A stretch of DNA of 64,000 bases from Candidatus Bathyarchaeota archaeon (GTDB lineage Archaea; Thermoproteota; Bathyarchaeia; Bathyarchaeales; Bathycorpusculaceae). This document shows, piece after piece, positions 1 to 64,000 of the stretch. Position 1 is the stretch's first letter. Every line of letters starts with the position of its first letter. The position numbers and the translations under genes are program-made. The notes beneath the pieces are model-generated. The model saw only the letters and a list, made by a program, of their open reading frames with translations. It was not told where the DNA came from and did not search any database. Where the stretch lies: positions 62,001-126,000 of the forward strand of contig JAOZHW010000001.1 of the NCBI GenBank assembly GCA_026014685.1. Reading direction: 5' to 3'.

Positions 1-534
1 GAACACCTCAAGCGACTCATGACAAAACACCCTGTGGCTTCAAAACAACTAGGGAAAGCCAAAATCACCTCTGTGGGCTACCACGCCATAACCCTCGCAG
101 GACCAATCCCACAGGCTTACACAGATGGCTTCTTGGCTGTTGGGGACTGCGCCTCGCAAGTGAAGCCCACCACGGGGGGCGGGGTAATATTCGGGTTAAC
201 CGCAGCTAAGGAAGCCGCTGAGGTGGCGAGCCAAGCTATAGCACAAGGGGACGTTTCCGCTAATGTTCTTCAGGTATATCAGAAACGCTGCGATGAACTC
301 TTCAACTTTGACATTCGCGTTATGCTTCGGCTGAGACGTTTTTTGGATTCACTTTCTGATGAGCGGTTAGATGAGATGTTGAGGGTTTGCCGTAAACTGG
401 GTGTTGATGGGGCATTGAGTGATGTTACAGAAATCGATTTTCAAGGCAAAATGCTGCTTACAGTAGCCACAAAACCCTCGATGTTGGCGGCGTTAGGCTA
501 CTTTGGGCTGCTCTATTTGACTGCAAACCCTTAA
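1..534 (+). CDS. Geranylgeranyl reductase family protein, C-terminal part (left-truncated)
   Basis: The frame is open at the left edge, so only the last 177 or so codons are present. The motif GDCASQVKPTTGGGV near the start matches the FAD-binding GDAAG..P.TGGGI signature of archaeal geranylgeranyl reductases and digeranylgeranylglycerophospholipid reductases. These flavoproteins saturate the isoprenoid chains of archaeal membrane lipids. The following helix (GLTAAKEAAEVASQAI) also fits the family. The gene is followed 35 bases later by pth2 on the same strand. Substrate cannot be told from this half; another GGR-family oxidoreductase is possible. Confidence 0.8.
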   Translation, partial: EHLKRLMTKHPVASKQLGKAKITSVGYHAITLAGPIPQAYTDGFLAVGDCASQVKPTTGGGVIFGLTAAKEAAEVASQAIAQGDVSANVLQVYQKRCDELFNFDIRVMLRLRRFLDSLSDERLDEMLRVCRKLGVDGALSDVTEIDFQGKMLLTVATKPSMLAALGYFGLLYLTANP

Positions 535-569
535 AATCTCCCTCACCAACATAAAAGCGGGAACCCCAC

Positions 570-935
570 ATGTCCGACGAATTCGAATACAAACAAGTCC
601 TCATATTCCGCACTGATTTGCAGATGGGCAAAGGCAAAATCGCTGCCCAAGCAGGCCACGCAGCCATATCCGCCGCACAAGACGCTTTTGTACACCACAA
701 GAAATGGTGGGAGGCCTGGATGTATGAGGGGCAAAAGAAGGTCGCGCTCAAAGTCCAAACCGAGAAGGAACTGTGCGAGTTGGAGGAGGCAGCGGAAGAT
801 TTGGGGTTGCCCCATGCACTCATCGTTGACCGCGGCTTAACCCAGATTCCAGAAGGCTCAATAACCTGCCTCGGCATCGGACCCGCCCCAGCTGAAAAAA
901 TCGACCGACTCACACGCCAACTAAAGTTGTTGTAG
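570..935 (+). CDS. pth2: Peptidyl-tRNA hydrolase, archaeal/eukaryotic Pth2 type
   Basis: The 121-residue protein has the full Pth2 length. It shows the N-terminal signature KQVLIFRTDLQMGKGKIAAQ, the AGHAAISA segment and the C-terminal GLTQIPEGSITCLGIGPAP segment of the family. Pth2 cleaves peptidyl-tRNAs that drop off ribosomes and recycles the tRNA. It sits between a lipid reductase and truD with short gaps (truD starts 9 bases after its stop), so the three are probably co-transcribed. Confidence 0.95.
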   Translation: MSDEFEYKQVLIFRTDLQMGKGKIAAQAGHAAISAAQDAFVHHKKWWEAWMYEGQKKVALKVQTEKELCELEEAAEDLGLPHALIVDRGLTQIPEGSITCLGIGPAPAEKIDRLTRQLKLL

Positions 936-944
936 GCGGTTTCT

Positions 945-2300
945 TTGCCGATTCCCGACGTTGACAAATTGCTTGGTATGGAGGTTTACGCCACCAAAAC
1001 CGAGGGCGTCGGCGGGGCGATTAAGGAGGCGGTGGAGGATTTTGTGGTTGAAGAGGTGCTTGTGGACGGTAGCAAAGCCAGTGTGGACTGTGCAGTTCCG
1101 AGTAGAGTTATTGGTTCTTCCAGTCAAAGGCAGCGGTTTGTGCTTTGCGTTTTGGTTAAACGTAACTGGGACACCATGATTGCCACAAGAAACGTTGCCA
1201 AATCTTTAGGTGTTGAGCCATCGAGGGTGCAGTATGCGGGGATAAAGGATGCCCGAGCCGTGACAACCCAATTCATCACCGTAGAGGGCCTTTCAATCGA
1301 AGATGTAGCTAAAGCCGACGTCAGAGACGTAAAAGTTACTCCAGTGGGCTACGTCCGCGAGGCGCTTTCACTGTTTTACCTCTTAGGCAACCACTTCGCC
1401 ATAACCATAAAACGCCCTGCTCTTTCAGAGGCAGCAACCAAGGAACGCGTAGAGCAAACAATCCAAGAATTTACCACATTGGGTGGTATCCCGAATTTTT
1501 TTGGGCATCAACGCTTCGGCACCACACGTCCCATAACCCACTTAGTTGGAAAAGCCCTCACCCAGGGACGCTTCGAGGATGCGGCGATGCTTTTCTTAGC
1601 CAAACCCAGCCCATACGAACACCCAGAATCACGGAAAGCGCGGCAGCAGCTTTGGGAAACTCACGATTTCAAGTGGGCTGTAGAGAACTACCCCAAGCAA
1701 CTCCGATTTGAACGCCAGATGCTTATGCACTTAGCCGAGAACCCTGCGGATTATGTTGGGGCTTTTCGGCGGGTGCCTCCCAAGTTGCAGGCGTTGTTTG
1801 TGCAAGCGCAGCAGTCGTATCTGTTTAACCGTTTCCTCAGCGGGCGCATGAAGAAGGGGCTGCCGCTTAATCGAGCGGTGGAAGGCGATTTCGTGGTTGC
1901 TGTGGAACGTTCAGGGTTGCCCTTGACGACTATGGCTAAAACTGTTACTGCCCAAACTCTTGAGACGACAAACGCTTCGATTGCGACGGGTAAGTTACGG
2001 GTTGCCCTGCCTCTTGTGGGGGCTAAGCAGAAACTGTCAGGTGGCGCAATGGGCGAAATCGAAGCCCAAATTCTCGAAGAAGAAGGCGTTGGCCTTGAGG
2101 CGGGGTGGCTCAACGAGTTGTCCCGTGCAGGCGGCAAAGGAGGCTTGCGCACAGCGCTTACGCCTGTTAAGGATTTTCAGCTTCAGCATGCATCCAGCGA
2201 GAGCGTCGGGGTCAGTTTTACGTTGCTAAGAGGCTGCTATGCCACTGTGTTGCTTAGAGAAATCATTAAACCAGCCGAACCCGTATCTGCAGGCTTCTAA
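945..2300 (+). CDS. truD: tRNA pseudouridine(13) synthase TruD
   Basis: The 451-residue protein carries the TruD motif GIKDARAVTTQ with the catalytic Asp, preceded by NWDTMIATRNVAKSLG and followed by GNHFAITIKR and FFGHQRFGTTRPITH, all typical of the family. It isomerises uridine 13 in tRNAs to pseudouridine. The start chosen is a TTG nine bases after the pth2 stop; the N-terminal GAIKEAVEDFVVEEV segment shows that the frame is coding from near this point. Length matches archaeal TruD proteins. Confidence 0.95.
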   Translation: MPIPDVDKLLGMEVYATKTEGVGGAIKEAVEDFVVEEVLVDGSKASVDCAVPSRVIGSSSQRQRFVLCVLVKRNWDTMIATRNVAKSLGVEPSRVQYAGIKDARAVTTQFITVEGLSIEDVAKADVRDVKVTPVGYVREALSLFYLLGNHFAITIKRPALSEAATKERVEQTIQEFTTLGGIPNFFGHQRFGTTRPITHLVGKALTQGRFEDAAMLFLAKPSPYEHPESRKARQQLWETHDFKWAVENYPKQLRFERQMLMHLAENPADYVGAFRRVPPKLQALFVQAQQSYLFNRFLSGRMKKGLPLNRAVEGDFVVAVERSGLPLTTMAKTVTAQTLETTNASIATGKLRVALPLVGAKQKLSGGAMGEIEAQILEEEGVGLEAGWLNELSRAGGKGGLRTALTPVKDFQLQHASSESVGVSFTLLRGCYATVLLREIIKPAEPVSAGF

Positions 2301-2359
2301 ATCCGCATAAACACACATAAACTAGACCGCAGTTCCTTTCGTTAAGGAAGACCGTTTTC

Positions 2360-2926
2360 ATGGCAGAAACCCAGCAGCCGCCCCACTGCATAATACCTAT
2401 CCATAAACCCGACTGGAAAGAGTACGCTTTCTTCTTCGCCTCAGGCATCCTGGTAAGCATTCCGTTTACGCTGTTTTTCGCCCAAACATATTCCTTCTTT
2501 CCCGCAATCCTAACAGTTGTCGTGTTTGCGCCTTTCGTTGAGGAGTTAGCGAAGGTTCTGCCGCTGTTCTATAGGCACGGCGAAACTGAGCGCTCCCTCA
2601 CTGTGTTAGCCATTTTAATTGGGTTGGGGTTTGGAATCGCGGAGTTTGTGCTCTACGTCGCGTTTTTGAATGTACCGCCGCTTGCCCGAGTTCCAGGCGT
2701 CATATTTCACGCTTCAAGCGCAGTTATTGCTGCGTATGGAATTGCTAAAAAGAATCCGCTACCCTTCTATCTGATAGCGGTGGGGCTTCATATGGCTAAC
2801 AATTTTGTGGCTGTTTCAGAAAGCTATCTGCTCAGTGTCTCCGCAGGCGTATTGATTCTGGTATCCACGTACCTGCTGGCTTGGCGGTACTACCATAAAG
2901 CATCCCCCGAAGTAGTCGTGGTTTAG
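2360..2926 (+). CDS. PrsW-family intramembrane protease
   Basis: A 188-residue polytopic membrane protein with about six hydrophobic segments. It has the PrsW layout: FVEELAKVLPL (the EExxK motif) around residue 57, then GFGIAEFVLY, HASSAVIAAYG and GLHMANNF, which supply the conserved Glu and His residues placed in membrane helices. PrsW-like glutamic-type proteases cleave membrane-bound substrates such as anti-sigma factors in bacteria; the archaeal substrates are unknown. It is tail-to-tail with nadM, overlapping by 4 bases. Confidence 0.8.
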   Translation: MAETQQPPHCIIPIHKPDWKEYAFFFASGILVSIPFTLFFAQTYSFFPAILTVVVFAPFVEELAKVLPLFYRHGETERSLTVLAILIGLGFGIAEFVLYVAFLNVPPLARVPGVIFHASSAVIAAYGIAKKNPLPFYLIAVGLHMANNFVAVSESYLLSVSAGVLILVSTYLLAWRYYHKASPEVVVV

Positions 2927-3450
2927 GTAACCTTGTCGGTTCGCGCCAAATCCCTAAGACGGTTGACGCCGTCGATTTCCTTTATGAACTTCGCTACAGC
3001 TTTTGGTACCAGTTTAGTCCAACTGGCGTCTTGAAGCATTTTTTGCCGCACCAACGTGGAAGTGTATTGTTTTCGGTCAAACAATGGCAACTCTTTAACG
3101 GGGTAACCTGCCTCCATGAAGAGTCTCCGCGTGAGCGGTTCGTTAGAGAAGACCACGTTAAATTTTGGAGTGTAACCTTCGACTGCACTAACCCAGAGCA
3201 TATGCAGGTGCACATCGGGAACGGGAACAACCCAGACCTTGGAAAGATCCACATTGGCCTCCAAGAGGGCATTGTGCACCATCATGAGACGTTCGCCTGC
3301 AGTGAAGGGGTCGTGGTTGTTGTGGCTGTATTGGGCGCTTCCGATGACTATGACTAGTTCTTCGACGTTTTCTAAGGCGTATTTTATGGCGTCTAAGTGC
3401 CCGATGTGGAAGGGTTGGAATCTGCCAACGTAAAGGCCGCGATTAACCAC
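2923..3450 (-). CDS. nadM: Nicotinamide-nucleotide adenylyltransferase (NadM)
   Basis: The motif GLYVGRFQPFHIGH is the nucleotidyltransferase signature of archaeal NMN adenylyltransferase, which makes NAD+ from NMN and ATP. Also seen are VIVIGSAQYSHN and PFTAGERLMMVHNAL, both typical. I chose the GTG at 3450 because a GGAGAG ribosome-binding site lies six bases upstream and the homologous region starts directly after it; an in-frame ATG at 3510 would add 20 residues unlike the family. The gene lies behind ogt on the minus strand, probably in one operon. nadC further along (7028-7879) serves the same pathway. Confidence 0.93.
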   Translation of the reverse strand: MVNRGLYVGRFQPFHIGHLDAIKYALENVEELVIVIGSAQYSHNNHDPFTAGERLMMVHNALLEANVDLSKVWVVPVPDVHLHMLWVSAVEGYTPKFNVVFSNEPLTRRLFMEAGYPVKELPLFDRKQYTSTLVRQKMLQDASWTKLVPKAVAKFIKEIDGVNRLRDLARTDKVT

Positions 3451-3487
3451 TATGTTCTCTCCGCTTTGAGGTTGCGCTTGGATGCAT

Positions 3488-4093
3488 TTATGATTTGCGC
3501 AAACCTTCATCGTACTTGTTTACTGCGCATTCTACTGGGAAAACTCTAAGGCTTCCGCCGTCAAAGTTTATTTCCTTGTACTCTTTGAACCCACGTTTTT
3601 CTCTCCTTAAAAACAAGAGCTTGACCTTTAAGCCTCCAGCACTGTAACCGCCTAAACCAAAATCCGACTTAACAACCCTATGGCAAGGTACAATCGGCGC
3701 AAAACGGTTACACGCCATAGCGTTCCCAACCGCCCTTGCACCTCCACCCACAGCTTTTGCGATCTCACCGTAAGTTGTGACGTAGCCAACGGGGATGGCT
3801 TGGGTGGCTTTGAGGACTTTTTGGGTGTAGGATGGCAAATGCTTGGTCGCCAGAGGTAAAGCGGTTTTAGTGTCTTTGCCGTCGTAGATGTCTTCTATGG
3901 CTTGGAGGACAGCTTTGGCTTGGGCTGAGGGTTCAGGGAACACTTGGAAGGGCATGTTGAAAGGCAAGTTGTACAAGATTGTTTCGAGGGCGTTTTTTGG
4001 GTTGCCGCTGAAGGTTGAAGCGACGATTTCCTGCTGTTGCAGGGCAATTGCAAAGTAGGTGTCGTTGTGGTTTTGACTGTAGATTTCAATCAT
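3488..4093 (-). CDS. ogt: Methylated-DNA--protein-cysteine S-methyltransferase
   Basis: The C-terminal domain has the active-site motif PCHRVV (acceptor Cys about residue 137), with VGYVTTYGEIAKAVG and ARAVGNAMACNR before it and GLGGYSAGG after it. The protein transfers alkyl groups from O6-alkylguanine in DNA to its own Cys, a suicide repair reaction. The start at 4093 is an ATG with GAGGG eight bases upstream. It follows a tiny zinc-ribbon gene by 28 bases and precedes nadM by 37 bases, so a three-gene minus-strand operon is likely. Confidence 0.93.
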   Translation of the reverse strand: MIEIYSQNHNDTYFAIALQQQEIVASTFSGNPKNALETILYNLPFNMPFQVFPEPSAQAKAVLQAIEDIYDGKDTKTALPLATKHLPSYTQKVLKATQAIPVGYVTTYGEIAKAVGGGARAVGNAMACNRFAPIVPCHRVVKSDFGLGGYSAGGLKVKLLFLRREKRGFKEYKEINFDGGSLRVFPVECAVNKYDEGLRKS

Positions 4094-4121
4094 AACGTGG
4101 CCCTCGTGGTTTCTTTGTGGG

Positions 4122-4292
4122 TTATAGGCTTCTGGGAGCGAAACGGCCTCCATTTCGGCAACCCATACAGGTGCCAACCAACCTTACATTGCCCAAATCG
4201 GGCTTTGCCTCCAAGAGGCTTCTTGCAGTTATCGTGACGTAACCGAGGGGTTTGCCGCATTTTTGGCATCTGAGCGGTTTATTCTCACTCAT
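4122..4292 (-). CDS. Small zinc-ribbon protein of unknown function
   Basis: A 56-residue frame from ATG to TAA that standard length cut-offs would miss. Reading it out gives CQKCGKPLG near the N-terminus and GTCMGCRNGG near the C-terminus, two CxxC knuckles that should bind one zinc ion. It lies 28 bases before ogt in the same direction, so it is probably the first gene of the operon. No function is known to me; the compact double-knuckle form is common in small archaeal nucleic-acid or protein-binding ribbons. Confidence 0.7.
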   Translation of the reverse strand: MSENKPLRCQKCGKPLGYVTITARSLLEAKPDLGNVRLVGTCMGCRNGGRFAPRSL

Positions 4293-4376
4293 ACAAGCTC
4301 ACCTCGCAGTTGTATAATGGTTATAAGTAAGCTTAATACATTGTCTTGTGTATTAAAAACGAAAAGGCGAAAAATT
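4293..4376. promoter_or_regulatory. Divergent promoter region between the zinc-ribbon/ogt operon and the proteasome gene
   Basis: About 84 bases separate two divergent starts. The stretch is AT-rich and holds TATA-like blocks (TTATAAGTAA and CTTAATAC around 4320-4340) at a plausible distance from the proteasome start. Exact boxes cannot be fixed without transcript ends. Confidence 0.45.
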
Positions 4377-5090
4377 ATGGACGGATATGGACCACAATTA
4401 CCAACCTTACCTCAAATCCCACAGATCCCGCTCATGCCGCAGGTACAGATGCAGCAGGAACACCAGCCCCAAGGCAACCAAGCCCAGCAGGGCATCGGAT
4501 GGATTCCAGGCGCCACCACCGTCGGCGTCGTCTTTCACGGCGGAGTTCTCCTTGCAGCTGAAAAAAGAGTAACGTATGGCGGCTTCATCATGAGCAGGGG
4601 TGGGAGAAAAGTCTTTAAAGTTACAGACCGCATCGGCGTCGCCTGCGCAGGCCTCGTCGGGGACATGCAGATTCTTGCCCGAGAGATGGAGGCACAAACC
4701 AACCTGTACAGTATGGATGTCGGCAGACCAATCAGTGTTCAAAGCGCATCTAAACTGTTGGCAAATGTTCTCTTCAACAGACGCTACGCGCCACTTATTA
4801 CTCAAACCATAGTGGGCGGCTTAGACGAAGATGGCGCCCCGTCGCTATATGTCCTAGACGTTTTGGGTTCACTTATCCCAGACAAGTACGCAGCGGTCGG
4901 TTCAGGCACAGAAACAGCCATCGGCGTCATCGAAGAAGGCTACAAAGACAACATCTCGCTTAAAGACGCAAAAGAACTCGTTATTCGCGCAGTTAAAGCA
5001 GCTATCAACCGAGACGCTATGAGCGGCGACGGCTTAGATATCCTTATAATCACCAAAGACGGCGTCACTGAAGAATCCGTAAAATTCTAA
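4377..5090 (+). CDS. psmB: Proteasome beta-type subunit lacking the catalytic Thr1
   Basis: The 237-residue protein aligns with archaeal 20S beta subunits. From residue 46 the spacing matches Thermoplasma beta without gaps as far as I can recall that sequence: the VG of the N-terminal strand, EKR at 17-19, Lys33 in GGRKVF, and AGLVGD at 46-51 all coincide. In that register the residue after the pro-peptide Gly is Ala, not Thr (PGATTVGVV, against GTTTVG in active subunits). The INRDAMSGDG segment carries the Asp and Ser of the active-site cluster. A 45-residue Pro/Gln-rich leader precedes it, much longer than usual archaeal pro-peptides. I chose the ATG at 4377. The likely role is a structural or regulatory beta subunit beside an active paralogue elsewhere; cleavage one residue later, exposing the next Thr, is a less likely alternative. 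Confidence 0.88.
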   Translation: MDGYGPQLPTLPQIPQIPLMPQVQMQQEHQPQGNQAQQGIGWIPGATTVGVVFHGGVLLAAEKRVTYGGFIMSRGGRKVFKVTDRIGVACAGLVGDMQILAREMEAQTNLYSMDVGRPISVQSASKLLANVLFNRRYAPLITQTIVGGLDEDGAPSLYVLDVLGSLIPDKYAAVGSGTETAIGVIEEGYKDNISLKDAKELVIRAVKAAINRDAMSGDGLDILIITKDGVTEESVKF

Positions 5091-5163
5091 ACCTCTTTTC
5101 CTTTTCACCTTTTTAAGTTAGCAAACGTCAAATAGAGTTATACGCCGCAGAGAGGAAAAGGCT

Positions 5164-5787
5164 ATGTCGTTTGAGTTAACCCAGCAAGAAGGAGAATTCC
5201 TAGTCCAGTTGGCTCGAAAAACAGTTCAACTCTATCTAGAAAACGGCAAAACCCTCAAACCGCCAAAAGAAACCCCGCAGAAACTCTTCGCTCAATGCGG
5301 CGTGTTCGTCACCATCAGCACCTTAGTCCACGGAGAAAAGGCGCTGCGCGGTTGCATCGGCTACCCATACCCAACCAGCCCCCTTGTGGAGGCCGTCATA
5401 GACTCAGCCATCAACGCGGCAACCCAAGACCCCCGCTTCGACCCCATGGACCCCCGCGAGTTAGACGGCGTGGTTTTTGAGGTCAGCGTGTTAACTCCGC
5501 CTGAACCTGTCCAAACCAGTGACCCCCGCGAATACGTTAAGAAGATTCAGGTTGGCGAAGACGGCTTAATCATCGAACAAGGCTACCGCAAAGGGCTTCT
5601 CTTGCCACAGGTGCCTATCGAGTGGGGTTGGGGTGAAGAAGAATTCCTCTGCCAATGCTGCATGAAAGCTGGGTTACCACCTGACAGTTGGTTAACGAAG
5701 AACACAAAAATCTACAAATTCCACGCCATAATCTTCGAAGAAGAAAAACCCAATGGGCCTATAAAACGCCTAAGCCTCAAAAAATAG
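5164..5787 (+). CDS. AMMECR1-domain protein
   Basis: The 207-residue protein is a single AMMECR1 domain. It shows the family hallmark ALRGCIGYP, with VEAVIDSAINAATQDPRF and the C-terminal VPIEWGWGEEEFLCQCCMKA region. The family is universal in archaea and eukaryotes; its biochemical role is not settled. A purine-rich ribosome-binding site (GAGAGG) precedes the ATG. It is the second plus-strand gene after the proteasome subunit, 73 bases apart, and ends 2 bases before the end of a convergent glycosyltransferase. Confidence 0.92.
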   Translation: MSFELTQQEGEFLVQLARKTVQLYLENGKTLKPPKETPQKLFAQCGVFVTISTLVHGEKALRGCIGYPYPTSPLVEAVIDSAINAATQDPRFDPMDPRELDGVVFEVSVLTPPEPVQTSDPREYVKKIQVGEDGLIIEQGYRKGLLLPQVPIEWGWGEEEFLCQCCMKAGLPPDSWLTKNTKIYKFHAIIFEEEKPNGPIKRLSLKK

Positions 5788-5788
5788 C

Positions 5789-6928
5789 CTAACCCTTTAC
5801 GCTTTCGACGATTTCTACAGCGCGGTCTAAGCCGCGGAATCTGCCTGAGAACTCAGAGAGCGCCTCCACGTTTTGGGTGTAAGTATCCAACTCGGCGTTC
5901 ATTTTTTTGAGGGCTTTTTCGAGTTGTTTTTTGTTTTTGGCGACTATTGAGCAACACATTTTTTCGAGTTTTGCGCCGTTGCCTTCCTGCTCTGGCTGGG
6001 TGGGGATGCAGATGGTGGGTTTGCCGTACTTGATGGTTTCAAAGCAGGTGGCGTGGCCGCCGCTGAAAACCACGATTTTTGCGTTCATCATGGCTTGTTT
6101 TCGTTCCTCAGGCGTGAGCCAAGTGTGGAGTTCGCAGTTGCCGATTTTAGCTGATGCCTTCTTGCCTGGCGTGCCGAGGCTGATTATGCATTTAGTCTGG
6201 GCTTTCTCTAGTACGGGCAGTAGGGTTTTGAAGAGTTGGGAGCGGGTTCCGATGGGACCGCTGATGGGTGCGAAAATGTGTTCTTGTCCTCCGCGGACGG
6301 GTTTGGTGTCTACGAATCCGCCGACGTATTCAGTTCGGCTGGTAATGCCCATGTTGTCGATGTTTCCGATGCTGTACTCTGAAACGGTATACGGTGGGGG
6401 GTTGTCGGGTATGATTACTTTTTGACACGCCTTGATGTACCGCTCCAAAAATCGCTCTCCGGGGCTTAAAAAAGTAGAAACACCAAAACTTGGGCGTATC
6501 GTGTTGGCAACATAGACCGAGGGGATTTTCCATCGTAGCGCCAGCCGAAGCGCGTTTATGTCGCCATCAGCCACGAGCACGTCAGGTTTAACGTTGTAGA
6601 TGTTTTCTCTTAGGTCGTAGTAGCGGTGGATGGTTTCCCAAGTGTTTGAGTTTTTTATTTCGAACCTGTTTTGTTCCACATTGAAGAGGGGTAGCGGAAA
6701 AAACATGTTCAGAAGAGACGCGGAGGTAAGGATACCGTGTGCGTTTTCGTACCAAGAAATCGGGGTGACTTTGTATGTGTTTTTGAATTCTTTCTGTAGC
6801 AATTCGTATGCTTTGCCGCCTGAAAAAAAGAACAACTCGTGCCCACGCTGTTCCAGCCGTTTCCCTAAGGGGATGAGGCGTGAAACGTGCCCTAAACCGA
6901 GTTCGGAACAACTGAGCAGCAGTCGCAT
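5789..6928 (-). CDS. MurG-like GT-B glycosyltransferase
   Basis: A 379-residue protein. The N-terminal half begins with SELGLGHVSRLIPLGKRL, a glycine-rich loop and helix typical of GT-B enzymes of the MurG/GT28-like type. The C-terminal half has VVFSGGHATCFETIKYGKPT, the sugar-nucleotide binding segment of this class, followed by PTQPEQEGNGAKLE. It probably transfers a sugar from a nucleotide donor to a lipid or glycan acceptor; donor and acceptor are unknown. It is a lone minus-strand gene between two plus-strand genes. Confidence 0.8.
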   Translation of the reverse strand: MRLLLSCSELGLGHVSRLIPLGKRLEQRGHELFFFSGGKAYELLQKEFKNTYKVTPISWYENAHGILTSASLLNMFFPLPLFNVEQNRFEIKNSNTWETIHRYYDLRENIYNVKPDVLVADGDINALRLALRWKIPSVYVANTIRPSFGVSTFLSPGERFLERYIKACQKVIIPDNPPPYTVSEYSIGNIDNMGITSRTEYVGGFVDTKPVRGGQEHIFAPISGPIGTRSQLFKTLLPVLEKAQTKCIISLGTPGKKASAKIGNCELHTWLTPEERKQAMMNAKIVVFSGGHATCFETIKYGKPTICIPTQPEQEGNGAKLEKMCCSIVAKNKKQLEKALKKMNAELDTYTQNVEALSEFSGRFRGLDRAVEIVESVKG

Positions 6929-7027
6929 ACGATTATCTGTGAATACATGATGGTATTTGAACTATAGCTTGGTTCAAACTGGAGGGTGGGATAAGCATTT
7001 TAAGCGTAACCTGTAAGAATAGGATGT

Positions 7028-7879
7028 ATGTTTGTGCCAAGGCGAATCGTGGAGGAGAAACTCAAAGCCGCCCTTGAGGAAGACATCGGGCAAGGCGACG
7101 TAACCGCAGCTGCAATTATTCCCGCAGGCTTAAAGGTTAAGGCGGAAGTAATCGCCAAAGAAGACGGCTTCGTGGCGGGTATAGAAGAAGCAACCATTCT
7201 AGCCGAGTATTTAGGGCTTAAAGTTGAAGCACAAGCCGCCGACGGTGAAAAAATCAAGAACAAACAGGTTCTAATGAAAATCGAAGGCGACGCCCAAACC
7301 ATACTCTCAGCTGAACGCACCCTACTAAACCTCCTCTCACGCATGAGCGGCATCGCAACTCAAACACGCACCTTAACAGAGGTAATCAAGAAAAACAAGT
7401 CAAAAACCAAAATTGCAGCCACACGCAAAACAGCGCCTGGACTGAACTTTTTTGACAAAAAAGCCGTAGCCCTCGGAGGCGGCGACCCGCATAGACTCCA
7501 CTTAGACGACATGATTCTAATAAAAGACAACCATCTCGCTATCGTTGGTGGCGTAGAGGAAGCAGTTAAAAAAGCTAAATCTAACGCGTCGTTTAGCAAA
7601 AAAATCGAGGTAGAAGTTACATCTTCCGAAGATGCAGTTGTAGCTGCGCGTGCTGGTGCAGACATCGTTATGTTGGATAATTTTTCACCCAAACAAGCCA
7701 AAGAAGCCGCTGCTAAACTGCACAAAGCGGGCTATGACAAGGTGCTCATCGAAGCAAGTGGCGGAGTAACCGCCCAAAACCTCGCTGAGTATGCGGCTGC
7801 GGATGTTGATGTAATAAGTATAGGCGCGTTAACCCACAGCGTCAAAGCCTTAGACATTAGTTTAGAAATAGTGAAATGA
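7028..7879 (+). CDS. nadC: Nicotinate-nucleotide pyrophosphorylase (quinolinate phosphoribosyltransferase)
   Basis: The 283-residue protein has the NadC motifs in order: EEDIGQGDVTA, ERTLLNLLSRMSGIAT, ATRKTAPGLNFFDKKAV, GGGDPHRLHLDDMILIKDNH and SGGVTAQNLAEYA. It converts quinolinate and PRPP to nicotinate mononucleotide in de novo NAD synthesis. The chosen start is the ATG at 7028. nadM (2923-3450) and prs (29870-30751) in this window act in the same supply route. Confidence 0.96.
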   Translation: MFVPRRIVEEKLKAALEEDIGQGDVTAAAIIPAGLKVKAEVIAKEDGFVAGIEEATILAEYLGLKVEAQAADGEKIKNKQVLMKIEGDAQTILSAERTLLNLLSRMSGIATQTRTLTEVIKKNKSKTKIAATRKTAPGLNFFDKKAVALGGGDPHRLHLDDMILIKDNHLAIVGGVEEAVKKAKSNASFSKKIEVEVTSSEDAVVAARAGADIVMLDNFSPKQAKEAAAKLHKAGYDKVLIEASGGVTAQNLAEYAAADVDVISIGALTHSVKALDISLEIVK

Positions 7880-7885
7880 GGGCGG

Positions 7886-8482
7886 TTAGGCTCCGATTGA
7901 CAGAGCAAAGGTTTCGGCTACGGCGCCGATAATCAGTAGCAACGCCACAACTCCGATGAAGATGGCAAGGTACTTCAATTCTCCCTTCCACTGTTTCTGT
8001 GTTATTCTGCGAAACAGCCATATGCTTTCCGCCATGGCAATCGAGTAGGAAACGTATTCTAACAGAAAAACTAAGCCTACGAGGAATAGGGTTAGAACTG
8101 CAGTTGCCGCGGTAAGTTCCACTGAAGATGAGGCTGCTGCTCCACCTGCGGCTTGAATCTCAAACACCGCCCTAAACGCTTGTCCAGTGCTAAACAGTAT
8201 GAACATGCCCATCGCGAATCCTGCAAGCGGAACGAACATGAGCAGGCATAGGGGGAAGTTGTTGAGAAAGATGTCTGCGCTCAGGGTGCCTTGCGCTTGG
8301 CCTTGGGTGACGGTTTGGTTTAGGTAGTCGCTTATTATTTTTGCTTCTTCGGGGCTGACTGGAACCAGCATCCCAATAGTTGTGGCCAAAACAGACAGGA
8401 TGAACACTATGAGTACGGCGTAGATTCGTTTTCGTTTCGGCGAAGCTTCCTTCCAGAACTGCGGGTAATCCATCCAATTCAA
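7886..8482 (-). CDS. SpoIIM/DUF95-like membrane protein
   Basis: A 198-residue membrane protein with about five hydrophobic segments: one at residues 20-42, a pair near 75-100, one near 125-150 and one at the C-terminus. The layout, with a long extracytoplasmic loop after the first helix (NNFPLCLLMFVPLAGF) and the LLEYVSYSIAMAESIWLF helix, resembles the stage II sporulation protein M family found widely in archaea. Function in archaea is unknown. It ends 7 bases after the nadC stop, tail to tail, and begins 4 bases after the end of the next minus-strand gene, suggesting co-transcription. Confidence 0.6.
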   Translation of the reverse strand: MNWMDYPQFWKEASPKRKRIYAVLIVFILSVLATTIGMLVPVSPEEAKIISDYLNQTVTQGQAQGTLSADIFLNNFPLCLLMFVPLAGFAMGMFILFSTGQAFRAVFEIQAAGGAAASSSVELTAATAVLTLFLVGLVFLLEYVSYSIAMAESIWLFRRITQKQWKGELKYLAIFIGVVALLLIIGAVAETFALSIGA

Positions 8483-8485
8483 CCT

Positions 8486-9210
8486 TTATCGTGTTTTTGG
8501 TTCGATTTTGAGGGCTCGAAAACCTCTCGCAACAGGGTTAAAGGTTTCAGTCAATTTAACCTTTGTTAAAACATCTTCGGAATCAACCGCGTAACTTCTT
8601 AGTTCATGCTCACCCGAAATCAATGAAACCAACCAGACGCGGTCCTCTAAAAAGATAGGTTGACAATTCAGGGGCAACCCCAACAGCAAAGCTTCTTCCT
8701 CTTCAAGTGTTTTATGACACGCAAATAGTATTGCTTCAGCGCCCGCAGTCAACTCTGCAACCCGCACAGGCACGCTTTCTTTGCCGATTGCCAGCATGTC
8801 TAACCCGTAAAGCCGCTTGATTTCCCCCGCGGTTTTCCTCAGACGGGGCAGTATTTTGAGGATGTTTTGGCGTCCGCTTTTTGAAGCTGCATGTTGAGAA
8901 GTTCCACGGGCGAGAGGTCTTCAACGGTAACGCCGCCAAGCGTCATGTCAAGGTGCACAATGTCCGCCTTCACTTCTGCAAGGAGGCTTAAGCATAGTTC
9001 GGCTTCGTGAACAATAACTTCAAGGGTGGAATCGACTTCTCTGAATAGGGGTTGGGCAATGCGGTAAGCAGAGGGTTCACGGTACGGCGGCTCAACCAAC
9101 ACAGCAACCGACGCCACAAGAGAAACGGGTTTAAAGTATTCGTCCAGTATGGCTGCACCTGAGTCTGCCGCGATAACCTTCACTTTGGCACCTGACAAGG
9201 TAGGATACAT
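8486..9210 (-). pseudogene. Archaeal conserved protein (DUF4152-like), interrupted by one frameshift
   Basis: Two frames join into one protein of about 241 residues. The first (9210 to about 8880) reads YPTLSGAKVKVIAADSGAAI and ends just after LLNMQLQ; the second resumes as KSGRQNILKILPRLRKTAGE and runs to 8486. The switch falls at a run of five T on the plus strand (8878-8882; five A in the gene). One more A there restores a single frame. This may be a real mutation or a base lost from a homopolymer in sequencing. The length and the KADIVHLDMTLGG segment fit an archaeal family I recall as DUF4152, of unknown function. It belongs to the minus-strand run that includes rlmE and the TFE-beta-like gene. 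Confidence 0.7.
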
Positions 9211-9221
9211 TTGGGGCAGAA

Positions 9222-9851
9222 TTAGTTTTCTGTTTTACCCTTCAAGCCCAAAGCCAAAATGTATTGTTCGCTGCTTTTTGCTCGGCTTGCCTGAGGCTTA
9301 ACAATCTTAACTGATTCAAAAGTGCCTTTTACGTCTAAGATGAATTGGTCAAGTAGGTCTCCTTGGAAGACTTTGACGAAAAAGTTGCCGCCAGGTTTGA
9401 GGATGCTTTTAGCGATTTCAAGCGCTTTGGTAGCTAAGTCGATTTGGCATGCATGGTCAACTTCCCAGACGCCCGTCACGTTTGGGGCTGCGTCGGATAT
9501 GACTACGTCAGGTTTGCGAGGCAGAAAAGACAATATCTGCTCCGCGATGTCGGGCTCCGTGAGGTCAGCGACTATGGTGCGGATGTATTCCTGTGTAAAC
9601 GGCTCAATCGGTTTCAAATCGACGCCTAAGACAAAGCCGTGTTTGCCAGTCATTTTTCTGGCTGCCTGAATCCAACCGCCAGGTGCTGCCCCTAAATCCA
9701 CCACAACGTCATGCAGTTTAATGAAGCCGTACTTGTTGTTGGCTTGAACTAGTTTGTAGGTGGAGCGGCTGCGGTAGTTTTCAGCTTTAGCTTTTTTATA
9801 GTAAAACTCGTTTTTTCGCTCACGTATCCAAGCTTTCGGCGTCAGGATCAT
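9222..9851 (-). CDS. rlmE: RlmE/FtsJ-family 2'-O-methyltransferase
   Basis: A 209-residue protein with the FtsJ fold. It has the SAM-binding motif VDLGAAPGGWIQAA, the conserved RSRSTYKLVQ N-terminal segment, the ISDAAPNVTG motif with catalytic Asp and a KVFQGD segment with the later catalytic Lys. It methylates the 2'-OH of a uridine in 23S rRNA in bacteria; archaeal members do the same or act on tRNA. The start overlaps the end of the upstream TFE-beta-like gene by 32 bases, indicating translational coupling. Confidence 0.92.
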   Translation of the reverse strand: MILTPKAWIRERKNEFYYKKAKAENYRSRSTYKLVQANNKYGFIKLHDVVVDLGAAPGGWIQAARKMTGKHGFVLGVDLKPIEPFTQEYIRTIVADLTEPDIAEQILSFLPRKPDVVISDAAPNVTGVWEVDHACQIDLATKALEIAKSILKPGGNFFVKVFQGDLLDQFILDVKGTFESVKIVKPQASRAKSSEQYILALGLKGKTEN

Positions 9852-10257
9852 CCTCTGGCATGTCTGGTTCCGCTACGGCGCTTGGGCCCTCAGGAGCTGC
9901 GGGGGCTTCTTTTCCAAGGTTTAGTATCCAGTCGGTAAGTCGTGGACAGGTTTTGGGGTTTATTGTGGTTGTGGGGTCGCAGCGTGCGTTGTCTGGACAG
10001 AGCAAGCAGGGGCAATCGATGATGGTTTCTATGGATGCAGGTAAGCGCTTGGGGTAGAGACGGTATGTCCATCTGCCTTCTTGGAGCTCTTTTTCCCTGC
10101 GGATAAGCCCTTTTTCTTCGAGTTTGATGGAGACGCGGGAGCCTTCGCGGCTGCTTGCGCCGAGTTCCCGCCATAAATCTGATTGAAGCACACCCTGATA
10201 GCCTGTACCGACGACGTAGTGGAGTGCTTTCTGTTCAAGGTCGTTACGCTTTGGCAT
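9820..10257 (-). CDS. TFE-beta-like factor (winged helix plus Fe-S cysteine domain)
   Basis: A 145-residue protein. Residues about 5-70 form a winged helix (LQSDLWRELGASSREGSRVSIKLEEKGLIRR in two parts). Residues 82-104 hold five cysteines in the arrangement CPCLLCPDNARC followed by INPKTCPRLTDW. This matches the 4Fe-4S domain of archaeal TFE-beta, the homologue of RNA polymerase III subunit RPC39, which with TFE-alpha helps open promoters. The C-terminus is an acidic tail rich in Pro and Ala. It overlaps rlmE. TBP lies 30 kb away. Another Fe-S winged-helix regulator is possible but less likely. Confidence 0.75.
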   Translation of the reverse strand: MPKRNDLEQKALHYVVGTGYQGVLQSDLWRELGASSREGSRVSIKLEEKGLIRREKELQEGRWTYRLYPKRLPASIETIIDCPCLLCPDNARCDPTTTINPKTCPRLTDWILNLGKEAPAAPEGPSAVAEPDMPEDDPDAESLDT

Positions 10258-10339
10258 TTTAGGATCTTCCGAGATAATACAGTAATATAAGCGTTGGATT
10301 CACATAAAAATATGTATCCCCAACTAATTGAGGAACCTT

Positions 10340-11368
10340 ATGGTTAAAGTTCCAAAGAAATCCGCGGGCAAGTACTGCTTAGGCATCGAATCGACAGCAG
10401 ACGACTTCGGCGTCGGAATAGCTACCTTTGAAGGCGAAATTTTGGCAAATAAATCCGACAGCTACATACCCACCGAAGGCGGCATTCACCCGCGGGAAGC
10501 GGCAAGACACCACGCCGAAGTATCCGACACAGTCCTACAAGACGCCCTCTCAAAATCAGGCGTCAAAACATCCGAGTTAACCTGCATCGCCTTCTCACAA
10601 GGCCCAGGCTTGGGACCATCACTCCGTACAGGGGCCACCGTTGCACGGGCTTTGGCTTCGTATCTGGAAATCCCCTTGGTCGGCGTCAACCACTCAGTTG
10701 CTCATATAGAAATCGGTAAACTCCAAACAGGCGCCAAAGACCCAGTAACCCTGTACGCTTCGGGAGGCAACACCATGGTCACCGCTTTCGAGTCGGGGCG
10801 TTACCGTGTGTTCGGAGAAACTCTCGACATAGCCTTGGGCAACTGTCTAGATGTGTTTGCAAGGGAGGCGGGGCTTAAGCACAAGAAGGGGGTGCCGCTG
10901 GGTGCAGCTATAGAGCAGTTAGCGCTCAAAAGCAGACGGCTGATTTCTTTGCCTTACGTGGTGAAGGGTATGGATCTTTCGCTTAGCGGCTTAGTAACTG
11001 CAGCGACCACTGCGCTGAGGCGGGGTGACTGTAGCTTAGAAGATGTCTGTTACAGTTTGCAGGAGCACGCTTTCTCTATGGTTACTGAGGTTACGGAGCG
11101 GGCGTTGGCGCATACGGAGAAGAAAGAGGTGCTATTAACGGGTGGTGTAGCGGCGAATAAGCGGCTCCAAGCCATGCTCGCGGTTATCGCGGAGGAGCAT
11201 GACGCTAAATTTAGTGTGGTTCCGCTTCAATATGCAACTGACAACGGCGCCATGATTGCTTGGACAGGAACGTTGGCGTACCGCTATGGGTTGGTTACGC
11301 CGATTGATCAGAGCATGGTTAAGCTTCGTTGGCGAGTGGACAAGGTGGATGTGCCATGGATACAATAG
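10340..11368 (+). CDS. kae1: KEOPS catalytic subunit Kae1 (tRNA threonylcarbamoyladenosine synthase)
   Basis: A 342-residue ASKHA-fold protein. It begins CLGIESTADDFGVGI and carries HPREAARHHAEV with metal-binding His residues, GLGPSLRTGATVAR, GVNHSVAHIEIG, LYASGGNTM and LTGGVAANKRLQ. It transfers the threonylcarbamoyl group to A37 of ANN-decoding tRNAs within KEOPS. I chose the ATG at 10340, with GAGG six bases upstream; a TTG at 10328 is possible. It overlaps bud32 by 13 bases, and Pcc1 of the same complex is encoded 4 kb away. Confidence 0.97.
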   Translation: MVKVPKKSAGKYCLGIESTADDFGVGIATFEGEILANKSDSYIPTEGGIHPREAARHHAEVSDTVLQDALSKSGVKTSELTCIAFSQGPGLGPSLRTGATVARALASYLEIPLVGVNHSVAHIEIGKLQTGAKDPVTLYASGGNTMVTAFESGRYRVFGETLDIALGNCLDVFAREAGLKHKKGVPLGAAIEQLALKSRRLISLPYVVKGMDLSLSGLVTAATTALRRGDCSLEDVCYSLQEHAFSMVTEVTERALAHTEKKEVLLTGGVAANKRLQAMLAVIAEEHDAKFSVVPLQYATDNGAMIAWTGTLAYRYGLVTPIDQSMVKLRWRVDKVDVPWIQ

Positions 11369-12024
11369 ACAAAACCCCCCAAGCCAAACTGCTCAAAAAG
11401 GGTGCAGAAGCTAGCCTGTTCCTTACAGATTGGTATGGACGCAAAGCAATAATCAAAATCCGCATACCTAAACTCTACCGCCCCACCGAGCTTGACCAGC
11501 AAATCCGCGCCTACCGCACCGTGCATGAGCCACAGTTGATGCATGAAGCAAAAGCTGCAGGAGTGTCGACGCCTTTGATTTATATGGTTAACGTGGCTGA
11601 ATCCAAGATAATCATGCAGTACATCGAGGGCGAGCGGGTTAAAGAGTTGCTGAACAAAGCAGAGAAAAGCAGCCGCCAAGCCCTATGCATAAAAATAGGT
11701 GAATCCGTAGCTTATCTACACAAATATGGTTTAATTCACGGCGATTTAACTACTTCAAACATGATTAAAGCCTTAAACGGCAGAATCTACTTCATAGACT
11801 TTGGTTTAGGCGAAAAAAGCACGGAAATCGAATCTCAAGGCGTCGATTTACACCTGCTTAAACGTGCATTGCAGAGTACACATTTTGGGTTTTGGGAAGA
11901 ATGCTTCAAGAGCGTTCTGTGCGGCTACAGCTCAGTTCGGGGTGTCGAGTGTGCGGAAAAGGTTTATGAGAAAATCCGCGAGATAGAGAGGCGTGGCCGC
12001 TATGTCGAAGAGCGCAAACAATAA
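11356..12024 (+). CDS. bud32: KEOPS kinase/ATPase subunit Bud32
   Basis: A 222-residue small atypical kinase. It has KGAEASLFLTDW as the nucleotide loop, the lysine in AIIKIRIPKLYR, the family-specific LYRPTELD segment, IHGDLTTSNMI as catalytic loop and FIDFGLG in place of DFG. Bud32 acts as the ATPase partner of Kae1. The ATG lies inside the end of kae1, a typical archaeal arrangement; in some archaea the two are fused. It overlaps rdgB by 23 bases. Confidence 0.97.
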   Translation: MDTIDKTPQAKLLKKGAEASLFLTDWYGRKAIIKIRIPKLYRPTELDQQIRAYRTVHEPQLMHEAKAAGVSTPLIYMVNVAESKIIMQYIEGERVKELLNKAEKSSRQALCIKIGESVAYLHKYGLIHGDLTTSNMIKALNGRIYFIDFGLGEKSTEIESQGVDLHLLKRALQSTHFGFWEECFKSVLCGYSSVRGVECAEKVYEKIREIERRGRYVEERKQ

Positions 12025-12613
12025 GTTTACTTTGAAAGGCAGAGTCGTGTTTTTCGCAACAGGCAACGTCAACAAGTTCAACGAAGCCAGAAGTATCCTT
12101 GGAGCACGCGGAGTCGCCGTCGGCATGCTCAAACTCAAAGGCGACGAAATCCAAAGCGACAGCCTCCAAGAAATAGCCGAAAAAAGCGTCCAAAACGCCT
12201 ACAAACACTGCCATCTGCCGATTTTTGTTGAAGACGCAGGCCTATTCATCGACACACTCAACGGCTTTCCCGGTCCATACGCAGCCTACGTTTACAAAAC
12301 TATCCACAACAGCGGCATCCTCAAACTCATGAAAGGCGAAAAAAACCGCAAAGCCACCTTCCAATCAATCATCTCCTACTGCGACGACCAAAACACCATC
12401 GATCCCCTGAGCTTCTACGGTGAATCCAAAGGAAAAATCACCACTAAAGAGCGGATTGAGCAGGGCAAATCGGGCTTCGGCTTCGACCCCATCTTCCAAC
12501 CAGAAGGCAGCAACAAAACCTTCGCCCAAATGACCATCGAAGAAAAAAACGGTTACTCGCATCGGGCGAATGCCATCCGCAAATTCGCCGAGTGGTACAC
12601 AGTGCAACGTTGA
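12002..12613 (+). CDS. rdgB: Non-canonical purine NTP pyrophosphatase (RdgB/HAM1 family)
   Basis: A 203-residue protein with the signature FFATGNVNKFNEA at the N-terminus, VEDAGLFIDTLNGFPGPYAAYV in the middle and GFGFDPIFQPEGSNKTFAQM near the C-terminus. It hydrolyses XTP, ITP and dITP to monophosphates, cleaning nucleotide pools. I chose the ATG at 12002 over a GTG nine bases earlier. It is third in the kae1-bud32 operon. Confidence 0.96.
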   Translation: MSKSANNKFTLKGRVVFFATGNVNKFNEARSILGARGVAVGMLKLKGDEIQSDSLQEIAEKSVQNAYKHCHLPIFVEDAGLFIDTLNGFPGPYAAYVYKTIHNSGILKLMKGEKNRKATFQSIISYCDDQNTIDPLSFYGESKGKITTKERIEQGKSGFGFDPIFQPEGSNKTFAQMTIEEKNGYSHRANAIRKFAEWYTVQR

Positions 12614-12669
12614 GTTAAACAAAGTATTATATCTCTGGTATATCCAATACCACTTTTAGGGTACAGGGC

Positions 12670-13170
12670 ATGAATAGGCGCGAACGTAGAAGCGACCCCT
12701 GGTATGAGGGACTAATCACGGCGTTAGCCGTCGGCGGCTTTCTAATCATATTTGCAGTAGTATTCGGGTTAACCCCAGGTGTCCCACAGAAATTCGGCGA
12801 ATTCTTCAGCGACCTAACTGCACAAACATACCCCGTCGGCAACGGCACCCTGCTCCTCCCCGCACCCGCCCACCCAGCCCAACACATCGAAGTCTACAAC
12901 ACGGTGTTCAATTTTGCTTTGGCAACGGCGCTTTTGCAAGCCGCGATTTTGGCTCTGAGGGTTTGGGCTCATTCGAGGATTGGAAAGGTAGCGGAAACTG
13001 TGGGTAACATGGTTTTCTGGGCAGGAGCCTCCACCGTGACAAACGTGTTTCTGTTGGCTGGAACTTTAACGGGGTGGTTCACGTTTTGGGCAATCCTAAT
13101 CATCCTTGCAGGTGTATCGCTCATAACCCAGTTCGTAATACGCATAGTTGCCCACCGAATCCACCGTTAA
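12670..13170 (+). CDS. Hypothetical membrane protein
   Basis: A 166-residue protein I do not recognise. The start is basic (MNRRERRSDPWYEG). Four hydrophobic segments follow: residues about 16-38, 76-97, 110-133 and 135-157. A loop of about 35 residues after the first helix is rich in Pro and Ala. It starts 56 bases after rdgB and could share its transcript. Its end lies just before the S15 promoter. Confidence 0.6.
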   Translation: MNRRERRSDPWYEGLITALAVGGFLIIFAVVFGLTPGVPQKFGEFFSDLTAQTYPVGNGTLLLPAPAHPAQHIEVYNTVFNFALATALLQAAILALRVWAHSRIGKVAETVGNMVFWAGASTVTNVFLLAGTLTGWFTFWAILIILAGVSLITQFVIRIVAHRIHR

Positions 13171-13210
13171 AAGCCGATGTCAACCCATTTTTTGGGGCTT
13201 GGACTAGTTA

Positions 13211-13220
13211 CTTTTAAATA
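13211..13220 (+). promoter_or_regulatory. TATA box of the ribosomal protein S15 gene
   Basis: CTTTTAAATA lies 39 bases before the S15 ATG. With the usual archaeal spacing of about 25 bases from TATA to the start of transcription, the leader would be about 15-20 bases long and would contain the GGTG element just before the ATG. Confidence 0.5.
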
Positions 13221-13258
13221 TCTGTGCGGTGTGGTTTAGGTGCACAATAGGTGTAACG

Positions 13259-13699
13259 ATGCCAAAGCAAGAAAGTGGAAAATCCCATTCAATTCGTCCA
13301 GTCAGCAGGCGCCCACCCAGCTGGTGCAAGTACCAGCCTGAAGAAGTAGAAGCCTTCATCATAAAACTCGCCAAAGAAGGCCACAACATGAGTTCAATAG
13401 GCACCATTCTACGCGACCAATACGCCATCCCACTCGTCAAACCCATCACAGGCAAAAGCATAAGCGACACCCTCAAAGCCGCAGGCTTAACACCCGCCAT
13501 GCCCGAAGACCTTGCTAACCTCATGAAAAAAGCCCAAGCCATGGCAGTCCACATGGACAAAAACAAAAAAGACCTCCACAACAAACGCAACATGCAAATC
13601 ATCGAAGCCCGCATCCACAAACTCAGCCGCTACTACAAACGTGAAGGCATACTCGATAAGAAGTTTAAGTACGAAGCAAAAATCGCTTCAGTAACCTAA
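13259..13699 (+). CDS. rps15: 30S ribosomal protein S15 (uS15)
   Basis: A 146-residue protein, the archaeal/eukaryotic long form. It has the N-terminal extension RPVSRRPPSWCKY, the EVEAFIIKLAKEGHNMSSIG segment and the core HNKRNMQIIEARIHKLSRYYKREG. It binds 16S rRNA in the small subunit platform. The start is the ATG at 13259, which directly begins the conserved MPKQ segment. Confidence 0.97.
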   Translation: MPKQESGKSHSIRPVSRRPPSWCKYQPEEVEAFIIKLAKEGHNMSSIGTILRDQYAIPLVKPITGKSISDTLKAAGLTPAMPEDLANLMKKAQAMAVHMDKNKKDLHNKRNMQIIEARIHKLSRYYKREGILDKKFKYEAKIASVT

Positions 13700-13790
13700 A
13701 CAGCTTCTTTCTTCAAAACTAATTTTATTCTTTTAGTTGATACGCCAGCTTTAAATCTAATCAGCCCTACATTTTGCAGAAGTGACCTGC

Positions 13791-15260
13791 ATGGCGCAGC
13801 CGCAACCCGAAAGCATCCAGAAATTCTTAACCCAAGCCAACGAAGCAGCCAAAGTAATCACCGAAACCGCCCAAAAAGACGGCTTCATCAGCTGCTTTAG
13901 CCACCTTGACGCCGACGGAGTAGCCGCAGCAGGCGTCATATGCAAAATGCTCCATCGCCTAGACGCACGATTCCGCATGCGCGTTATGCAGTGGGTTGAT
14001 GACAAGATCATCGCGGAAGTCACCGCCGACAAACCCCAACTCGTCATCCTAACAGACTTCGGCAGCGGCTACCTCGACTTGCTCAACGAGAAAATCCCCA
14101 ACAACAAAATCGTCATCCTCGACCACCACCAAATCACTGGAGCAACAACTAACCCTAACTTCACCATGCTTAACCCACACGTTTACGGCATAGACGGCGC
14201 CACAGAAGTCAGCGGCTCAGGCGTCGCCTACTTCGCAGCCAAAGCAGTGAACCAAGCAAACGTGGACTGCGCCCCCATCGCAATCGTTGGCGCATTGGGC
14301 GACATGCAAGACAAGTACGAGCAGCGCAGCCTCAAAGGCTTAAACGAGTTAATCGTAAACGACGCCGTAGCCGCGGGGTTGCTTAAAGTCGACAAAGACC
14401 TCACCTTTTTCGGTAGAGAAACCCGACCCATCCACCGCATGCTCGCAACAACCACCAACCCCTTCATCCCAGGTTTAAGCGGACAAGAAACGGAATCTCT
14501 AAACTTCGTCACAAACTTGGGCATTCCCCTAAAGCAAGGCGACAAACTCCGCTCACTATGCGACCTAAACGATGAAGAACGCAAAAAGTTGTGCTCGGCG
14601 CTGGCTGACTACCTCTTATCTAAAGGGCTACATTTGGAAGTTGAAAACCTCATCGGTCACGTCTACGTTTTCACTAAAGAAGAACCCAACACCGCCCTGC
14701 GAGACGGCAGAGAATTCTCGGTGCTGCTCAATTCCACGGGCCGCATGGATCGCCCCAGCTTAGGCATAGCCATCTGTATGGGAGACCGCAAAGCAGCCTT
14801 AGAGGAATCAAACAAAATCCTCGAAGACTACCGAAAAAGCATCAACAAATACCTCGGCTGGGTCAGCGAAAAGCCTGAGCGCCTACGAGAGTACCAAAAC
14901 ATTTACGTGATCTACGGCGAGGATCAGATTAACGAGAAAATAATCGGCACCGTCTCAAGCATCCTCGTATCCACCTTACCCAACAATCTCAAACCACTCC
15001 TCGCATTCGCCAACATTCAAGCCGAAAATGCAGCCAAATTTTCAGGCAGAACCACCGAAGCCGCACTAATGAAGGGTGTGAACCTCGGCGACGTGATGCG
15101 ACTGGCTTCTGAGGCGCATGGCGGCAAAGGCGGCGGACACAACATCGCTGCTGGCTCGCAGGTTCCGCTGGATAAGGTGGAGGCGTTCATTAAAACCGCA
15201 GACGAACTTGTTGGGCGGCAGTTAAAGGGTGAGAAGCTTGGAAGCGACAATCACACTTGA
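13791..15260 (+). CDS. DHH-family RecJ-like exonuclease (GAN-like)
   Basis: A 489-residue DHH/DHHA1 phosphoesterase. Motif I is SHLDADGVAAAG, motif II lies in LTDFGSG and motif III is ILDHHQ, giving the Mn-binding active site. The C-terminal DHHA1 domain ends with AHGGKGGGHNIAAGS. Archaeal members include the GINS-associated nuclease of the replisome and RNA-degrading relatives. I chose the ATG at 13791. It overlaps pcc1 by 32 bases, so replication/repair and KEOPS genes are translationally coupled here. Confidence 0.9.
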   Translation: MAQPQPESIQKFLTQANEAAKVITETAQKDGFISCFSHLDADGVAAAGVICKMLHRLDARFRMRVMQWVDDKIIAEVTADKPQLVILTDFGSGYLDLLNEKIPNNKIVILDHHQITGATTNPNFTMLNPHVYGIDGATEVSGSGVAYFAAKAVNQANVDCAPIAIVGALGDMQDKYEQRSLKGLNELIVNDAVAAGLLKVDKDLTFFGRETRPIHRMLATTTNPFIPGLSGQETESLNFVTNLGIPLKQGDKLRSLCDLNDEERKKLCSALADYLLSKGLHLEVENLIGHVYVFTKEEPNTALRDGREFSVLLNSTGRMDRPSLGIAICMGDRKAALEESNKILEDYRKSINKYLGWVSEKPERLREYQNIYVIYGEDQINEKIIGTVSSILVSTLPNNLKPLLAFANIQAENAAKFSGRTTEAALMKGVNLGDVMRLASEAHGGKGGGHNIAAGSQVPLDKVEAFIKTADELVGRQLKGEKLGSDNHT

Positions 15261-15489
15261 ATACCCCGATGTCAAGATGGCGAAGGCTGTTGCGGCGGCG
15301 GTTTCACCTGACAACCTCAAAACCCCCAAAGGATTAAGGGTAAAAACCACTTTAGAAGACCACAGCGTTGTAACTCAGATTGAATGCAGCGGCAAACTGG
15401 CTACGTTCACTGCAACCATAGACGACCTGCTTTTCTGCGCCCAAACAGCCGAAAAAACCCTGCAAACAATGAACAGAACAAAGCACTAG
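15229..15489 (+). CDS. pcc1: KEOPS subunit Pcc1
   Basis: An 86-residue protein of the Pcc1 family: LEATITLEYPDVKMAKAVAAA, a mid-segment of SPDNLKTPKGLRVKT, and the C-terminal ATIDDLLFCAQTAEKTL helix. Pcc1 dimerises and holds Kae1 in the KEOPS complex. The GTG at 15229 or the TTG at 15238 may be the start; both lie inside the end of the RecJ-like gene. It ends 4 bases into the convergent GltB2-like gene. Confidence 0.88.
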   Translation: MRSLEATITLEYPDVKMAKAVAAAVSPDNLKTPKGLRVKTTLEDHSVVTQIECSGKLATFTATIDDLLFCAQTAEKTLQTMNRTKH

Positions 15490-16754
15490 TTGCTTTTGGG
15501 TTTGCCATCAAGCCAGTTAACCCCAGTTAACTCCGCCAAATCCCGCTTGAGCGCCACAAGGTCTTCCTTCCCCAACAGCCGAACATCATTTTTCCCCACA
15601 ATTCTCGCATAATTCGCCATTTCCCGAGTGGAAACCGTCATAAAGTTGGTTAATCGCCTGATACCTTCCGCTACATCTAGCCGCTCAAGCAACACGGGGT
15701 CGTTTGTAGTTACTCCTGTAGGGCAGAGTCCTGTGTGGCAAACGCGGTACTGTTGACAGTTTATGGCAATCAAAGCAGCGGTGCCGATGTACACGGCGTC
15801 TGCACCTAACGCAAGGCACTTAGCGAAGTCAGCAGACGACCTCAAACCGCCTCCAGCAATCAAAGTGAGGCTGTCCCGTTTCCCAATTTTCCTCAAGTGC
15901 CTATCAGCTCGAGGCAACGCAGCAACAAGGGGCAACCCAACATGTTCCCGCACAAAAAGCTCCGTTGCACCCGTTCCCGCTCCAAAGCCGTCAAGCGCAA
16001 TAAAATCCACCCCGCACTCGGCAAGCATCTCCACGTCGGCTTCTACGTTGCCGCAGCCGATTTTAGCTCCAACAGGAACGCCCCCAGTAGTCTCCTTTAG
16101 CCACCGCACCTTCTCTTTAAGCTCCAAGCTATTGGTGATGTCGGGGTGATGAGCAGGAGTAAATTCGTCCTCGCCTTCTTTTCGCCCAAAAAGCGCCGCC
16201 ACTTCCCCAGTCATTTTTGAACCCGGCAAACGACTCAACCAACCCGGATACGCACCTTGCCCGAAGCGGATTTCCACCCCTGAACACCGCTTTAGAGCGT
16301 TTTGGGCAGATTCAAACCTTATTGGCGAGTACTGTATGATAAGGTGTTTTTGGGCTAACTCTATCTCTTCGGGAAGCACAACGTCTTCACCAGAGTTAAC
16401 GGCGACATTGAGTTTTGAAGCAACGGTTGCCAAAATGAGGCGGATTTTTTTGGAGACTGCACCGTAACTCATACCGCTAAACATTATGGGAGTTGATGCT
16501 TTGAGGGGGCTGGCTGCTTTTGGTCCTATGACGATTTCGGTGTTGACTTTTTCGTCTATGTTAAGGGGGATTCTTTGTACTTGGGCGGGCACGAAATGCA
16601 GGTCTTGAAGGGAGAAGGGCATTTTTTTGATTGAACCCATCGAGGACAGGGGGCTGTCACCTTTGTCTGCAACCCTGCTTAAGTCAACCATTGCCTGGTA
16701 GTTTTCTTCGTCTTCCCCTAAAGATTTCTTGCGAAAATCAACCAACCAGTTCAC
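15486..16754 (-). CDS. GltB2-like FMN/Fe-S protein (stand-alone glutamate synthase central domain)
   Basis: A 422-residue protein equivalent to the FMN-binding barrel of the glutamate synthase large subunit. Seen are IMFSGMSYGAVSKK, GVEIRFGQGAYPGW, GAKIGCGNVEADVEML, ALDGFGAGTGATELF, LIAGGGLRSSADFAKC and the cluster CHTGLCPTGVTTNDP that binds 3Fe-4S. There is no amidotransferase domain. In archaea such proteins may work with separate glutaminase and reductase subunits. NfnB, a GltD-like protein, lies at 22347, but no physical link is shown. Confidence 0.88.
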   Translation of the reverse strand: MNWLVDFRKKSLGEDEENYQAMVDLSRVADKGDSPLSSMGSIKKMPFSLQDLHFVPAQVQRIPLNIDEKVNTEIVIGPKAASPLKASTPIMFSGMSYGAVSKKIRLILATVASKLNVAVNSGEDVVLPEEIELAQKHLIIQYSPIRFESAQNALKRCSGVEIRFGQGAYPGWLSRLPGSKMTGEVAALFGRKEGEDEFTPAHHPDITNSLELKEKVRWLKETTGGVPVGAKIGCGNVEADVEMLAECGVDFIALDGFGAGTGATELFVREHVGLPLVAALPRADRHLRKIGKRDSLTLIAGGGLRSSADFAKCLALGADAVYIGTAALIAINCQQYRVCHTGLCPTGVTTNDPVLLERLDVAEGIRRLTNFMTVSTREMANYARIVGKNDVRLLGKEDLVALKRDLAELTGVNWLDGKPKSN

Positions 16755-16840
16755 CTACTACACGCATAACAGATGAGGAAGAACTAAACCGATTATTTAA
16801 CCGTTAAAAAAGCTAGAAAACAGCAAAGCCTCTTTTTTTC

Positions 16841-16924
16841 TTTAAATAAGGGAGGGGAGGTCAGCACTGAGACGTCGCGTGATTCCAGCAGGTACGGATA
16901 CGGAAGCGTATGCGCCCCAAAATA
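16841..16924 (+). repeat. Dispersed TATA/purine repeat, copy A (full form)
   Basis: Eighty-four bases that recur, with about six differences, on the minus strand at 41458-41542. The first 43 bases also recur exactly on the minus strand at 59082-59124. The element begins with a TATA-like TTTAAATA, then GGGAGGGGAGG, then a segment containing GACGTCGCGTGAT. The last part can fold: GG-CG-ATACG pairs with CGTAT-CG-CC around a short loop. It lies in the divergent gap between the GltB2-like gene and the gene at 17016. It could be the promoter and 5' end of a small RNA, or a mobile repeat. Confidence 0.75.
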
Positions 16925-17015
16925 AGGAGCCATAGAAAAATCATGGCTTCACCAGCGTTGTGATGGAAATAATTTATTAGGTGTTTAGGGTACTTAGGGT
17001 TGAGAGGGAAGCGCC

Positions 17016-17474
17016 GTGAGCACAGAGAAAGAAAAACTCAACCAACTTTTAGCTAAAGTCGAAGAAATCTCCGTAACCTTAAACAAAGTTTCAGAGGAGC
17101 TCCGCTCGGTTTCTGCATCACTAAAATCCCTCGCAGTAGGCCAAATCACCCAACCTCCAAAACCCGCCTCTGCACAGTCATCAGCTTTCCATCCACCGCC
17201 TCCACAACCCACACCCAAACCCGCGCCTGTTCCAGCCGCAGCACCCGAAAGCGCCAAACTGCGGTCCCTCGACGACATACGCATGTCCTTCCCAGAAGAA
17301 CTCGAATCCCGTCTAAGCTTCGAAGAGAAAGGCGACTACATCATCATAAAGCCTAAACAGTTCTTGGGCAGCGAGAACTTTGCCAAAATCGCCTCTGCCG
17401 TTCGCGGTATGGGTGGCGAGTACATCAGCGCAGGCAAAGACAGCCACTTCCGTGTGCCAAAAAAGAAAACCTAA
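17016..17474 (+). CDS. Conserved-looking protein with coiled coil and Pro-rich linker
   Basis: A 152-residue protein of unknown function. Residues 1-45 are a heptad-rich coiled coil (LNQLLAKVEEISVTLNKV). Residues 47-80 are Pro/Ala-rich. Residues 85-152 form a compact C-terminal domain (PEELESRLSFEEKGDYIIIK, then FAKIASAVRGMGGEYI). The start is a GTG with purine-rich GAGGGAAG upstream. It might be a single-strand nucleic-acid binder or oligomeric adaptor, but that is a guess. Confidence 0.65.
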   Translation: MSTEKEKLNQLLAKVEEISVTLNKVSEELRSVSASLKSLAVGQITQPPKPASAQSSAFHPPPPQPTPKPAPVPAAAPESAKLRSLDDIRMSFPEELESRLSFEEKGDYIIIKPKQFLGSENFAKIASAVRGMGGEYISAGKDSHFRVPKKKT

Positions 17475-17479
17475 ACCTG

Positions 17480-18016
17480 CTATTTGATGTGTTTCCCTAT
17501 TGTTTGCGCTTGATGCAGTACATCAGGCTGAGCTTTTAGTTCCGCGCGTTCTGTGGCTTTAGGTAATAAAACGCTTATCAAAGTCATCTCCAAATACCCC
17601 AAAGACATGTTAAACATGCCCACGGTGTGGTTGCATGCGTCTGCACCTTCTTCAGACGGAACCAAGAGCACGGCTTTTTTGTCTTTGAGCTTCTTTGAGG
17701 CTATGAATGGGCGTAATCGGTCAAGGAACAGTTTCATTTTTGCTGACGGACCATACCAGTAGAGTGGCGTGCCAAAAACTATAACGTCTGCGTTTTGGAT
17801 TTTTGGGTAAAGCTTTTGCATGCCGTCCTTGAGCACACAGCGGAAGTTGCCTTTTTTGCATGCTTTGCAATCGATGCATGGCGCTATTTCCACGTTGTAT
17901 AGGTACACTTTTTGGGTTGTGTGTTTGTTTTTGGCTGCGCCTGCGAGAACGGCTGACACCAGCAAGTCTGTGTTGCTGTTTTTACGTGGACTGCCCACTA
18001 ACCCCAGAATCTTCAT
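17480..18016 (-). CDS. Flavodoxin-fold NAD(P)H-dependent FMN reductase (iron-sulfur flavoprotein type)
   Basis: A 178-residue protein. The N-terminal LGLVGSPRKNSNTDLLVSAV is the phosphate-binding loop for FMN. CIDCKACKKGNFRC at about 48-61 is the cysteine patch of the iron-sulfur flavoprotein family. VIVFGTPLYWYGPSAKMK is the second FMN loop. It probably moves electrons between ferredoxin or NAD(P)H and an unknown acceptor. It is convergent with the preceding gene, 5 bases apart. Confidence 0.85.
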   Translation of the reverse strand: MKILGLVGSPRKNSNTDLLVSAVLAGAAKNKHTTQKVYLYNVEIAPCIDCKACKKGNFRCVLKDGMQKLYPKIQNADVIVFGTPLYWYGPSAKMKLFLDRLRPFIASKKLKDKKAVLLVPSEEGADACNHTVGMFNMSLGYLEMTLISVLLPKATERAELKAQPDVLHQAQTIGKHIK

Positions 18017-18076
18017 GTATCTAAACTATAGTGCTGATTGGGAATTTGAATTTAACCTTTCAAGTTAATGAAAATG

Positions 18077-18352
18077 TTAGTAGAGTATGTCGAAAGTTTT
18101 GAATTCTGCCTTAAACGGCTGCCACTCCACAGAAACCGCAGTTACCACAGCGCCAGCTGGACCTTTATGGCAAAACTCCACCAGCGCTTTAACCGCGGAT
18201 TCGTCGCCCTCAAAAACTGCTTCAACCCTGCCATCCTCAAGGTTCTTTACCCAGCCTTTGACGCCGTGACGTTGTGCTTGGGTTTTTGTGTTTTGTCTAA
18301 AATATACGCCTTGGACTCTGCCATTTACGAGTAGGTGTGCACGTACGTTCAT
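18077..18352 (-). CDS. acyP: Acylphosphatase
   Basis: A 91-residue protein of standard acylphosphatase length. It has the phosphate-binding loop GRVQGVYFRQNTKTQA with the catalytic Arg, and GVKGWVKNLEDGRVEAVFEG with the catalytic Asn. It hydrolyses carboxyl-phosphate bonds. It lies 60 bases upstream of the FMN reductase on the same strand. Confidence 0.95.
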   Translation of the reverse strand: MNVRAHLLVNGRVQGVYFRQNTKTQAQRHGVKGWVKNLEDGRVEAVFEGDESAVKALVEFCHKGPAGAVVTAVSVEWQPFKAEFKTFDILY

Positions 18353-18479
18353 GGTGTAAATCGTGTTTTTTGTGTTTAATAGGTTTTCACTTTCAATTAC
18401 CCCTCTACTGTATGGAAGAGTTGCTTCTGGATTTGTCTTAAAAGAGAAATCAACTGAATGACGCGTGGAGATTGTGCAT

Positions 18480-18815
18480 ATGTTTAAGGGTAACTCAGGT
18501 AAACTGATGGTTTACGCATCTACAGTTATGCCGAGCAGAGAACGTTTAACCTCAGTTAGAGAGGCAGCAAAAGAAACCGCGAAACGCCTCAACTTGGATT
18601 TTGAAATGGTACGTTTCGAACGTGGAAGCACACCCATCTATGTGTACTATGAAGAAAATGAAGGAGAACCGATTCCACTCTACTGTGACGAAGGAAAAGC
18701 TTCAGGTTTAGAAGAAATCAGCAGCGCCTTGAGACACATGATGTTTGTCCTGTCGTTTCATCCCAAGCATCTGGCGCTGGCGCAAATGCGAAGTGAATTG
18801 CTTAAACTTTCTTAA
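18480..18815 (+). CDS. Hypothetical protein
   Basis: A 111-residue protein I do not recognise. It is soluble and mixed alpha/beta: KLMVYASTVMPSRERLTSV, then a helix VREAAKETAKRLN, a strand pair with PIYVYYEEN, and a C-terminal helix IDSALRHMM-like (SSALRHMMFVLSFHP). I chose the ATG at 18480, which follows a GGAG by nine bases. Its end overlaps the end of the convergent gene at 18802 by 14 bases. Confidence 0.6.
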   Translation: MFKGNSGKLMVYASTVMPSRERLTSVREAAKETAKRLNLDFEMVRFERGSTPIYVYYEENEGEPIPLYCDEGKASGLEEISSALRHMMFVLSFHPKHLALAQMRSELLKLS

Positions 18816-19125
18816 ACCGAATCGATTGATTCTCCAAAACTACCTCGTAAACTTGGTTAACGTCAAAGGCTATTGCCAAGTTGTCGTATTCATGTTCTGT
18901 TAGGAAGAGGATAATTTTAGGTGTTCCCATCTGTTGGCGCTGAGGCAGAAAGGGCATCTGTGTTTGAAGTGCCTGCATGATGTCCTGTGCCATCTTTACT
19001 TCGTCAGATTGGGGGCGCAGCACGTATGGGTTCACTTCTCGCTCTTCGAGTAACTCGATTCTTTTGCCAAGGTTTCCGTCCAAGTCGCGGATAGACTCGA
19101 TTTTGTTGACTCTTACGCGGAACAA
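18802..19125 (-). CDS. Small conserved protein, possibly arcadin-1-like
   Basis: A 107-residue soluble protein. RVNKIESIRDLDGNLGKRIE opens the protein, a helix VKMAQDIMQALQTQMPFLP lies in the middle and PKIILFLTEHEYDNL leads into C-terminal strands ending IRFKKV. The pattern reminds me of arcadin-1, a small protein encoded near crenactin in TACK archaea. No crenactin gene is in this window, so the assignment is tentative and could be wrong. Confidence 0.5.
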   Translation of the reverse strand: MFRVRVNKIESIRDLDGNLGKRIELLEEREVNPYVLRPQSDEVKMAQDIMQALQTQMPFLPQRQQMGTPKIILFLTEHEYDNLAIAFDVNQVYEVVLENQSIRFKKV

Positions 19126-19192
19126 TCTTTCACGTCCTTGTTTAAGGATAATAGGGTCAGAGATTTAAACCATTAACAAGACAACTCAGCAG

Positions 19193-19795
19193 TCAAGGGG
19201 CTTTGGTGCCGTTTTCTGTTGGCTTAGTGTTTGGGTTGGCTTGTTTTTTGAGTTGCGCAATTTGGCTGTCGATTTGCTTTAGCTGCTCTTTGAGGGATTT
19301 GATGTTTTCTAAAGCGTGCTTTCGTCTGTTTTCTAGTTGCTGGAGGTTTTCTTTACAGTTTTTGTTCTCATCTAAAAACGCGCTGAAAGGTGTAGGTGGA
19401 AAAGGCATACCTGAAGTTTCTACGTTAAGTACATCGCGTGCGAACTCGTTAAACAGGTTACTGATGTTGTTAAAAATCTCGGTCTGCTTAACTATGGCAC
19501 GTCGCATGATTGCGTTGCCAGGTTTTGTGATTGTATAGATTTTGAGTCTGCGGTTTTTTTGGGTTTGCCACTGTCCTTTGATGAAGCCTGACGTTTCTAA
19601 ATCGCGGAGTATGGGGTAGACTCCTCCGGGTGTGGGTCGCCAGAAGCCGCTTGTGCGGTTGTTGATTTCTTTCATGATTTCGTAGCCGTGTGAGGGTTTT
19701 CTGCTGAGTAGAATGAGGACTCCGAGTCGGATGTAGCCTTTTTGGGCTTCTTTGAGCCAGTTTTGGGTGGTTGCGTCTTCGGTTTGTGGTTTCAT
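19193..19795 (-). CDS. PadR-family transcription regulator
   Basis: A 200-residue protein. Residues about 18-85 are the PadR winged helix: GYIRLGVLILLSRKPSHGYE, then GFWRPTPGGVYPILRDLETSG and RRLKIYTITKPG. The C-terminal third (NLQQLENRRKHALENIKSLK onward) is a long coiled coil for dimerisation. PadR proteins usually repress drug-export genes and release DNA when a ligand binds. It is divergent from an ABC exporter across a 97-base gap, which makes that operon its likely target. I chose the ATG at 19795; earlier in-frame codons run into the promoter. Confidence 0.88.
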   Translation of the reverse strand: MKPQTEDATTQNWLKEAQKGYIRLGVLILLSRKPSHGYEIMKEINNRTSGFWRPTPGGVYPILRDLETSGFIKGQWQTQKNRRLKIYTITKPGNAIMRRAIVKQTEIFNNISNLFNEFARDVLNVETSGMPFPPTPFSAFLDENKNCKENLQQLENRRKHALENIKSLKEQLKQIDSQIAQLKKQANPNTKPTENGTKAP

Positions 19796-19892
19796 CAAGT
19801 TCGAAATATATAGTGTTATTCGGTAATACTTATATTTTGCCACAATATATTGCACTGAATAATATACCATCCAATAATATAGAGGGAAAACT
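19796..19892. promoter_or_regulatory. AT-rich divergent promoter/operator between padR and the ABC exporter
   Basis: The 97-base gap is strongly AT-rich and has several imperfect dyads, for example GTTATTCGGTAATAC (about 19814-19829) and the TATT/AATA blocks around 19846-19880. These are candidate PadR sites overlapping the TATA elements of both genes. A GAGGG ribosome-binding site precedes the TTG start of the ABC gene. Confidence 0.5.
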
Positions 19893-20912
19893 TTGGACGA
19901 CACCAACATCATCGAAGCAAAAAACCTAACCAAAACCTTCGGCAAATTCACCGCCGTAGACGACATATCCTTCACCGTTAAAAAAGGCGAAATCTTCGGG
20001 CTCTTGGGCCCCAACGGCGCAGGCAAAAGCACCACACTCCGCATGCTCTCCACGCTTTCCCGCCCCACAAAAGGCACAGCCACAATCGGCGGCTACGACA
20101 CCGTAAAAAACGACATGGAAGTCCGAAAACTCATAGGCATAGTCAGCGAAAAAATGATCATCTACAACCGCTTAACCGCCAAAGAAAACCTCTACTTCTT
20201 TGGCAACCTCTACAACATCCCCAAAGACACCCTCACAAAAAGAATCGACGAACTCCTTGAACTCGTCAAACTTACTAAATGGAAAGACACCCAAGTCGGC
20301 ACCTTCTCCACAGGCATGCGGCAGCGAATGAACGTTGTACGTGCTTTGTTGAATATGCCGCAGGTGCTGTTTTTGGATGAGCCGACGTTGGGTTTGGACC
20401 CGCAGTCTTCGGTGGAAATTCGCGAGTTCGTCAAAAAACTCAACCAAGAACAAGGCACCACAGTCGTGTTAACGACGCACATGATGGTTGATGCAGATTT
20501 GCTCTGCGACCGTATCGCTATAGTGGACCACGGTAAAATCATTTCGCTTGACACTTCCACTAATCTAAAGAAGATAATTTCTGGAGCAGACACCATGATA
20601 ATCAAGCTTGAAGTCGCCAATCTCACTCAGGACATAATTACCGCGATTCGTGGACTCAAATGTGTAGACGCTGTCACACAAGAGAATTCACTTTCCCTGC
20701 ACATAATCGTGCATGGCGAAGAAGCCTTCGACAACATAGTTGACATTGTTAGGTCACGTAATGGGAAAATTACCTCGATGGCAAACCTCCAACCTACATT
20801 AGAGGACGTGTTTTTGCACATAACTGGGCACGAAGTTCGCGATAGCGCTGACCAGAAAATTCCAATGGAGCATGGTCCAAAAGAGTTCCGACCTCAAAGG
20901 AGAGTAAGGTGA
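19893..20912 (+). CDS. ABC transporter ATP-binding protein (drug-export type)
   Basis: A 339-residue ATPase. Walker A is GPNGAGKSTTL, the signature is TFSTGMRQRMNVVRALL, Walker B is VLFLDEPTLGLDP and the switch His is in VVLTTHMM. After residue 220 there is the C-terminal extension of the daunorubicin-resistance (DrrA-like) class, ending in PTLEDVFLHITGHE. The TTG start follows GAGGG. The permease begins 7 bases after its stop. With the permease it should export a hydrophobic compound; a PadR regulator is divergent. Confidence 0.95.
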   Translation: MDDTNIIEAKNLTKTFGKFTAVDDISFTVKKGEIFGLLGPNGAGKSTTLRMLSTLSRPTKGTATIGGYDTVKNDMEVRKLIGIVSEKMIIYNRLTAKENLYFFGNLYNIPKDTLTKRIDELLELVKLTKWKDTQVGTFSTGMRQRMNVVRALLNMPQVLFLDEPTLGLDPQSSVEIREFVKKLNQEQGTTVVLTTHMMVDADLLCDRIAIVDHGKIISLDTSTNLKKIISGADTMIIKLEVANLTQDIITAIRGLKCVDAVTQENSLSLHIIVHGEEAFDNIVDIVRSRNGKITSMANLQPTLEDVFLHITGHEVRDSADQKIPMEHGPKEFRPQRRVR

Positions 20913-20919
20913 ATAGCAT

Positions 20920-22119
20920 ATGACAGCAAAAACCGTAATTAACCACAGCCTTCGAATTGCTTGGAAAGACTTAATGGAGCTTTTCCGTAACCGACTAGGC
21001 TTAGTCTTGCTTGTTGTGATGCCTCTGTTTATGATGGTTATGGTTGGCTTCATCTACCCCTCAGGCGGTGTGAGCATAAGCAACATGCCCATCGCAGTCG
21101 TAAACGAGGACACAGGTTTTAGTGGCTCCACGATTCCAAGCCAAACCTTCATCACGACACTTCAGGGCATAAACAACCAAACAGGGATGATGACCCTCAC
21201 CACCGCGTCCAGTTTGGATGAAGTTAAGGATTTGGTGCAGCGGGGCGAACTCAGTGGCGGCATAGTCATCCCAAGCAACTTTAGTCAATCCATCTATAGC
21301 GGACAGCAGGGAACCGTAATTATCGTGACTGATCAGTCTAACCCGCAGATTTCCGCAACCATCCAAAGCGTCCTTACAAGTGTATTCGACGAAATGGGCA
21401 CTATGATGGCACAGCAGCAGGTACAATCTATGAATCCTGCGCTTAATGCGACTTCTGCGTTGGCAGTGGTTAAACCCCTTAACGTTCAGACACAGGGTGT
21501 TGTGCCGGGTAACCCAAGCTACTTCGATTTCGTCGCGCCAGGCATCATGGCTATGACTGTTATGATGAGTGTGATGACAGGGTTGCCTGTGGCGATTTCT
21601 CAGGAGAAAGAGATCGGCACCATGGATGGCATGATGGTTGCTCCAGTGAATCGCCTCTCGATTCTGTTGGGCAAGACTTTGGCGCAGACTGCCCGAGGCT
21701 TAATCCAAGGAGTCATCATCTTAGCGCTGGCAATAGGTATATTCGGGGTCACCATACAGGGCAGCATATTGCTTGTGTTTGCGTTGCTGCTGTTGGGTGT
21801 GTTTAGCTTTGTCGGTTTAGGCATAGTCATCACATCTTTCACCAAAGACCAAGAAACCGCCCAGATGCTCATGATGACCGTGATGTTTCCGATGATGTTC
21901 CTAAGCGGAGTGTTCTTCCCAATTCAGCAGATGCCTGCCTTTATGCAAACTATCTCAAGCTTCCTACCGTTGACGTACGCTTCAAGTGCGCTACGCAAGG
22001 TGATGGTGCTTGGGGCGGGTGTTCCGCAGATATCCACTGAACTAATAATCTTGGTAGCGTTCGGTATAGTAATGATAGCTATCGCGCTGCCTGTTTTCCG
22101 AAGAATGATGACAAGATAG
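20920..22119 (+). CDS. ABC-2 type transporter permease
   Basis: A 399-residue membrane protein. One helix lies near the N-terminus (LGLVLLVVMPLFMMVMVGFI), then a large external domain of about 170 residues, then five further helices from about residue 205 onward, the usual ABC-2 plan. The segment SQEKEIGTMDGMMVAPVNR matches the coupling region of the family. It pairs with the ATPase just upstream. A tiny Cys-containing reading frame follows 11 bases after its stop. Confidence 0.93.
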   Translation: MTAKTVINHSLRIAWKDLMELFRNRLGLVLLVVMPLFMMVMVGFIYPSGGVSISNMPIAVVNEDTGFSGSTIPSQTFITTLQGINNQTGMMTLTTASSLDEVKDLVQRGELSGGIVIPSNFSQSIYSGQQGTVIIVTDQSNPQISATIQSVLTSVFDEMGTMMAQQQVQSMNPALNATSALAVVKPLNVQTQGVVPGNPSYFDFVAPGIMAMTVMMSVMTGLPVAISQEKEIGTMDGMMVAPVNRLSILLGKTLAQTARGLIQGVIILALAIGIFGVTIQGSILLVFALLLLGVFSFVGLGIVITSFTKDQETAQMLMMTVMFPMMFLSGVFFPIQQMPAFMQTISSFLPLTYASSALRKVMVLGAGVPQISTELIILVAFGIVMIAIALPVFRRMMTR

Positions 22120-22130
22120 GAGATGAAAAA

Positions 22131-22274
22131 ATGAGCACACTATGTTCAAAATGTCCCTTCTTCCAGCTTCCGCCACTGCTGCGGAGGAAGAATTCGCGGA
22201 AACGATGCCGCATAGAACCCCAACGGCAACTACGCATCTATGAATGCAAAGATTACCCAAAAAAGACCGCTTAA
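22131..22274 (+). CDS. Tiny Cys-containing protein downstream of the exporter
   Basis: A 47-residue frame from ATG to TAA. It starts MSTLCSKCPFFQLPP, has a basic middle (RRKNSRKRC) and ends with YECKDYPKKTA, giving Cys at CxxC, then two more Cys. An AGGAG ribosome-binding site overlaps the permease stop, eight bases before the ATG, which argues for real translation. It could bind zinc. I know no family for it. A short GC stem (CCGC/GCGG) sits across the stop codon. Confidence 0.55.
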   Translation: MSTLCSKCPFFQLPPLLRRKNSRKRCRIEPQRQLRIYECKDYPKKTA

Positions 22275-22346
22275 AAAGCGGCCCTTCTGCGGATTTTCTA
22301 CTCTACAGTGGAAAAAGGAAAAATCAGGTGCTGGATAGCAGGGAGC

Positions 22347-23774
22347 CTATTTTTTGTTCATCAAGTATTCGTGCATGGCTTTTGCCGCACGTTTGCCTGC
22401 GCCCATTGCACTGATGACTGTTGCTGCACCTGTCGCGACGTCGCCGCCTGCGTAGACTCCGTCGAGGCTGGTTTTGCCGACTTCGTTAACGCATATAGTG
22501 CCGTGTCTGGGATCACTTTGTAAACCGTCGGTTGTGCGCTGTATGATTGGGTTCGGTGTTTGCCCGATGGCGATGATTACGGTATCGGTTTCCATGATGA
22601 ATTCGCTGCCTGGAATCGCTTTGACTCCGCGTCTGCCCTTTGCATCTGGCTCGGTAAGTTCCATAGCGATGCATTTCATGGCTTTAACCCAGCCTTTAGA
22701 GTCCCCATAGAATTCGACGGGTGCTGCGAGGAACTTGCAGACTAAGCCTTCTTCTTCGGCGTTTTCGATTTCTTCATGTCTTGCAGGTAATTCGTCACGT
22801 GAACGTCTATACAGTAAGCAAACTGATGAACCCAGTCTCATGCTGCTTCTTGCGCAGTCCATTGCTACGTTGCCGCCGCCGATGACCACGACGTGTTTGC
22901 CTATGCGAATTGGGGTGTCGTATTCGGGGAATTGGAAGGCTTTCATGAGGTTTACGCGGATGAGGAATTCGTTGGCGCTATAGATGCCTCCGAGGTTTTC
23001 GCCTGGGCAACCAGTGAATGTCGGTAAGCCTGCGCCGCTGCCGATGAAGACTGCGTCGTAGCCGCCTTCTTTCATGAGTTCAGGGATTGTGTGGATTCTG
23101 CCGATTAAGTTGCCGAGTCGTAGGTCAACGCCGAGTTTCTGGACGTAGTTAACTTCGTTGTTTACGATGGCTTTAGGTAAACGGAACTCTGGGATGCCAT
23201 AAGAGAGCACACCACCGCCGACGTGAAGCGCTTCAAACATGGTGACTTGGTGGCCGAGTTTGGCAAGGTCTGCTGCAACAGTTAAACCCGCTGGGCCTGC
23301 ACCGATAACGGCCACTTTTTTGCCTGTCGGTGGCTCTTTTGGAGGAATCTGGTAGCCGTTGTCGCGTTCCCAGTCAGCTAAAAACCTCTCAAGCCGACCG
23401 ATACTTACAGGTTCACCCATTCTGCCGATGACACATTTAGCTTGACACTGCGTCTCCTGTGGGCAAACACGACCGCAAACTGCTGGAAGGGCGTTTTTGG
23501 TTTTAATGATTTGGATGCCTTCCGCGTACTTCTTCTCTTTGATACATTTAATGAACTGGGGGATTGGGACCTCAACGGGGCACCCTTGGCGGCACATGGG
23601 GTTTGGGCACTGCAGGCAGCGACTGGCTTCTTCTTGAGCTTCCGCTTCAGTGTAACCTAAGGCGACTTCGCTAAAGTTTTTCGCCCTTACTTTGGGGTCT
23701 TGTTTTGCCATTTCAACGGCTTTCTTGTTTAGTTTCGGTTTAGGCTTTGTTTCTGCCACACTTGCAACCTCCAC
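22347..23774 (-). CDS. NfnB/GltD-like NADPH-binding flavoprotein
   Basis: A 475-residue protein homologous to the glutamate synthase small subunit. N-terminal cysteines in CLQCPNPMCRQGCPVEVPIP and CGRVCPQETQCQAKC bind two 4Fe-4S clusters. AVIGAGPAGLTVAADLAKLG binds FAD and VVIGGGNVAMDCARSSMRLG binds NAD(P)H. AIGQTPNP and the C-terminal VYAGGDVATGAATVISAMG complete the fold. Next to an NfnA-like subunit it most likely forms NfnAB, the electron-bifurcating NADH-dependent ferredoxin:NADP oxidoreductase, rather than glutamate synthase. It overlaps nfnA by 35 bases. Confidence 0.88.
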   Translation of the reverse strand: MEVASVAETKPKPKLNKKAVEMAKQDPKVRAKNFSEVALGYTEAEAQEEASRCLQCPNPMCRQGCPVEVPIPQFIKCIKEKKYAEGIQIIKTKNALPAVCGRVCPQETQCQAKCVIGRMGEPVSIGRLERFLADWERDNGYQIPPKEPPTGKKVAVIGAGPAGLTVAADLAKLGHQVTMFEALHVGGGVLSYGIPEFRLPKAIVNNEVNYVQKLGVDLRLGNLIGRIHTIPELMKEGGYDAVFIGSGAGLPTFTGCPGENLGGIYSANEFLIRVNLMKAFQFPEYDTPIRIGKHVVVIGGGNVAMDCARSSMRLGSSVCLLYRRSRDELPARHEEIENAEEEGLVCKFLAAPVEFYGDSKGWVKAMKCIAMELTEPDAKGRRGVKAIPGSEFIMETDTVIIAIGQTPNPIIQRTTDGLQSDPRHGTICVNEVGKTSLDGVYAGGDVATGAATVISAMGAGKRAAKAMHEYLMNKK

Positions 23775-24585
23775 TGATTTCTGCTAAAACACTGCTTAAC
23801 CTTTCTTCAGGAAGCATAGTTCTTTGTCGCATGATTAATTCGTCAAAGTCAACTTGGTGCCCGTCAAACTCGGCGCCATCCACGCAGCCAAAAAGCATCT
23901 TGCCGCCTACAGTTACACGGCAGACACCACACATACCCATGCCGTCAATCATTATCGGCGTTAGGGTAACCATTGTAGGTATGTTGTAGGGTTTGGTGAT
24001 TTCGCTGACATCCTTCATAAGTATTACTGGACCCATAACCACGCATCGGTCAAACTTTTCTTTCTTTAAGAGCTCTTTGAGAAAATCTAAACCCTTGTAG
24101 CCTTTAGAGCCATCGTCAGTGGCTATGATTACTTCGTCACTGTACTTCTTAGCTTCCTCCTCAAGCATAATAAAAGGCTCTGAACGCGCACCCAGCACCG
24201 TAGTAACAGAGTTACCTGCTTCCTTCATGGCTTTAGACTGCAAAAGAAGAGGCGCAATCATGACGCTGCCACCGACGCAAAGCACCTTGCCGAATTTTTT
24301 GATTTCCGAAGGATTGCCCAGCGGACCCGTGACGTTGTCGATTTCTTCACCTACTGAAAGTTTGCCAAGGTCTTTTGTAGTTTTGCCGACTTCGTGGAAA
24401 GCAAAAGATATCGTGCCTTTTTTGGTGTCGTAACCACAGATGGTTAAGGGTATACGTTCCCCTTTTTCACCGTGGATAACAATCAAGAACTGCCCTGGAC
24501 GTGCTTTGGCAGCGATTTCTGGAGCTTCCACTTCGAAGAGCTTGATTTTTGGAACTAACTCGGTTTTGCTAACTATCTTGTACAT
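23740..24585 (-). CDS. NfnA-like ferredoxin:NAD(P) reductase subunit
   Basis: A 281-residue protein of the ferredoxin-NADP reductase superfamily (sulfide dehydrogenase/Nfn small subunit type). N-terminal FAD domain with ARPGQFLIVI and RIPLTICGYD; NAD-binding domain with CVGGSVMIAPLLLQSKAM; and C-terminal MCGVCRVTVGGKMLFGCVDG with cysteines for a 2Fe-2S cluster. It overlaps the upstream ferredoxin-MvhD gene by 13 bases and nfnB by 35 bases, so the three proteins are probably made together and form one complex. Confidence 0.88.
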   Translation of the reverse strand: MYKIVSKTELVPKIKLFEVEAPEIAAKARPGQFLIVIHGEKGERIPLTICGYDTKKGTISFAFHEVGKTTKDLGKLSVGEEIDNVTGPLGNPSEIKKFGKVLCVGGSVMIAPLLLQSKAMKEAGNSVTTVLGARSEPFIMLEEEAKKYSDEVIIATDDGSKGYKGLDFLKELLKKEKFDRCVVMGPVILMKDVSEITKPYNIPTMVTLTPIMIDGMGMCGVCRVTVGGKMLFGCVDGAEFDGHQVDFDELIMRQRTMLPEERLSSVLAEISGGCKCGRNKA

Positions 24586-25793
24586 TCCGCTTTAGCCTCC
24601 ACTTTTGCTTCTTTAGGTAAACTTGCGATTTTCTGGTAGAACTCATTAAGCTTCTGCTCGAAATCTCCTTGACATCTCGGCGACTCCTCGTAGAGTTGGA
24701 ACCGCTCAAGCAGATTCTTCTTTTTGAGAACATCGAGAATTACTCCCAAGTTGCGCTCTGCAGTGTCACGACCTTCCTGTAACTTGCAGTCTTTTGAAGA
24801 GCAAACAACAGCTATGACTCCTTCAAAACCGCAGCTTAACGCGTTCACGACATGCACAGGGTCGAGTGATTTGAAGCAAGGAACCTCAAGCGCCAAGATG
24901 TTTTTGCCTTCAAACGCCTTGTTGGGGTTGTCAAGTGCAGAAAACTCTGACCACTGACAAATAAACGCGAGAACTGCAGGTCCTTTACCCTGCATCGCCA
25001 CTTTCTGCCCAGATTCGCCATAGCGTTTAAGCACGTTTTCAAATTCGAAGCCTTTGACTTGTATGGCGTGGTGGGGGCAAACCAGTTGGCAAGCACCGCA
25101 TCCAACACATTTTTCTTCGATGACTTTAGGTGTTGCAAAGGGCTCGAACTCTAAGGCTTTGTAGGGGCAAATAAAGATGCATTTGTCGCAGCCCACACAC
25201 TCCAGTACGTCGTAGACTGCTTTGCGGGAGAATTTGATGACTCGAACAGCGTTTTCGTCGAAGCCAAGTTGTTTGAGGACGTTTTTTGCGAGGGTTAATC
25301 TGCGGGTGTTGATTTTGGTGCCTTCTTTGTAGCGGCAGAAGGGGTCCTCACATTGGATGGAAACAATGTTTTTTATGCCCATGTTTAGGGCTTCAAAGAC
25401 AAAGTCTGTTGGAACTCTGCCCGCGCATGGCAACCTGAGGGAAAGGTAATTGTCAATTTTGAGGTTCTGTTCTTTGAGTATGTCTTTGACTTCGCCTGTG
25501 TTTGGAGAGTTGCCACGGCACATCAAAACTAACGTTTCAGTTCTAGGCGACTTCGCCTGAGCTTGCTTTAAGTAATCAGTCAAGTTGTCGTAGGTGTAGT
25601 ACTGCATTTTTATGGCAGAAGCTGGACAAGCACTATAACAGATGCCGCAAACTTGGCATTCTTCGATGTTGATGTTTACTTTGCCTTCGTCGTCACGTTT
25701 GATGGCTTGGTAGGGGCAGATGGATTGGCAAACGTAACATCTGCTGCATAAGTCCTGATTAACCTCAACTACAGCGAGACATTTCTCACTCAT
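24573..25793 (-). CDS. Tandem ferredoxin-MvhD-ferredoxin-MvhD electron carrier
   Basis: A 406-residue protein with an internal repeat of two domain types. Residues about 10-68 hold two 4Fe-4S motifs (CSRCYVCQSICPYQAI, CQVCGICYSACPASAI). Residues about 85-190 resemble MvhD, the hydrogenase delta subunit (RLPCAGRVPTDFVFEALNMG, IQCEDPFCRY). A second pair of 4Fe-4S motifs follows (CVGCDKCIFICPYKAL, CVGCGACQLVCPHHAI), then a second MvhD-like domain (VLAFICQWSEFSA, VPCFKSLDPVHVVNAL, VVCSSKDCKLQ). MvhD normally carries electrons between hydrogenase or formate dehydrogenase and HdrA. Here it leads an operon with NfnA/NfnB. I chose the ATG at 25793, which has GAGAGG upstream. Confidence 0.88.
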   Translation of the reverse strand: MSEKCLAVVEVNQDLCSRCYVCQSICPYQAIKRDDEGKVNINIEECQVCGICYSACPASAIKMQYYTYDNLTDYLKQAQAKSPRTETLVLMCRGNSPNTGEVKDILKEQNLKIDNYLSLRLPCAGRVPTDFVFEALNMGIKNIVSIQCEDPFCRYKEGTKINTRRLTLAKNVLKQLGFDENAVRVIKFSRKAVYDVLECVGCDKCIFICPYKALEFEPFATPKVIEEKCVGCGACQLVCPHHAIQVKGFEFENVLKRYGESGQKVAMQGKGPAVLAFICQWSEFSALDNPNKAFEGKNILALEVPCFKSLDPVHVVNALSCGFEGVIAVVCSSKDCKLQEGRDTAERNLGVILDVLKKKNLLERFQLYEESPRCQGDFEQKLNEFYQKIASLPKEAKVEAKAECTR

Positions 25794-26007
25794 CGCTAAA
25801 CCTCTCATTACGCTCTGCTGAAATGCCTAAGCGGGTGGGCTGAAGCATTTATCGAAAGCACAAGAAGGCTTTCAGAGTGATATAATCCTTCCTCTAAAAA
25901 ATGTGAAAAACCCCTATATAACATCGGGTTAACAAACGTATTATTTCGCTGATTTTAAGTCAAAAATAGATATAGAGGACTTTACAAAAAGGAGAAGCTA
26001 AAAACAG

Positions 26008-26940
26008 CTATTTCTTGTAGTATGGCCGCCTTATGAAGGCGTATGCTTCAAGCGCCGCCGTGATACCCTGCCCAACCGCTGTACCAACCTGCTTGACGGG
26101 GTGATTTGTTACGTCTCCAGCCGCGTACACCCCTTCGAGGTTGGTGCGTTGGTGCATGTCGATTTTGATGTAGCCATGCTCGTCGACTTCTACACCTGCA
26201 GCGTTTGCCAATTGACTGTTGGGTGCTTCGCCGACCTGCACAAACACCGCATCCACCGCTAACTCGCTGATTTGCCCAGTTGAGTTGTCGATTAAGGTGA
26301 CGGAGCGGACTTGGCGGTCGCCTTTGATTTCTCGGATTTCCGTGTTCCAGAGGATGTTGACGTTTGTTTTGGCTTTAAGGTCGTTTACAAGCGATTCTTC
26401 TGCACGAAAAACATCCCGTCTGTGAATAACTGTAACTTGAGAGGCTAAACCTGAAAGGTAAAGAGTGGTAATACAGGACGAATTGCCGCCGCCAACAACC
26501 ACCACCTTTTTGCCCTTAAAGAAGGGCCCATCACACACTCCACAGTAGCTAACACCTCTACCGCGGAACTCTTTCTCGCCTTTAGCACCAATCTCTTTGT
26601 AATGTGAGCCAGTGGCGATGATGACGGCTTTGGCGGTGTAAGATGCACCTGTGGTTGTTACTGTTTTGGTTTCGCCTTTAAGGTCTAGGGCGGTTACGGC
26701 TTCAATGTCATGAATGTTGGCACCAAGGGCGCGTGCGTGGTCAGCCATCTTCTGCGCCAACTCGCCGCCGCTTATGGAGACAAAACCGGGGTAATTGACG
26801 ATTGTGGGGGCATCTGCGATGGTGCCTCCAGCGAATTTCTCATCCAAAACCAAAGTTTTCAATCCACTTCTAACAGCGTAAATCGCTGCGGCGAGTCCCG
26901 CTGAACCTGCACCGACGATAATGACATCCCAATTATCCAT
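26008..26940 (-). CDS. trxB: Thioredoxin reductase
   Basis: A 310-residue flavoprotein. FAD motif VIIVGAGSAGLAAAIYAVRSG, redox-active YCGVCDGPFF (CxxC), NAD(P)H motif VVVVGGGNSSCITTLYLSG and C-terminal VYAAGDVTNHPVKQVGTAVG. It reduces thioredoxin-like proteins. I chose the ATG at 26940, with GAAGG upstream. Whether it uses NADPH, NADH or F420H2 cannot be told; the HRRDVFRAEE segment after the nucleotide loop has the HRR motif seen in NADPH-type enzymes. Confidence 0.93.
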   Translation of the reverse strand: MDNWDVIIVGAGSAGLAAAIYAVRSGLKTLVLDEKFAGGTIADAPTIVNYPGFVSISGGELAQKMADHARALGANIHDIEAVTALDLKGETKTVTTTGASYTAKAVIIATGSHYKEIGAKGEKEFRGRGVSYCGVCDGPFFKGKKVVVVGGGNSSCITTLYLSGLASQVTVIHRRDVFRAEESLVNDLKAKTNVNILWNTEIREIKGDRQVRSVTLIDNSTGQISELAVDAVFVQVGEAPNSQLANAAGVEVDEHGYIKIDMHQRTNLEGVYAAGDVTNHPVKQVGTAVGQGITAALEAYAFIRRPYYKK

Positions 26941-27059
26941 AACAAGCAACCTTCATTGGAGATAGATTGGGTTGAAGCAGTTTATGAAGCGTTCGATTGA
27001 TGCAGGTTTTTTGGGACAATTATTAATAGACTGGAGAAGTAATATTTTTCTGTGGAATA

Positions 27060-27254
27060 ATGACGATCGAAGTTGAACTCAAAGAAATCAAGTCCTTGTT
27101 ATCAGCTGTTAACAAGAAACTGGACTCTTTGCTGGAAGAAAGAGAAACAGAGATGATTACAGCTCTTGAAGAGCAAGCGCTAAGAGAGTTTTTAGCTGAA
27201 GAACCTGACCTCTATTCGATTAAAGACGTTAAAACAAAGGTTAATTGCAATTGA
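27060..27254 (+). CDS. Putative antitoxin of a MazF-type module
   Basis: A 64-residue protein. The N-terminal half is a coiled coil (VELKEIKSLLSAVNKKLDSL), the rest is acidic and helical (MITALEEQALREFLAEEPDL). The gene overlaps the start of the following MazF/PemK-like gene by 10 bases, the usual order of an antitoxin before its toxin. No DNA-binding fold is obvious, so it may only neutralise the toxin. Confidence 0.65.
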   Translation: MTIEVELKEIKSLLSAVNKKLDSLLEERETEMITALEEQALREFLAEEPDLYSIKDVKTKVNCN

Positions 27255-27577
27255 AGGGTAAGATAGTTCTAATTACGTTTCCATTCACCGATTTAACCTC
27301 TACTAAACTGAGACCTGCACTTGTTTTATACGAAAGCGAAAAAGACGTCATGGTAGTCTTCATTTCATCGAGAAAAGCAAAAGCCACCTCTAAAGACGTC
27401 ATGATTGCTGAAAAGCACCCAGAATTCAAGCAAACTGGACTAAAGGTAGATTCATTTTTGAAGATTGAAAAAATAGCAACTCTATCCAAAAGGTTAATTG
27501 TAGGAGAATTAGGGCATGTTGGCCCTAAACTTAGGAAGGAAATAAACAGTAAGGTAACAAAAGCACTCAAACTCTAA
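27245..27577 (+). CDS. MazF/PemK-family toxin-like protein
   Basis: A 110-residue protein with the family N-terminus KGKIVLITFPFTDLTSTKLRPALVL (shown here in full as two strands and the RPAL turn). The C-terminal FLKIEKIATLSKRLIVGELG matches the S/T-L-x-K-x-x segment of the fold. Family members are ribosome-independent mRNA endonucleases. The start is a TTG at 27245 or 27251, inside the end of the antitoxin gene. Confidence 0.82.
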   Translation: MQLKGKIVLITFPFTDLTSTKLRPALVLYESEKDVMVVFISSRKAKATSKDVMIAEKHPEFKQTGLKVDSFLKIEKIATLSKRLIVGELGHVGPKLRKEINSKVTKALKL

Positions 27578-27665
27578 TTCAAACAAGTGACCATTAAGTC
27601 TACGTTTCCAATAAGCTGATATGTTCGTTGTGTCTTATTTTTTGTCGCTTCTGGAAGGTTTGTTT

Positions 27666-29441
27666 ATGGCTAAATACAGATGTACCGTGTGCAACTGGGT
27701 TTATGACGACGCAAAACAGAAAGTCAAATTTGAAGATTTACCCAAAGAGTGGGTCTGCCCCATCTGCGGCGCACCCAAATCAGCGTTTGTACTCTTAACC
27801 GAAGAAAAAACCGCCAAAGAAGCTCCACCTGAAAAGGCGAAGAGCACCGTTTCCGACGTGTTAATCAACCAGATCGCGGCTTGGGGCGTAAAATACGTTT
27901 TCGGAATCCCAGGAACCTCCACATTAGGCGTCGTGGATGCCATTCGTAAAACAAACGGCAAAGTCCACTACATCCAAGTGCGCCATGAAGAAACAGCGGC
28001 GTTTATGGCTTCCGCCTATGGAAAACTCACTGGACACATCTCGGCAGTCTTGGGTATTTCTGGGCCAGGTGCAACCAACCTCGTTACAGGACTCTACGAC
28101 GCACAATTGGACCACGCGCCTGTTTTGGCTTTAACTGGTTTGGTGCCCCGTAAACTAATCGGCAAAGGAGCAATCCAAGAAATCGATCAACACGCCTTCT
28201 TTGAACCGCTAAGCGTTTACAATAAGACATTGATGACAGAAGACCAGACAACTTCGTTGGCGACGTTGGCGATTAAGCATGCACTGCTAGATCAAGGAGT
28301 CGCACACATCGGCATCCCAAACGACGTACAAAAGTTGCCGTACGAAGCAGAGATTTTGCCATTTGAAGGTAGAATGCCCAACATGGCTTACGGCCAAGAA
28401 GAATGGGTAATAGAGAAAGCCGCCAAAGTAGTCGACCAAGCCAATCGCCCAGTTATCTTAATCGGGTTTGGGGCAAGAGGACAGGGAACTAAACTGCTTA
28501 AACTAGCCGACAAAATCGGAGCACCGATAATCGCCACTTTCCGCGGCAAAGGCATCGTAGACGAGACCGATTCGCGGTACATGGGTTGCCATGGCGGTGT
28601 GGGCTCAACAGCGGCGGCGAAGATCATGGAAAAAACCGATTTACTCATAGCAGTAGGCTTGTCGTTTTCGGATTTGTCCCAGATCCCACAGAAACGCATG
28701 GTGCAAATCGACATCAACCCCCTAATGATTGCGAGGCGTTACCCTGCCGAGGTCGCGTTGTTGGGTAACAGCGCGGTTTTGATTCCAAAGTTAACCGAGA
28801 AAATCGCCGAGAAAAACCGAGCGGACTATGTAGCTGAAGCTGCCAAACTCAAAGAGGCATGGCTAAAGCAGCTCCAAGCGGAAGCCGACCCAACAGCCAA
28901 ACCCATTCGTCCACCCTACATCATGAAAGTGCTAAACGAAAAGGTTGCTGATGACGCGGTGATTTCGCTGGATGTGGGCGAGAACTGTTGGTGGTTCGGG
29001 CGCAACTTTCTCATGAAGCGGTCTCAGAAGATGGTGATGAGCGGCACTTTGGCGACGATGGGATTCGGGTTACCAGGCGCGTTGGCGGCTGCCTTTGCGT
29101 ATCCTGATAGGCAAATCGTCTGCGTGACAGGCGACGGCGGTTTAACGATGGTGCTGGGCGACTTCCTAACCGCGTTAAAGTACAATTTGCCCGTGAAGGT
29201 GTTTGTTATCAACAACAAACGGTTGGGCATGATTATGCAGGAACAGAAGGTCGAAGGATACGAGGGCTGGCAAACCGAGCTACATGATTTCAGCTTCGCC
29301 GACTTCGCCTCAAATGCAGGCGGCTTAGGCATCAAAGTCACCGAGCCAAAAGAGTTAGAAGCTTCAGTTGAGGTGGCATTGAAATCGGATAAGCCCACGA
29401 TTGTGGACATCGACACTGACCCAAGACGGTTCCCGCAATAA
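27666..29441 (+). CDS. Rubredoxin-fused TPP-dependent enzyme (pyruvate oxidase/acetolactate synthase family)
   Basis: A 591-residue fusion. Residues 1-45 are a rubredoxin: [12 protein letters not shown] and [13 protein letters not shown] give four Cys for one iron. From about residue 57 a full thiamine-diphosphate enzyme follows: [36 protein letters not shown] with the activating Glu, [17 protein letters not shown], the middle FAD/nucleotide-like domain, and the TPP motif [11 protein letters not shown] ending in VINN. The rubredoxin suggests that electrons from the 2-oxoacid reaction go to a rubredoxin partner rather than to a quinone or oxygen. I chose the ATG at 27666, with GGAAGG seven bases upstream. 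Confidence 0.9.
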
Positions 29442-29869
29442 CAACCTTGAAAGAAGCGTTACAGCAACCTCATAGCTGGGTTACAAGTTTAGTTAATTCT
29501 AGGTAACATAAGAACGTAGCTTGCGACTTTCTATATATAACGGAGGGGAGAGGGGCGGCAGAGCAACCGCGAGATTTTTGCTCGTGGGGTTAAAGTGTAT
29601 GCTGTTTATTGTAATGCGAAAAAGTATCTGTTAAGTAAAAGCAGCCAATTCATACGTTAAGGAATTAATTTTCTAAGCCGAGTTGCGAGAACGCAACGTT
29701 ACAATCCCTGATGGTTGATTGCCTCTTAAGTAGAGTTACAGTCGAGCATTCAATGGAAGACTTGAAAAACTAACCTACAAAAAAGCTTAAAGATTGCAAA
29801 CCAGAAAACTCCTGATAGATAACGCTTAAAACCAAAGTTTACATTCCTAAAGGCTAACGAGGAATAGAA
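29442..29869. other. Non-coding stretch with repeat copy D and possible stem-loops
   Basis: No convincing gene lies in these 428 bases. Copy D of the TATA/purine repeat is at 29531-29565. Directly after it AACC-GCGAG can pair with CTCGT-GG-GGTT around a seven-base loop (about 29565-29596). Near 29682-29697 GTTGCG and CGCAAC form a perfect six-base stem with an AGAA loop. A TATA-like AAAAAGCTTAAAG lies near 29779, a candidate promoter for prs. A structured RNA is possible, but no known RNA class is recognised. Confidence 0.5.
29531..29565 (+). repeat. Dispersed TATA/purine repeat, copy D (short form)
   Basis: CTATATATAACGGAGGGGAG, then AGGGGCGGCAGAGC. It matches copy E (minus strand, 49051-49086) over about 30 bases and copy F (minus strand, 57416-57453) less closely. 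It shares the TATA-then-GGAGGGGAG core with copies A to C. Confidence 0.65.
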
Positions 29870-30751
29870 TTGAAAATCATCTCTGGCCCCGCATCCAAAC
29901 CGCTCGCTGAAGCAGTCTCAGCGCAAACAGGCTTCCCAAACGTGCCCGTTGTCTCGAAGGTTTTCCCCGATGGTGAATCCTACGTCCGCTTAGACGGCGA
30001 CGTAACGGGCGAAGAGGTTGCAATAATCCAAACCACCTGCCCCCCAATGCAGGACGGCAGACTCTTCCAACTTGCTTTCCTTGCTGACTCAGCTAAACGC
30101 GCTGGCGCAACCAAAGTCACCGCTGTTGTTCCCTATCTTGCTTACGCTCGTCAAGACAAGATGTTCCTCGCAGGTGAAGGCATAAGCGTAGAAACCATCG
30201 CACGCATGCTCAAATCTGCAGGAATCGACGAGTTGCTGACGGTTAACATCCATTCTGAGCACTCGTTAGCGCAGTTTCCTTTTCCAGCACGCACGACCAG
30301 CGCTATCCCGCTCATCGCCGACTACTTCGTCAAAAAAGGCTACCGCGGCGCATACGCACTCTCACCTGACAAGGGCGCCATGTACATAGCCCAGCAAGCC
30401 CAGAAAGTGTTGGATGGCGACGCAGGGCACCTCAACAAGACCCGCGACCGCTACACTGGGCAAACCGTACAGACCGCCGAAGGATTAAACGTTAAAGACC
30501 AAACCGTCATCATCCTCGACGACATCATCAGCACAGGCGGAACCATCGTGGGTGCAGCAAAAATCCTGCGTGAAAACGGCGCAAAACACGTCTTCTGCGG
30601 TTGCGTGCATGGTTTGCTCATCGGCGACGCGGAGAAGCGCATCCTCGACGCGGGTGTGGAGGAAATTGTGGGTACCGATAGCGTCCCCGGATCGGTGAGT
30701 AAGGTTTCGTTGGCGCCGCTGATTAGTCAAGCACTCAAAGGCGCAGTGTAG
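29870..30751 (+). CDS. prs: Ribose-phosphate pyrophosphokinase
   Basis: A 293-residue archaeal PRPP synthase. It has KVFPDGESYVRLDGDV, the YLAYARQDKMFLAGEGIS flexible-loop region, LTVNIHSEHSLAQF with metal-binding His, LSPDKGAMYIAQQAQKVL and the PRPP-binding VIILDDIISTGGTIVGAA. It makes PRPP from ribose 5-phosphate and ATP, feeding nadC and pyrE also encoded here. The start is a TTG with GAGG upstream. Its stop overlaps the GTG start of the next gene by one base. Confidence 0.95.
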   Translation: MKIISGPASKPLAEAVSAQTGFPNVPVVSKVFPDGESYVRLDGDVTGEEVAIIQTTCPPMQDGRLFQLAFLADSAKRAGATKVTAVVPYLAYARQDKMFLAGEGISVETIARMLKSAGIDELLTVNIHSEHSLAQFPFPARTTSAIPLIADYFVKKGYRGAYALSPDKGAMYIAQQAQKVLDGDAGHLNKTRDRYTGQTVQTAEGLNVKDQTVIILDDIISTGGTIVGAAKILRENGAKHVFCGCVHGLLIGDAEKRILDAGVEEIVGTDSVPGSVSKVSLAPLISQALKGAV

Positions 30752-31800
30752 TGCCTAAGCTTTTCTTTTTGCTCTCAGGCGAAAACTTGACGCTTCCTGC
30801 GGCGGAAGTTAAGGCGATTTTGGAAGCGGAAGGCTACATGTACTCGAATGTTTGCGAGTTTGACCAAGTTCTGAGTTTGGATTCCGATTTGGATTCAGTG
30901 CGGCTTGTGCAGATTCGTTCGGCTTACACGCGAGTCTGCGCCCAAGAATTATTGGTTGCAAACGCAAACTACACCGACATCGCAGACGCAGTCAGCAAAA
31001 CTGACTTCTCAGATGTGCTGAAGGGCGGCGAAAGCTTCGTAGTCCGCATTAACCGCATCAAGAACTACGCCGACGCCGAAATCAACACCATGACACTCGA
31101 GATAAAACTGGGGGGACAAATCCTTAGGCAAAACCCAGGCACAAGCGTTAACCTCAAAAACCCCGACAAAACCTTCATCGGCATAATCACCAACAACAAA
31201 CTCGTTTTAGGCTTAAAACTCACCGACATAACCAGCAAAACCTTCTCTGAGCGCCGTCCACGCAAGAAACCATTTTTCCACCCCTCAGCCATGCCGTCAA
31301 AGATGGCGCGGTGCATGGTGAATTTGTCGCGGGCGAAAGCTGAGTCGGTGCTGCTTGATCCCTTCTGCGGCACAGGCACCTCGCTTATCGAAGCGACCTT
31401 CATTGGGTGTCGCGCGGTTGGGGTGGATGCACAGAAGAGGATGGTTTTGGGTACCAGAAGAAACCTCAAGCACTTCGGCATAGAAGCGGAGGGGCTGATT
31501 TGGGGAGACTCCCGCAAGATTCCGCTTTTCAAGGTGGATGCGGTTGTGACTGATCCGCCTTATGGTCGCTCGTCAAGCACCCTAAAATCCACAACTATCC
31601 AGTTAGTCAGAGATGTTTTAGCTGCCTCGTATGCGCTTTTGGGGGTGGGGCAACGGATTTGTATAGCCGCACCCAAAACATTAAACATATCCCAGTTAGG
31701 CGCCGAGTTGGGCTTTAAGCATGTGGAATCCCACTTTGCCTACGTCCACGCCACCCTGACAAGGGAAATTGCGGTGTTCGAAAAGGTGCAAAAGTCATGA
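30751..31800 (+). CDS. tRNA (guanine(10)-N2)-methyltransferase
   Basis: A 349-residue protein. The N-terminal part, to about residue 150, is a THUMP-containing RNA-binding region. The C-terminal Rossmann methyltransferase has LLDPFCGTGTSLIEATFIGC for SAM, GVDAQKRMVLG and the catalytic DPPYGRSSS. The layout matches archaeal Trm11/TrmG10, which methylates G10 of tRNA. It starts with a GTG overlapping the prs stop and overlaps rnz by four bases, so three genes are coupled. Confidence 0.92.
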   Translation: MPKLFFLLSGENLTLPAAEVKAILEAEGYMYSNVCEFDQVLSLDSDLDSVRLVQIRSAYTRVCAQELLVANANYTDIADAVSKTDFSDVLKGGESFVVRINRIKNYADAEINTMTLEIKLGGQILRQNPGTSVNLKNPDKTFIGIITNNKLVLGLKLTDITSKTFSERRPRKKPFFHPSAMPSKMARCMVNLSRAKAESVLLDPFCGTGTSLIEATFIGCRAVGVDAQKRMVLGTRRNLKHFGIEAEGLIWGDSRKIPLFKVDAVVTDPPYGRSSSTLKSTTIQLVRDVLAASYALLGVGQRICIAAPKTLNISQLGAELGFKHVESHFAYVHATLTREIAVFEKVQKS

Positions 31801-32717
31801 GTATCCGAGTGATGTTCTTGGGCACAAGCGGAAGCGTACCCACCCTGAAGCGCAGCCTGCCAGCCGTTGTGGTGCAGTGCCCGCGTGACCAGTGGATGTT
31901 TGACTGCGGCGAAAACGTCCAGCGGCAGATGATGCAGGCAAAAGTCAGCTTCCACAAAAAACTCAAAATTTTCATAACCCACTTGCACGGCGACCACGTG
32001 TTGGGTTTGCCTGGGTTACTGCAGACGATGGCGCTTATGGAACGCAAAGAACCCGTACAAATCTATGGCCCAGTGGGGCTCAAAAGCTTCTTGCTGTGCA
32101 CTAAGGAAACGTTGAACTTTGGTTTAAACTACCCCGTTGAAATCAGCGAAATCATAGGCGAAGGTACAATCTGCGACACCGCCGACTACGCGGTTGTGGC
32201 CTTCAAATCCAGCCACGCCGTTGATGGTTACTGTTTTGCGTTTGAAGAGAAACCGCGCCCAGGCAAGTTTTACCCCAAAAAAGCCTTAGCTCTCGGTATC
32301 CCTGAAGGCGAGTTGTGGTCTAAGTTGCAGAGCGGAAAAGAGGTTAAAGCCCCTAACGGCAAAACCGTGAAGCCAACTGACGTGATGGGTCCAATGCGCA
32401 AAGGGAGAAAAATCGTCTACACAGGCGACACCAAACCCTTTGAAAGCTTCGCTAAACACGCCAAAGGCGCGGATTTGGTGATTCATGATTGCACCTTCGA
32501 TGACTCGCTTATGGAAAAAGCGGCAATAGATGGGCATTCAACTCCAACTCAGGCGGCGGCTCAGGCAAAAGCTGCAGGCGCAAAACGCCTTGTCCTCTCA
32601 CATATTAGTGCAAGGTACCCCGACGCCACAGCGCTTCTGGAGCAAGCCAAAAAAGTGTTTCCCAATACGGTGCTGGCGGAGGATTTCTTGGAGCTAGAGT
32701 TGCCGCTAAACGAGTAG
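31797..32717 (+). CDS. rnz: Ribonuclease Z
   Basis: A 306-residue metallo-beta-lactamase-fold nuclease. FLGTSGSVPTLKRSLPAVVV opens the protein, FITHLHGDHVLGLPGLLQ is the zinc motif HxHxDH, a long flexible arm around 150-200 carries GKFYPKKALALGIPEGELW, and YTGDTKP and LSHISARY supply the later ligands. It removes 3' trailers from tRNA precursors. It overlaps the tRNA methylase gene by four bases. Confidence 0.97.
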   Translation: MSIRVMFLGTSGSVPTLKRSLPAVVVQCPRDQWMFDCGENVQRQMMQAKVSFHKKLKIFITHLHGDHVLGLPGLLQTMALMERKEPVQIYGPVGLKSFLLCTKETLNFGLNYPVEISEIIGEGTICDTADYAVVAFKSSHAVDGYCFAFEEKPRPGKFYPKKALALGIPEGELWSKLQSGKEVKAPNGKTVKPTDVMGPMRKGRKIVYTGDTKPFESFAKHAKGADLVIHDCTFDDSLMEKAAIDGHSTPTQAAAQAKAAGAKRLVLSHISARYPDATALLEQAKKVFPNTVLAEDFLELELPLNE

Positions 32718-33488
32718 CTCTTTGAGTTTTGCGATGCTTTCGGGCACTTTGCGCATGGATTCAACGACTACGGTTTTGTCGTATCCGATTTTTTTTAGTG
32801 ACTCCGCAAACTGTTGGTAGTCGATGTTGCCGTCCATGACGCCGTTGTGTTGGTCGTCGGTGCCGTCATTATTGCTGGCATGTATGTGGACGATTTTGTC
32901 TGCGAGTTGGTTGATGAAGGGCTGAATTTGAGCTTCCAAGTTAGCGTGCCCCAAATCTAGGGTTATGCCGATGGGCAGGTTGGTTTCTTTGTAGAAGCGC
33001 ATGAACTCAGCGGGGGTACTCATCAAAAACCAGTACTTGTTAGGCAAATTCTCCAACGCCAAATTCACCCCATACTCCTCTGCCTCACTGTAAAGTTCTT
33101 CTATGCTTTGACACATAGTTTTGAAGTCAGCGTCAGGATAAAACTGCCCGATACCTGTGCGCTGGGCGGGGTGGAAAACCCACATCTTTGCGTCAATGGC
33201 GCGGGCGTTTGAGAGCGACTGCTTAAGGCGTTTCATGGACGCAGCCAACATAGGTTTAGCAGGGGCACCGATGTTAATGTCAGCGAAAGGCGCATGCAGC
33301 GAGTAGGTTAAACCGTAGGATTTGGCGGCTTCACGGAGTTGGGTGATGCGGGTTTTGTTGAGGTCGTGGGTGCCGTCATCGAGGATTTCGATGTATTTGG
33401 TGTTCATGGTGCCTAAGCGTTTTATCATGCGGTTGAAGGGTTCGCCTAGACAGTAGAGCATTGAAACGCCAACTTTCGCTTTAGACAT
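32706..33488 (-). CDS. TIM-barrel sugar-phosphate isomerase/endonuclease-IV-like protein
   Basis: A 260-residue AP-endonuclease-2-like TIM barrel. Motifs: YSLHAPFADINIG, WVFHPAQ, NLALENLPNK with a metal-binding Glu, GITLDLGHANL, IVHIHASNNDGTDDQHNGVM and TVVVESM. The set of His, Asp and Glu ligands fits sugar isomerases or epimerases and endonuclease IV relatives; the length and the NLALENLPNK segment favour the isomerase group. Substrate unknown. It is convergent with rnz, overlapping by 12 bases. Confidence 0.83.
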   Translation of the reverse strand: MSKAKVGVSMLYCLGEPFNRMIKRLGTMNTKYIEILDDGTHDLNKTRITQLREAAKSYGLTYSLHAPFADINIGAPAKPMLAASMKRLKQSLSNARAIDAKMWVFHPAQRTGIGQFYPDADFKTMCQSIEELYSEAEEYGVNLALENLPNKYWFLMSTPAEFMRFYKETNLPIGITLDLGHANLEAQIQPFINQLADKIVHIHASNNDGTDDQHNGVMDGNIDYQQFAESLKKIGYDKTVVVESMRKVPESIAKLKELLV

Positions 33489-33607
33489 ATATGTTCCTCT
33501 GTTAGGGGGCGGGTTGGGTTAAGAGCTAAACCTGCCTAAATAAGTTAATCCCCAAAATGAAGTCAAACCTTTAGAATGTTGTACTTGTTTTTTCTGCCCT
33601 AAAACGC

Positions 33608-34138
33608 TTATTGAAATAATGTTCGTCCATACTGAACCGAACCTTTTGCGGTTCGAGTCGTTTTGTACTGTACCTGTCTCAAGCCCAGCGCTAACTCGGC
33701 AAATTCCTTAAGCGTTGTATAGCGGAATTCCCATGTCGGCACACCATACCGCAGCCCACTGCACATGGTATCAGCGTAAACGTAGAGTCTGTGCCCCATG
33801 TAATCGAATGCCGCATGTTTTTCTTCGCCGTATTTGGGTTCGGCGAGTATTTTGAAGGGCCAGATTTTGCATGCTTCTGGCTTCATATTCTGTAGCGCAC
33901 AGAAATATTGGTGGCTGTTGCTGCAGAGGAAAGCGCAGCTGCCGTCGCTGCACCGTTTTATGTAGAAGCGGTCTAACCCCGCCACCGTGGTCTCAGAGCC
34001 AAACGTCTTGGTTAGCCGCAGCCACTCTGGAAAGCCAAGGACCACGCTGTAGAGTTTACAGCAGTAACCGCAGGCTCTGCAATGCCAATCCGCAACGTTT
34101 TGCCATGGAACAAACTGCACTTCAAACCACACCCTCAC
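33608..34138 (-). CDS. YkgJ-family cysteine-cluster protein
   Basis: A 176-residue protein. HCRACGYCCKLYSVVL begins the cysteine cluster, CSDGSCAFLCSNSHQYFC and ALQNMKPEACKIWPF continue it, matching the zinc or iron cluster of the YkgJ/CxxCxxCC family. The role of these proteins is unknown; metal binding and a link to protein or cofactor modification have been proposed. It precedes the methyltransferase gene by gene order but not by direct overlap. Confidence 0.8.
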   Translation of the reverse strand: MRVWFEVQFVPWQNVADWHCRACGYCCKLYSVVLGFPEWLRLTKTFGSETTVAGLDRFYIKRCSDGSCAFLCSNSHQYFCALQNMKPEACKIWPFKILAEPKYGEEKHAAFDYMGHRLYVYADTMCSGLRYGVPTWEFRYTTLKEFAELALGLRQVQYKTTRTAKGSVQYGRTLFQ

Positions 34139-34199
34139 TCATGGAGGGGTTAGTTAAAATATTTTCTTAGCGCCACCAAACAAACATGGGTCTTTTCGG

Positions 34200-34676
34200 C
34201 TACTTTTTTCTGTACAAATAAATCGTATGCGACGGGTAACCGAGCTTGGGGTTTTCGCAGTAAGTCTCTATCTTCTCAGGAGGCCAACCAACAATCTCGT
34301 AGTCATGCGAGACGACGCGGGCGCCTTTTTTGAGGTCACGCTCCAACTTGGGTTTAACCTTCTCGTTGGCACTTGTAGTCAAATACAGGTAAACGACGTC
34401 TGCTGAAGTCAAGTTTACCGCGAACATGTCAGTGTTTAAGATTGTTACACGATCGTCTAAGCCGTTCTCGTGGATTGCGCCGAGAGCTTTTTTAGCTAAG
34501 TCCTCGCGCAACTCGATGCCTACTCCGCGGGCGCCAAAAGTTTTCGCCGCCATAATCACCGTTCGCCCATCGCCCGCGCCGAGGTCAAATAGGACTTCGC
34601 CCGACTTCAAATCCGCCAGTTTAAGCATGTACTCTACCACGCAGGTGGGGCTTGGAACAAACGGAGCGATAAACAC
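34200..34676 (-). CDS. Class I SAM methyltransferase, protein-lysine-methyltransferase-like
   Basis: A 158-residue small Rossmann methyltransferase. SPTCVVEYMLKLADLKSGEV leads into LFDLGAGDGRTVIMAAKTFG (SAM loop), GIELREDLAKKA (acidic loop) and VVYLYLTTSANEKVKP. The N-terminal pattern and short length resemble archaeal aKMT enzymes that methylate lysines on many proteins, Cren7 included in Sulfolobales. A Cren7-like gene lies at 38307. The substrate is inferred by similarity only. Confidence 0.72.
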   Translation of the reverse strand: MFIAPFVPSPTCVVEYMLKLADLKSGEVLFDLGAGDGRTVIMAAKTFGARGVGIELREDLAKKALGAIHENGLDDRVTILNTDMFAVNLTSADVVYLYLTTSANEKVKPKLERDLKKGARVVSHDYEIVGWPPEKIETYCENPKLGYPSHTIYLYRKK

Positions 34677-34698
34677 TCAAAATCCTCCAAAAACGATG

Positions 34699-35025
34699 TT
34701 AAGCTACGTAAGCGTCTTTTTTAGTCTGCGGTCTTCTGGCTTCTCCGCATTTCACGCAGCTCTGAGCGCACAAATCAAGGTATTTTTCTTCTTCTTTAGA
34801 GCCTACTGCTTTTGCAGCTTTGGCGCAGAGTTCACTGGGTTCATTGCAGCCTTCTTCTTTGCACAACCCTGAGATGTATTGGCAGATTTCCTGTACGTCT
34901 TTTGGCTCCAAAACTGCTCTGTTGGTGCGAACCAGCAAGCAAAGTTCCCGTGCCATTACGCAGGTTTTGACGAATTTGATGCGTTCTAAAACTTCTTTGC
35001 GCAGGTTTTTTCGGCTTATCTCCAT
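34699..35025 (-). CDS. Hypothetical cysteine-rich helical protein
   Basis: A 108-residue soluble protein I do not recognise. It is mostly helical and has Cys in VKTCVMARELC, VQEICQYISGLCKEEGC, SELCAKAAKA and LDLCAQSCVKCGE. The C-terminal CxxC pair and the others could hold a metal. I chose the ATG at 35025 because codons before it read as unlikely protein. It lies 22 bases before the methyltransferase gene, so co-transcription is likely. Confidence 0.6.
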   Translation of the reverse strand: MEISRKNLRKEVLERIKFVKTCVMARELCLLVRTNRAVLEPKDVQEICQYISGLCKEEGCNEPSELCAKAAKAVGSKEEEKYLDLCAQSCVKCGEARRPQTKKDAYVA

Positions 35026-35131
35026 TATAGGGTCTCCTAAGATTGTCCACGCAGACATCATCACTAGATGACTCTTCACTTAAAAAGATGATGTTCAATA
35101 GCTGTGCCGTGGAAAACGAACAACAGAACAA

Positions 35132-38008
35132 TCACTTGAACCGTTTGCTCAGCGATTTGCGTTCAGCTTCCAAAACAAGTTCATAGAAGTGATCAGAAAG
35201 TGTCGGCTCCTTCTCTAACACACCCGCTATGTCTGCGGTTGAAACCCGCCTTGCACTCAAAGCCACCGCAGCAGCCTTACCATAACGCTCGATGAGTGCG
35301 GCGGTTTGTTTAGCGTAGCTACGCATCTTTTCCTCGTTTTTGGCTAGATGCTCCCCTTTTTTCTCTAAGAGCCCCACAGCTTTTTCTTCCTCCACCTTCA
35401 AAAGTCCAATCGCAGAGGAACCGCACCTTGGACATTTGGGTCTGTCGGGGAGGTCTTTTATGCGAATCATCTCCATGTAGTCCCAGCAAGCTGTACAGAC
35501 AAAGTTGCCTGTCTCGTTGAGCAGGCGTGCTTTGGCGGATTCAACCAGCACGGTTCGCATCTTCTCTGGTGGAATCAAATCAGTCTTCATACTCACCCGC
35601 TCAATGCCCACACGCGCCACCGGAGTCGGGTTACCACCCGTCTTAACCACCTGCAAACGCACATCCCCTCTGCGAAGCCTCCCAAGAACCATCACCAAGC
35701 CGTCGGCGTCAAGGTCTTTGGTGAAGACTTCCTTGAGCCCTTCCTCGTAGATCGGTGTGCCCTCGAAGCTTGAGATCAATTTCTGGAGGCTTACGTTGCT
35801 AAAGTCTGCCCATTTCTTGAGTGCACCAAAGCGTCGGGCAACTTGGATGACGCGGCGCTTGAATAAGCCTGTTTTAACTGTTGAGAACGTAAGGGTGCTG
35901 CGGATGGCGGGTTCAGGCATGTCTTTAATTTCGTTTAGCACCTCGACGAGGCGCTCTGCGGTCATGGCGCCCATGGTCTGCACGAAAATGCGGTATGGGT
36001 CATGCTGCACCACTATGCCCCGCCCCAGCTTATCAGATAGCACCTGCCCAAGGAACTGCGCCAAAGCACGGTTCGTCAGAGAGCCAAAGTTTGAGTGAAT
36101 TATGGTGAATTCGCTCCAGTCCTCAACTACGATGCGCTGGGGGGTTGGAACTGGAAAACCGCTTTGCGCCTGCTCCCAAGTCTCAGCCAAAGCATTCAAA
36201 ATGTTCTCGGCGTCGGCGGGGTAACGCTCAGCGAGGAGCACGCTGATTTGTTTTGGGGTTGCGCCTCTGTGGGTTTGTTCTTCGACGAAGCCGCGAATTT
36301 CAGCCACCTCCTGAGCCACTTCGTAAGGCACAGGGATTTCTTCACCTATCCAACTCGGAATCGAACCACTGGGATCGTCAACGGGTCGCACGTAGACTTT
36401 GTCTTCGGTGGCGTGGATAATTTGCCAAGGGCTGCCACGGATGATGAATTTGGTTCCGGGTTTACCGTACTCAGCCATGAAAGCCTCATCCAAAACCCCA
36501 ATAGAAGACTCAGTGGATTGGTCGATTACGAGGAACTGTTTTTCTTCAGGAATCATCGACAAATTGTCAAAGTAATACTCAAAGAGCGCGTTTGTGCGTT
36601 GAGGTTTGAGCACGACTTGGTCTTCAAAGGATGCCCAAGCTAAACGTGGAAACCGCTGATGCATGTACTTGATGATTTTCTCTACATCGGCTATGGTGAG
36701 GTTTTGGAAGGGTGCAGCTTTCTGGCAGAGGTCAAGGATTTCTTTGAAGGTTAAGCGACGATTCTTGAGCAGAAGTCCCGCAACTTGATGGGTTAAAACG
36801 TCATAGGGCTTGTCGGGCACGGTGATGGGTTCAAGCTTCTCTTCCAATGCGCGACGTGCTATTGCGAGGGCTTCAAGGGTGTCGTCGGAGTCCATGCCTA
36901 TGGTTAAACCTTCAGACAGGTATCCGTAAGTGTGTCCTGCCCTGCCGACCCGCTGGATAAGCCGCGAAACCTGCCTTGGACTCATATACTGGATGACGAG
37001 GTCTATATGACCAACGTCTATGCCCAGTTCAAGACTACTGGTAGCGATTAAGCCTTTAAGTGCGCCTTTTTTGAGCCCTGCTTCGGCAGCTATGCGGGAA
37101 GGTTTCGCCAGCGAACCATGGTGAATTGATATGGGGAAATCCATGTCCCAGACCTTGAAGCGGGATGCTAAAACCTCAGAGATTGAGCGTGTGTTAGTGA
37201 ATAGGAGTACGGATTTACGTTTGGTCATGTAGTCACGGATAATCCGTAACCTCGCGGCTACTTCGGGATGAGTGAAGATTTTGCTTGCAAACCGCACATC
37301 CTCCGCAGTGGGTTTAGGATAAATCACCTGCAACTTTACCATTTTAGCGACAGAAACCCGCACAATTTCCACGGGACGCTGGCTTCCGACGAGGAACTGC
37401 GCGACTTTTTCTGGGCTGCCAACGGTTGCGGACAAACCTATCATTTGAAACTCTTTGCCAATTAACCCCCGCACGCGTTCCAGCGCCAGCGCCAGTTGGC
37501 TTCCGCGTTTGCTGTCAGCTAACTCGTGTACTTCGTCTATGACTACCCAGTTTAGGCTCTGCAGGTGCTGACGAAGAAGCCAACCTGAGAGTATGGCTTG
37601 GAGTGTTTCAGGGGTGGTGATTAGGATGTCGGGTGGGCATTGGCTTTGGCGGGTGCGCTCTTTTTGTTCGGTGTCTCCGTGGCGGACGGCGAGTTTAATG
37701 TCGAGGTTGTTGCACCACCACTGCAGACGCTCAAGCAAATCTCGATTCAACGCACGCAGCGGTGTAATGTAGAGCACTTTTATGCCAGGAGTTTTAGGCT
37801 GCTGCAAAAGCAGACTTAGCACTGGCAGGAAGGCGGCTTCGGTTTTCCCCGTTGCCGTCGGCGAGATAAGCAATACATTTTTGCCTTCGAGGATTTTGGG
37901 GATTACTTTTTCTTGTGGTTCGGTGGGTTTAGAGAAGCCTCGCTGCTCAATTAGCCTTCGCACTGGCTTGACAAGCATTTCAAAAGCGTTCTCTGTGTTG
38001 GTTTGCAA
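35132..38008 (-). CDS. lhr: Lhr-type ATP-dependent helicase
   Basis: A 958-residue superfamily 2 helicase. RGFSKPTEPQEKVIPKIL carries the Q motif, SPTATGKTEAAFLP is Walker A, WVVIDEVHELADSKRG is the DEVH box, IGLSATVGSP is motif III and LIQRVGRAGH is motif VI. A winged-helix and Lhr-specific C-terminal region follows, then a zinc ribbon FVCTACWDYMEMIRI with KCPRCGSSAI. Lhr proteins unwind DNA or RNA:DNA hybrids in repair. Length fits archaeal aLhr enzymes. Confidence 0.95.
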   Translation of the reverse strand: MQTNTENAFEMLVKPVRRLIEQRGFSKPTEPQEKVIPKILEGKNVLLISPTATGKTEAAFLPVLSLLLQQPKTPGIKVLYITPLRALNRDLLERLQWWCNNLDIKLAVRHGDTEQKERTRQSQCPPDILITTPETLQAILSGWLLRQHLQSLNWVVIDEVHELADSKRGSQLALALERVRGLIGKEFQMIGLSATVGSPEKVAQFLVGSQRPVEIVRVSVAKMVKLQVIYPKPTAEDVRFASKIFTHPEVAARLRIIRDYMTKRKSVLLFTNTRSISEVLASRFKVWDMDFPISIHHGSLAKPSRIAAEAGLKKGALKGLIATSSLELGIDVGHIDLVIQYMSPRQVSRLIQRVGRAGHTYGYLSEGLTIGMDSDDTLEALAIARRALEEKLEPITVPDKPYDVLTHQVAGLLLKNRRLTFKEILDLCQKAAPFQNLTIADVEKIIKYMHQRFPRLAWASFEDQVVLKPQRTNALFEYYFDNLSMIPEEKQFLVIDQSTESSIGVLDEAFMAEYGKPGTKFIIRGSPWQIIHATEDKVYVRPVDDPSGSIPSWIGEEIPVPYEVAQEVAEIRGFVEEQTHRGATPKQISVLLAERYPADAENILNALAETWEQAQSGFPVPTPQRIVVEDWSEFTIIHSNFGSLTNRALAQFLGQVLSDKLGRGIVVQHDPYRIFVQTMGAMTAERLVEVLNEIKDMPEPAIRSTLTFSTVKTGLFKRRVIQVARRFGALKKWADFSNVSLQKLISSFEGTPIYEEGLKEVFTKDLDADGLVMVLGRLRRGDVRLQVVKTGGNPTPVARVGIERVSMKTDLIPPEKMRTVLVESAKARLLNETGNFVCTACWDYMEMIRIKDLPDRPKCPRCGSSAIGLLKVEEEKAVGLLEKKGEHLAKNEEKMRSYAKQTAALIERYGKAAAVALSARRVSTADIAGVLEKEPTLSDHFYELVLEAERKSLSKRFK

Positions 38009-38306
38009 TACAAAGGGAACCTCAATTGATTGAAAGTAACTTTGATGTGCTGTAAAAAACGTTGCGCAAATTTTTCTGGTATGTCAACTTTAGCGGTATA
38101 ATGTGGCTGGTGGAGTTTTTTGGTGTTTTCTTGCTGAAACTACCTCTGCGAAAAGGGTGGTTTCTACATTTCCCAGCCCATGTTCCTGCAGCATTGACAT
38201 AAACATGTATAATCCCCATGATTACTCAGACAATATCTATGGGAACACTATGGAAACTTTTTTATCCAATCAGCCGAAAAACATCAAAGCGATAAACGGA
38301 GGAAAA
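38009..38306. other. Intergenic region upstream of the Cren7-like gene
   Basis: About 300 bases with no convincing gene. It must hold the promoters of lhr (minus) and of the Cren7-like gene (plus). A TATA-like CTTTTTTATCC lies near 38259-38270, about 40 bases before the small gene, whose ribosome-binding site is GGAGG. Confidence 0.4.
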
Positions 38307-38483
38307 ATGCAAATGGCTAAATGTCCAAAATGCTCAACTGAAGTCTCAAAACCCAAAAAGACATGGAAAATGGCAGGCCGCCCAGATAAAGCTGGAAAAC
38401 GCATGCAACTGGAAATCGGTCTCTACGAATGCCCCAAATGCGGCAACGTATTCCGCGAAGTATTAAGCAAAAAGAAAGTTTAA
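38307..38483 (+). CDS. Cren7-like small chromatin protein with a zinc ribbon
   Basis: A 58-residue basic protein. The core KKTWKMAGRP, then LEIGLYECPKCGNVFREVL parallels Cren7 (KVWALAP, then IGLFKDPETGKYFRHKL), a small DNA-bending chromatin protein of TACK archaea. The loop that is DPETG in Cren7 is CPKCG here, and together with CPKCSTEV at the N-terminus forms four Cys able to bind zinc. Start at 38307 or 38313; GGAGG lies just upstream. A strong hairpin terminator follows, as expected for an abundant protein. Confidence 0.72.
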   Translation: MQMAKCPKCSTEVSKPKKTWKMAGRPDKAGKRMQLEIGLYECPKCGNVFREVLSKKKV

Positions 38484-38491
38484 ATTAAAAC

Positions 38492-38531
38492 AGTGCTCGA
38501 ATTTGAGCACTTACTTTTTATTTTTTTAACG
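38492..38531 (+). terminator. Hairpin followed by T-rich tract after the Cren7-like gene
   Basis: AGTGCTC and GAGCACT form a perfect seven-base stem around a six-base loop (38492-38511), followed by TACTTTTTATTTTTTTAA. Archaeal termination usually needs only the T tract; the added stem resembles a bacterial intrinsic terminator and may also protect the mRNA end. Confidence 0.7.
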
Positions 38532-38590
38532 AAGCGGTAGTTTTAAAGCCATCTTAATTCTAGAGAGCTAACTGCTCGGTGAAGACATAA

Positions 38591-39274
38591 GTGACTGGAT
38601 ACACTAAAATCTTCAAAAACGACTACGTAAAAGCCGCAGTCACCATCGGGTTGATGGCAACGATAGTTTTGGGGTTCTATTTTGGGTTAGCGGTGGCGCT
38701 TGGAACGTCGGTTCCGCTGCGGGTGGTCACAAGCGGCAGCATGTGCACCGCTGAAAACGGATGCGACGGCTGGTCATGTGCCTTTGAGCACACGCTGCAC
38801 AGAGGCGACATTATCGTCATTCAAAATGTAAAGCCTGAAGAGTTGAATGCAGACTACCCCAACAGTGACATCATAGTTTTCCAGAAACCCACCACACACG
38901 AGAACCCCGATGAAACCCCAGTTGTTCATCGAATCGTAGAAAAGTACCAAGTCGATGGAGTCTGGTATTTCCAGACGAAGGGCGACGGCAACGGTTTGGA
39001 TTGGCCTGCGTCAGTAGATGTTTCGGATTATGATTCACATGGCGCGCTTTGGTCGACTGGCGAAGGCGTGCCGCAGGATCTCGTGTTGGGCAAGGTAGTT
39101 ATGCGGATTCCCTACTTTGGCCACATCACCTTGATTATGCAGGAAAACAATTTTGCGGTACCCCTTGTGGTGCTGCTTATTGTTTTGCTGGTCGGGGTTC
39201 AATTTGTTGCTCCAGCCGTCAGAGCAAAGAAGAAGAAAAGAGTAGAACAAAAAGGCTCAACTCTTCAAGTATAG
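38591..39274 (+). CDS. Signal peptidase I (Sec11-like)
   Basis: A 227-residue membrane protease. A hydrophobic helix lies at residues about 14-36, then VVTSGSMCTA with the catalytic Ser, GDIIVIQN, VVHRIVEKYQ with the catalytic His (archaeal/ER type, replacing Lys) and FQTKGDGN with the conserved Asp region. A second helix lies near the C-terminus (VPLVVLLIVLLVGVQFV), followed by a basic tail. It removes signal peptides from exported proteins such as those encoded near 59-62 kb. The start is a GTG. Confidence 0.93.
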   Translation: MTGYTKIFKNDYVKAAVTIGLMATIVLGFYFGLAVALGTSVPLRVVTSGSMCTAENGCDGWSCAFEHTLHRGDIIVIQNVKPEELNADYPNSDIIVFQKPTTHENPDETPVVHRIVEKYQVDGVWYFQTKGDGNGLDWPASVDVSDYDSHGALWSTGEGVPQDLVLGKVVMRIPYFGHITLIMQENNFAVPLVVLLIVLLVGVQFVAPAVRAKKKKRVEQKGSTLQV

Positions 39275-39276
39275 AT

Positions 39277-39286
39277 GTATTTATAA
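39277..39286 (+). promoter_or_regulatory. TATA box upstream of tbp
   Basis: GTATTTATAA lies about 55 bases before the tbp ATG, directly after the signal peptidase stop. A GAGGAG ribosome-binding site lies a few bases before the ATG. tbp therefore probably has its own promoter. Confidence 0.45.
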
Positions 39287-39338
39287 AGAAAGGCTTCGAT
39301 AAAGTGAATATTTAGGCGGCAAAGCAAGAGGAGAAACA

Positions 39339-39899
39339 ATGCCAAAAGTGAAAGCGGCAGTAAGCATTGAAAACGTGGTAGCGTCTGCAACCCTCAACCA
39401 AAAAGTTGACTTAAACGCAGTCGTCAAAGGCTACCCAGGCGTTGAATACCGACCTGAACAGTTTCCCGGCCTAGTTTTCCGCTTAAAACGTCCCAAAACT
39501 GCTACGCTGATTTTTAATTCCGGTAAAATGGTTTGTACAGGCGCCAAATCAGAGAAAGAAGCTAAACGTGCCGTTATGAAGGTAATTAAGGAACTCAAGA
39601 AGGGTGGCATCATAATCATCAGTAAACCTGAACTTAAAATCCAAAACATCGTAGCGTCAGGCGGGTTAGGCGGCATGATTGACCTCGAAAAAGCAGCTTA
39701 CACGATGGGGCACGCGATGTATGAGCCTGAACAGTTTCCCGGCTTGATTTACCGCATGGAAGACCCTAAAGTCGTCATTTTGCTCTTCGCAAGCGGCAAA
39801 CTCGTCTGCACAGGCGCTAAACATGAACCAGACGTCTATGTTGCGGTAGAAAAACTGCATAAACTACTGGAAGATACCAGCCTAATCTACTACGAATAG
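39339..39899 (+). CDS. tbp: TATA-box-binding protein
   Basis: A 186-residue TBP with its two direct repeats: IENVVASATLNQKVDLNAVV with YRPEQFPGLVFRLK and KMVCTGAKSEKEA, and again IQNIVASGGLGGMIDLEKAA with YEPEQFPGLIYRME and KLVCTGAKHEPD. It binds the TATA element and nucleates archaeal transcription together with TFB and TFE. It is convergent with pyrE, 7 bases apart. Confidence 0.98.
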   Translation: MPKVKAAVSIENVVASATLNQKVDLNAVVKGYPGVEYRPEQFPGLVFRLKRPKTATLIFNSGKMVCTGAKSEKEAKRAVMKVIKELKKGGIIIISKPELKIQNIVASGGLGGMIDLEKAAYTMGHAMYEPEQFPGLIYRMEDPKVVILLFASGKLVCTGAKHEPDVYVAVEKLHKLLEDTSLIYYE

Positions 39900-39906
39900 C
39901 TGTCAC

Positions 39907-40533
39907 CTATTTTTTGACTTGCTTTAGAATCGTTTTGAGATTTTCTTTATCAAGAGCACCGATTTCAAAGAGCGTGTTGGCTACTTCGCTGATCTTCAGC
40001 ATCGGATGCAGCTTTATGCCTTCTTTTTCCAAAAGCGCTCTGCCACCCTCTTCTCGATCCAAAAAAACCACTGCGTCGGTTACTACTCCACCTTCAGCGC
40101 GGACTGCCTCAGCTGCATTCTTAAGCGTCAACCCAGTCGTGAGCAAGTCGTCAAGCAACAAAACGCGATCGCCTGAAATCAGAATACCTTCGACTCGTCG
40201 TTCTCTACCATGCAACTTGATGTCTTTTCGGATGTAGATAAACGGCTTTCTTAGGTTGTAGGCGATTTGTGACGCGAAAGGTATGCCTGCTAAGGGGATG
40301 CCTGCGATTCGGTCAAAGTTTTTGAGCCCCACCTCCTGGGTTATGTGTTGCGCGTAGTAGTCGCAGATTTCTCGGAACGCGTCGGGGAAGCTGGGGATTA
40401 TGCGGAGGTCAACATAGTAGGGGCTTGCTTTGCCCGATGAAAGCTGAAAAACCCCAAACTTGACTGCATCTAACTTGAAAAGTATGTTAGCGATTTTGTC
40501 TTTTTTCTCAAGAGCCAACTTTTCATTCTTCAA
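39907..40533 (-). CDS. pyrE: Orotate phosphoribosyltransferase
   Basis: A 208-residue protein. The PRPP-binding motif is VLLLDDLLTTGLTLKNAAEA; GIPLAGIPFASQIAYNLRKP and YIRKDIKLHG carry the phosphate and flexible-loop residues. It makes OMP from orotate and PRPP in pyrimidine synthesis. It starts 2 bases after the end of the upstream metallo-hydrolase gene, so the two are probably co-transcribed. Confidence 0.95.
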   Translation of the reverse strand: MKNEKLALEKKDKIANILFKLDAVKFGVFQLSSGKASPYYVDLRIIPSFPDAFREICDYYAQHITQEVGLKNFDRIAGIPLAGIPFASQIAYNLRKPFIYIRKDIKLHGRERRVEGILISGDRVLLLDDLLTTGLTLKNAAEAVRAEGGVVTDAVVFLDREEGGRALLEKEGIKLHPMLKISEVANTLFEIGALDKENLKTILKQVKK

Positions 40534-40535
40534 GA

Positions 40536-41225
40536 CTACTCCCTCTTAGAAACCTGATAGATTTTATGAAGTTGAGGAACCAAACAGGCGGTTTTGCGCA
40601 GGTCCCGCTGAACCAGTTCGGCGAAGCGGTTCTGGCTCTGCACGCTTCCAGTATGATATGGCACCGCAAGGGGCGGTTTGGTTAAGCGGGCGATTTCAAA
40701 CCCAGATTCAGCCGAAGCACCAGGCGCAATGCCCACAGTGCAGAAAACCACGTCGAACTGTTCTTTTTGCCCCATCAACGCTAACTCAGGAAACGGCAGA
40801 CTGTCAGCAGTGTGGTAAACTTTCACATTGTCCTCGCTTGTGATTATGTAAGTGTTGGGGGCTTGAGCGGGGTGGTTGCTTTTTTCCGCTTTTATGGTGA
40901 CAGCACCGATTCTGGTTTCTTCTCCAAGCTTGATTTCTCGGAGTTTATCATTTGGGATGACGTGTTGGAGTTTATTGGTTGAAGCGGGGTCGGCGATGAC
41001 GACACAACCAGTGGCTTTTTGGACGGCGGTTATGAGTGGGGGATCAAGGTGGTCGTAGTGTTCATGGGTGATTAGGATGGCGTCAACGACTGGGAGACTT
41101 TTTGGTTTAATGTCCACGGGGTCGATGACGAGTGTTTTGGTGGGAGTTTTAAGTAGAATGCCACTGTACTGGTTGAACCAGACGAAGAAGATGGTGTTAG
41201 CTTCAGGGATATTTTGAATGGACAA
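40536..41225 (-). CDS. UlaG-like metallo-beta-lactamase-fold hydrolase
   Basis: A 229-residue protein. ILITHEHYDHLDPPLI holds the zinc motif, KVYHTADSLPF and AVPYHTGS hold later ligands. Short length and sequence order fit the UlaG/ascorbate-6-phosphate-lactonase-like group, whose archaeal substrates are mostly unknown. It precedes pyrE in the same direction by 2 bases. Confidence 0.85.
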   Translation of the reverse strand: MSIQNIPEANTIFFVWFNQYSGILLKTPTKTLVIDPVDIKPKSLPVVDAILITHEHYDHLDPPLITAVQKATGCVVIADPASTNKLQHVIPNDKLREIKLGEETRIGAVTIKAEKSNHPAQAPNTYIITSEDNVKVYHTADSLPFPELALMGQKEQFDVVFCTVGIAPGASAESGFEIARLTKPPLAVPYHTGSVQSQNRFAELVQRDLRKTACLVPQLHKIYQVSKRE

Positions 41226-41457
41226 ATTGATTCCTCACAACTACTATGCAAACATGGTTTTAAAGAAGTTACGCAAATTAAGAAACTAAAATAAAGCTGC
41301 TTTTTCTAGCCCTAAATAAAAAACGTCACTAAAGAGTGTGTCATGTCACATCTCTTGAGAACGCTCTTTGTATTATTTACAGTTCAAAATTTTTGGTAGT
41401 CGATGGGAGGCTTCAGAGGCTTGAGTGGCCAACTGCGATTTCTTCGCGATCTCCCAG

Positions 41458-41542
41458 TATTTTGGGGCGCATACGGTTCCGTATCCGCACCTGCTGAAAA
41501 TCACGCGACGTCTCAAAGCTGACCTCCCCTCCCTTATATAAA
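41458..41542 (-). repeat. Dispersed TATA/purine repeat, copy B (full form)
   Basis: On the minus strand it reads TTTATATAAGGGAGGGGAGG and continues through GACGTCGCGTGAT to GCGCCCCAAAATA. It matches copy A (16841-16924) with about six differences and one extra base; most differences fall in predicted loop or unpaired positions. Confidence 0.75.
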
Positions 41543-41745
41543 GAACAAATTTGTGACTTTGGTTTTGGCTAAACATTTTTAGGTATGTGGATTGTGTTGT
41601 AGCACAAGCTTTCTTTTGCGTATGCTGCTATGAGTAGAAATATCCATCCTTATTTGCGTAGTCACTAACACTAGATTCCAATATAAACATCCTGTTTCAA
41701 CCATAAACTTCCATGGACCGCTAAGCTGCGGTTGCATGTTTTTTG

Positions 41746-41784
41746 GTTAGTTGTTGTTACAGAAAAAGCCCTATACACAACAAC
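41746..41784 (-). repeat. Hairpin repeat with conserved loop, copy 1
   Basis: TTGTTGT and ACAACAA form a stem around a loop whose core is CAGAAAAAGCCCTATAC on the plus strand. The same stem and loop recur at 59178-59214 with one base different over about 37. In both places a TATA/purine repeat follows on the minus strand. Confidence 0.65.
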
Positions 41785-41918
41785 CTTCGAACAATATTGT
41801 GGTCTCTTTTTTAGGTCTGATTCGTTGTAGTTAGAGACAGACAAATTTTGACTGCGCTGCAGAGTTGACTGCATACAAATAAAAACGGCAGACAGCTAAA
41901 AGAAAACCCGTTGACCAG

Positions 41919-43619
41919 TTACACCTTGTTAATAACATAATTTCCAAGAACCAGATAGTCAAGACCAGTTGTGAAAAAGCAGCGAATGGCATCCAGTGGC
42001 GATTCCACAATCGGTTCACCCATCACATTGAAACTAGTGTTCAAAAGAACTGGAACACCACTTAGTTTCTCGAACTCTTTTAGCAAGCGGTGAAACCGCG
42101 GGTTGGTTTCTCGATGAACTGTCTGTAGGCGCGCCGTTCCGTCGACATGAGTAACTGCTGGAATAACTGCTTGTTTGTCAGGTAGTACACGACAAACTTT
42201 TAGCATAAAGGGGTCCGCCACATTTTGTTCAAAGAACTTTGGTGTGTCCTCTATTGGACAGGCGGGCGCGAAAGGCCTAAATGCTTCTCGGTGCTTTACC
42301 TGCGCGTTTATCTTTTCTTTCATGTCTGGTAATGTTGGATTTGCAAGGATGCTCCGATTGCCTAAAGCGCGCGGTCCAATTTCCATTCGCCCTTGGAACC
42401 AACCGATTATATGACCACTTTGCAGTAGTTCGGCTGTCTCAGTTTCTAGTTTGGTATCTGGAAGGTATTTGTACTTCAATTTAAACGCAGCAAGTAACCT
42501 CTCGATGTCGGAGTTTGCGTATTCGCTGCCTATGAACGGGTTGTCATGAACATAACTTCTAGGCTGCCCTAAGATGCAGTTGTACACGTAAAATGCCGCA
42601 CCAATCGCGGTCCCGTTATCACCCGCCGCTGGCATGACATACAAGTCTTTAAATCCGCTTTCCCGAACCAACCTGCCGTTGGTTACACTGTTAAGGGCAA
42701 CACCACCGGCAATCACCAAGTAATCCTCCTGTGTGCGTTCATGTAGCAAGCGGGCCATTTTTAGCATGCATTCTTCGAGTTGCTTCTGAAAGGCGGCGGC
42801 AACATCGAGATGGCGTTGCTCAAATTTGGCGGTTTTGATCCTCTCACGTGGTGCCCCAAAGGTTTCGCAGAATTTCTTGCCACAACTAAACGAATAATAT
42901 CGTGCATCAAAGTATGACAGATCGACGCCGATTGACATGTCGTCGTTAACCCAAAACATTTTTTCTACAATCTTGCCGAAAGTTTCTGGGTTACCCAAAG
43001 GTGCAAGCCCCATTGTTTTGCCCTCGTCATAATTTCCCCTAAAACCACAGAAAACTGTAGCTGCTTCATACGCCATGCCCAAAGAGTAGGGAAAATAATC
43101 TTGACTTATGCGGTTGAAAGTGTTTCCTCTTCCGGTTCCTTTGAAAGTCGAGGCCCACTCGCCCCAGCCGTCTACTGACAGCAAAGCGGCCTTTCATAGG
43201 GGCTCACTAAGAAAGAACCGACGACATGTGAAAGGTGATGAGGAACAAAATGTATTTTTGGCTTATTGCCTGCAGCAAACGTTGCGTTTAGCCATTCATT
43301 GAGAATTTTTCGCTTGTAAATGTAGCTCATTATTTCGAGCTGTAGGAAAGGTCTTATTCTGCGGCCAAGTTTGAGGCTGTAGACGGCTTTTTTGCCAGTC
43401 AAGTCTTGGACGTGTAGAAATCGCGATATGGTCAATGTCCTTAGGTTCTATCCCGGCAATCTCTAGACAGCGTTTAATTGCTTGTTCAGGAAAAGTGCTA
43501 GTGTGCTTTTGCCTTGTGAGCCGTTCCTCTTCTAGCGCAACAACTAGTTTTCCATCTTTCACTATGCAAACTGTCGAATCATGATAGGCAAAGTTTAACC
43601 CTAAGATGATCATAATCAA
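41919..43619 (-). pseudogene. NodU/CmcH-family carbamoyltransferase with two frameshifts
   Basis: Three frames join into one protein of about 565 residues. The first (43619 to about 43385) starts ILGLNFAYHDSTVCIVKDGK and DHIAISTRPRL, the second (to about 43185) has KIHFVPHHLSHVVGSFLVSP, and the third (to 41919) has SVDGWGEWASTFKGTGRGNT, VIAGGVALNSVTNGRLV, FQGRMEIGPRALGNRSIL and FRPFAPACP. All are hallmarks of O-carbamoyltransferases, which carbamoylate sugars or antibiotics. The first shift is one extra A in a run of six A (about 43390); the second is one missing base near CCGCTTTGCTG (about 43185). It may be a decayed gene or carry assembly errors. Low-complexity repeat DNA flanks it. Confidence 0.85.
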
Positions 43620-43868
43620 ATGTCCAATAGTTTTTTAATCAGAATGATAGGTTAGCATTATTAAAGCGATTATTTCTTAGTGGGAATATGTCATATGAGT
43701 TACTTTTGAGAGGCATAATATATCAAGCTACACTAACTTTCATTTTTGCCCATCACCGCTCCATACCGCTAAAAACAACACCAAGACTCAGAATGCAAAC
43801 TGAGCAAAAACCACGCGAAGACGGCTTTAGCTAAAAGTTTTTAGGTAAGTGCGTGGTGTGTATGGCGC

Positions 43869-43907
43869 ATTGGCGGGTGAGTGGAATCTCCTACCCGTTC
43901 CGCCAAT
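43869..43907 (+). promoter_or_regulatory. Long hairpin in the queT leader, candidate cis-regulatory element
   Basis: ATTGGCGG at 43869-43876 and CCGCCAAT at 43900-43907 are perfect inverted repeats. Inside, GAG and CTC can extend the fold, while GGGT and ACCC offer an alternative pairing. The element ends 30 bases before the queT ATG, and a GGGAG ribosome-binding site lies between. Two exclusive pairings upstream of a queuosine-precursor transporter suggest a preQ-type sensing leader or attenuator, but it does not match a riboswitch class I know. The rest of 43620-43936 is AT-rich and holds only promoter-like sequence. Confidence 0.45.
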
Positions 43908-43936
43908 CAAATATAAAACCCGGGATAGGGAGAAAA

Positions 43937-44443
43937 ATGAACTTAAAAATACACACTAAAGACTTAGCTATAATATCAGTCTATGCTGCATTGTATGCGA
44001 CGCTAGTAGTTGTTCTGGGAGCTTTTTCTTATGGACCTATTCAGGTTCGCATCGCAGATGCCCTACTAGCCACAATTCCCCTGCTTGGCGTCGCAGGAGT
44101 TTTAGGTCACACACTCGGCGTATTCATCGCTAACATGTTCTCCACCGCAGGCTTACTCGACCTACTCAACACCATACCCTCATTTATCATGGCGTACGTT
44201 ATCTACTATGTTTACAAACGGACCCAAAACGACTACACCGTAATTGCAACATGCCTAGCATACTCCGCTGTCATCGGCGTCACTGTTGGTTGGATGCTCT
44301 CATACCTCTATGACCTGCCCCTGCTGCTCACAATCGTCTATGTAGCCATAGGAAACATTATCGCAAGCGTATTGGTCGGCTGGCCAGTTTTTAAGATATT
44401 GAAAAGAACAGGAGTCCTCCAAAGATGGTTGGGGAAAAATTAG
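43937..44443 (+). CDS. queT: QueT-family deazapurine-precursor transporter (ECF S component-like)
   Basis: A 168-residue membrane protein with about six helices. SYGPIQVRIADALLATIPLLG and GVAGVLGHTLGVFIANMF carry the family signature, the first including the ligand-site segment. It probably imports preQ0/preQ1 or queuine as the substrate-binding part of an ECF transporter. I chose the ATG at 43937, preceded by GGGAG. It overlaps queC by 19 bases, which supports the role. Confidence 0.85.
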   Translation: MNLKIHTKDLAIISVYAALYATLVVVLGAFSYGPIQVRIADALLATIPLLGVAGVLGHTLGVFIANMFSTAGLLDLLNTIPSFIMAYVIYYVYKRTQNDYTVIATCLAYSAVIGVTVGWMLSYLYDLPLLLTIVYVAIGNIIASVLVGWPVFKILKRTGVLQRWLGKN

Positions 44444-45090
44444 AAAAGAAATGTGTCGTTGTACTTAGCGGTGGTCCCGACTCGGCAACCGTTGCGTATT
44501 GGGCTAAAGCTCAAGGATACCAAATCTACCCCATAACATTCAACTACGGCCAAATCGCCGTCAAAGAAACAGAGGCCGCCAAGAAAATCGCAGAAAAACT
44601 TGGAGCAAACACCAAAATCATTGACCTCTCAGCCCTCAAAGACATCTTCAGCGGCGCCACCTCGCTTGTCAACCGCGACATCCCCCTGACCGCGGAATTC
44701 AGTGCACCCATCATCGTGCCCTTTCGAAACGCAATTTTCCTCTCCGCAGCCGTCGCGTACGCAGTCACTGTCGGAGCAAAACACATCTTCTATGGGGCGC
44801 AGGGTAGCGATGAACCATTCTATCCCGACTGTCGCAGAGAATTCTACGAAGCCTTCGAAAAAGCCGCTAGATTGGGCACCTGTGAAGAGATCACCATCAA
44901 AGCACCGTTTAGCGGCAGCAAAAAATCGGAGCTGATCCGTAAGGGTGTAGAGTTGGGTGTGCCGTTCGAGTTGACGTGGTCTTGCTACCGTGATGGTGAA
45001 GTGCACTGCGGCAGATGCGAGTCTTGTGTGAACCGCAAAAAAGCCTTTGCTGATGCAGGTGTAGTTGACCCAACTGGGTACGAAGTTTAG
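44425..45090 (+). CDS. queC: 7-cyano-7-deazaguanine synthase QueC
   Basis: A 221-residue PP-loop ATPase. VVVLSGGPDSATVAYWAK is the PP-loop, ITFNYGQIA follows, FSGSKKSELIRKGVELG is conserved, and SCYRDGEVHCGRCESCVNRK holds the four Cys for zinc. It makes preQ0, the precursor of archaeosine in archaeal tRNA. No other preQ0 genes (QueD, QueE, FolE) are in this window. Confidence 0.96.
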   Translation: MVGEKLEKKCVVVLSGGPDSATVAYWAKAQGYQIYPITFNYGQIAVKETEAAKKIAEKLGANTKIIDLSALKDIFSGATSLVNRDIPLTAEFSAPIIVPFRNAIFLSAAVAYAVTVGAKHIFYGAQGSDEPFYPDCRREFYEAFEKAARLGTCEEITIKAPFSGSKKSELIRKGVELGVPFELTWSCYRDGEVHCGRCESCVNRKKAFADAGVVDPTGYEV

Positions 45091-45268
45091 GGTGAGAACC
45101 ACAAAATTATTTGACTCAAAGCAGTCAATTAGCTTATTTTTCTTCTTGTAAGCATTGAATTTGTGGTGTTGAAGGGATTTTATTTTTCCTAAAAAGCTTC
45201 ATGGAACACTGTTGGGCAACAAATTAAATAGCTCACCTTCTTTGTATTGAATGATTAGAGGGCACTTT

Positions 45269-46810
45269 ATGACGGATGTTGTGTTTGTGTTTGAAGTTCA
45301 CCAGCCACATCGGCTGCGGCGGAACCTGTTTTGGGAAGGAAAAGTTTTTCGGCGCCAAACCAAAGAAGAACTCTTCAACTACTACTTCGACCACGAAGTC
45401 GACAAAGAAATCTTTAAACGTGCAGCACGTAAATGCTACTTTCCTTCAAACCAAATCATCCTCGACACCATAGACAGACATAAACACTGTAAAAAGCAAG
45501 CTAAATTTTCTTTCAGCCTCTCTGGAGTCTTTTTAGAGCAATGCGAAATGTTTGACAGAGACCTGCTGGAGTCGTTCCGTCAACTTGCTGCCTCTGGAAG
45601 TGCGGAGTTCCTAAACCAGACCTATTATCACTCCATCGCCAGCTTGTACCCTGAAAAAGAAGAATTCATCGCTCAAGCACAGTTGCACAAGCAAACCGTC
45701 AAAGACCTTCTCGGTTACACCCCGACTGTTTTTGAGAACACCGAATTGCTCTATAACAATACTATCGCCAAAACGGTGGAAGACATGGGGTATAAGGGCA
45801 TCTACACTGAGGGGGTGGAGAAGATTTTGGGCGAAAAATCCCCCAACTTTATCTACACTCCTAAAGGGTCAAAGAAAATTCGTGTATTACTCCGCAACTA
45901 CAAGTTAACTGATGATGTTGGTTTCCGCTTTTCAGCTCGGTGGTGGCCTGAGTGGCCCTTAACCGCCGACAAATACGCAAACTGGCTCGCGACCACTAAA
46001 GGCGAAGTCATAAACATCTTCCCCGACTACGAAACCTTCGGCGAACACCACTGGCCAGAGACAGGCATCCACAGTTTCCTCCAGCATCTCCCCGACTGTA
46101 TCCTAAAATATGACCACTTGCAGATGGTGACCCCTTCAGAAGTCGTCGACAAACACGCTTCAGCAGGGGAAGTTGATGTGCCTGAATCGCAAGGCACGGT
46201 TTCTTGGGCTGACATCCAGCGTGACCAATCAGGTTGGCTGGGCAACGTCATGCAGTGGGCTTACTATACGACTCTGCGTAGACTCGAACCGCTAGTCAAG
46301 GAAGCAGACGATAAAGAGTTTCTGCGTTTGTGGCGGGACTTCCAAACCAGCGACCACCTTTACTACATGTTCACTGCAGGAGGCGGACCGGGAGAAGTGC
46401 ACAGTTACTTTAGCCCATACGAGTCACCCATGGACGCCTTCGTGGCAGCGCAGACGTTGATTAACGATTTTGAGGCGCGGCTTCGGCTGGCAATTTTGAC
46501 GGCGAACGAGCCTTTCCTATTCCACACCGACAGCGGGAAAGAGTTTTACACTGGCGTTTCCGCGTGGAGCCTAAAAGGATTCTTGAAGGCAATCAAAACC
46601 GTCGATGTTGCAGCGCTTGAGTTTCATGTGGGCAACGGTGACTTTGAGAGCTGGGTGCGGCATTCGCTCAAAGACCCCCAATTAGCGACTAGAATTAAAA
46701 CTTTGAAGAAAGAAAAGGGGGCACAACTGCGAAAAGCCCTCGTCGCCGTAATCAAGGAACGCTTTGCTGCTCAGAGCAAGGAAGTCACTGACGCAACTAA
46801 ACTTGCGTAG
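45269..46810 (+). CDS. GH57-family glucan hydrolase (alpha-amylase-like)
   Basis: A 513-residue protein. Conserved GH57 regions are seen in order: FEVHQPHRLR near the start, FSLSGVFLEQCE, VFENTELLYNN, KGIYTEGVEKIL with the probable nucleophile Glu, and NIFPDYETFGEHHW with the catalytic Asp. It should hydrolyse or rearrange alpha-glucans. I chose the ATG at 45269, with GAGGG six bases upstream. Followed by a small regulator-like gene and two GT-B glycosyltransferase genes, it likely works in storage-glucan turnover. Confidence 0.92.
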   Translation: MTDVVFVFEVHQPHRLRRNLFWEGKVFRRQTKEELFNYYFDHEVDKEIFKRAARKCYFPSNQIILDTIDRHKHCKKQAKFSFSLSGVFLEQCEMFDRDLLESFRQLAASGSAEFLNQTYYHSIASLYPEKEEFIAQAQLHKQTVKDLLGYTPTVFENTELLYNNTIAKTVEDMGYKGIYTEGVEKILGEKSPNFIYTPKGSKKIRVLLRNYKLTDDVGFRFSARWWPEWPLTADKYANWLATTKGEVINIFPDYETFGEHHWPETGIHSFLQHLPDCILKYDHLQMVTPSEVVDKHASAGEVDVPESQGTVSWADIQRDQSGWLGNVMQWAYYTTLRRLEPLVKEADDKEFLRLWRDFQTSDHLYYMFTAGGGPGEVHSYFSPYESPMDAFVAAQTLINDFEARLRLAILTANEPFLFHTDSGKEFYTGVSAWSLKGFLKAIKTVDVAALEFHVGNGDFESWVRHSLKDPQLATRIKTLKKEKGAQLRKALVAVIKERFAAQSKEVTDATKLA

Positions 46811-46866
46811 CTGCAACGGTTTAATAGCTGATTTGCTGTACTATTTGGTGACACGGAGACATAGAT

Positions 46867-47118
46867 ATGAGAGAAGAACTGCCGTTCCCCGACAAAGTCC
46901 TGCAAACCCTCCATAACCTATGCGCAACCGCGGCTGATTTGGCGCGGCGAGGCGAGGAAGTGGCGCGGTTGTTGCAGAGAGACCAAAACGAAATCGAAGG
47001 CATCCTTGACCAATACAAGTCGGAAGGGTTCGCTGAAAGTTTCATAGACAACGAAGGCAAGAAACGTTACTACTTGAATGGACGAGGAATAATCAAAGTC
47101 TGCTCGCTGTTTACTTAG
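46867..47118 (+). CDS. Small winged-helix-like protein
   Basis: An 83-residue protein. Helices at LQTLHNLCATAADLARRG and ARLLQRDQNEIEGILDQYKS, then strands in FIDNEGKKRYYLNGRG, give a winged-helix outline. It could regulate the glucan genes around it. It begins 56 bases after the GH57 gene and ends 9 bases before the next gene. No specific family is recognised. Confidence 0.6.
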   Translation: MREELPFPDKVLQTLHNLCATAADLARRGEEVARLLQRDQNEIEGILDQYKSEGFAESFIDNEGKKRYYLNGRGIIKVCSLFT

Positions 47119-47127
47119 TGAAACGTT

Positions 47128-47760
47128 ATGTTGCGTGCCATCGTTTTTTCTTGGGAGTATCCGCCTCGAGTGGTGGGTCAACTTGCCGAGTACGTTAAGG
47201 CATTAGCAACAGGTCTTGCCCAAAACAAAGTGGAAGTTAACGTTGTAACCTATGATGAGCACACGATGAGTGAAGCCAAAGAGTCCAGTGGGGTCAAAGC
47301 TATCCGGGTAGTTAACCCCGTGAAAACACACATCGGCGTCTTAACATGGGTGCTTACGTTGAATCAAGAGGTTGAACGCGCCGCAGCAAATGTTTACTAC
47401 AGTTCAGGCAAAAAAATCGATCTTATAGACGTTTTTGACTGGCACTTTATCCCTGCGGCGGTTGCCCTCAAGAACGGTTTAGGCATTCCGTTTGTTTATT
47501 CGGTTGAGAGTTTGGAGGATCACCGTTCGCCTACTGCAAATTCCTCTTACAATTTAGCGATTAAAAGTATAGAGTGGCTCGGCTTTTATGAAGCAGACGC
47601 TGTTACTGTGAAGTCGGAGTGGATGAAAGAGGAAGTTGCCCGAATATATCAGGTGCCCGCCCAGAAAATTTCGGTTATTCCCCCTAACTCAGATAGTGGC
47701 ATAAGTGACTTTCTGAGAGTCTACAGCGCTGTTGTGGAGGCGAAGAAGAATGGCACATAA
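47128..47760 (+). CDS. Stand-alone N-terminal half of a GT4-type glycosyltransferase
   Basis: A 210-residue protein that corresponds only to the acceptor-side half of a GT-B enzyme. Its start, IVFSWEYPPRVVGQLAEYVK, parallels SWEYPPRVIGG of the next gene, and it ends at VPAQKISVIPPNS, where the donor-binding half would begin. It overlaps the complete enzyme by 11 bases. It lacks the nucleotide-sugar site, so it is either a non-catalytic partner or a truncated duplicate kept in frame. Confidence 0.75.
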   Translation: MLRAIVFSWEYPPRVVGQLAEYVKALATGLAQNKVEVNVVTYDEHTMSEAKESSGVKAIRVVNPVKTHIGVLTWVLTLNQEVERAAANVYYSSGKKIDLIDVFDWHFIPAAVALKNGLGIPFVYSVESLEDHRSPTANSSYNLAIKSIEWLGFYEADAVTVKSEWMKEEVARIYQVPAQKISVIPPNSDSGISDFLRVYSAVVEAKKNGT

Positions 47761-48949
47761 GCTGTCCGTGTTGATGCTAAGTTGGGAGTATCCGCCCAGA
47801 GTCATCGGAGGCATTTCGCCTCACATTTACTTTTTAAGCAAACACCTCGCTAAACAAGACGTCAAAGTCTACGTGGTAACCTGCGATTTCCCAGGAGCCC
47901 CCGCACACGAAGTCGTCGACGGCGTAGAAGTCTACCGCATCGACTCATACAAGAACCCTTCGCCTGACTTCGCCACGTGGGTTTACCTGATGAACATGAA
48001 CATGCAGAAGGAAACGGCTGCGCTTATGAAGAAAATCTCCAGCAAAATCGACCTTATCCACGCGCATGATTGGTTGGTGGCGGATGCGGGCATTGGGTTG
48101 AAGCATATTTTCCGTAAGCCGCTTTTGGTGACTATGCATTCCACTGAGATGGGTAGACGTAACGGGCTTAACACGACTGCTGAGAAAATGATACATGAAA
48201 CCGAAGCTTGGCTCACCTATGAAGCGTGGAAGGTTATCTGCTGCAGCGACTACATGATTAACCACGTCAAGTACGTTTTTGGGTTGCCTAACGACAAGAT
48301 GGTTATGGTGCCCAACGGGGTGAACCCACAGAACTACGACGTTGATGTGCCCTCAGATTTCCGTGGCAAGTTTGCTTTGTCTGAAGAAAAAATCGTCCTC
48401 TACGTCGGCAGATTAGTCTACGAGAAGGGCATACATGTCCTCATAAACGCGGTACCCAAAATACTCAGCCAAGTTAACGCTAAATTCATAATCGTCGGTA
48501 GCGGCTACATGAAAGAGCAACTCCTCAACATCGTCCGCAGCATGGGGTTGGAGCATAAGGTGCTCTTTGAAGGCTTCATGGATGAAGCCAACCTGTTTAG
48601 ATTACAGAAATGCGCGGATGTGTCGGTTGTGCCGTCGCTGTTTGAACCGTTTGGTATCGTGGCCTTGGAAGCGATGGCAGCAAAAAGCCCCGTAGTTGCC
48701 TCAGACACAGGTGGCCTCTCAGAAATCATCGAACACGACGTGACAGGCGTAAAGGTTTACTCAAACAACCCTGATTCGCTGGCTTGGGGCATAACTAAAG
48801 TCCTCAAAGACGAAGGCTACGCCAGGTACCTGCGGGAAAACGCCTATCGCCGAATACAAGAAAAGTATGATTGGGCAAAAATCGCTCAGGACACCAAGCG
48901 CATCTATGAAGGAGTTTTAGGCGAGTACTCAAAGAGTTTTTGGGCATAG
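47750..48949 (+). CDS. GT4-family glycosyltransferase (glycogen-synthase-like)
   Basis: A 399-residue GT-B enzyme. N-terminal LSWEYPPRVIGGISPHIYFL, LIHAHDWLVADAGIGL, and the C-terminal GRLVYEKGIHVLINAV, VPSLFEPFGIVALEAMAAKS, the EX7E-type donor site. It fits archaeal glycogen/starch synthase-like enzymes that use NDP- or ADP-glucose. I chose the ATG at 47750, just inside the end of the half-enzyme gene. With GH57 it forms a likely glucan operon. Confidence 0.93.
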   Translation: MAHKLSVLMLSWEYPPRVIGGISPHIYFLSKHLAKQDVKVYVVTCDFPGAPAHEVVDGVEVYRIDSYKNPSPDFATWVYLMNMNMQKETAALMKKISSKIDLIHAHDWLVADAGIGLKHIFRKPLLVTMHSTEMGRRNGLNTTAEKMIHETEAWLTYEAWKVICCSDYMINHVKYVFGLPNDKMVMVPNGVNPQNYDVDVPSDFRGKFALSEEKIVLYVGRLVYEKGIHVLINAVPKILSQVNAKFIIVGSGYMKEQLLNIVRSMGLEHKVLFEGFMDEANLFRLQKCADVSVVPSLFEPFGIVALEAMAAKSPVVASDTGGLSEIIEHDVTGVKVYSNNPDSLAWGITKVLKDEGYARYLRENAYRRIQEKYDWAKIAQDTKRIYEGVLGEYSKSFWA

Positions 48950-49050
48950 CCAAAGAAATACAAGCCAAAAAAATCCTTGAGGTTCTGTCACGTTTTTTCT
49001 CTAAATCGCATAACCACATGATTCTGTACCGCACATGTTGGAACCACGCT

Positions 49051-49086
49051 GTTCTTTGCCGCCTCTCTCCCCTCCGTTATAAAGCG
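49051..49086 (-). repeat. Dispersed TATA/purine repeat, copy E (short form)
   Basis: Minus strand reads CGCTTTATAACGGAGGGGAG, then AGAGGCGGCAAAGAAC. Very close to copy D (29531-29565). It lies in the 200-base convergent gap between the GT4 gene and the FAD oxidoreductase gene, pointing toward the glycosyltransferase 3' end. Confidence 0.65.
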
Positions 49087-49153
49087 TAGTTTACGCAGTT
49101 TCGGGCACGGAACCGTCACCCCTTAAATAGCGAGGAGCCACAGCAAAGCCGCT

Positions 49154-50500
49154 TCATCGGAGCTTCATAAGCACCATTTCAGCCGCTAAAACCATCGGCT
49201 CCCACGTTTCGTTTAATGGCGGCGCATATGCGGTATCGGCTTTTGCCAACTCGCGCACGGTCATGCCTTTTTGTATGGCAAAGCTGATGCAGTTTATGCG
49301 CTGCGTGACTTCTTCCCCACCTACGATTTGCGCTCCAATGATGCGTTGGCTTTCTTTTTCTACGACGAGCTTAACTTTTATTGGGGTTGCGCCTGGGTAA
49401 TAGTCGGCGCGTGTTTTGCTGCTGATTGCGCCTGTGACGACTTCGATTCGGTTCCGTTGTGCTGCGGTTTCAGTTAAACCCGTATTGCCTGCTTCAATTT
49501 CAAAGAGTCTGGTAACCGCAGAAGCTAAAACGCCTCCAAAAAGCGAGTAATCGCCTGCTGCGTTTGCGCCTCCTACTTTTCCCATCCGCACTGCCACTGT
49601 GCCTAGTTGTGGACAGACGGGTTTGTGGGTGATGATGTTTGGGGCTTCCGCGCAGTCGCCCACTGCGTAGACGTCTTTGACTTCGGTTTCCATGCGGCCA
49701 TTGGTTTTAATCGCACGAGTTTCGCCCAGTGGAATTCCTGCGTCTGAGGCGAGTTTGGTTGAGGCGCGCACGCCAAACGCGCTAATGAACATGTCTGCTG
49801 TAATGATTTCTCCGCCTGCTTTTACGGCGGTGACTTTGTCGTCTCCGAGGAATTCCTCAACGGTTTTGTTTAGTAAGATTTGCATGCCTTTTTCTTCAAG
49901 ATGCTGCTGCACAAGCTTCGCCATATCTGCGTCGAGGAGCTGCGGTAGAATCTGAGGCAACATTTCCACGATGGTGACTTTGAGGCCACGCTCCATCAAA
50001 CCCACACCTAACTCCAGTCCAATTAAGCCTGCACCCATTATAACTGCGGATTTGGCGCCTGCCTTCACCGCTGCGTCGATGCGTTCTCCGTCTTCTATGC
50101 TACGTAAGCTAAGGATACCTTGTTTTTCTCTGCCTTTGATTGGCGGCATGAATGGATCGGCTCCGGTTGCGATTACTAAGACATCGTATGGGAGGATTTC
50201 GGTTGCGCCGTCTTTGGTTTGGATTGTGACGGTTTTGTCTTTGGTGTTGATTGCGGTGGCTTTGGTTTCTAGGCGCAGGTTGAGTTTTTGCATCTGGAAA
50301 TATGCAGGTGGATAAACTACCAGCTCGTTAAAACTTGGGATGTGTCCGGCGATGACAAACGGCAGTCCGCAACGGGAGTAGCCTGCAGTTTTCTCCTGTG
50401 AGATTAGGGTTATTTCTGCGGTGCGGTCTTTTTTACGTGCGGCAGAAGCTGCATCTACACCTGATGCGTTTGCGCCGATGATGATTATGCGCCTTGCCAT
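49154..50500 (-). CDS. FAD-dependent pyridine nucleotide-disulfide oxidoreductase (CoA-disulfide reductase/NADH oxidase type)
   Basis: A 448-residue protein. FAD loop IIIIGANASGVDAASAARKK, active-site GYSRCGLPFVIAG with a single redox Cys, NAD(P)H loop AVIMGAGLIGLELGVGL and VYAVGDCAEAPN. The single Cys fits CoA-disulfide reductases and NADH oxidases rather than dihydrolipoamide dehydrogenase. It starts 10 bases after the end of gcvH on the same strand, which suggests that the two proteins are linked, possibly through reduced lipoyl groups. Confidence 0.88.
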   Translation of the reverse strand: MARRIIIIGANASGVDAASAARKKDRTAEITLISQEKTAGYSRCGLPFVIAGHIPSFNELVVYPPAYFQMQKLNLRLETKATAINTKDKTVTIQTKDGATEILPYDVLVIATGADPFMPPIKGREKQGILSLRSIEDGERIDAAVKAGAKSAVIMGAGLIGLELGVGLMERGLKVTIVEMLPQILPQLLDADMAKLVQQHLEEKGMQILLNKTVEEFLGDDKVTAVKAGGEIITADMFISAFGVRASTKLASDAGIPLGETRAIKTNGRMETEVKDVYAVGDCAEAPNIITHKPVCPQLGTVAVRMGKVGGANAAGDYSLFGGVLASAVTRLFEIEAGNTGLTETAAQRNRIEVVTGAISSKTRADYYPGATPIKVKLVVEKESQRIIGAQIVGGEEVTQRINCISFAIQKGMTVRELAKADTAYAPPLNETWEPMVLAAEMVLMKLR

Positions 50501-50510
50501 CCGCTTCGCC

Positions 50511-50930
50511 TTAGCATTTACCTGCTACTTGTGCTTTGTGCCACTCGACGGCTTTGTCGAAGTCGAGGAGGTTTGCTAGGTCAGCTTGTAGGTTGCTTGG
50601 TTTGACGACGAGTAGCCAGCCTTTGCCGTATGGGTCTTCGTTTAGGGTTTCGGGTTTGGATTGGACTTCTTCGTTGACTTCTTCAACTGTTCCGTTGATG
50701 GCTGAGACCAAGTCAGATACCGCTTTGACGGATTCCAACGTTCCAAATGGTTCCTTCTGTTTTACTTCTGTGCCGACGCTGGGGAGTTCGGCGTAGACTA
50801 TTTCTCGGAGGGATTTTTGGGCGTAGTCGGTTATGCCGACGCGGACTTTGTCGCCTTCCACTTTGACCCAGGCGAAGTCTGTGGTGTAGTAGAGTCCTTC
50901 TGGCACTTCGTACTGTTCAACTTTTACCAT
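50511..50930 (-). CDS. gcvH: Glycine cleavage system H-like lipoyl protein
   Basis: A 139-residue H protein. VGITDYAQKSLREIVYAELP, the lipoyl site LESVKAVSD with its Lys, INGTVEEVNEEV and NEDPYGKGWLLVVK are diagnostic. I chose the ATG at 50930, with GGAAGG upstream; an ATG at 51041 would add an unlikely basic leader. No P or T proteins are in the window. It leads an apparent two-gene operon with the FAD oxidoreductase. Confidence 0.93.
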   Translation of the reverse strand: MVKVEQYEVPEGLYYTTDFAWVKVEGDKVRVGITDYAQKSLREIVYAELPSVGTEVKQKEPFGTLESVKAVSDLVSAINGTVEEVNEEVQSKPETLNEDPYGKGWLLVVKPSNLQADLANLLDFDKAVEWHKAQVAGKC

Positions 50931-51093
50931 GATCTGTGACCTTCCTTTTGTGTAACAATTTCGCCTCAGACATAAAAGGTTTAACGATTGTTGGTTGTGC
51001 AAGTGTCTAGTTGGTTTATGGGGGAACAGTAAATTAGCCATGTACCTCTATGTTGGCGGCAAAACATTTACTTAGACATCGTTGCGAGTCTGC

Positions 51094-51270
51094 ATGTTTT
51101 ATGGTTTCATCATCACATTCGCCGTAACGTTCGGGTTAGAAGGCATGTGACAGAAAAACCCGCAAACAAATGCTAAACTTCAGATGAACAGCGAACTTGC
51201 AGAAATAAAAAACGCAGTCAGCGACTTAGCAAAAAAAGTTGACGCTATATAGAAGGAATTAGAAGAATAA
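51094..51270 (+). pseudogene. Small membrane-anchored coiled-coil protein interrupted by two in-frame stops
   Basis: Reading from the ATG gives a hydrophobic segment MFYGFIITFAVTFGLEGM, a TGA at 51148-51150, then a helical heptad stretch (LAEIKNAVSDLAKKVDAI), a TAG at 51250-51252, then KELEE and TAA. Both internal stops are one G-to-A change from TGG (Trp), and the coding character continues across both. A hairpin terminator follows directly. It is most simply a decayed small gene. Recoding of both stops is a remote alternative, since TGA and TAG end other genes here. Confidence 0.5.
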
Positions 51271-51297
51271 GCCCATTTTTGGGCAAAAATTTTTTGT
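51271..51297 (+). terminator. Hairpin with A/T tract after the small broken gene
   Basis: GCCCA and TGGGC form a five-base stem around a short T loop (51271-51284), followed by AAAAATTTTTTG. It sits between the convergent small gene and the inositol-phosphate synthase gene and could end transcription from both sides. Confidence 0.55.
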
Positions 51298-52380
51298 TTA
51301 TCTTTCGCGTTTGCCTGCGATCCAGTCTTCGGTGTCTTGGCGTGCTTGGCTGTCGGGAACCTGCTTAGGCGGATGCTTGAAGGCGTATGAGGGCATGCTG
51401 AGCAATGCGCCGCTGATTTTGCGGTCCAATGCGATTTTTGCTGCGCGGATAAGGTCGATTACTACGCCTGCGCTGTTTGGGGAGTCTTCGACTTCGAGTT
51501 TTGCGCTTATATTTATGGGGCGGTCGCCGAATGCGCGGGTTTTAATCGATAGGTAACAGATTTTCTTGTTGCCGAGGAACTGAACGAAGTCGCTGGGTCC
51601 TATTCTAGTAGGCAAATTGTACGGTACAAGGCTGGTTACTGCTTCGGTTTTGCTGATGCGTTTTGACTTAAGGCGGTTTTCAACGGTCATGTTTTGGAAG
51701 TCGGTGTCGCCGCCGAGGTTAAGCTGATAAGTTTCATCTACGATTGCGCCTCGGTCAAGGCAAAGCTTGACAAGGGTGCGGTGCAGGATGGTTGCGCCGA
51801 CTTGGCTTTTGATGTCGTCGCCTAAGACGGGCAGCCCAGCTTTTTCGAATTTTTTGGGCCATTCACCCGTGGCGTCAGAACCGATGAATTCAGGCATGCA
51901 GTTCACAAAAGCACATCCTGCGTCTATGGCGCATTGTGCGTAGAAGCGGACTGCGTCGTGGCTGCCCACTGGGAGATAGTTGACGAGGATTTCTGCTTTG
52001 GCGTCTTTGAGAGTTTGAACCACGGATTCTTTGGTTGCGCTGCCATCGTAGACGTTGAAGGTTTCACGCATGTGAGGTGCAACGCCGTCAAGAATTGGGG
52101 CGGGTGAGACTTTTACGCCGAGGTGTGGGACGTCTGAGAATTTTTCGCAGCAGTTGGGTTTAACCCAGATGGCTTCGGATAGGTCTTTGCCGATTTTATC
52201 CTTGTTTACTTCAAACGCGGCGACGAAGCGTATGTCGCGGATGTGGTAGCCGCCGAAGTTGACATGCATCAAGCCTGGGACGGATTCGTTTTCTTTTGCG
52301 TCTTTATAGTACTGGGTTCCTTGTACGAGGGCACATGCGCTGTTGCCAACGCCAACGATTGCTACGCGAATTTCTGGCAT
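51298..52380 (-). CDS. ino1: Inositol-3-phosphate synthase (archaeal type)
   Basis: A 360-residue protein. NAD loop VAIVGVGNSACALVQG, FNVYDGSA, ILVNYLPVGSHDAVRFYAQC, FVNCMPEFIGSD, GDDIKSQVGATILHRTL and YLSIKTRAFGDRPINI are the family motifs. It converts glucose 6-phosphate to inositol 3-phosphate, used for inositol head groups of archaeal lipids. It lies next to lipid-chain genes (Tes-like, UbiA) in the same direction, separated by 122 bases. Confidence 0.95.
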   Translation of the reverse strand: MPEIRVAIVGVGNSACALVQGTQYYKDAKENESVPGLMHVNFGGYHIRDIRFVAAFEVNKDKIGKDLSEAIWVKPNCCEKFSDVPHLGVKVSPAPILDGVAPHMRETFNVYDGSATKESVVQTLKDAKAEILVNYLPVGSHDAVRFYAQCAIDAGCAFVNCMPEFIGSDATGEWPKKFEKAGLPVLGDDIKSQVGATILHRTLVKLCLDRGAIVDETYQLNLGGDTDFQNMTVENRLKSKRISKTEAVTSLVPYNLPTRIGPSDFVQFLGNKKICYLSIKTRAFGDRPINISAKLEVEDSPNSAGVVIDLIRAAKIALDRKISGALLSMPSYAFKHPPKQVPDSQARQDTEDWIAGKRER

Positions 52381-52502
52381 GAAAGGTTACATCCAATAGG
52401 TTATTTTGGTATGGCTTAATGTTTGCGTGCTCTATAACTTTTTCCCAACCTTCAACATACATCGATAAAGAAATCCCTATCTACAGGCTGCAGAGAAGCA
52501 GG

Positions 52503-54047
52503 TTATTTTTTGCGTTTCTTTGTTGATGCAATAGGGGGGAGTTCCTGTTTTTGCGGGGGTTTTGGAGGTTGCTGTAGTGCGGCTTTCTTTTGGCGTTCAG
52601 CATAATCTTTTTCGATGGCGACCCGGTGAACATTGTTGTATGCGCAGAAGGGGATAATTTTTTTGTCAGGCGTGATGTAGTGTACGACACATCTGCGAAC
52701 GCGGTTAACATCAAAGTTGTAGCTGTCCATAAAGGCCATGCAACCCAACAGGAAGATGCGACGGCGGATTTTGCCCAGCGACTTATACGAAGGCGCAACA
52801 TGCATCTGCAGAATACTCTTCATCAATGTGAAGGTGCCGACTTCTTTGGTAACCAGCAACATGTTCATTGAAATCATGGAGCCCATAAACAGCGAGGAAA
52901 GCAGCTGCATTTTGTTTTTTGATTCAGCGGATTCAGCGGTTTTGCGTATGGTGTTGAAGAAGCGGTCAAAGTTTACGAAGCGGTTGATGGGGAACATTTT
53001 GCCATTCTTCGGCGAAACGTAAACCCAGTTGACGATGCCGCATTGGGGGCTGCAACTGAAAAGCGGCCAGGGTTTCTGCATGAATTTACGCATGATTTTG
53101 ATGGGGGAAGTCATCACGGACATGGGAAACAGGTCGGTGGTTTTGATTTCGCCGTGTGTTTGTTTCTCTACGTCTTCGGCGAAGCTCCATTCGCGGAAGT
53201 TTTCTCGGAACGGGTTCTCTGTGGCTCTTCCTGTGAAAGCGATGGGTTGGAAGATTAAGCCGCGGACGATGTCGGTGTTTTTGGCTGCGAAGCGAATCAT
53301 GTCGCCGACTTCTTTGTCGTTGAGGCTCTTCATGAGTGTGTTGACTAAGATCACTTCCATGTCGTGTTTTCGGCAAACCTCGATAGCTTTTAGCTTAATG
53401 TCCACCAAGGGTAACCCGCGGACTTTCTTGTTAAATTCCTCATGAAAACTATCGAAAGAAAGGTAAACGATGTTTAACCCATTATCTTTTAGCCGCTTAG
53501 CTAAACCTTCGTCGCTGACCAAGTGGGTGCCGTTGGTCGCCAAAATGGTCATAAATTTTAGGCGGTGTGCAGCGGCGATTATTTCAGGCATATCTTCCCG
53601 TTCAAGCGGTTCTCCACCACTGAACAAAATCGCTGGCGGTTTCGGGTTGGCTTTAGCCGCGAATTCCAGCATGTCGATGAGTGCTTCTTTGGTGGGTTCG
53701 TAATCGTCACCTTGCCCGGGAAAAGTGGAGAAACAAACTGCACAATGGAAGTTGCAGCGTTTGGTTACGTCGATTACTCCGATAACTGTGCCTGACGCGT
53801 GGTTTTTGCAGGTTTCGCAAACATAGGGGCAACCTTCAGGGTTTTTGGGTGCGTTAAGGTCACCGAGGTACTGGAATTGGTCGTATTTTTGCATGTGGTC
53901 AAAGATGGGTTGGCTTTGCCAGTGGGTGGCTTTGAATTCGCCGTGTTCGGGGCATTGTTTGGTTATTTGGATTTTACCACTGTTGTTGTGGAGTTGGGCG
54001 TCGATTTTCTTTTGGCACTCAGGACAAATGCTTTTTGTTTCACTCAC
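52503..54047 (-). CDS. Radical SAM enzyme, tetraether lipid synthase (Tes)-like
   Basis: A 514-residue protein. An N-terminal zinc ribbon CPEC (8-11) with CPEHGEF (from 32), a further Cys set GCPYVCETC (73-80), then the radical SAM motif CNFHCAVC (98-105) and FSGGEPLEREDMPEII. The C-terminal half has CSPQCGI and RRCVVHYITPDKKIIPFC, likely extra cluster ligands. This order matches the MJ0619/Tes group, which joins two diether lipids tail-to-tail to build tetraethers. Its GTG start overlaps the stop of the UbiA gene by one base, which supports a lipid role. Other radical SAM alkyl-linking enzymes remain possible. Confidence 0.72.
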   Translation of the reverse strand: MSETKSICPECQKKIDAQLHNNSGKIQITKQCPEHGEFKATHWQSQPIFDHMQKYDQFQYLGDLNAPKNPEGCPYVCETCKNHASGTVIGVIDVTKRCNFHCAVCFSTFPGQGDDYEPTKEALIDMLEFAAKANPKPPAILFSGGEPLEREDMPEIIAAAHRLKFMTILATNGTHLVSDEGLAKRLKDNGLNIVYLSFDSFHEEFNKKVRGLPLVDIKLKAIEVCRKHDMEVILVNTLMKSLNDKEVGDMIRFAAKNTDIVRGLIFQPIAFTGRATENPFRENFREWSFAEDVEKQTHGEIKTTDLFPMSVMTSPIKIMRKFMQKPWPLFSCSPQCGIVNWVYVSPKNGKMFPINRFVNFDRFFNTIRKTAESAESKNKMQLLSSLFMGSMISMNMLLVTKEVGTFTLMKSILQMHVAPSYKSLGKIRRRIFLLGCMAFMDSYNFDVNRVRRCVVHYITPDKKIIPFCAYNNVHRVAIEKDYAERQKKAALQQPPKPPQKQELPPIASTKKRKK

Positions 54048-54949
54048 TATAGTAGCACTCCAAGGATTGCTTCAACTATCAGCGCCAAAATTAGCAACAT
54101 CATTGACATGGTTACGATGCGTTCGTACTTTCTGATGCTCTTAAGGGTCTTGGCGGAAGTAAACAGGCGAAGTGCTGAATAGATTAGCAGAGCACTCCAA
54201 ATCAGAATTAGAGGCAAATAGTAAACAGTGAATTCTCCTAGGAAGTAAGGTAACGGTGCAAGTAATCCAGTTAAGAGGAAGAATACTCCGCCCACTTTTG
54301 CAGCGCTGATGTTGCCGATTTTTTGAGGTAAAGTTGGGTAACCAACTTTAGCGTCGCCTTCCACGCTGAAAATGTCACGCAGGATGTTGCCGCCTATGGT
54401 GCCGAAAGCGATGGGGTAGAGACTTAGCGAGATAAAACTTACTTTGCCTGTGAATGTTGCTTCGCCGAAGAGGAAAGCTGTGCCAGTTAGGACACCCATT
54501 AGCAGGTTAGCGGCGAACCCTGATTTGCGTTTAATTAGATAAGAGTAAAACAGAAGCAGAAGTGAATCAACTGCGATGATGGCGAAACTAAGCCAGTTAA
54601 TCAATGAAGACAAAATTAACCCTAAGGCGAAGAATATCCCTGAAATGAGGACAGCCGTCTTGTAGGAGAGAGCACCAGATGGAATGGGGCGCTTAGGTTT
54701 GATGATTGCGTCGCTTCTGCGGTCATAGTAGTCATTTATGGCAAATCCGCCTGAAGCGATAAAAGACATGGAAAAGAAAGCCAACAATGCAACAACCCCA
54801 ACGTTGACGTTGCCCAATGTAGTTGAGATATCTGCAAAGTTACCTTTGAGTATGGCAAAAGCGGTTAAAACTGCTAAGCCGCCAGTCATCATCCAATAAG
54901 GCAAACGCAGTAACGCGATTAATCCTCGAGCTCGCGAGGGGGCGGTCAT
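54047..54949 (-). CDS. UbiA-family prenyltransferase, probable digeranylgeranylglyceryl phosphate synthase
   Basis: A 300-residue membrane protein with eight or nine helices. FAINDYYDRRSDAIIKPKRP is the first Asp-rich motif (NDxxDxxxD) and LRDIFSVEGDAKVGYPTLP is the second. The archaeal sequence pattern PKRPIPSGALS fits DGGGP synthase, which adds the second geranylgeranyl chain to the glycerol phosphate. It overlaps the epimerase gene by four bases and the Tes-like gene by one. Confidence 0.88.
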   Translation of the reverse strand: MTAPSRARGLIALLRLPYWMMTGGLAVLTAFAILKGNFADISTTLGNVNVGVVALLAFFSMSFIASGGFAINDYYDRRSDAIIKPKRPIPSGALSYKTAVLISGIFFALGLILSSLINWLSFAIIAVDSLLLLFYSYLIKRKSGFAANLLMGVLTGTAFLFGEATFTGKVSFISLSLYPIAFGTIGGNILRDIFSVEGDAKVGYPTLPQKIGNISAAKVGGVFFLLTGLLAPLPYFLGEFTVYYLPLILIWSALLIYSALRLFTSAKTLKSIRKYERIVTMSMMLLILALIVEAILGVLL

Positions 54950-55872
54950 ATCGTTATTTTCCTGTCAGCGATGACTTCTTTTATGCTTTCTTCGAGAGTG
55001 ACTTTGGGTGTCCAGCCAAGTTCTTTTTGGGATTTGGTTATGTCGAACCATATTTTACTTACGTCACCTTGCCATGAGACGCCTGTTGTGGATACTTTCG
55101 TTCGGTTCTGAAGGTTAAGGATTGACAAGATAAGGTCAGCGAGTTCAAGTATAGAAGTAGTTTTTCCTAAGCCCAAGTTGTAAACTTCACCATTGATTCC
55201 TTCCTTTTCGCCCAGAAGAATCAACGCCGCTACAACATCAGAGACATGAACAAAGTCACGGCACTGTTTACCTGTGCCCAGAATTACAAGTTTGTCTGGA
55301 TCTTTAGCGAGTTTTTCGAGGAAATCATGGATGACGCCGTGGCAACGCAACCCATAGACATTAGCGAACCGTGTTATGACGACTTCTAAACCGTATTGCT
55401 CTTTGTACATTTGGCAGTATTGTTCGCCGACGACTTTACTTAACCCGTAACAAGAGAAGGGATGAAAACCGTATGATTCAGGTGTGGGGAAAACAGTTGG
55501 GTTTCCATAAACTGCTGCAGACGAAGCGAAAACTACTTTGGCGTCGTCTTTGCGTGCCTTTTCCAGCACGTGGAGGGTACCTTTGGCGTTGGTTTCGAAA
55601 TCCACCAGCGGATTCTCCATAGAGTAGCCGACGACGACTTGAGCGGCTAAATGGTAGATTACATCTTGTTTAGGCAGGTCACAGAGGGTTTTTAGATCCA
55701 AGATGTCCCCGTTAACGAATTTCGCCCTTGGAACATCTTTTACGTTCTGCATGGTGCCGCTTGACAGGTTATCATAAATCGTTAATTTATCCGTTAAGCC
55801 TGAAAGTTTACTGCAGAGATGATAACCTATGAAGCCTGCTCCGCCAGTAACCAGCACATTTTGCCCTTCCAT
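54946..55872 (-). CDS. NAD-dependent sugar epimerase/dehydratase (GalE-like)
   Basis: A 308-residue extended short-chain dehydrogenase. VLVTGGAGFIGYHLCSKL binds NAD, VIYHLAAQVVVGYSMENP follows, and FSCYGLSKVVGEQYC carries the YxxxK catalytic pair. FVHVSDVVAALILL is typical of nucleotide-sugar epimerases. It probably makes a sugar nucleotide for lipid head groups or glycans. It is first in a tightly overlapping operon with UbiA and the Tes-like gene. Confidence 0.9.
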   Translation of the reverse strand: MEGQNVLVTGGAGFIGYHLCSKLSGLTDKLTIYDNLSSGTMQNVKDVPRAKFVNGDILDLKTLCDLPKQDVIYHLAAQVVVGYSMENPLVDFETNAKGTLHVLEKARKDDAKVVFASSAAVYGNPTVFPTPESYGFHPFSCYGLSKVVGEQYCQMYKEQYGLEVVITRFANVYGLRCHGVIHDFLEKLAKDPDKLVILGTGKQCRDFVHVSDVVAALILLGEKEGINGEVYNLGLGKTTSILELADLILSILNLQNRTKVSTTGVSWQGDVSKIWFDITKSQKELGWTPKVTLEESIKEVIADRKITI

Positions 55873-55931
55873 TTTTGCCCCTCAAAGTCACGATAAAGCC
55901 TATATATTATTTACAGGCGAGTTGTAGGTAT

Positions 55932-56771
55932 ATGTCGCCGATGAAAGCTATAAAAGTTTTTAGGGATTTACTTTCTTTCCTAACCATAATCCCAGTGGGC
56001 GGAAAAGAAGACTTCATCTTCACCACAGCCCAAAACATGTGGCTTTTCCCCGTCGTCGGCGGCTTAATCGGGATACTGGGCGGCTTATACTATTTAGCTT
56101 CCAGCGCCATCGTGGCGTTTCTGCTGGGTTTAGCAAACTCCTACATCGCCTTACACATTGCGCTCTTGTCAACGGCAATTCCAGCAGCCATGACCATCGC
56201 GTTCCTGCTCGTACTTACAGGACTGCAACACTTCGACGGCTTAATCGACCTCGGCAACGCAGTCGGCTTACGCAACCTGCACGAGCGAAAAATGAAAGCG
56301 CATGCTTGGACGGTAACAGGTGCAGGCGCAGTTTTGGCGTTGGCTGTGGAGGCTTCGGCGTTTTTAGGCTTGTTCTTGATAAACCCCGCTTTCGCCTTTG
56401 CAGCCATTGTTTTGGCGGAAGTTTCAGCTAAGCTTGCGATGGTGACGATTGTATGGATTGGAAAACCTTCACATAAAGGGTTGGGCTCGATTTTTCTTGC
56501 AAAAGCCAAAAAAAACCTAAACACAGTCGCATACCTGCTTTCCGTCTTGATTGTTTACCCAGTTTTCTACTTTACAGGTCACCCGCTGCTCGGTTTGGCA
56601 GCAGTGGCCTTAGTGTTTGTCAGTGTTCCAGTGGCGTTGGTCATGAATAAAGTTTCAAACAGCGTCTTTGGCGGAGTCAGCGGCGACATGATTGGAGCAA
56701 CCAACGAAGTGGCACGAGCGGTTACTTTGCTTCTGTTTGCAGTGGTTTTGATGTTGGGGGTGGCGGCTTGA
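55932..56771 (+). CDS. cobS: Adenosylcobinamide-GDP ribazoletransferase CobS
   Basis: A 279-residue membrane protein. FLTIIPVGGKEDF at the N-terminus, LTGLQHFDGLIDLGNAVGL with the conserved His/Asp motif, and FGGVSGDMIGATNEVARAVT are diagnostic. It joins alpha-ribazole to adenosylcobinamide-GDP, the last step of cobalamin assembly. I chose the ATG at 55932. It overlaps cobY by four bases. Confidence 0.93.
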   Translation: MSPMKAIKVFRDLLSFLTIIPVGGKEDFIFTTAQNMWLFPVVGGLIGILGGLYYLASSAIVAFLLGLANSYIALHIALLSTAIPAAMTIAFLLVLTGLQHFDGLIDLGNAVGLRNLHERKMKAHAWTVTGAGAVLALAVEASAFLGLFLINPAFAFAAIVLAEVSAKLAMVTIVWIGKPSHKGLGSIFLAKAKKNLNTVAYLLSVLIVYPVFYFTGHPLLGLAAVALVFVSVPVALVMNKVSNSVFGGVSGDMIGATNEVARAVTLLLFAVVLMLGVAA

Positions 56772-57391
56772 AGGTTCCAGCACTGATTATGGCAGGCGGC
56801 AGAGGCAGCAGAATGGGGTTACCAACAGAGAAACCGATGCTCCCTTTCCTGGGGAAACCACTGATTGATTGGGTCGCCGAAGCAGTCCTAAACGCCAAAA
56901 AAATTTCCGAATTCTACGTTATCACAAGCGCCAATACGCCTAAAACGGAGGAACACTGCAAAAGCAAGGGCTGGAAAGTGCTGCGCACAGACGCAAAAGG
57001 CTACCATGACGATTTGAAGCAAGCAGTTTCGAAGTTGGGTTGGATGGGGGCGGTTTTGACGATGCCGTCTGATGTGCCGGCCATAACGGGCAAAGTTCTG
57101 GATAGAGTGGTCAGCGAGTTTGAGGTTTGCGGAAAAGACTATTTGGCGGTGTTTGTGCCCATCGAGAAGCGGCAAGCTTTGGGATTGTCGATTTCCAGCA
57201 CTGACGAGTACCAGGGCGTGTGGTATGCGGTTTCAGGCGTCAACATCATAAACGGTAGACAAACTTTGGGTGAAGGCAAAATCGAAACAGCAGCCATAAT
57301 AACCGAGGAAACCGAAGTCGTCCTAAACGTCAACACAACCAAAGACCTTGAGGTAGCCCAAAACCTAATGAGCAAAACCAAAAAGGAGTAG
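56768..57391 (+). CDS. cobY: Adenosylcobinamide-phosphate guanylyltransferase CobY
   Basis: A 207-residue nucleotidyltransferase. IMAGGRGSRMGLPTEKPMLP is the GTP-binding loop, and LTMPSDVPAITGKVLDRVV and VNTTKDLEVAQ fit CobY, the archaeal enzyme that replaces CobU. It makes adenosylcobinamide-GDP, the substrate of CobS. The TTG start overlaps the cobS stop (TTGA), so the two are translationally coupled. Confidence 0.92.
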   Translation: MKVPALIMAGGRGSRMGLPTEKPMLPFLGKPLIDWVAEAVLNAKKISEFYVITSANTPKTEEHCKSKGWKVLRTDAKGYHDDLKQAVSKLGWMGAVLTMPSDVPAITGKVLDRVVSEFEVCGKDYLAVFVPIEKRQALGLSISSTDEYQGVWYAVSGVNIINGRQTLGEGKIETAAIITEETEVVLNVNTTKDLEVAQNLMSKTKKE

Positions 57392-57415
57392 GCGCGATTT
57401 TTATAGACCCTTATT

Positions 57416-57453
57416 TTGCTTTGCCTCCTCTCTCCCTCCCTTATATAAAGAAC
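57416..57453 (-). repeat. Dispersed TATA/purine repeat, copy F (variant form)
   Basis: Minus strand reads GTTCTTTATATAAGGGAGGG, then AGAGAGGAGGCAAAGC. The upstream ATTTGTTCTTTATATAAGGG matches the region of copy B very closely, while the part after the G-run matches copies D and E, so it is intermediate between the two groups. Confidence 0.6.
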
Positions 57454-57474
57454 AAATTCTTCTTCTAAACACTC

Positions 57475-57639
57475 TTACCAGAGACGCTTCTTTTCTATAG
57501 CAACGGGTTGTATCCTCATTCCGCAACCTTGCAGGGCTTTTCTGATACCTTCCTGAAAAGCGCCCCCGATGAGGGGTAAGGCAGTCGCTACTAAGAAGAT
57601 AAGGAGAAAACAGGAACTCTTCTTAGTAGCCGCCTTCAT
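57475..57639 (-). CDS. Small signal-peptide-like protein, truncated relative of the 59309-60142 gene
   Basis: A 54-residue frame. The start MKAATKKSSCFLLIFLVATA parallels MTAAKEGFLFLLTFFLAATI of the gene at 60142, with clear DNA similarity through the signal peptide and the upstream region. After residue 22 it differs (GGAFQEGIRKALQGCG, then a basic tail). It is either a decayed duplicate or a small secreted peptide. The same candidate operator lies upstream of both genes. Confidence 0.5.
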   Translation of the reverse strand: MKAATKKSSCFLLIFLVATALPLIGGAFQEGIRKALQGCGMRIQPVAIEKKRLW

Positions 57640-57670
57640 ACTTAAAGCTGGGTTTTGAGGTCAATTAATG

Positions 57671-57723
57671 CGTTCTTGTACAGGTTTCTTGACTAAACTT
57701 AGTCCAAATTCCTTGACTAAACC
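57671..57723 (-). promoter_or_regulatory. Candidate operator and promoter region of the small signal-peptide gene
   Basis: The stretch shares GTTCTTGTA-AGGTTTCTTGAC with 60175-60201. It contains TTGACTAA and TTAGTC as an inverted pair (57689-57704) and a further CTTGACTAA (57712-57720). The same half-site recurs upstream of the gene at 59309-60142. Confidence 0.55.
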
Positions 57724-58121
57724 ATCTGAGTCGCTTTCCGCACCGCCGCCATATTCATACTGATGACTTCCATGGTTTTCTGCAGTTTATCCTGTGGGCT
57801 AAATTCCCAGAGCTCCGTGCCCTCCTCAAAAACGCCCGTGTGCCCCGGCGGAGCATAGTAAACGTCTCCTGCTTGGAAGGTTTCCTCTTTTCCGTCGTAG
57901 CTGATTTTTCCCTTGCCCTTGACTATTATTCCCCAATGTGGGCAGGGGTCGCGGTCGTTGGGCAAACCTTTGAGGTAAGGCGTTACGTCGAAGCGTTTCT
58001 TGAAAACATCGTATTACACATGCATCTCGCCCCATGTGGCTTCGTAGGTGGTTAATTCGTCGGTTTCCATGGTTTTAGGTAACTCGGTTTTTTGAGCGCG
58101 CATCTCTATATACACGTCCAT
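57717..58121 (-). pseudogene. Cupin-domain protein gene with a premature TAA
   Basis: From an ATG at 58121 the frame reads ETDELTTYEATWGEMHV, then a TAA at 58014-58016, then continues YDVFKKRFDVTPYLKGLPND and a cupin core: HWGIIVKGKGKISYDGKEE, then FQAGDVYYAPPGHTGVFEEG, to the stop at 57717. The single nonsense codon breaks a 134-residue gene. The remaining 82-residue part could only be translated from a TTG. It is a recent pseudogene or a sequence error. The small barrel would bind a metal or ligand. Confidence 0.72.
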
Positions 58122-58250
58122 TTTCAGGAGGGGTTGACTGAACCTGTAGTGTTAAACCCTTGTGACTGCATGCTGCAACAAAAAAGAGACTTTATCGAAA
58201 CAGTCATTAAGCAAGATACGTAATCAAAACCGTATTTGGCAGTGGAGAAC

Positions 58251-58538
58251 ATGAGAGAAGCATACATCTGGATCGCGGTAGCGTTTTTGGCGGGCATCAT
58301 CGTAGGCACAGTCGCAACCGCCTATCAAGCAAACCCTAATCCCAACCCCAAAGTCATGGAAGTCGACCACATTCAGCGCCTCTATACGATGCAGTGGAAC
58401 GGACAGAACACTACGCTCACGCTGGTTTTTCGAGACGGCAACATGACCACGCTGCCTGTGGTGACGGGGCAACAGTTTGTATGTAATGGCTCCTCAAAGC
58501 TCTATGAGGGAGATAAACTCCTCTTTCAGTTCCCATAG
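58251..58538 (+). CDS. Hypothetical membrane-anchored protein
   Basis: A 95-residue protein. Residues about 5-25 form one N-terminal helix (IWIAVAFLAGIIVGTVATAY), followed by a Pro/Asn-rich link and a small beta-rich external domain (LYTMQWNGQNTTLTLVFRDG). It probably sits outside the membrane. I chose the ATG at 58251 with GGAG nearby. No family is recognised. Confidence 0.6.
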   Translation: MREAYIWIAVAFLAGIIVGTVATAYQANPNPNPKVMEVDHIQRLYTMQWNGQNTTLTLVFRDGNMTTLPVVTGQQFVCNGSSKLYEGDKLLFQFP

Positions 58539-58559
58539 CGATTTCTAAAAAATATAAAG

Positions 58560-58690
58560 TTAAGATTGAAGCAGCAAAATCGCTTTAGCTAAGTCACCGT
58601 CGGCTTCTGCGGCTCATTCACCACCATGTCCTCCTTCGCTTTGGAAACCACGAACCTGCTGGAAAACAACCAATTTATCCTCTTAATACT
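58560..58690 (-). pseudogene. Remnant of a NAC-like C-terminal UBA domain
   Basis: The last 16 codons read ADGDLAKAILLLQS and a stop, the same end as the NAC gene at 60265-60630, with clear DNA similarity around the stop. A few codons earlier a one-base shift is needed to continue (SKAKEDMVVNE). The region is a decayed copy of the NAC 3' end, in the same orientation. It lies upstream of a truncated relative of the gene that follows NAC, so both were probably duplicated together. Confidence 0.6.
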
Positions 58691-58763
58691 AAACATCCTA
58701 GCGAACGTGGGCTTATCGAGGAGGCAGAGCAGTAGGCAACTTGGTAATGGAGAGTATAGTTTA

Positions 58764-59042
58764 ATGCGACAAAAAATGTGGCAACTACTTATTCGCATAA
58801 AGCGGAACGATGAAGTGAGCGGTAAACGCCTCGAGAAGCTTATCATGGATTACCTCATGAAAGCCCACGTTGAAGGCGCCACAGTCTGGACAGGCGTGAA
58901 CGGCTTCGGGAAACGGGGAAAATCCACGCTGCATTGGGAAGGCCTCACAGTTAACATGCCCCTAATCATCGAGGTTGTGGATAGCCAGGAGAAGCTTGAG
59001 CCGCTGCTGCCCGATTTGAAGCACATCGTCGGCGACAACTGA
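58764..59042 (+). CDS. DUF190-family protein
   Basis: A 92-residue protein that matches DUF190: RIKRNDEVSGKRLEKLIMDY, then AHVEGATVWTGVNGFGKRGK and LPLIIEVVDS-like (NMPLIIEVVDSQEKLEPLLP). The fold is ferredoxin-like, related to PII. It is often encoded beside CrcB fluoride channels; none is seen here. I chose the ATG at 58764, since codons before it overlap the NAC remnant and lack family similarity. Confidence 0.8.
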   Translation: MRQKMWQLLIRIKRNDEVSGKRLEKLIMDYLMKAHVEGATVWTGVNGFGKRGKSTLHWEGLTVNMPLIIEVVDSQEKLEPLLPDLKHIVGDN

Positions 59043-59081
59043 CTGGTAACCATACAAGAAACCTACATCATATAGTTGGCC

Positions 59082-59124
59082 ATCACGCGACGTCTCAGTG
59101 CTGACCTCCCCTCCCTTATTTAAA
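59082..59124 (-). repeat. Dispersed TATA/purine repeat, copy C (core only)
   Basis: On the minus strand this is identical over 43 bases to the start of copy A (16841-16883), from TTTAAATA to GCGTGAT, and then diverges completely. It shows where the core ends. Confidence 0.75.
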
Positions 59125-59177
59125 GCAGCTAAATCGCTGGTTACTGTGAAGGAGGTAAGCCAAAACTGGCTTTTCTT

Positions 59178-59214
59178 TAGTTGTTGTTGCAGAAAAAGCC
59201 CTATACACAACAAC
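59178..59214 (-). repeat. Hairpin repeat with conserved loop, copy 2
   Basis: TTGTTGTTG and CAACAACAA flank the loop CAGAAAAAGCCCTATACA. It matches 41746-41784. Copy C of the purine repeat lies about 55 bases further along the minus strand. The rest of 59043-59308 has no gene; a short AGCCA/TGGCT stem lies just before this repeat. Confidence 0.65.
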
Positions 59215-59308
59215 AACCAGCGGCTTGGGTTGCGGGTTGCTTTTTTGGTTTGGTTGGCTTTGGCGACGGCAAACTGGTTGTGGCATAATCCGCAAGCAGA
59301 ACCGAGCA

Positions 59309-60142
59309 TTATCCGCTCTTTTTCGATACCTTGCGAAACAGCACACCCACCAAAACCACCAACACCCCAACAAACACAGCCAAAACGATAATGGCGATTC
59401 TCTCCCAGCCTAACCCAACTAGAAATCCGTTTTCATTGTTCGGTTGCGCAGTTGATGGTACGATGGAAGTTGGGTTTTGTGTTGATGGTGTTTGCGCGGG
59501 GACTGATGGAACCACCCGATTCTGGGTTGGTTGGCTGTCGCCGATGGTCACGGTTTGAGTACTGCTCCAGTCGCTTATCTGTGTATAGATATATTTGTAT
59601 CCCCAGCCGAATTGGACATGCGCATCCCCGTAGGTTACTACTGACCGCTCTAAAACGGCTACTTGGAAGTCAACCACACCACCCATAGGTGCAGGTATTT
59701 TGGCGCCTTCTGGACCAAAGAACCCATCAGCACCAGAACCAAAAAAAGTCAATGTAGTATACTCTGAGTCCGACATTTGAGGTGCATAGCTGTCGTTTGC
59801 CCCAAACAAGGTAGTCCACTCGCTTGAATAATGGCCTTTCACCCGCAAATTATAATGGAACCAGGTTCGGTCGCTAATTGTTGATGGGTTAGCGATTGTT
59901 ATCTCGATGGTTCTGTTATCAACGTGGTTGCCGCCTTCCGTAACGGTTTGGGGCTCTCCAGTGTAGGGATTTGTCACAATCTTGGTGATTAAGGGCACAT
60001 CGTATGAGTTGTCAATGTATCTTACAGCGAATTGGGGCGCAGACGTTTTAGTCTCTGCTGAAGCCATCTGGGGTGGGAGGAAAATGGTAGCCGCTAAGAA
60101 GAAGGTAAGGAGAAATAGGAACCCTTCCTTAGCGGCTGTCAT
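59309..60142 (-). CDS. Secreted, C-terminally membrane-anchored protein
   Basis: A 277-residue protein. A signal peptide (residues 1-28, MTAAKEGFLFLLTFFLAAT) precedes an external domain rich in beta strands (APQFAVRYIDNSYDVPLITK, WFHYNLRVKGHYSSEW), a Pro/Thr/Gln-rich stalk at about 205-235, and one C-terminal helix (IAIIVLAVFVGVLVVLVGVL) with basic residues after it. The plan is that of an archaeal cell-surface protein. Its function is unknown. A candidate operator and a TATA element lie upstream. Confidence 0.75.
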   Translation of the reverse strand: MTAAKEGFLFLLTFFLAATIFLPPQMASAETKTSAPQFAVRYIDNSYDVPLITKIVTNPYTGEPQTVTEGGNHVDNRTIEITIANPSTISDRTWFHYNLRVKGHYSSEWTTLFGANDSYAPQMSDSEYTTLTFFGSGADGFFGPEGAKIPAPMGGVVDFQVAVLERSVVTYGDAHVQFGWGYKYIYTQISDWSSTQTVTIGDSQPTQNRVVPSVPAQTPSTQNPTSIVPSTAQPNNENGFLVGLGWERIAIIVLAVFVGVLVVLVGVLFRKVSKKSG

Positions 60143-60174
60143 GGTTATTTGATGAGTTTTTTACGTGATTAAAG

Positions 60175-60240
60175 GGTTCTTGTATAGGTTTCTTGACAAA
60201 AAGTTAGTCAAGAAATCTGGACTAAAATGGTTTAAATAGG
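60175..60240 (-). promoter_or_regulatory. Candidate operator and TATA of the secreted-protein gene
   Basis: TTCTTGAC and GTCAAGAA form a perfect eight-base inverted repeat (60190-60214) with a nine-base spacer, followed by a TGGACTAAA half-site. Read on the minus strand, a TATA-like CTATTTAAACC (60229-60239) precedes these sites, so a protein bound there would block transcription. The same half-site and the flanking GTTCTTGTA-AGGTTTCTTGAC are found at 57671-57723. Confidence 0.6.
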
Positions 60241-60264
60241 AAAAACAGGGTTTGAAAGAAAAAT

Positions 60265-60630
60265 TTAGGATTGCAGCAGCAGGATCGCTTTGGCTAAGTC
60301 GCCGTCTGCGTCTCGCAGTGCCTCTCGGGCTTTGTCGAGGCTTTTGCCTGTTTGATCAGCGACAAGTTGCACATCTTCCTCGCTGAAAGACGGCTTCGCA
60401 GGCGCCGCGGCTCCTCGGGCTGAGGGGGCTTGTTCGCTGACTTGTCCACCTATGACTTGATACATTTTTTGTCCTTGAACCTGCAGAATCGCGACTTCGG
60501 GTTCGTCGATGACTATGTCTTTGGTTGCGGTGCGGATGATGACTTGCTGCACGTCTGCCACGCTGTCCATGTTCATGCCCATACGTTGCATCATGCGTCT
60601 CTGTTCGCGGGGATTCATGCGCCTATGCAT
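60265..60630 (-). CDS. nac: Nascent polypeptide-associated complex protein (archaeal NAC)
   Basis: A 121-residue protein. The basic ribosome-binding N-terminus (MNPREQRRMMQRMGMNM), the NAC beta-barrel (VIIRTATKDIVIDEPEVAIL, then MYQVIGG) and the C-terminal UBA domain (EEDVQLVADQTGKSLDKARE, ending AKAILLLQS) are all present. It binds nascent chains at the ribosome exit. It follows the PUA protein gene by 44 bases on the same strand. Confidence 0.96.
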   Translation of the reverse strand: MHRRMNPREQRRMMQRMGMNMDSVADVQQVIIRTATKDIVIDEPEVAILQVQGQKMYQVIGGQVSEQAPSARGAAAPAKPSFSEEDVQLVADQTGKSLDKAREALRDADGDLAKAILLLQS

Positions 60631-60673
60631 ACAATTCGCCTTTAACCATATTTTACGCTACAACTTGATATAC

Positions 60674-61141
60674 TTAACTTTCCCTGCTGCCGTGTCGTGT
60701 CTTGACGGCGACGCCTGTTTTGAACGCACGGATTTCGGGTGCTGAGAGCAGGGTGCGTCCAACTGCGAGGACTTCTCGGTTTTCGTTTACTGTGATGACT
60801 TCGTCTTTTGCGCCGACCTCTTCGTCCACAGCCACCACGTGAACGGCGAACACATCTCCGCCTTTAGCGATGTAGGGTGCTACGTCGTTTTGGACGGTTA
60901 CGAAGCATTTGGCTTCAGGTATGTTTTGGGCTATGGTTTGGGCGGCTTTTATGCTTAAAGAGAGCAAGCCGTCGGTGGGGCGCAGGGTGGCGAGGCGTTC
61001 TCCGTTTTGGTTGATGTAGCGAATTCTGCCTGTTCGAGGGGAAAGTTGGATTTCTATGTCGTCTGGGAAGAGTTTGGCTCCGACGCCTTTGCCGAATTGG
61101 TAATCCGCGATGGCTCTGACTTTCTCTTTAGCGTTTTCCAT
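60674..61141 (-). CDS. PUA-domain protein related to archaeosine transglycosylase C-terminal domains
   Basis: A 155-residue protein. The N-terminal half (EKVRAIADYQFGKGVGAKLF and IEIQLSPRTGRIRYI) resembles the pre-PUA domain of archaeal tRNA-guanine transglycosylase. The C-terminal half (CFVTVQNDVAPYIAKGGDVF, ENREVLAVGRTLLSAPEI, AVKTRHG) is a PUA domain. It probably binds tRNA or rRNA. It sits before nac, so the pair is translation-related. Confidence 0.88.
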   Translation of the reverse strand: MENAKEKVRAIADYQFGKGVGAKLFPDDIEIQLSPRTGRIRYINQNGERLATLRPTDGLLSLSIKAAQTIAQNIPEAKCFVTVQNDVAPYIAKGGDVFAVHVVAVDEEVGAKDEVITVNENREVLAVGRTLLSAPEIRAFKTGVAVKTRHGSRES

Positions 61142-61274
61142 GCCTAATTCATCGTTACTTTACCTTGATTCAACAGCTATAAACATAATGTAATAAAAAT
61201 TGGACTTGTTGTCATGTTTCTACGAAACTAACCCCGCGTGCTAATAAACAAACTTTGGTGGCCAAGCCTTTGGG

Positions 61275-62411
61275 TTATGCAAAGGAGTGCAGCCCAGAAA
61301 CGATGAAGGTGCTAAGTATGTTGACTACGACTAATGCACTAGCAGTTATGAGTAACCATTTGCTTATGTTCTGTTTTCCATGGAAGTACGCTATTTGAGC
61401 CACAGTTAAAGTCAAAAATAGCGCAAGGGTCAAAATCTCTTTTAGATCCCATGACCAGTAGCTCCCCCAAGCAATTTGAGCCCAAATCATCCCAGTTACC
61501 AAACCCAAAACAGTCAAAACCCACGCACTTAATCCTAAAATCTTTGTCCATTTGCCAACTTTGTTTCCTTGTTTGACAATTAGCCCAGTTAATAGAAATA
61601 TGAAGACGTAACTTGCGATTGACAAAGGTGGATGTATATAGAGCATGTTTGAGTTTAATTCGCTTAGGTGGTTTGTTGAGTTTCCGTTTGAGGGGGATGC
61701 TGTTGGGGCTGGAGTCTGAGTTGGGGGTTCGGTTGGTTGGCTTGTGGCTGTAGGGGTTGAGGTAGCAGTGTTAGTTGGGTGAGGTGTTACGGTTTGGCTT
61801 GGATTCGAGGTTGGTTGAACAGTTGGATTGCTATTAGGTGGTGCCGTCGGCGTTGGGGTAGGAGTAACTGTGGGGTTGTCTGTCGGTGTTGGCTGAGTTG
61901 GTGATGTTGATTGAGTTACGGTTATTGAGGGATTAGGCGAATAAGAGTCAGTGAAGTATACATTTTTATGCGTGTTGACGGCAGAAACTGTTATTATCAA
62001 TTGATCCGTGCCTGCAGATGTGCCTGTAATCTGCCAGCTTGCGGTAGCGGTTCCAGTTGGTAGTGATCCAATATTGTAGGTTGGATTGGATACTGAAAAA
62101 TGGTTATTCTGCGAGGACAAGGTTGCGGCTACATTTGACAACTGGGTATACTTTGGGGAATTGTTTATGTTTTGAAGCACAACGGTTACAGTTAATGTTT
62201 GACCAACCTGAATAGATGAAGGAACATTGTTCTGAGCAGCGGTTTCAACGAAATCTATTTGCTGGTTATACGCGTTGCCATGGCAGCTGCTACATGGGTT
62301 AGATGATATAGAGAAAGCAGGAGCTAGAAACAGAGAAGCAAATAACGTCAACATAACAGCTAATAGAATGTAGGAAAATCTATCATGAAAATATGTTCGA
62401 TGACCACGCAT
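61275..62411 (-). CDS. Hybrid membrane protein: CxxCH heme site, Ig-like domain and CcsA/WWD heme-handling domain
   Basis: A 378-residue protein. A signal-anchor helix lies at about 12-32, then CSSCH at 40-44, a c-type heme attachment motif. Residues 55-165 look like one or two beta-sandwich domains (IQVGQTLTVTVVLQNINNSP). Residues 167-248 are a Pro/Thr/Ser/Asn stalk. Residues 255-378 have four helices with the CcsA/CcmC pattern: HPPLSIASYVF (His260), WGSYWSWDLKE (the WWD motif, 315-325) and GLHSFA at the C-terminus (His375). The WWD domain presents heme for cytochrome c assembly. CcsA is usually larger, so this is a short form fused to a possible heme-c domain. Confidence 0.75.
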   Translation of the reverse strand: MRGHRTYFHDRFSYILLAVMLTLFASLFLAPAFSISSNPCSSCHGNAYNQQIDFVETAAQNNVPSSIQVGQTLTVTVVLQNINNSPKYTQLSNVAATLSSQNNHFSVSNPTYNIGSLPTGTATASWQITGTSAGTDQLIITVSAVNTHKNVYFTDSYSPNPSITVTQSTSPTQPTPTDNPTVTPTPTPTAPPNSNPTVQPTSNPSQTVTPHPTNTATSTPTATSQPTEPPTQTPAPTASPSNGNSTNHLSELNSNMLYIHPPLSIASYVFIFLLTGLIVKQGNKVGKWTKILGLSAWVLTVLGLVTGMIWAQIAWGSYWSWDLKEILTLALFLTLTVAQIAYFHGKQNISKWLLITASALVVVNILSTFIVSGLHSFA

Positions 62412-62648
62412 TTTGCCCGTCTCTATGGCTGTCCTGTTTCATTGAAATTAAAAGCCCCGTTTTTATATGTTCTTGCAACAGCTGATTTTTGAAAAGAAGG
62501 ACACAAATAGCAAAAATAAACATAGATGAGTTAGTAGCTCTTTATGCATCAGGTTTAATAGGTCATCTAAATATTGAAAACTAAACCTTAAACGAAAGCT
62601 TTGATAAACATAACATCAATAAGTCACTTCAAAGGTGTCTATGTTCAT

Positions 62649-63179
62649 ATGCGATGCGAAGTTTGCGGTAGAAAAATCCACTCCGACCCCATACGAGCCA
62701 ACATCGAAGGTGCAACCCTGACCGTTTGCGTCGAATGCTCCAAACACGGCAAAATCGTCTACGCAGACGCGGCGGCTTCGCAGCCCAGCCCAACCAAATC
62801 CTACACCAAAATCCCAACGATTATGAAGAAGCCTCCAGTGGCGCAGGTGCAAATCACTACCGAACTTGTCGATGACTACGCCACTAAAATCCGTGTGGCA
62901 CGCGAAAAACTGGGTTTCTCACATGAGGATTTAGGCAAAAAAATCAACGAAAAAGCCTCACTGCTACGGCACATTGAAACCGGCAAGGTAGCGCCTAATA
63001 ATCAGCTTGCAGGTCGTTTGGAGCATGCCCTAAAAATCAAGCTTATGGTTCCAATCGCAGATGAAAAAATCACGGCAGCAGTACCCCAGAAGGTGGCTGG
63101 TGAAGGTTTGACTTTGGGGGACCTCATCGATATGAGTAAAGCAGATGAGGAGGCTTCCAGCAAACGAAAGCCATCTTAG
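62649..63179 (+). CDS. Multiprotein bridging factor 1 (aMBF1)
   Basis: A 176-residue protein. An N-terminal zinc ribbon (CEVCGRKI, then VCVECSKHG) is followed by a flexible link and a Cro-type HTH (KIRVAREKLGFSHEDLGKKI, then HIETGKVAP). This is the archaeal MBF1 plan; it contacts the ribosome and general transcription factors. I chose the ATG at 62649, directly before the ribbon. hflX overlaps its end. Confidence 0.95.
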   Translation: MRCEVCGRKIHSDPIRANIEGATLTVCVECSKHGKIVYADAAASQPSPTKSYTKIPTIMKKPPVAQVQITTELVDDYATKIRVAREKLGFSHEDLGKKINEKASLLRHIETGKVAPNNQLAGRLEHALKIKLMVPIADEKITAAVPQKVAGEGLTLGDLIDMSKADEEASSKRKPS

Positions 63180-64000
63180 TCCAGCGACGATTGAACCGTG
63201 AAGAATCCAGTTTACCTGAACTCAAGAGCTTAGCTCAAACAGCGGGCTACGTTATCGTCGGTGAAATGGAGCAGACAAGACGACCCGACGCACGCTACCA
63301 GATTGGTAAAGGCAAAGTGGAAGAACTCGCCAAGATGGTGCAAGAGTTAGGCGCTGAAAAAATAATTTTCGACAACCCTCTGCGGACACTCCAAAACTAC
63401 AACCTAGCCAAAGCCACCCGTGTCGAAGTCATGGATCGCTTCCAGCTTATCTTGGAACTCTTCAGAAGACGCGCCACCACAACAGAGGCGCAACTACAAA
63501 TTCAGCTAGCTACCTTGCAAAACGAGCTTAAGCATGCCCGAGAAAAAGTCCGCCTCTCCAAAGGCAGCGAACAACCCGGCTTCATGGGTTTAGGCGCCTA
63601 CGAAGCAGACGTTTACCGAGATGCAATAAAACTTCAGGTTCAAACCATACGCAAAAAACTTGCACGTATCCGAGAAAAGAGGGTTCTGCAGCGGGAAAGA
63701 CGCACAGAGTTAGGTTTCCTCACCGTTTCCTTGGCCGGGTATACGAGTTCAGGCAAAAGCACCCTCTTCAACGCATTAACAGCAGAAAACGCCTTAGTTG
63801 ACAAGTCCCTGTTTACTACATTATCGACGCAGACGCGTATGATAGAGTTTTCTAACCGCAAATTCCTTCTCACCGACACTGTGGGTTTCATCGACCGTTT
63901 ACCCATCGCGCTGATTGAGGCGTTCCACTCGACGCTGGAAGAAACCATATTCTCTGATTTAATCGTGCTCTTGGTTGATTTCAGTGAGCCTCTTGACACC
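63164..64000 (+). CDS. hflX: GTPase HflX (right-truncated)
   Basis: The frame is open to the right edge. The HflX domain shows KAILVQRRLNREESSLPELK, RRPDARYQIGKGKVEEL and VMDRFQLILELFRRRATTTE; the helical region is followed by the GTPase P-loop GYTSSGKSTLFNALT and DTVGFIDRLP. HflX splits stalled ribosomes. Family similarity begins at 63167, but no ATG, GTG or TTG lies before a TTG at 63191. The codon at 63164 is ACG; either an unusual start or an altered base, or the protein starts at 63191. It overlaps the aMBF1 gene. Confidence 0.93.

Follow-up and report, generated by a model that had tools for sequence, protein, structure and literature searches.

A Saci0662-type proteasome beta subunit with Ala at the Thr1 position and a genus-specific Pro/Gln-rich leader

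The window (the whole 64,000-nucleotide stretch of DNA that was analysed) encodes an archaeal proteasome beta subunit, hereafter the window beta, in which Ala occupies the position of the catalytic Thr1. It is a known kind of subunit, the Saci0662 type, and its leader is the variant part. Sequence comparison indicates that the loss of Thr1 in such betas is ancient and widespread, and that the dead subunits of the sampled Thermoproteota and Asgard archaea go back to a single origin. Taken as a whole, we regard the following account as highly probable: the window beta is a structural subunit that would form a mixed ring with a catalytic beta, and its leader is not self-cut, the tail probably being trimmed.

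Results

An archaeal beta subunit without its nucleophile

The window beta (Table 1) scored 182 bits with the Pfam family PF00227 (cut-off 22.4, E 9.6e-54) and 227 bits with the NCBIfam family TIGR03634 (cut-off 224); these scores, together with an Ntn fold, identify it as an archaeal 20S proteasome beta subunit. The AlphaFold model (pLDDT 88) has a confident Ntn fold after residue 46, and its top PDB matches are proteasome subunits throughout. The best are chains of 6Z46, entitled 'S. acidocaldarius 20S proteasome (Saci0613/Saci0662)', with a TM-score of about 0.9 by target length. By sequence as well as by fold, the Saci0662 of this entry is the closest solved structure.

The first-pass annotation had placed Ala at position 1, with EKR, Lys33 and AGLVGD at their canonical numbers, and this register was confirmed by alignment to the Thermoplasma acidophilum beta, which could have put a Thr there and instead gave Ala, with T2, T3, E17, R19, K33, G47, S129, D166 and S169 all in place. 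The junction between leader and domain reads ...GWIPG/ATTVGVVFHGGVLLAAEKRVTYGGFIMSRGGRKVFKV..., so that the context of position 1 is G/A-T-T-V-G. With respect to MEROPS family T1A, the window beta has Asp/Glu17, Lys33, Ser129, Asp166 and Ser169 and lacks the N-terminal Thr1 nucleophile. Glu17 was considered as a second lesion and dropped, because the T. acidophilum beta also has Glu17. A sequence error or pseudogene is ruled out by the invariance of Ala1 (see below) and by purifying selection on the domain (pooled dN/dS about 0.06 over unsaturated genus pairs). An Rfam search of the window gave no match.

Table 1 Features of the window beta gene and its upstream region
Feature	Coordinates	Strand	Basis or remark
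Non-catalytic proteasome beta subunit, Saci0662 type	4377..5090	+	Whole ORF including stop, 237 aa
Conserved upstream stretch CTTAATA...TTGTGTAT, then AAAAGGCGA (4362-4370) before ATG	4332..4376	+	
Pro/Gln-rich leader MDGYGPQLPTLPQIPQIPLMPQVQMQQEHQPQGNQAQQGIGWIPG, 45 residues including Met and Gly(-1)	4377..4511	+	Conserved in 28 genus members
Proximal motif W-I-P-G, class-wide [WYF][VILM]PG directly before position 1	4500..4511	+	Class alignment
Ala codon GCC at the catalytic Thr1 position	4512..4514	+	Alignment to T. acidophilum beta
Ntn-hydrolase-fold beta domain	4512..5087	+	AlphaFold model and alignment
Retained E17 codon	4560-4562	+	Alignment to T. acidophilum beta
Retained K33 codon	4608-4610	+	Alignment to T. 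acidophilum beta
Retained S129 codon	4902-4904	+	Alignment to T. acidophilum beta
Retained D166 codon	5013-5015	+	Alignment to T. acidophilum beta
Retained S169 codon	5022-5024	+	Alignment to T. acidophilum beta

A Thr1 beta elsewhere in the genome

The source assembly is 99.1% complete and contains four PF00227 genes: the window beta, a second beta and two alpha subunits. The second beta, L001 (G000:C1:186366), lies outside the window, about 120 kb from the window beta. It reads GTTTIG and has a complete active site (Thr1, D17, K33, S129, D166 and S169). Beside it is a gene that, by eye, we take to encode a putative KH/metallo-beta-lactamase CPSF-like nuclease. The suggestion made from the window alone, that its beta is a structural, non-catalytic one, is thus strongly supported by this second, Thr1-bearing beta, by the clade described below and by the inert relative Saci0662.

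Around the window beta, MGMT-like and NadM-like genes lie upstream and AMMECR1 downstream, an arrangement that is kept within the genus and partly within the order. A gene of the PrsW-like intramembrane protease family (PF13367, 27 bits, barely over the cut-off) was observed at 2360-2926, between truD and the NadM-like gene.

Distribution and origin of betas without Thr1

Ala1 was found in all 94 distinct same-class orthologues sampled, as was Gly(-1), and Ala1 can therefore not be a chance feature. About 170 of the 189 class genomes gave a strong match of this type. The remainder gave weaker matches only, and by our reading of the search results many of them are incomplete or fragmented assemblies. 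Adding further Thermoproteota families and Asgard genomes to the class orthologues led to 194 distinct betas without Thr1 (175 with Ala at position 1, 10 with Gly and 9 with Ser) and 85 with it. K33 is kept in 190 of the 194 and an RDxxSG-type motif in 192, so it is probable that the fold or the interfaces depend on these helper residues. That a dead subunit keeps K33, D166 and S169 nearly invariant might also point to residual chemistry, although a structural role may account for it.

A careful tree was built with position 1 left out, from 47 non-Thr1 and 42 Thr1 rows, without L255 (see below) and 13 other long-branched or near-duplicate rows. The non-Thr1 betas of Thermoproteota and Asgard archaea, whether carrying Ala, Ser or Gly, formed one clade apart from the Thr1 betas (support 100/99), and a single change of the position-1 state was found in all 200 bootstrap trees scored. 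The Sulfolobales members of the Saci0662 type fall in the same clade as the window beta, across the same 100/99 branch from the Thr1 betas. The class of the source genome is probably Bathyarchaeia, and its phylum is that of S. acidocaldarius: genome G253, which belongs to this phylum, has a copy with 100% identity to chain H of 6Z46 (Saci0662). The genomic Saci0662 reads EELP/ATAIG, which puts Ala at position 1 there too. A contig scan with Saci0662 as the query recovered 9 distinct loci only. The first-pass annotation had taken Ala1 and the leader together as a single oddity. The two differ in age and spread: Ala1 is ancient and occurs widely, and the long leader was added later, at the level of the genus.

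One exception was seen in a larger quick tree, where the Thr1 beta L255 of Nanoarchaeota archaeon MC-1, on a long branch, falls inside the dead clade; a reversal, a transfer or a long-branch artefact are possible. This locus (L255/L156, G395:C27:2331-2876) is the only PF00227 gene found in its 0.5 Mb genome.

Several other observations concern the variety of betas sampled. The Ser at position 1 belongs to several Sulfolobales dead-clade betas (L130-L137, L155) and the Gly to those of another family of the phylum, f38 (L140-L150); in yeast beta5, a Thr1-to-Ser change leaves partial activity (PMC4792962). Two Ala1 copies each are present in G114 (L072, L073) and G107 (L082, L083). The Lokiarchaeota genome G394 has five PF00227 genes (L254, L257-L260), two alpha-like, two for Thr1 betas and one for an Ala1 beta with the diverged start ACSVAI. 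In some Thermoproteota and Asgard genomes a further beta type has Met directly before Thr1 (L209, L210, L221, L226, L240, L297, L299, L302), apparently with no propeptide, so that removal of Met alone would expose Thr1. The catalytic beta L217 (G263:C1:1111321-1111878) lies within an uninterrupted open frame of 1238 codons, which could have arisen by chance or reflect a fusion.

The leader is long, conserved and confined to the genus

The leader contains 8 Pro and 12 Gln in its 45 residues (about 44% Pro+Gln). AlphaFold predicts no helix or strand in residues 1-46, with pLDDT values of 55-78 for the leader block. Among the sampled sequences, a long Pro/Gln leader was found only in the source genus, where its length ranges from 32 to 49 residues. 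In the 166 members from other genera, the longest leader that the nearest upstream stop allows has a median of 20 residues, and in 126 of them it does not exceed 30. The description of this leader as far longer than usual is thus right relative to other genera and not within its own, where 45 residues is normal. The leader is likewise under purifying selection (pooled dN/dS about 0.13 for unsaturated same-genus pairs, of which only 8 qualify).

The part of the leader nearest to the domain has a wider distribution. The strict form of the proximal motif ends the leader in 75 of the 94 class members, and Pro(-2) is present in 84, whereas PG precedes position 1 in none of the 85 Thr1 betas.

Translation from a later start, which would leave the protein without a long tail, has very little probability. 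Met codons do occur inside the leader, at positions 20 and 25; against their use, the ATG at 4377 is invariant in 28 of 28 same-genus sequences, the portion of the leader upstream of these codons is well conserved under the selection just described, and the DNA preceding the ATG is similar in nearly all 28 genus members (both CTTAATA...TTGTGTAT and AAAAGGCGA). This upstream stretch, which is probably a promoter element followed by a ribosome-binding site, supports the ATG at 4377 as the start.

Discussion

By analogy with the published work on Saci0662, the window beta would be inert and able to build rings. It has the fold of a normal beta, and would dock on the alpha ring and form much of the beta ring, with the Thr1 beta L001 interspersed among its copies and supplying the cutting sites. 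The last four leader residues, [WYF][VILM]PG, would probably remain on the subunit and occupy its dead substrate groove, while the genus-specific Pro/Gln tail may act during assembly, in the chamber, or both, and would probably be shortened in trans by the catalytic beta.

The analogy draws on the S. acidocaldarius system, in which two betas, one of them inert, are already known (PMC4569737). The alpha subunit Saci0613 and Saci0662 form a 20S particle without activity (Anjum et al. 2015, PMC4569737). With full-length Saci0662 this particle was unstable in size exclusion, and removal of the N-terminal extension of Saci0662 stabilised the complex (PMC4569737). The other beta, Saci0909, did not assemble with alpha alone; added at a lower ratio to Saci0613 and Saci0662, it gave an active three-subunit 20S (PMC4569737). 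Equivalent threonines were reported in both beta subunits (Anjum et al. 2015, PMC4569737). According to the present alignment, the Saci0662 threonine of that study is Thr2, not Thr1, which explains why Saci0662 is inert.

This bears on whether Thr2 could act as a displaced nucleophile, with processing between Ala1 and Thr2 and an active subunit as the outcome. Thr2 is present in 181 of the 194 non-Thr1 betas and the helpers K33, D166 and S169 are kept. However, Thr2 is equally invariant in the Thr1 betas (85 of 85), so its conservation is not specific to the dead ones. Moreover, the truncated Saci0662, designed to expose the residue that its authors took for Thr1 and that aligns here as Thr2, gives a 20S with no activity unless Saci0909 is added (PMC4569737), and Thr2 is therefore unlikely to be a substitute nucleophile; we give this reading scarcely any credence. 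That the organism would instead make separate particles, an active 20S and an inert one serving as a holdase or inhibitor, with no mixed ring, is improbable. Saci0613 and Saci0662 alone do form a complete inactive particle (PMC4569737; 6Z46), but the failure of Saci0909 to assemble with alpha alone, and its entry into the active three-subunit 20S, speak for a mixed ring (PMC4569737).

The fate of the leader is less straightforward. In the absence of Thr1 it cannot be cut by its own subunit, as the first-pass annotation had expected; self-cleavage is very unlikely by analogy with the Thr1-to-Ala mutants of yeast beta1, beta2 and beta5, which show no autolysis (PMC4792962). The full tail might then stay, as a protease-resistant extension inside the chamber or threaded out of it, crowding the chamber and regulating what is degraded. 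Purifying selection on the leader is in keeping with this, as is the placement of its prolines: a hydrophobic residue is followed by Pro in 48% of cases in the genus leaders and in 17% after shuffling, and none of 2000 shuffles reached the observed value. This statistic overstates independence because the 28 leaders are related; for the window leader alone p = 0.004. Hydrophobic residues before Pro would disfavour cleavage by a chymotrypsin-like site and protect the distal half. No such protection, however, extends to the Gln-rich half or to the region of W(-4). In addition, fourteen full leaders amount to about 70 kDa, or about 84 nm3, roughly the size of the whole central chamber. It is therefore unlikely that every subunit keeps its full leader, except where few copies of the subunit are present or the tail projects out of the chamber. 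The yeast Thr1-to-Ala subunits mentioned above carry only remnants of their propeptides (PMC4792962), and beta6 and beta7 of yeast are believed to lose theirs in trans (PMC13022661). Trimming therefore has to be taken seriously. On balance, trimming to near the conserved [WYF][VILM]PG, with the tail acting during assembly, seems somewhat more likely than retention, and retention of the full tail rather unlikely. It is distinctly unlikely that in this genus the propeptide of a dead beta, normally short or disposable, has become a Pro/Gln tail that resists proteolysis and stays permanently within the chamber; if it has, the tail would regulate the volume of the chamber, the entry of substrates or the size of products from inside.

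Whichever the fate of the tail, the inertness of Saci0662, the only studied archaeal structural beta found, is now tied to the loss of Thr1. Since the dead subunits sampled from Thermoproteota and Asgard archaea have a common origin, mixed rings of active and dead betas are likely common there and would not be a eukaryotic invention. Extra betas in Asgard archaea were noted earlier (PMC5753285); our literature search, which covered few subscription journals, found no description of the Ala1 clade across both groups, nor of the leader. In the papers found, the propeptides of archaeal betas are described as lacking a known function (PMC8665760). The window beta, which cannot cleave itself and carries a tail that is conserved in its genus and specific to it, offers a clean system for seeking one.

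Descent of the eukaryotic non-catalytic betas from the dead clade is not claimed. A profile search with the dead clade placed PSMB1 among the top PDB matches, which was not so with the Thr1 profile, a hint at beta6. When the seven yeast betas (sequences checked against PDB chains) were added to the tree, beta3, beta4 and beta6 grouped with the Thr1 side and beta7 attached to the dead clade with support 65/44, on a branch of 4.75. As three of these group with the Thr1 betas and the branch of beta7 is very long, common descent of Thr1 loss with eukaryotes is not supported; independent losses seem the simpler reading from these sequences, for beta7 only tentatively.

Comparison with known systems

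Saci0662 and the window beta are of the same type. They share Ala1, Glu17, Lys33, Ser129, Asp166 and Ser169, are about 48% identical over the domain, and are each accompanied in their genome by a catalytic Thr1 beta, here L001. Residue 3 of Saci0662 is Ala, not Thr, and its leader is no longer than about 8 residues (its relatives have MEELP), with no Pro/Gln tail. The window beta departs from this usual short leader with its 45 residues, which we regard as variation and not as a defining requirement of the type; like the type, it lacks Thr at position 1. Since its leader is short, Saci0662 gives no information on the tail.

The catalytic archaeal betas (MEROPS T1A; T. acidophilum, A. fulgidus and L001) have in common with the window beta the fold, K33, D166, S129 and S169, and TIGR03634. 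They differ in their Thr1 nucleophile, in lying on the other side of the 100/99 branch, and at position -2, which is Pro in the window beta and mostly Lys, Thr or His in Thr1 betas. Eukaryotic beta3, beta4, beta6 and beta7 resemble the window beta as beta-ring subunits without an active Thr1 that are mixed with catalytic ones, and for beta6 and beta7 the resemblance may extend to a propeptide removed in trans.
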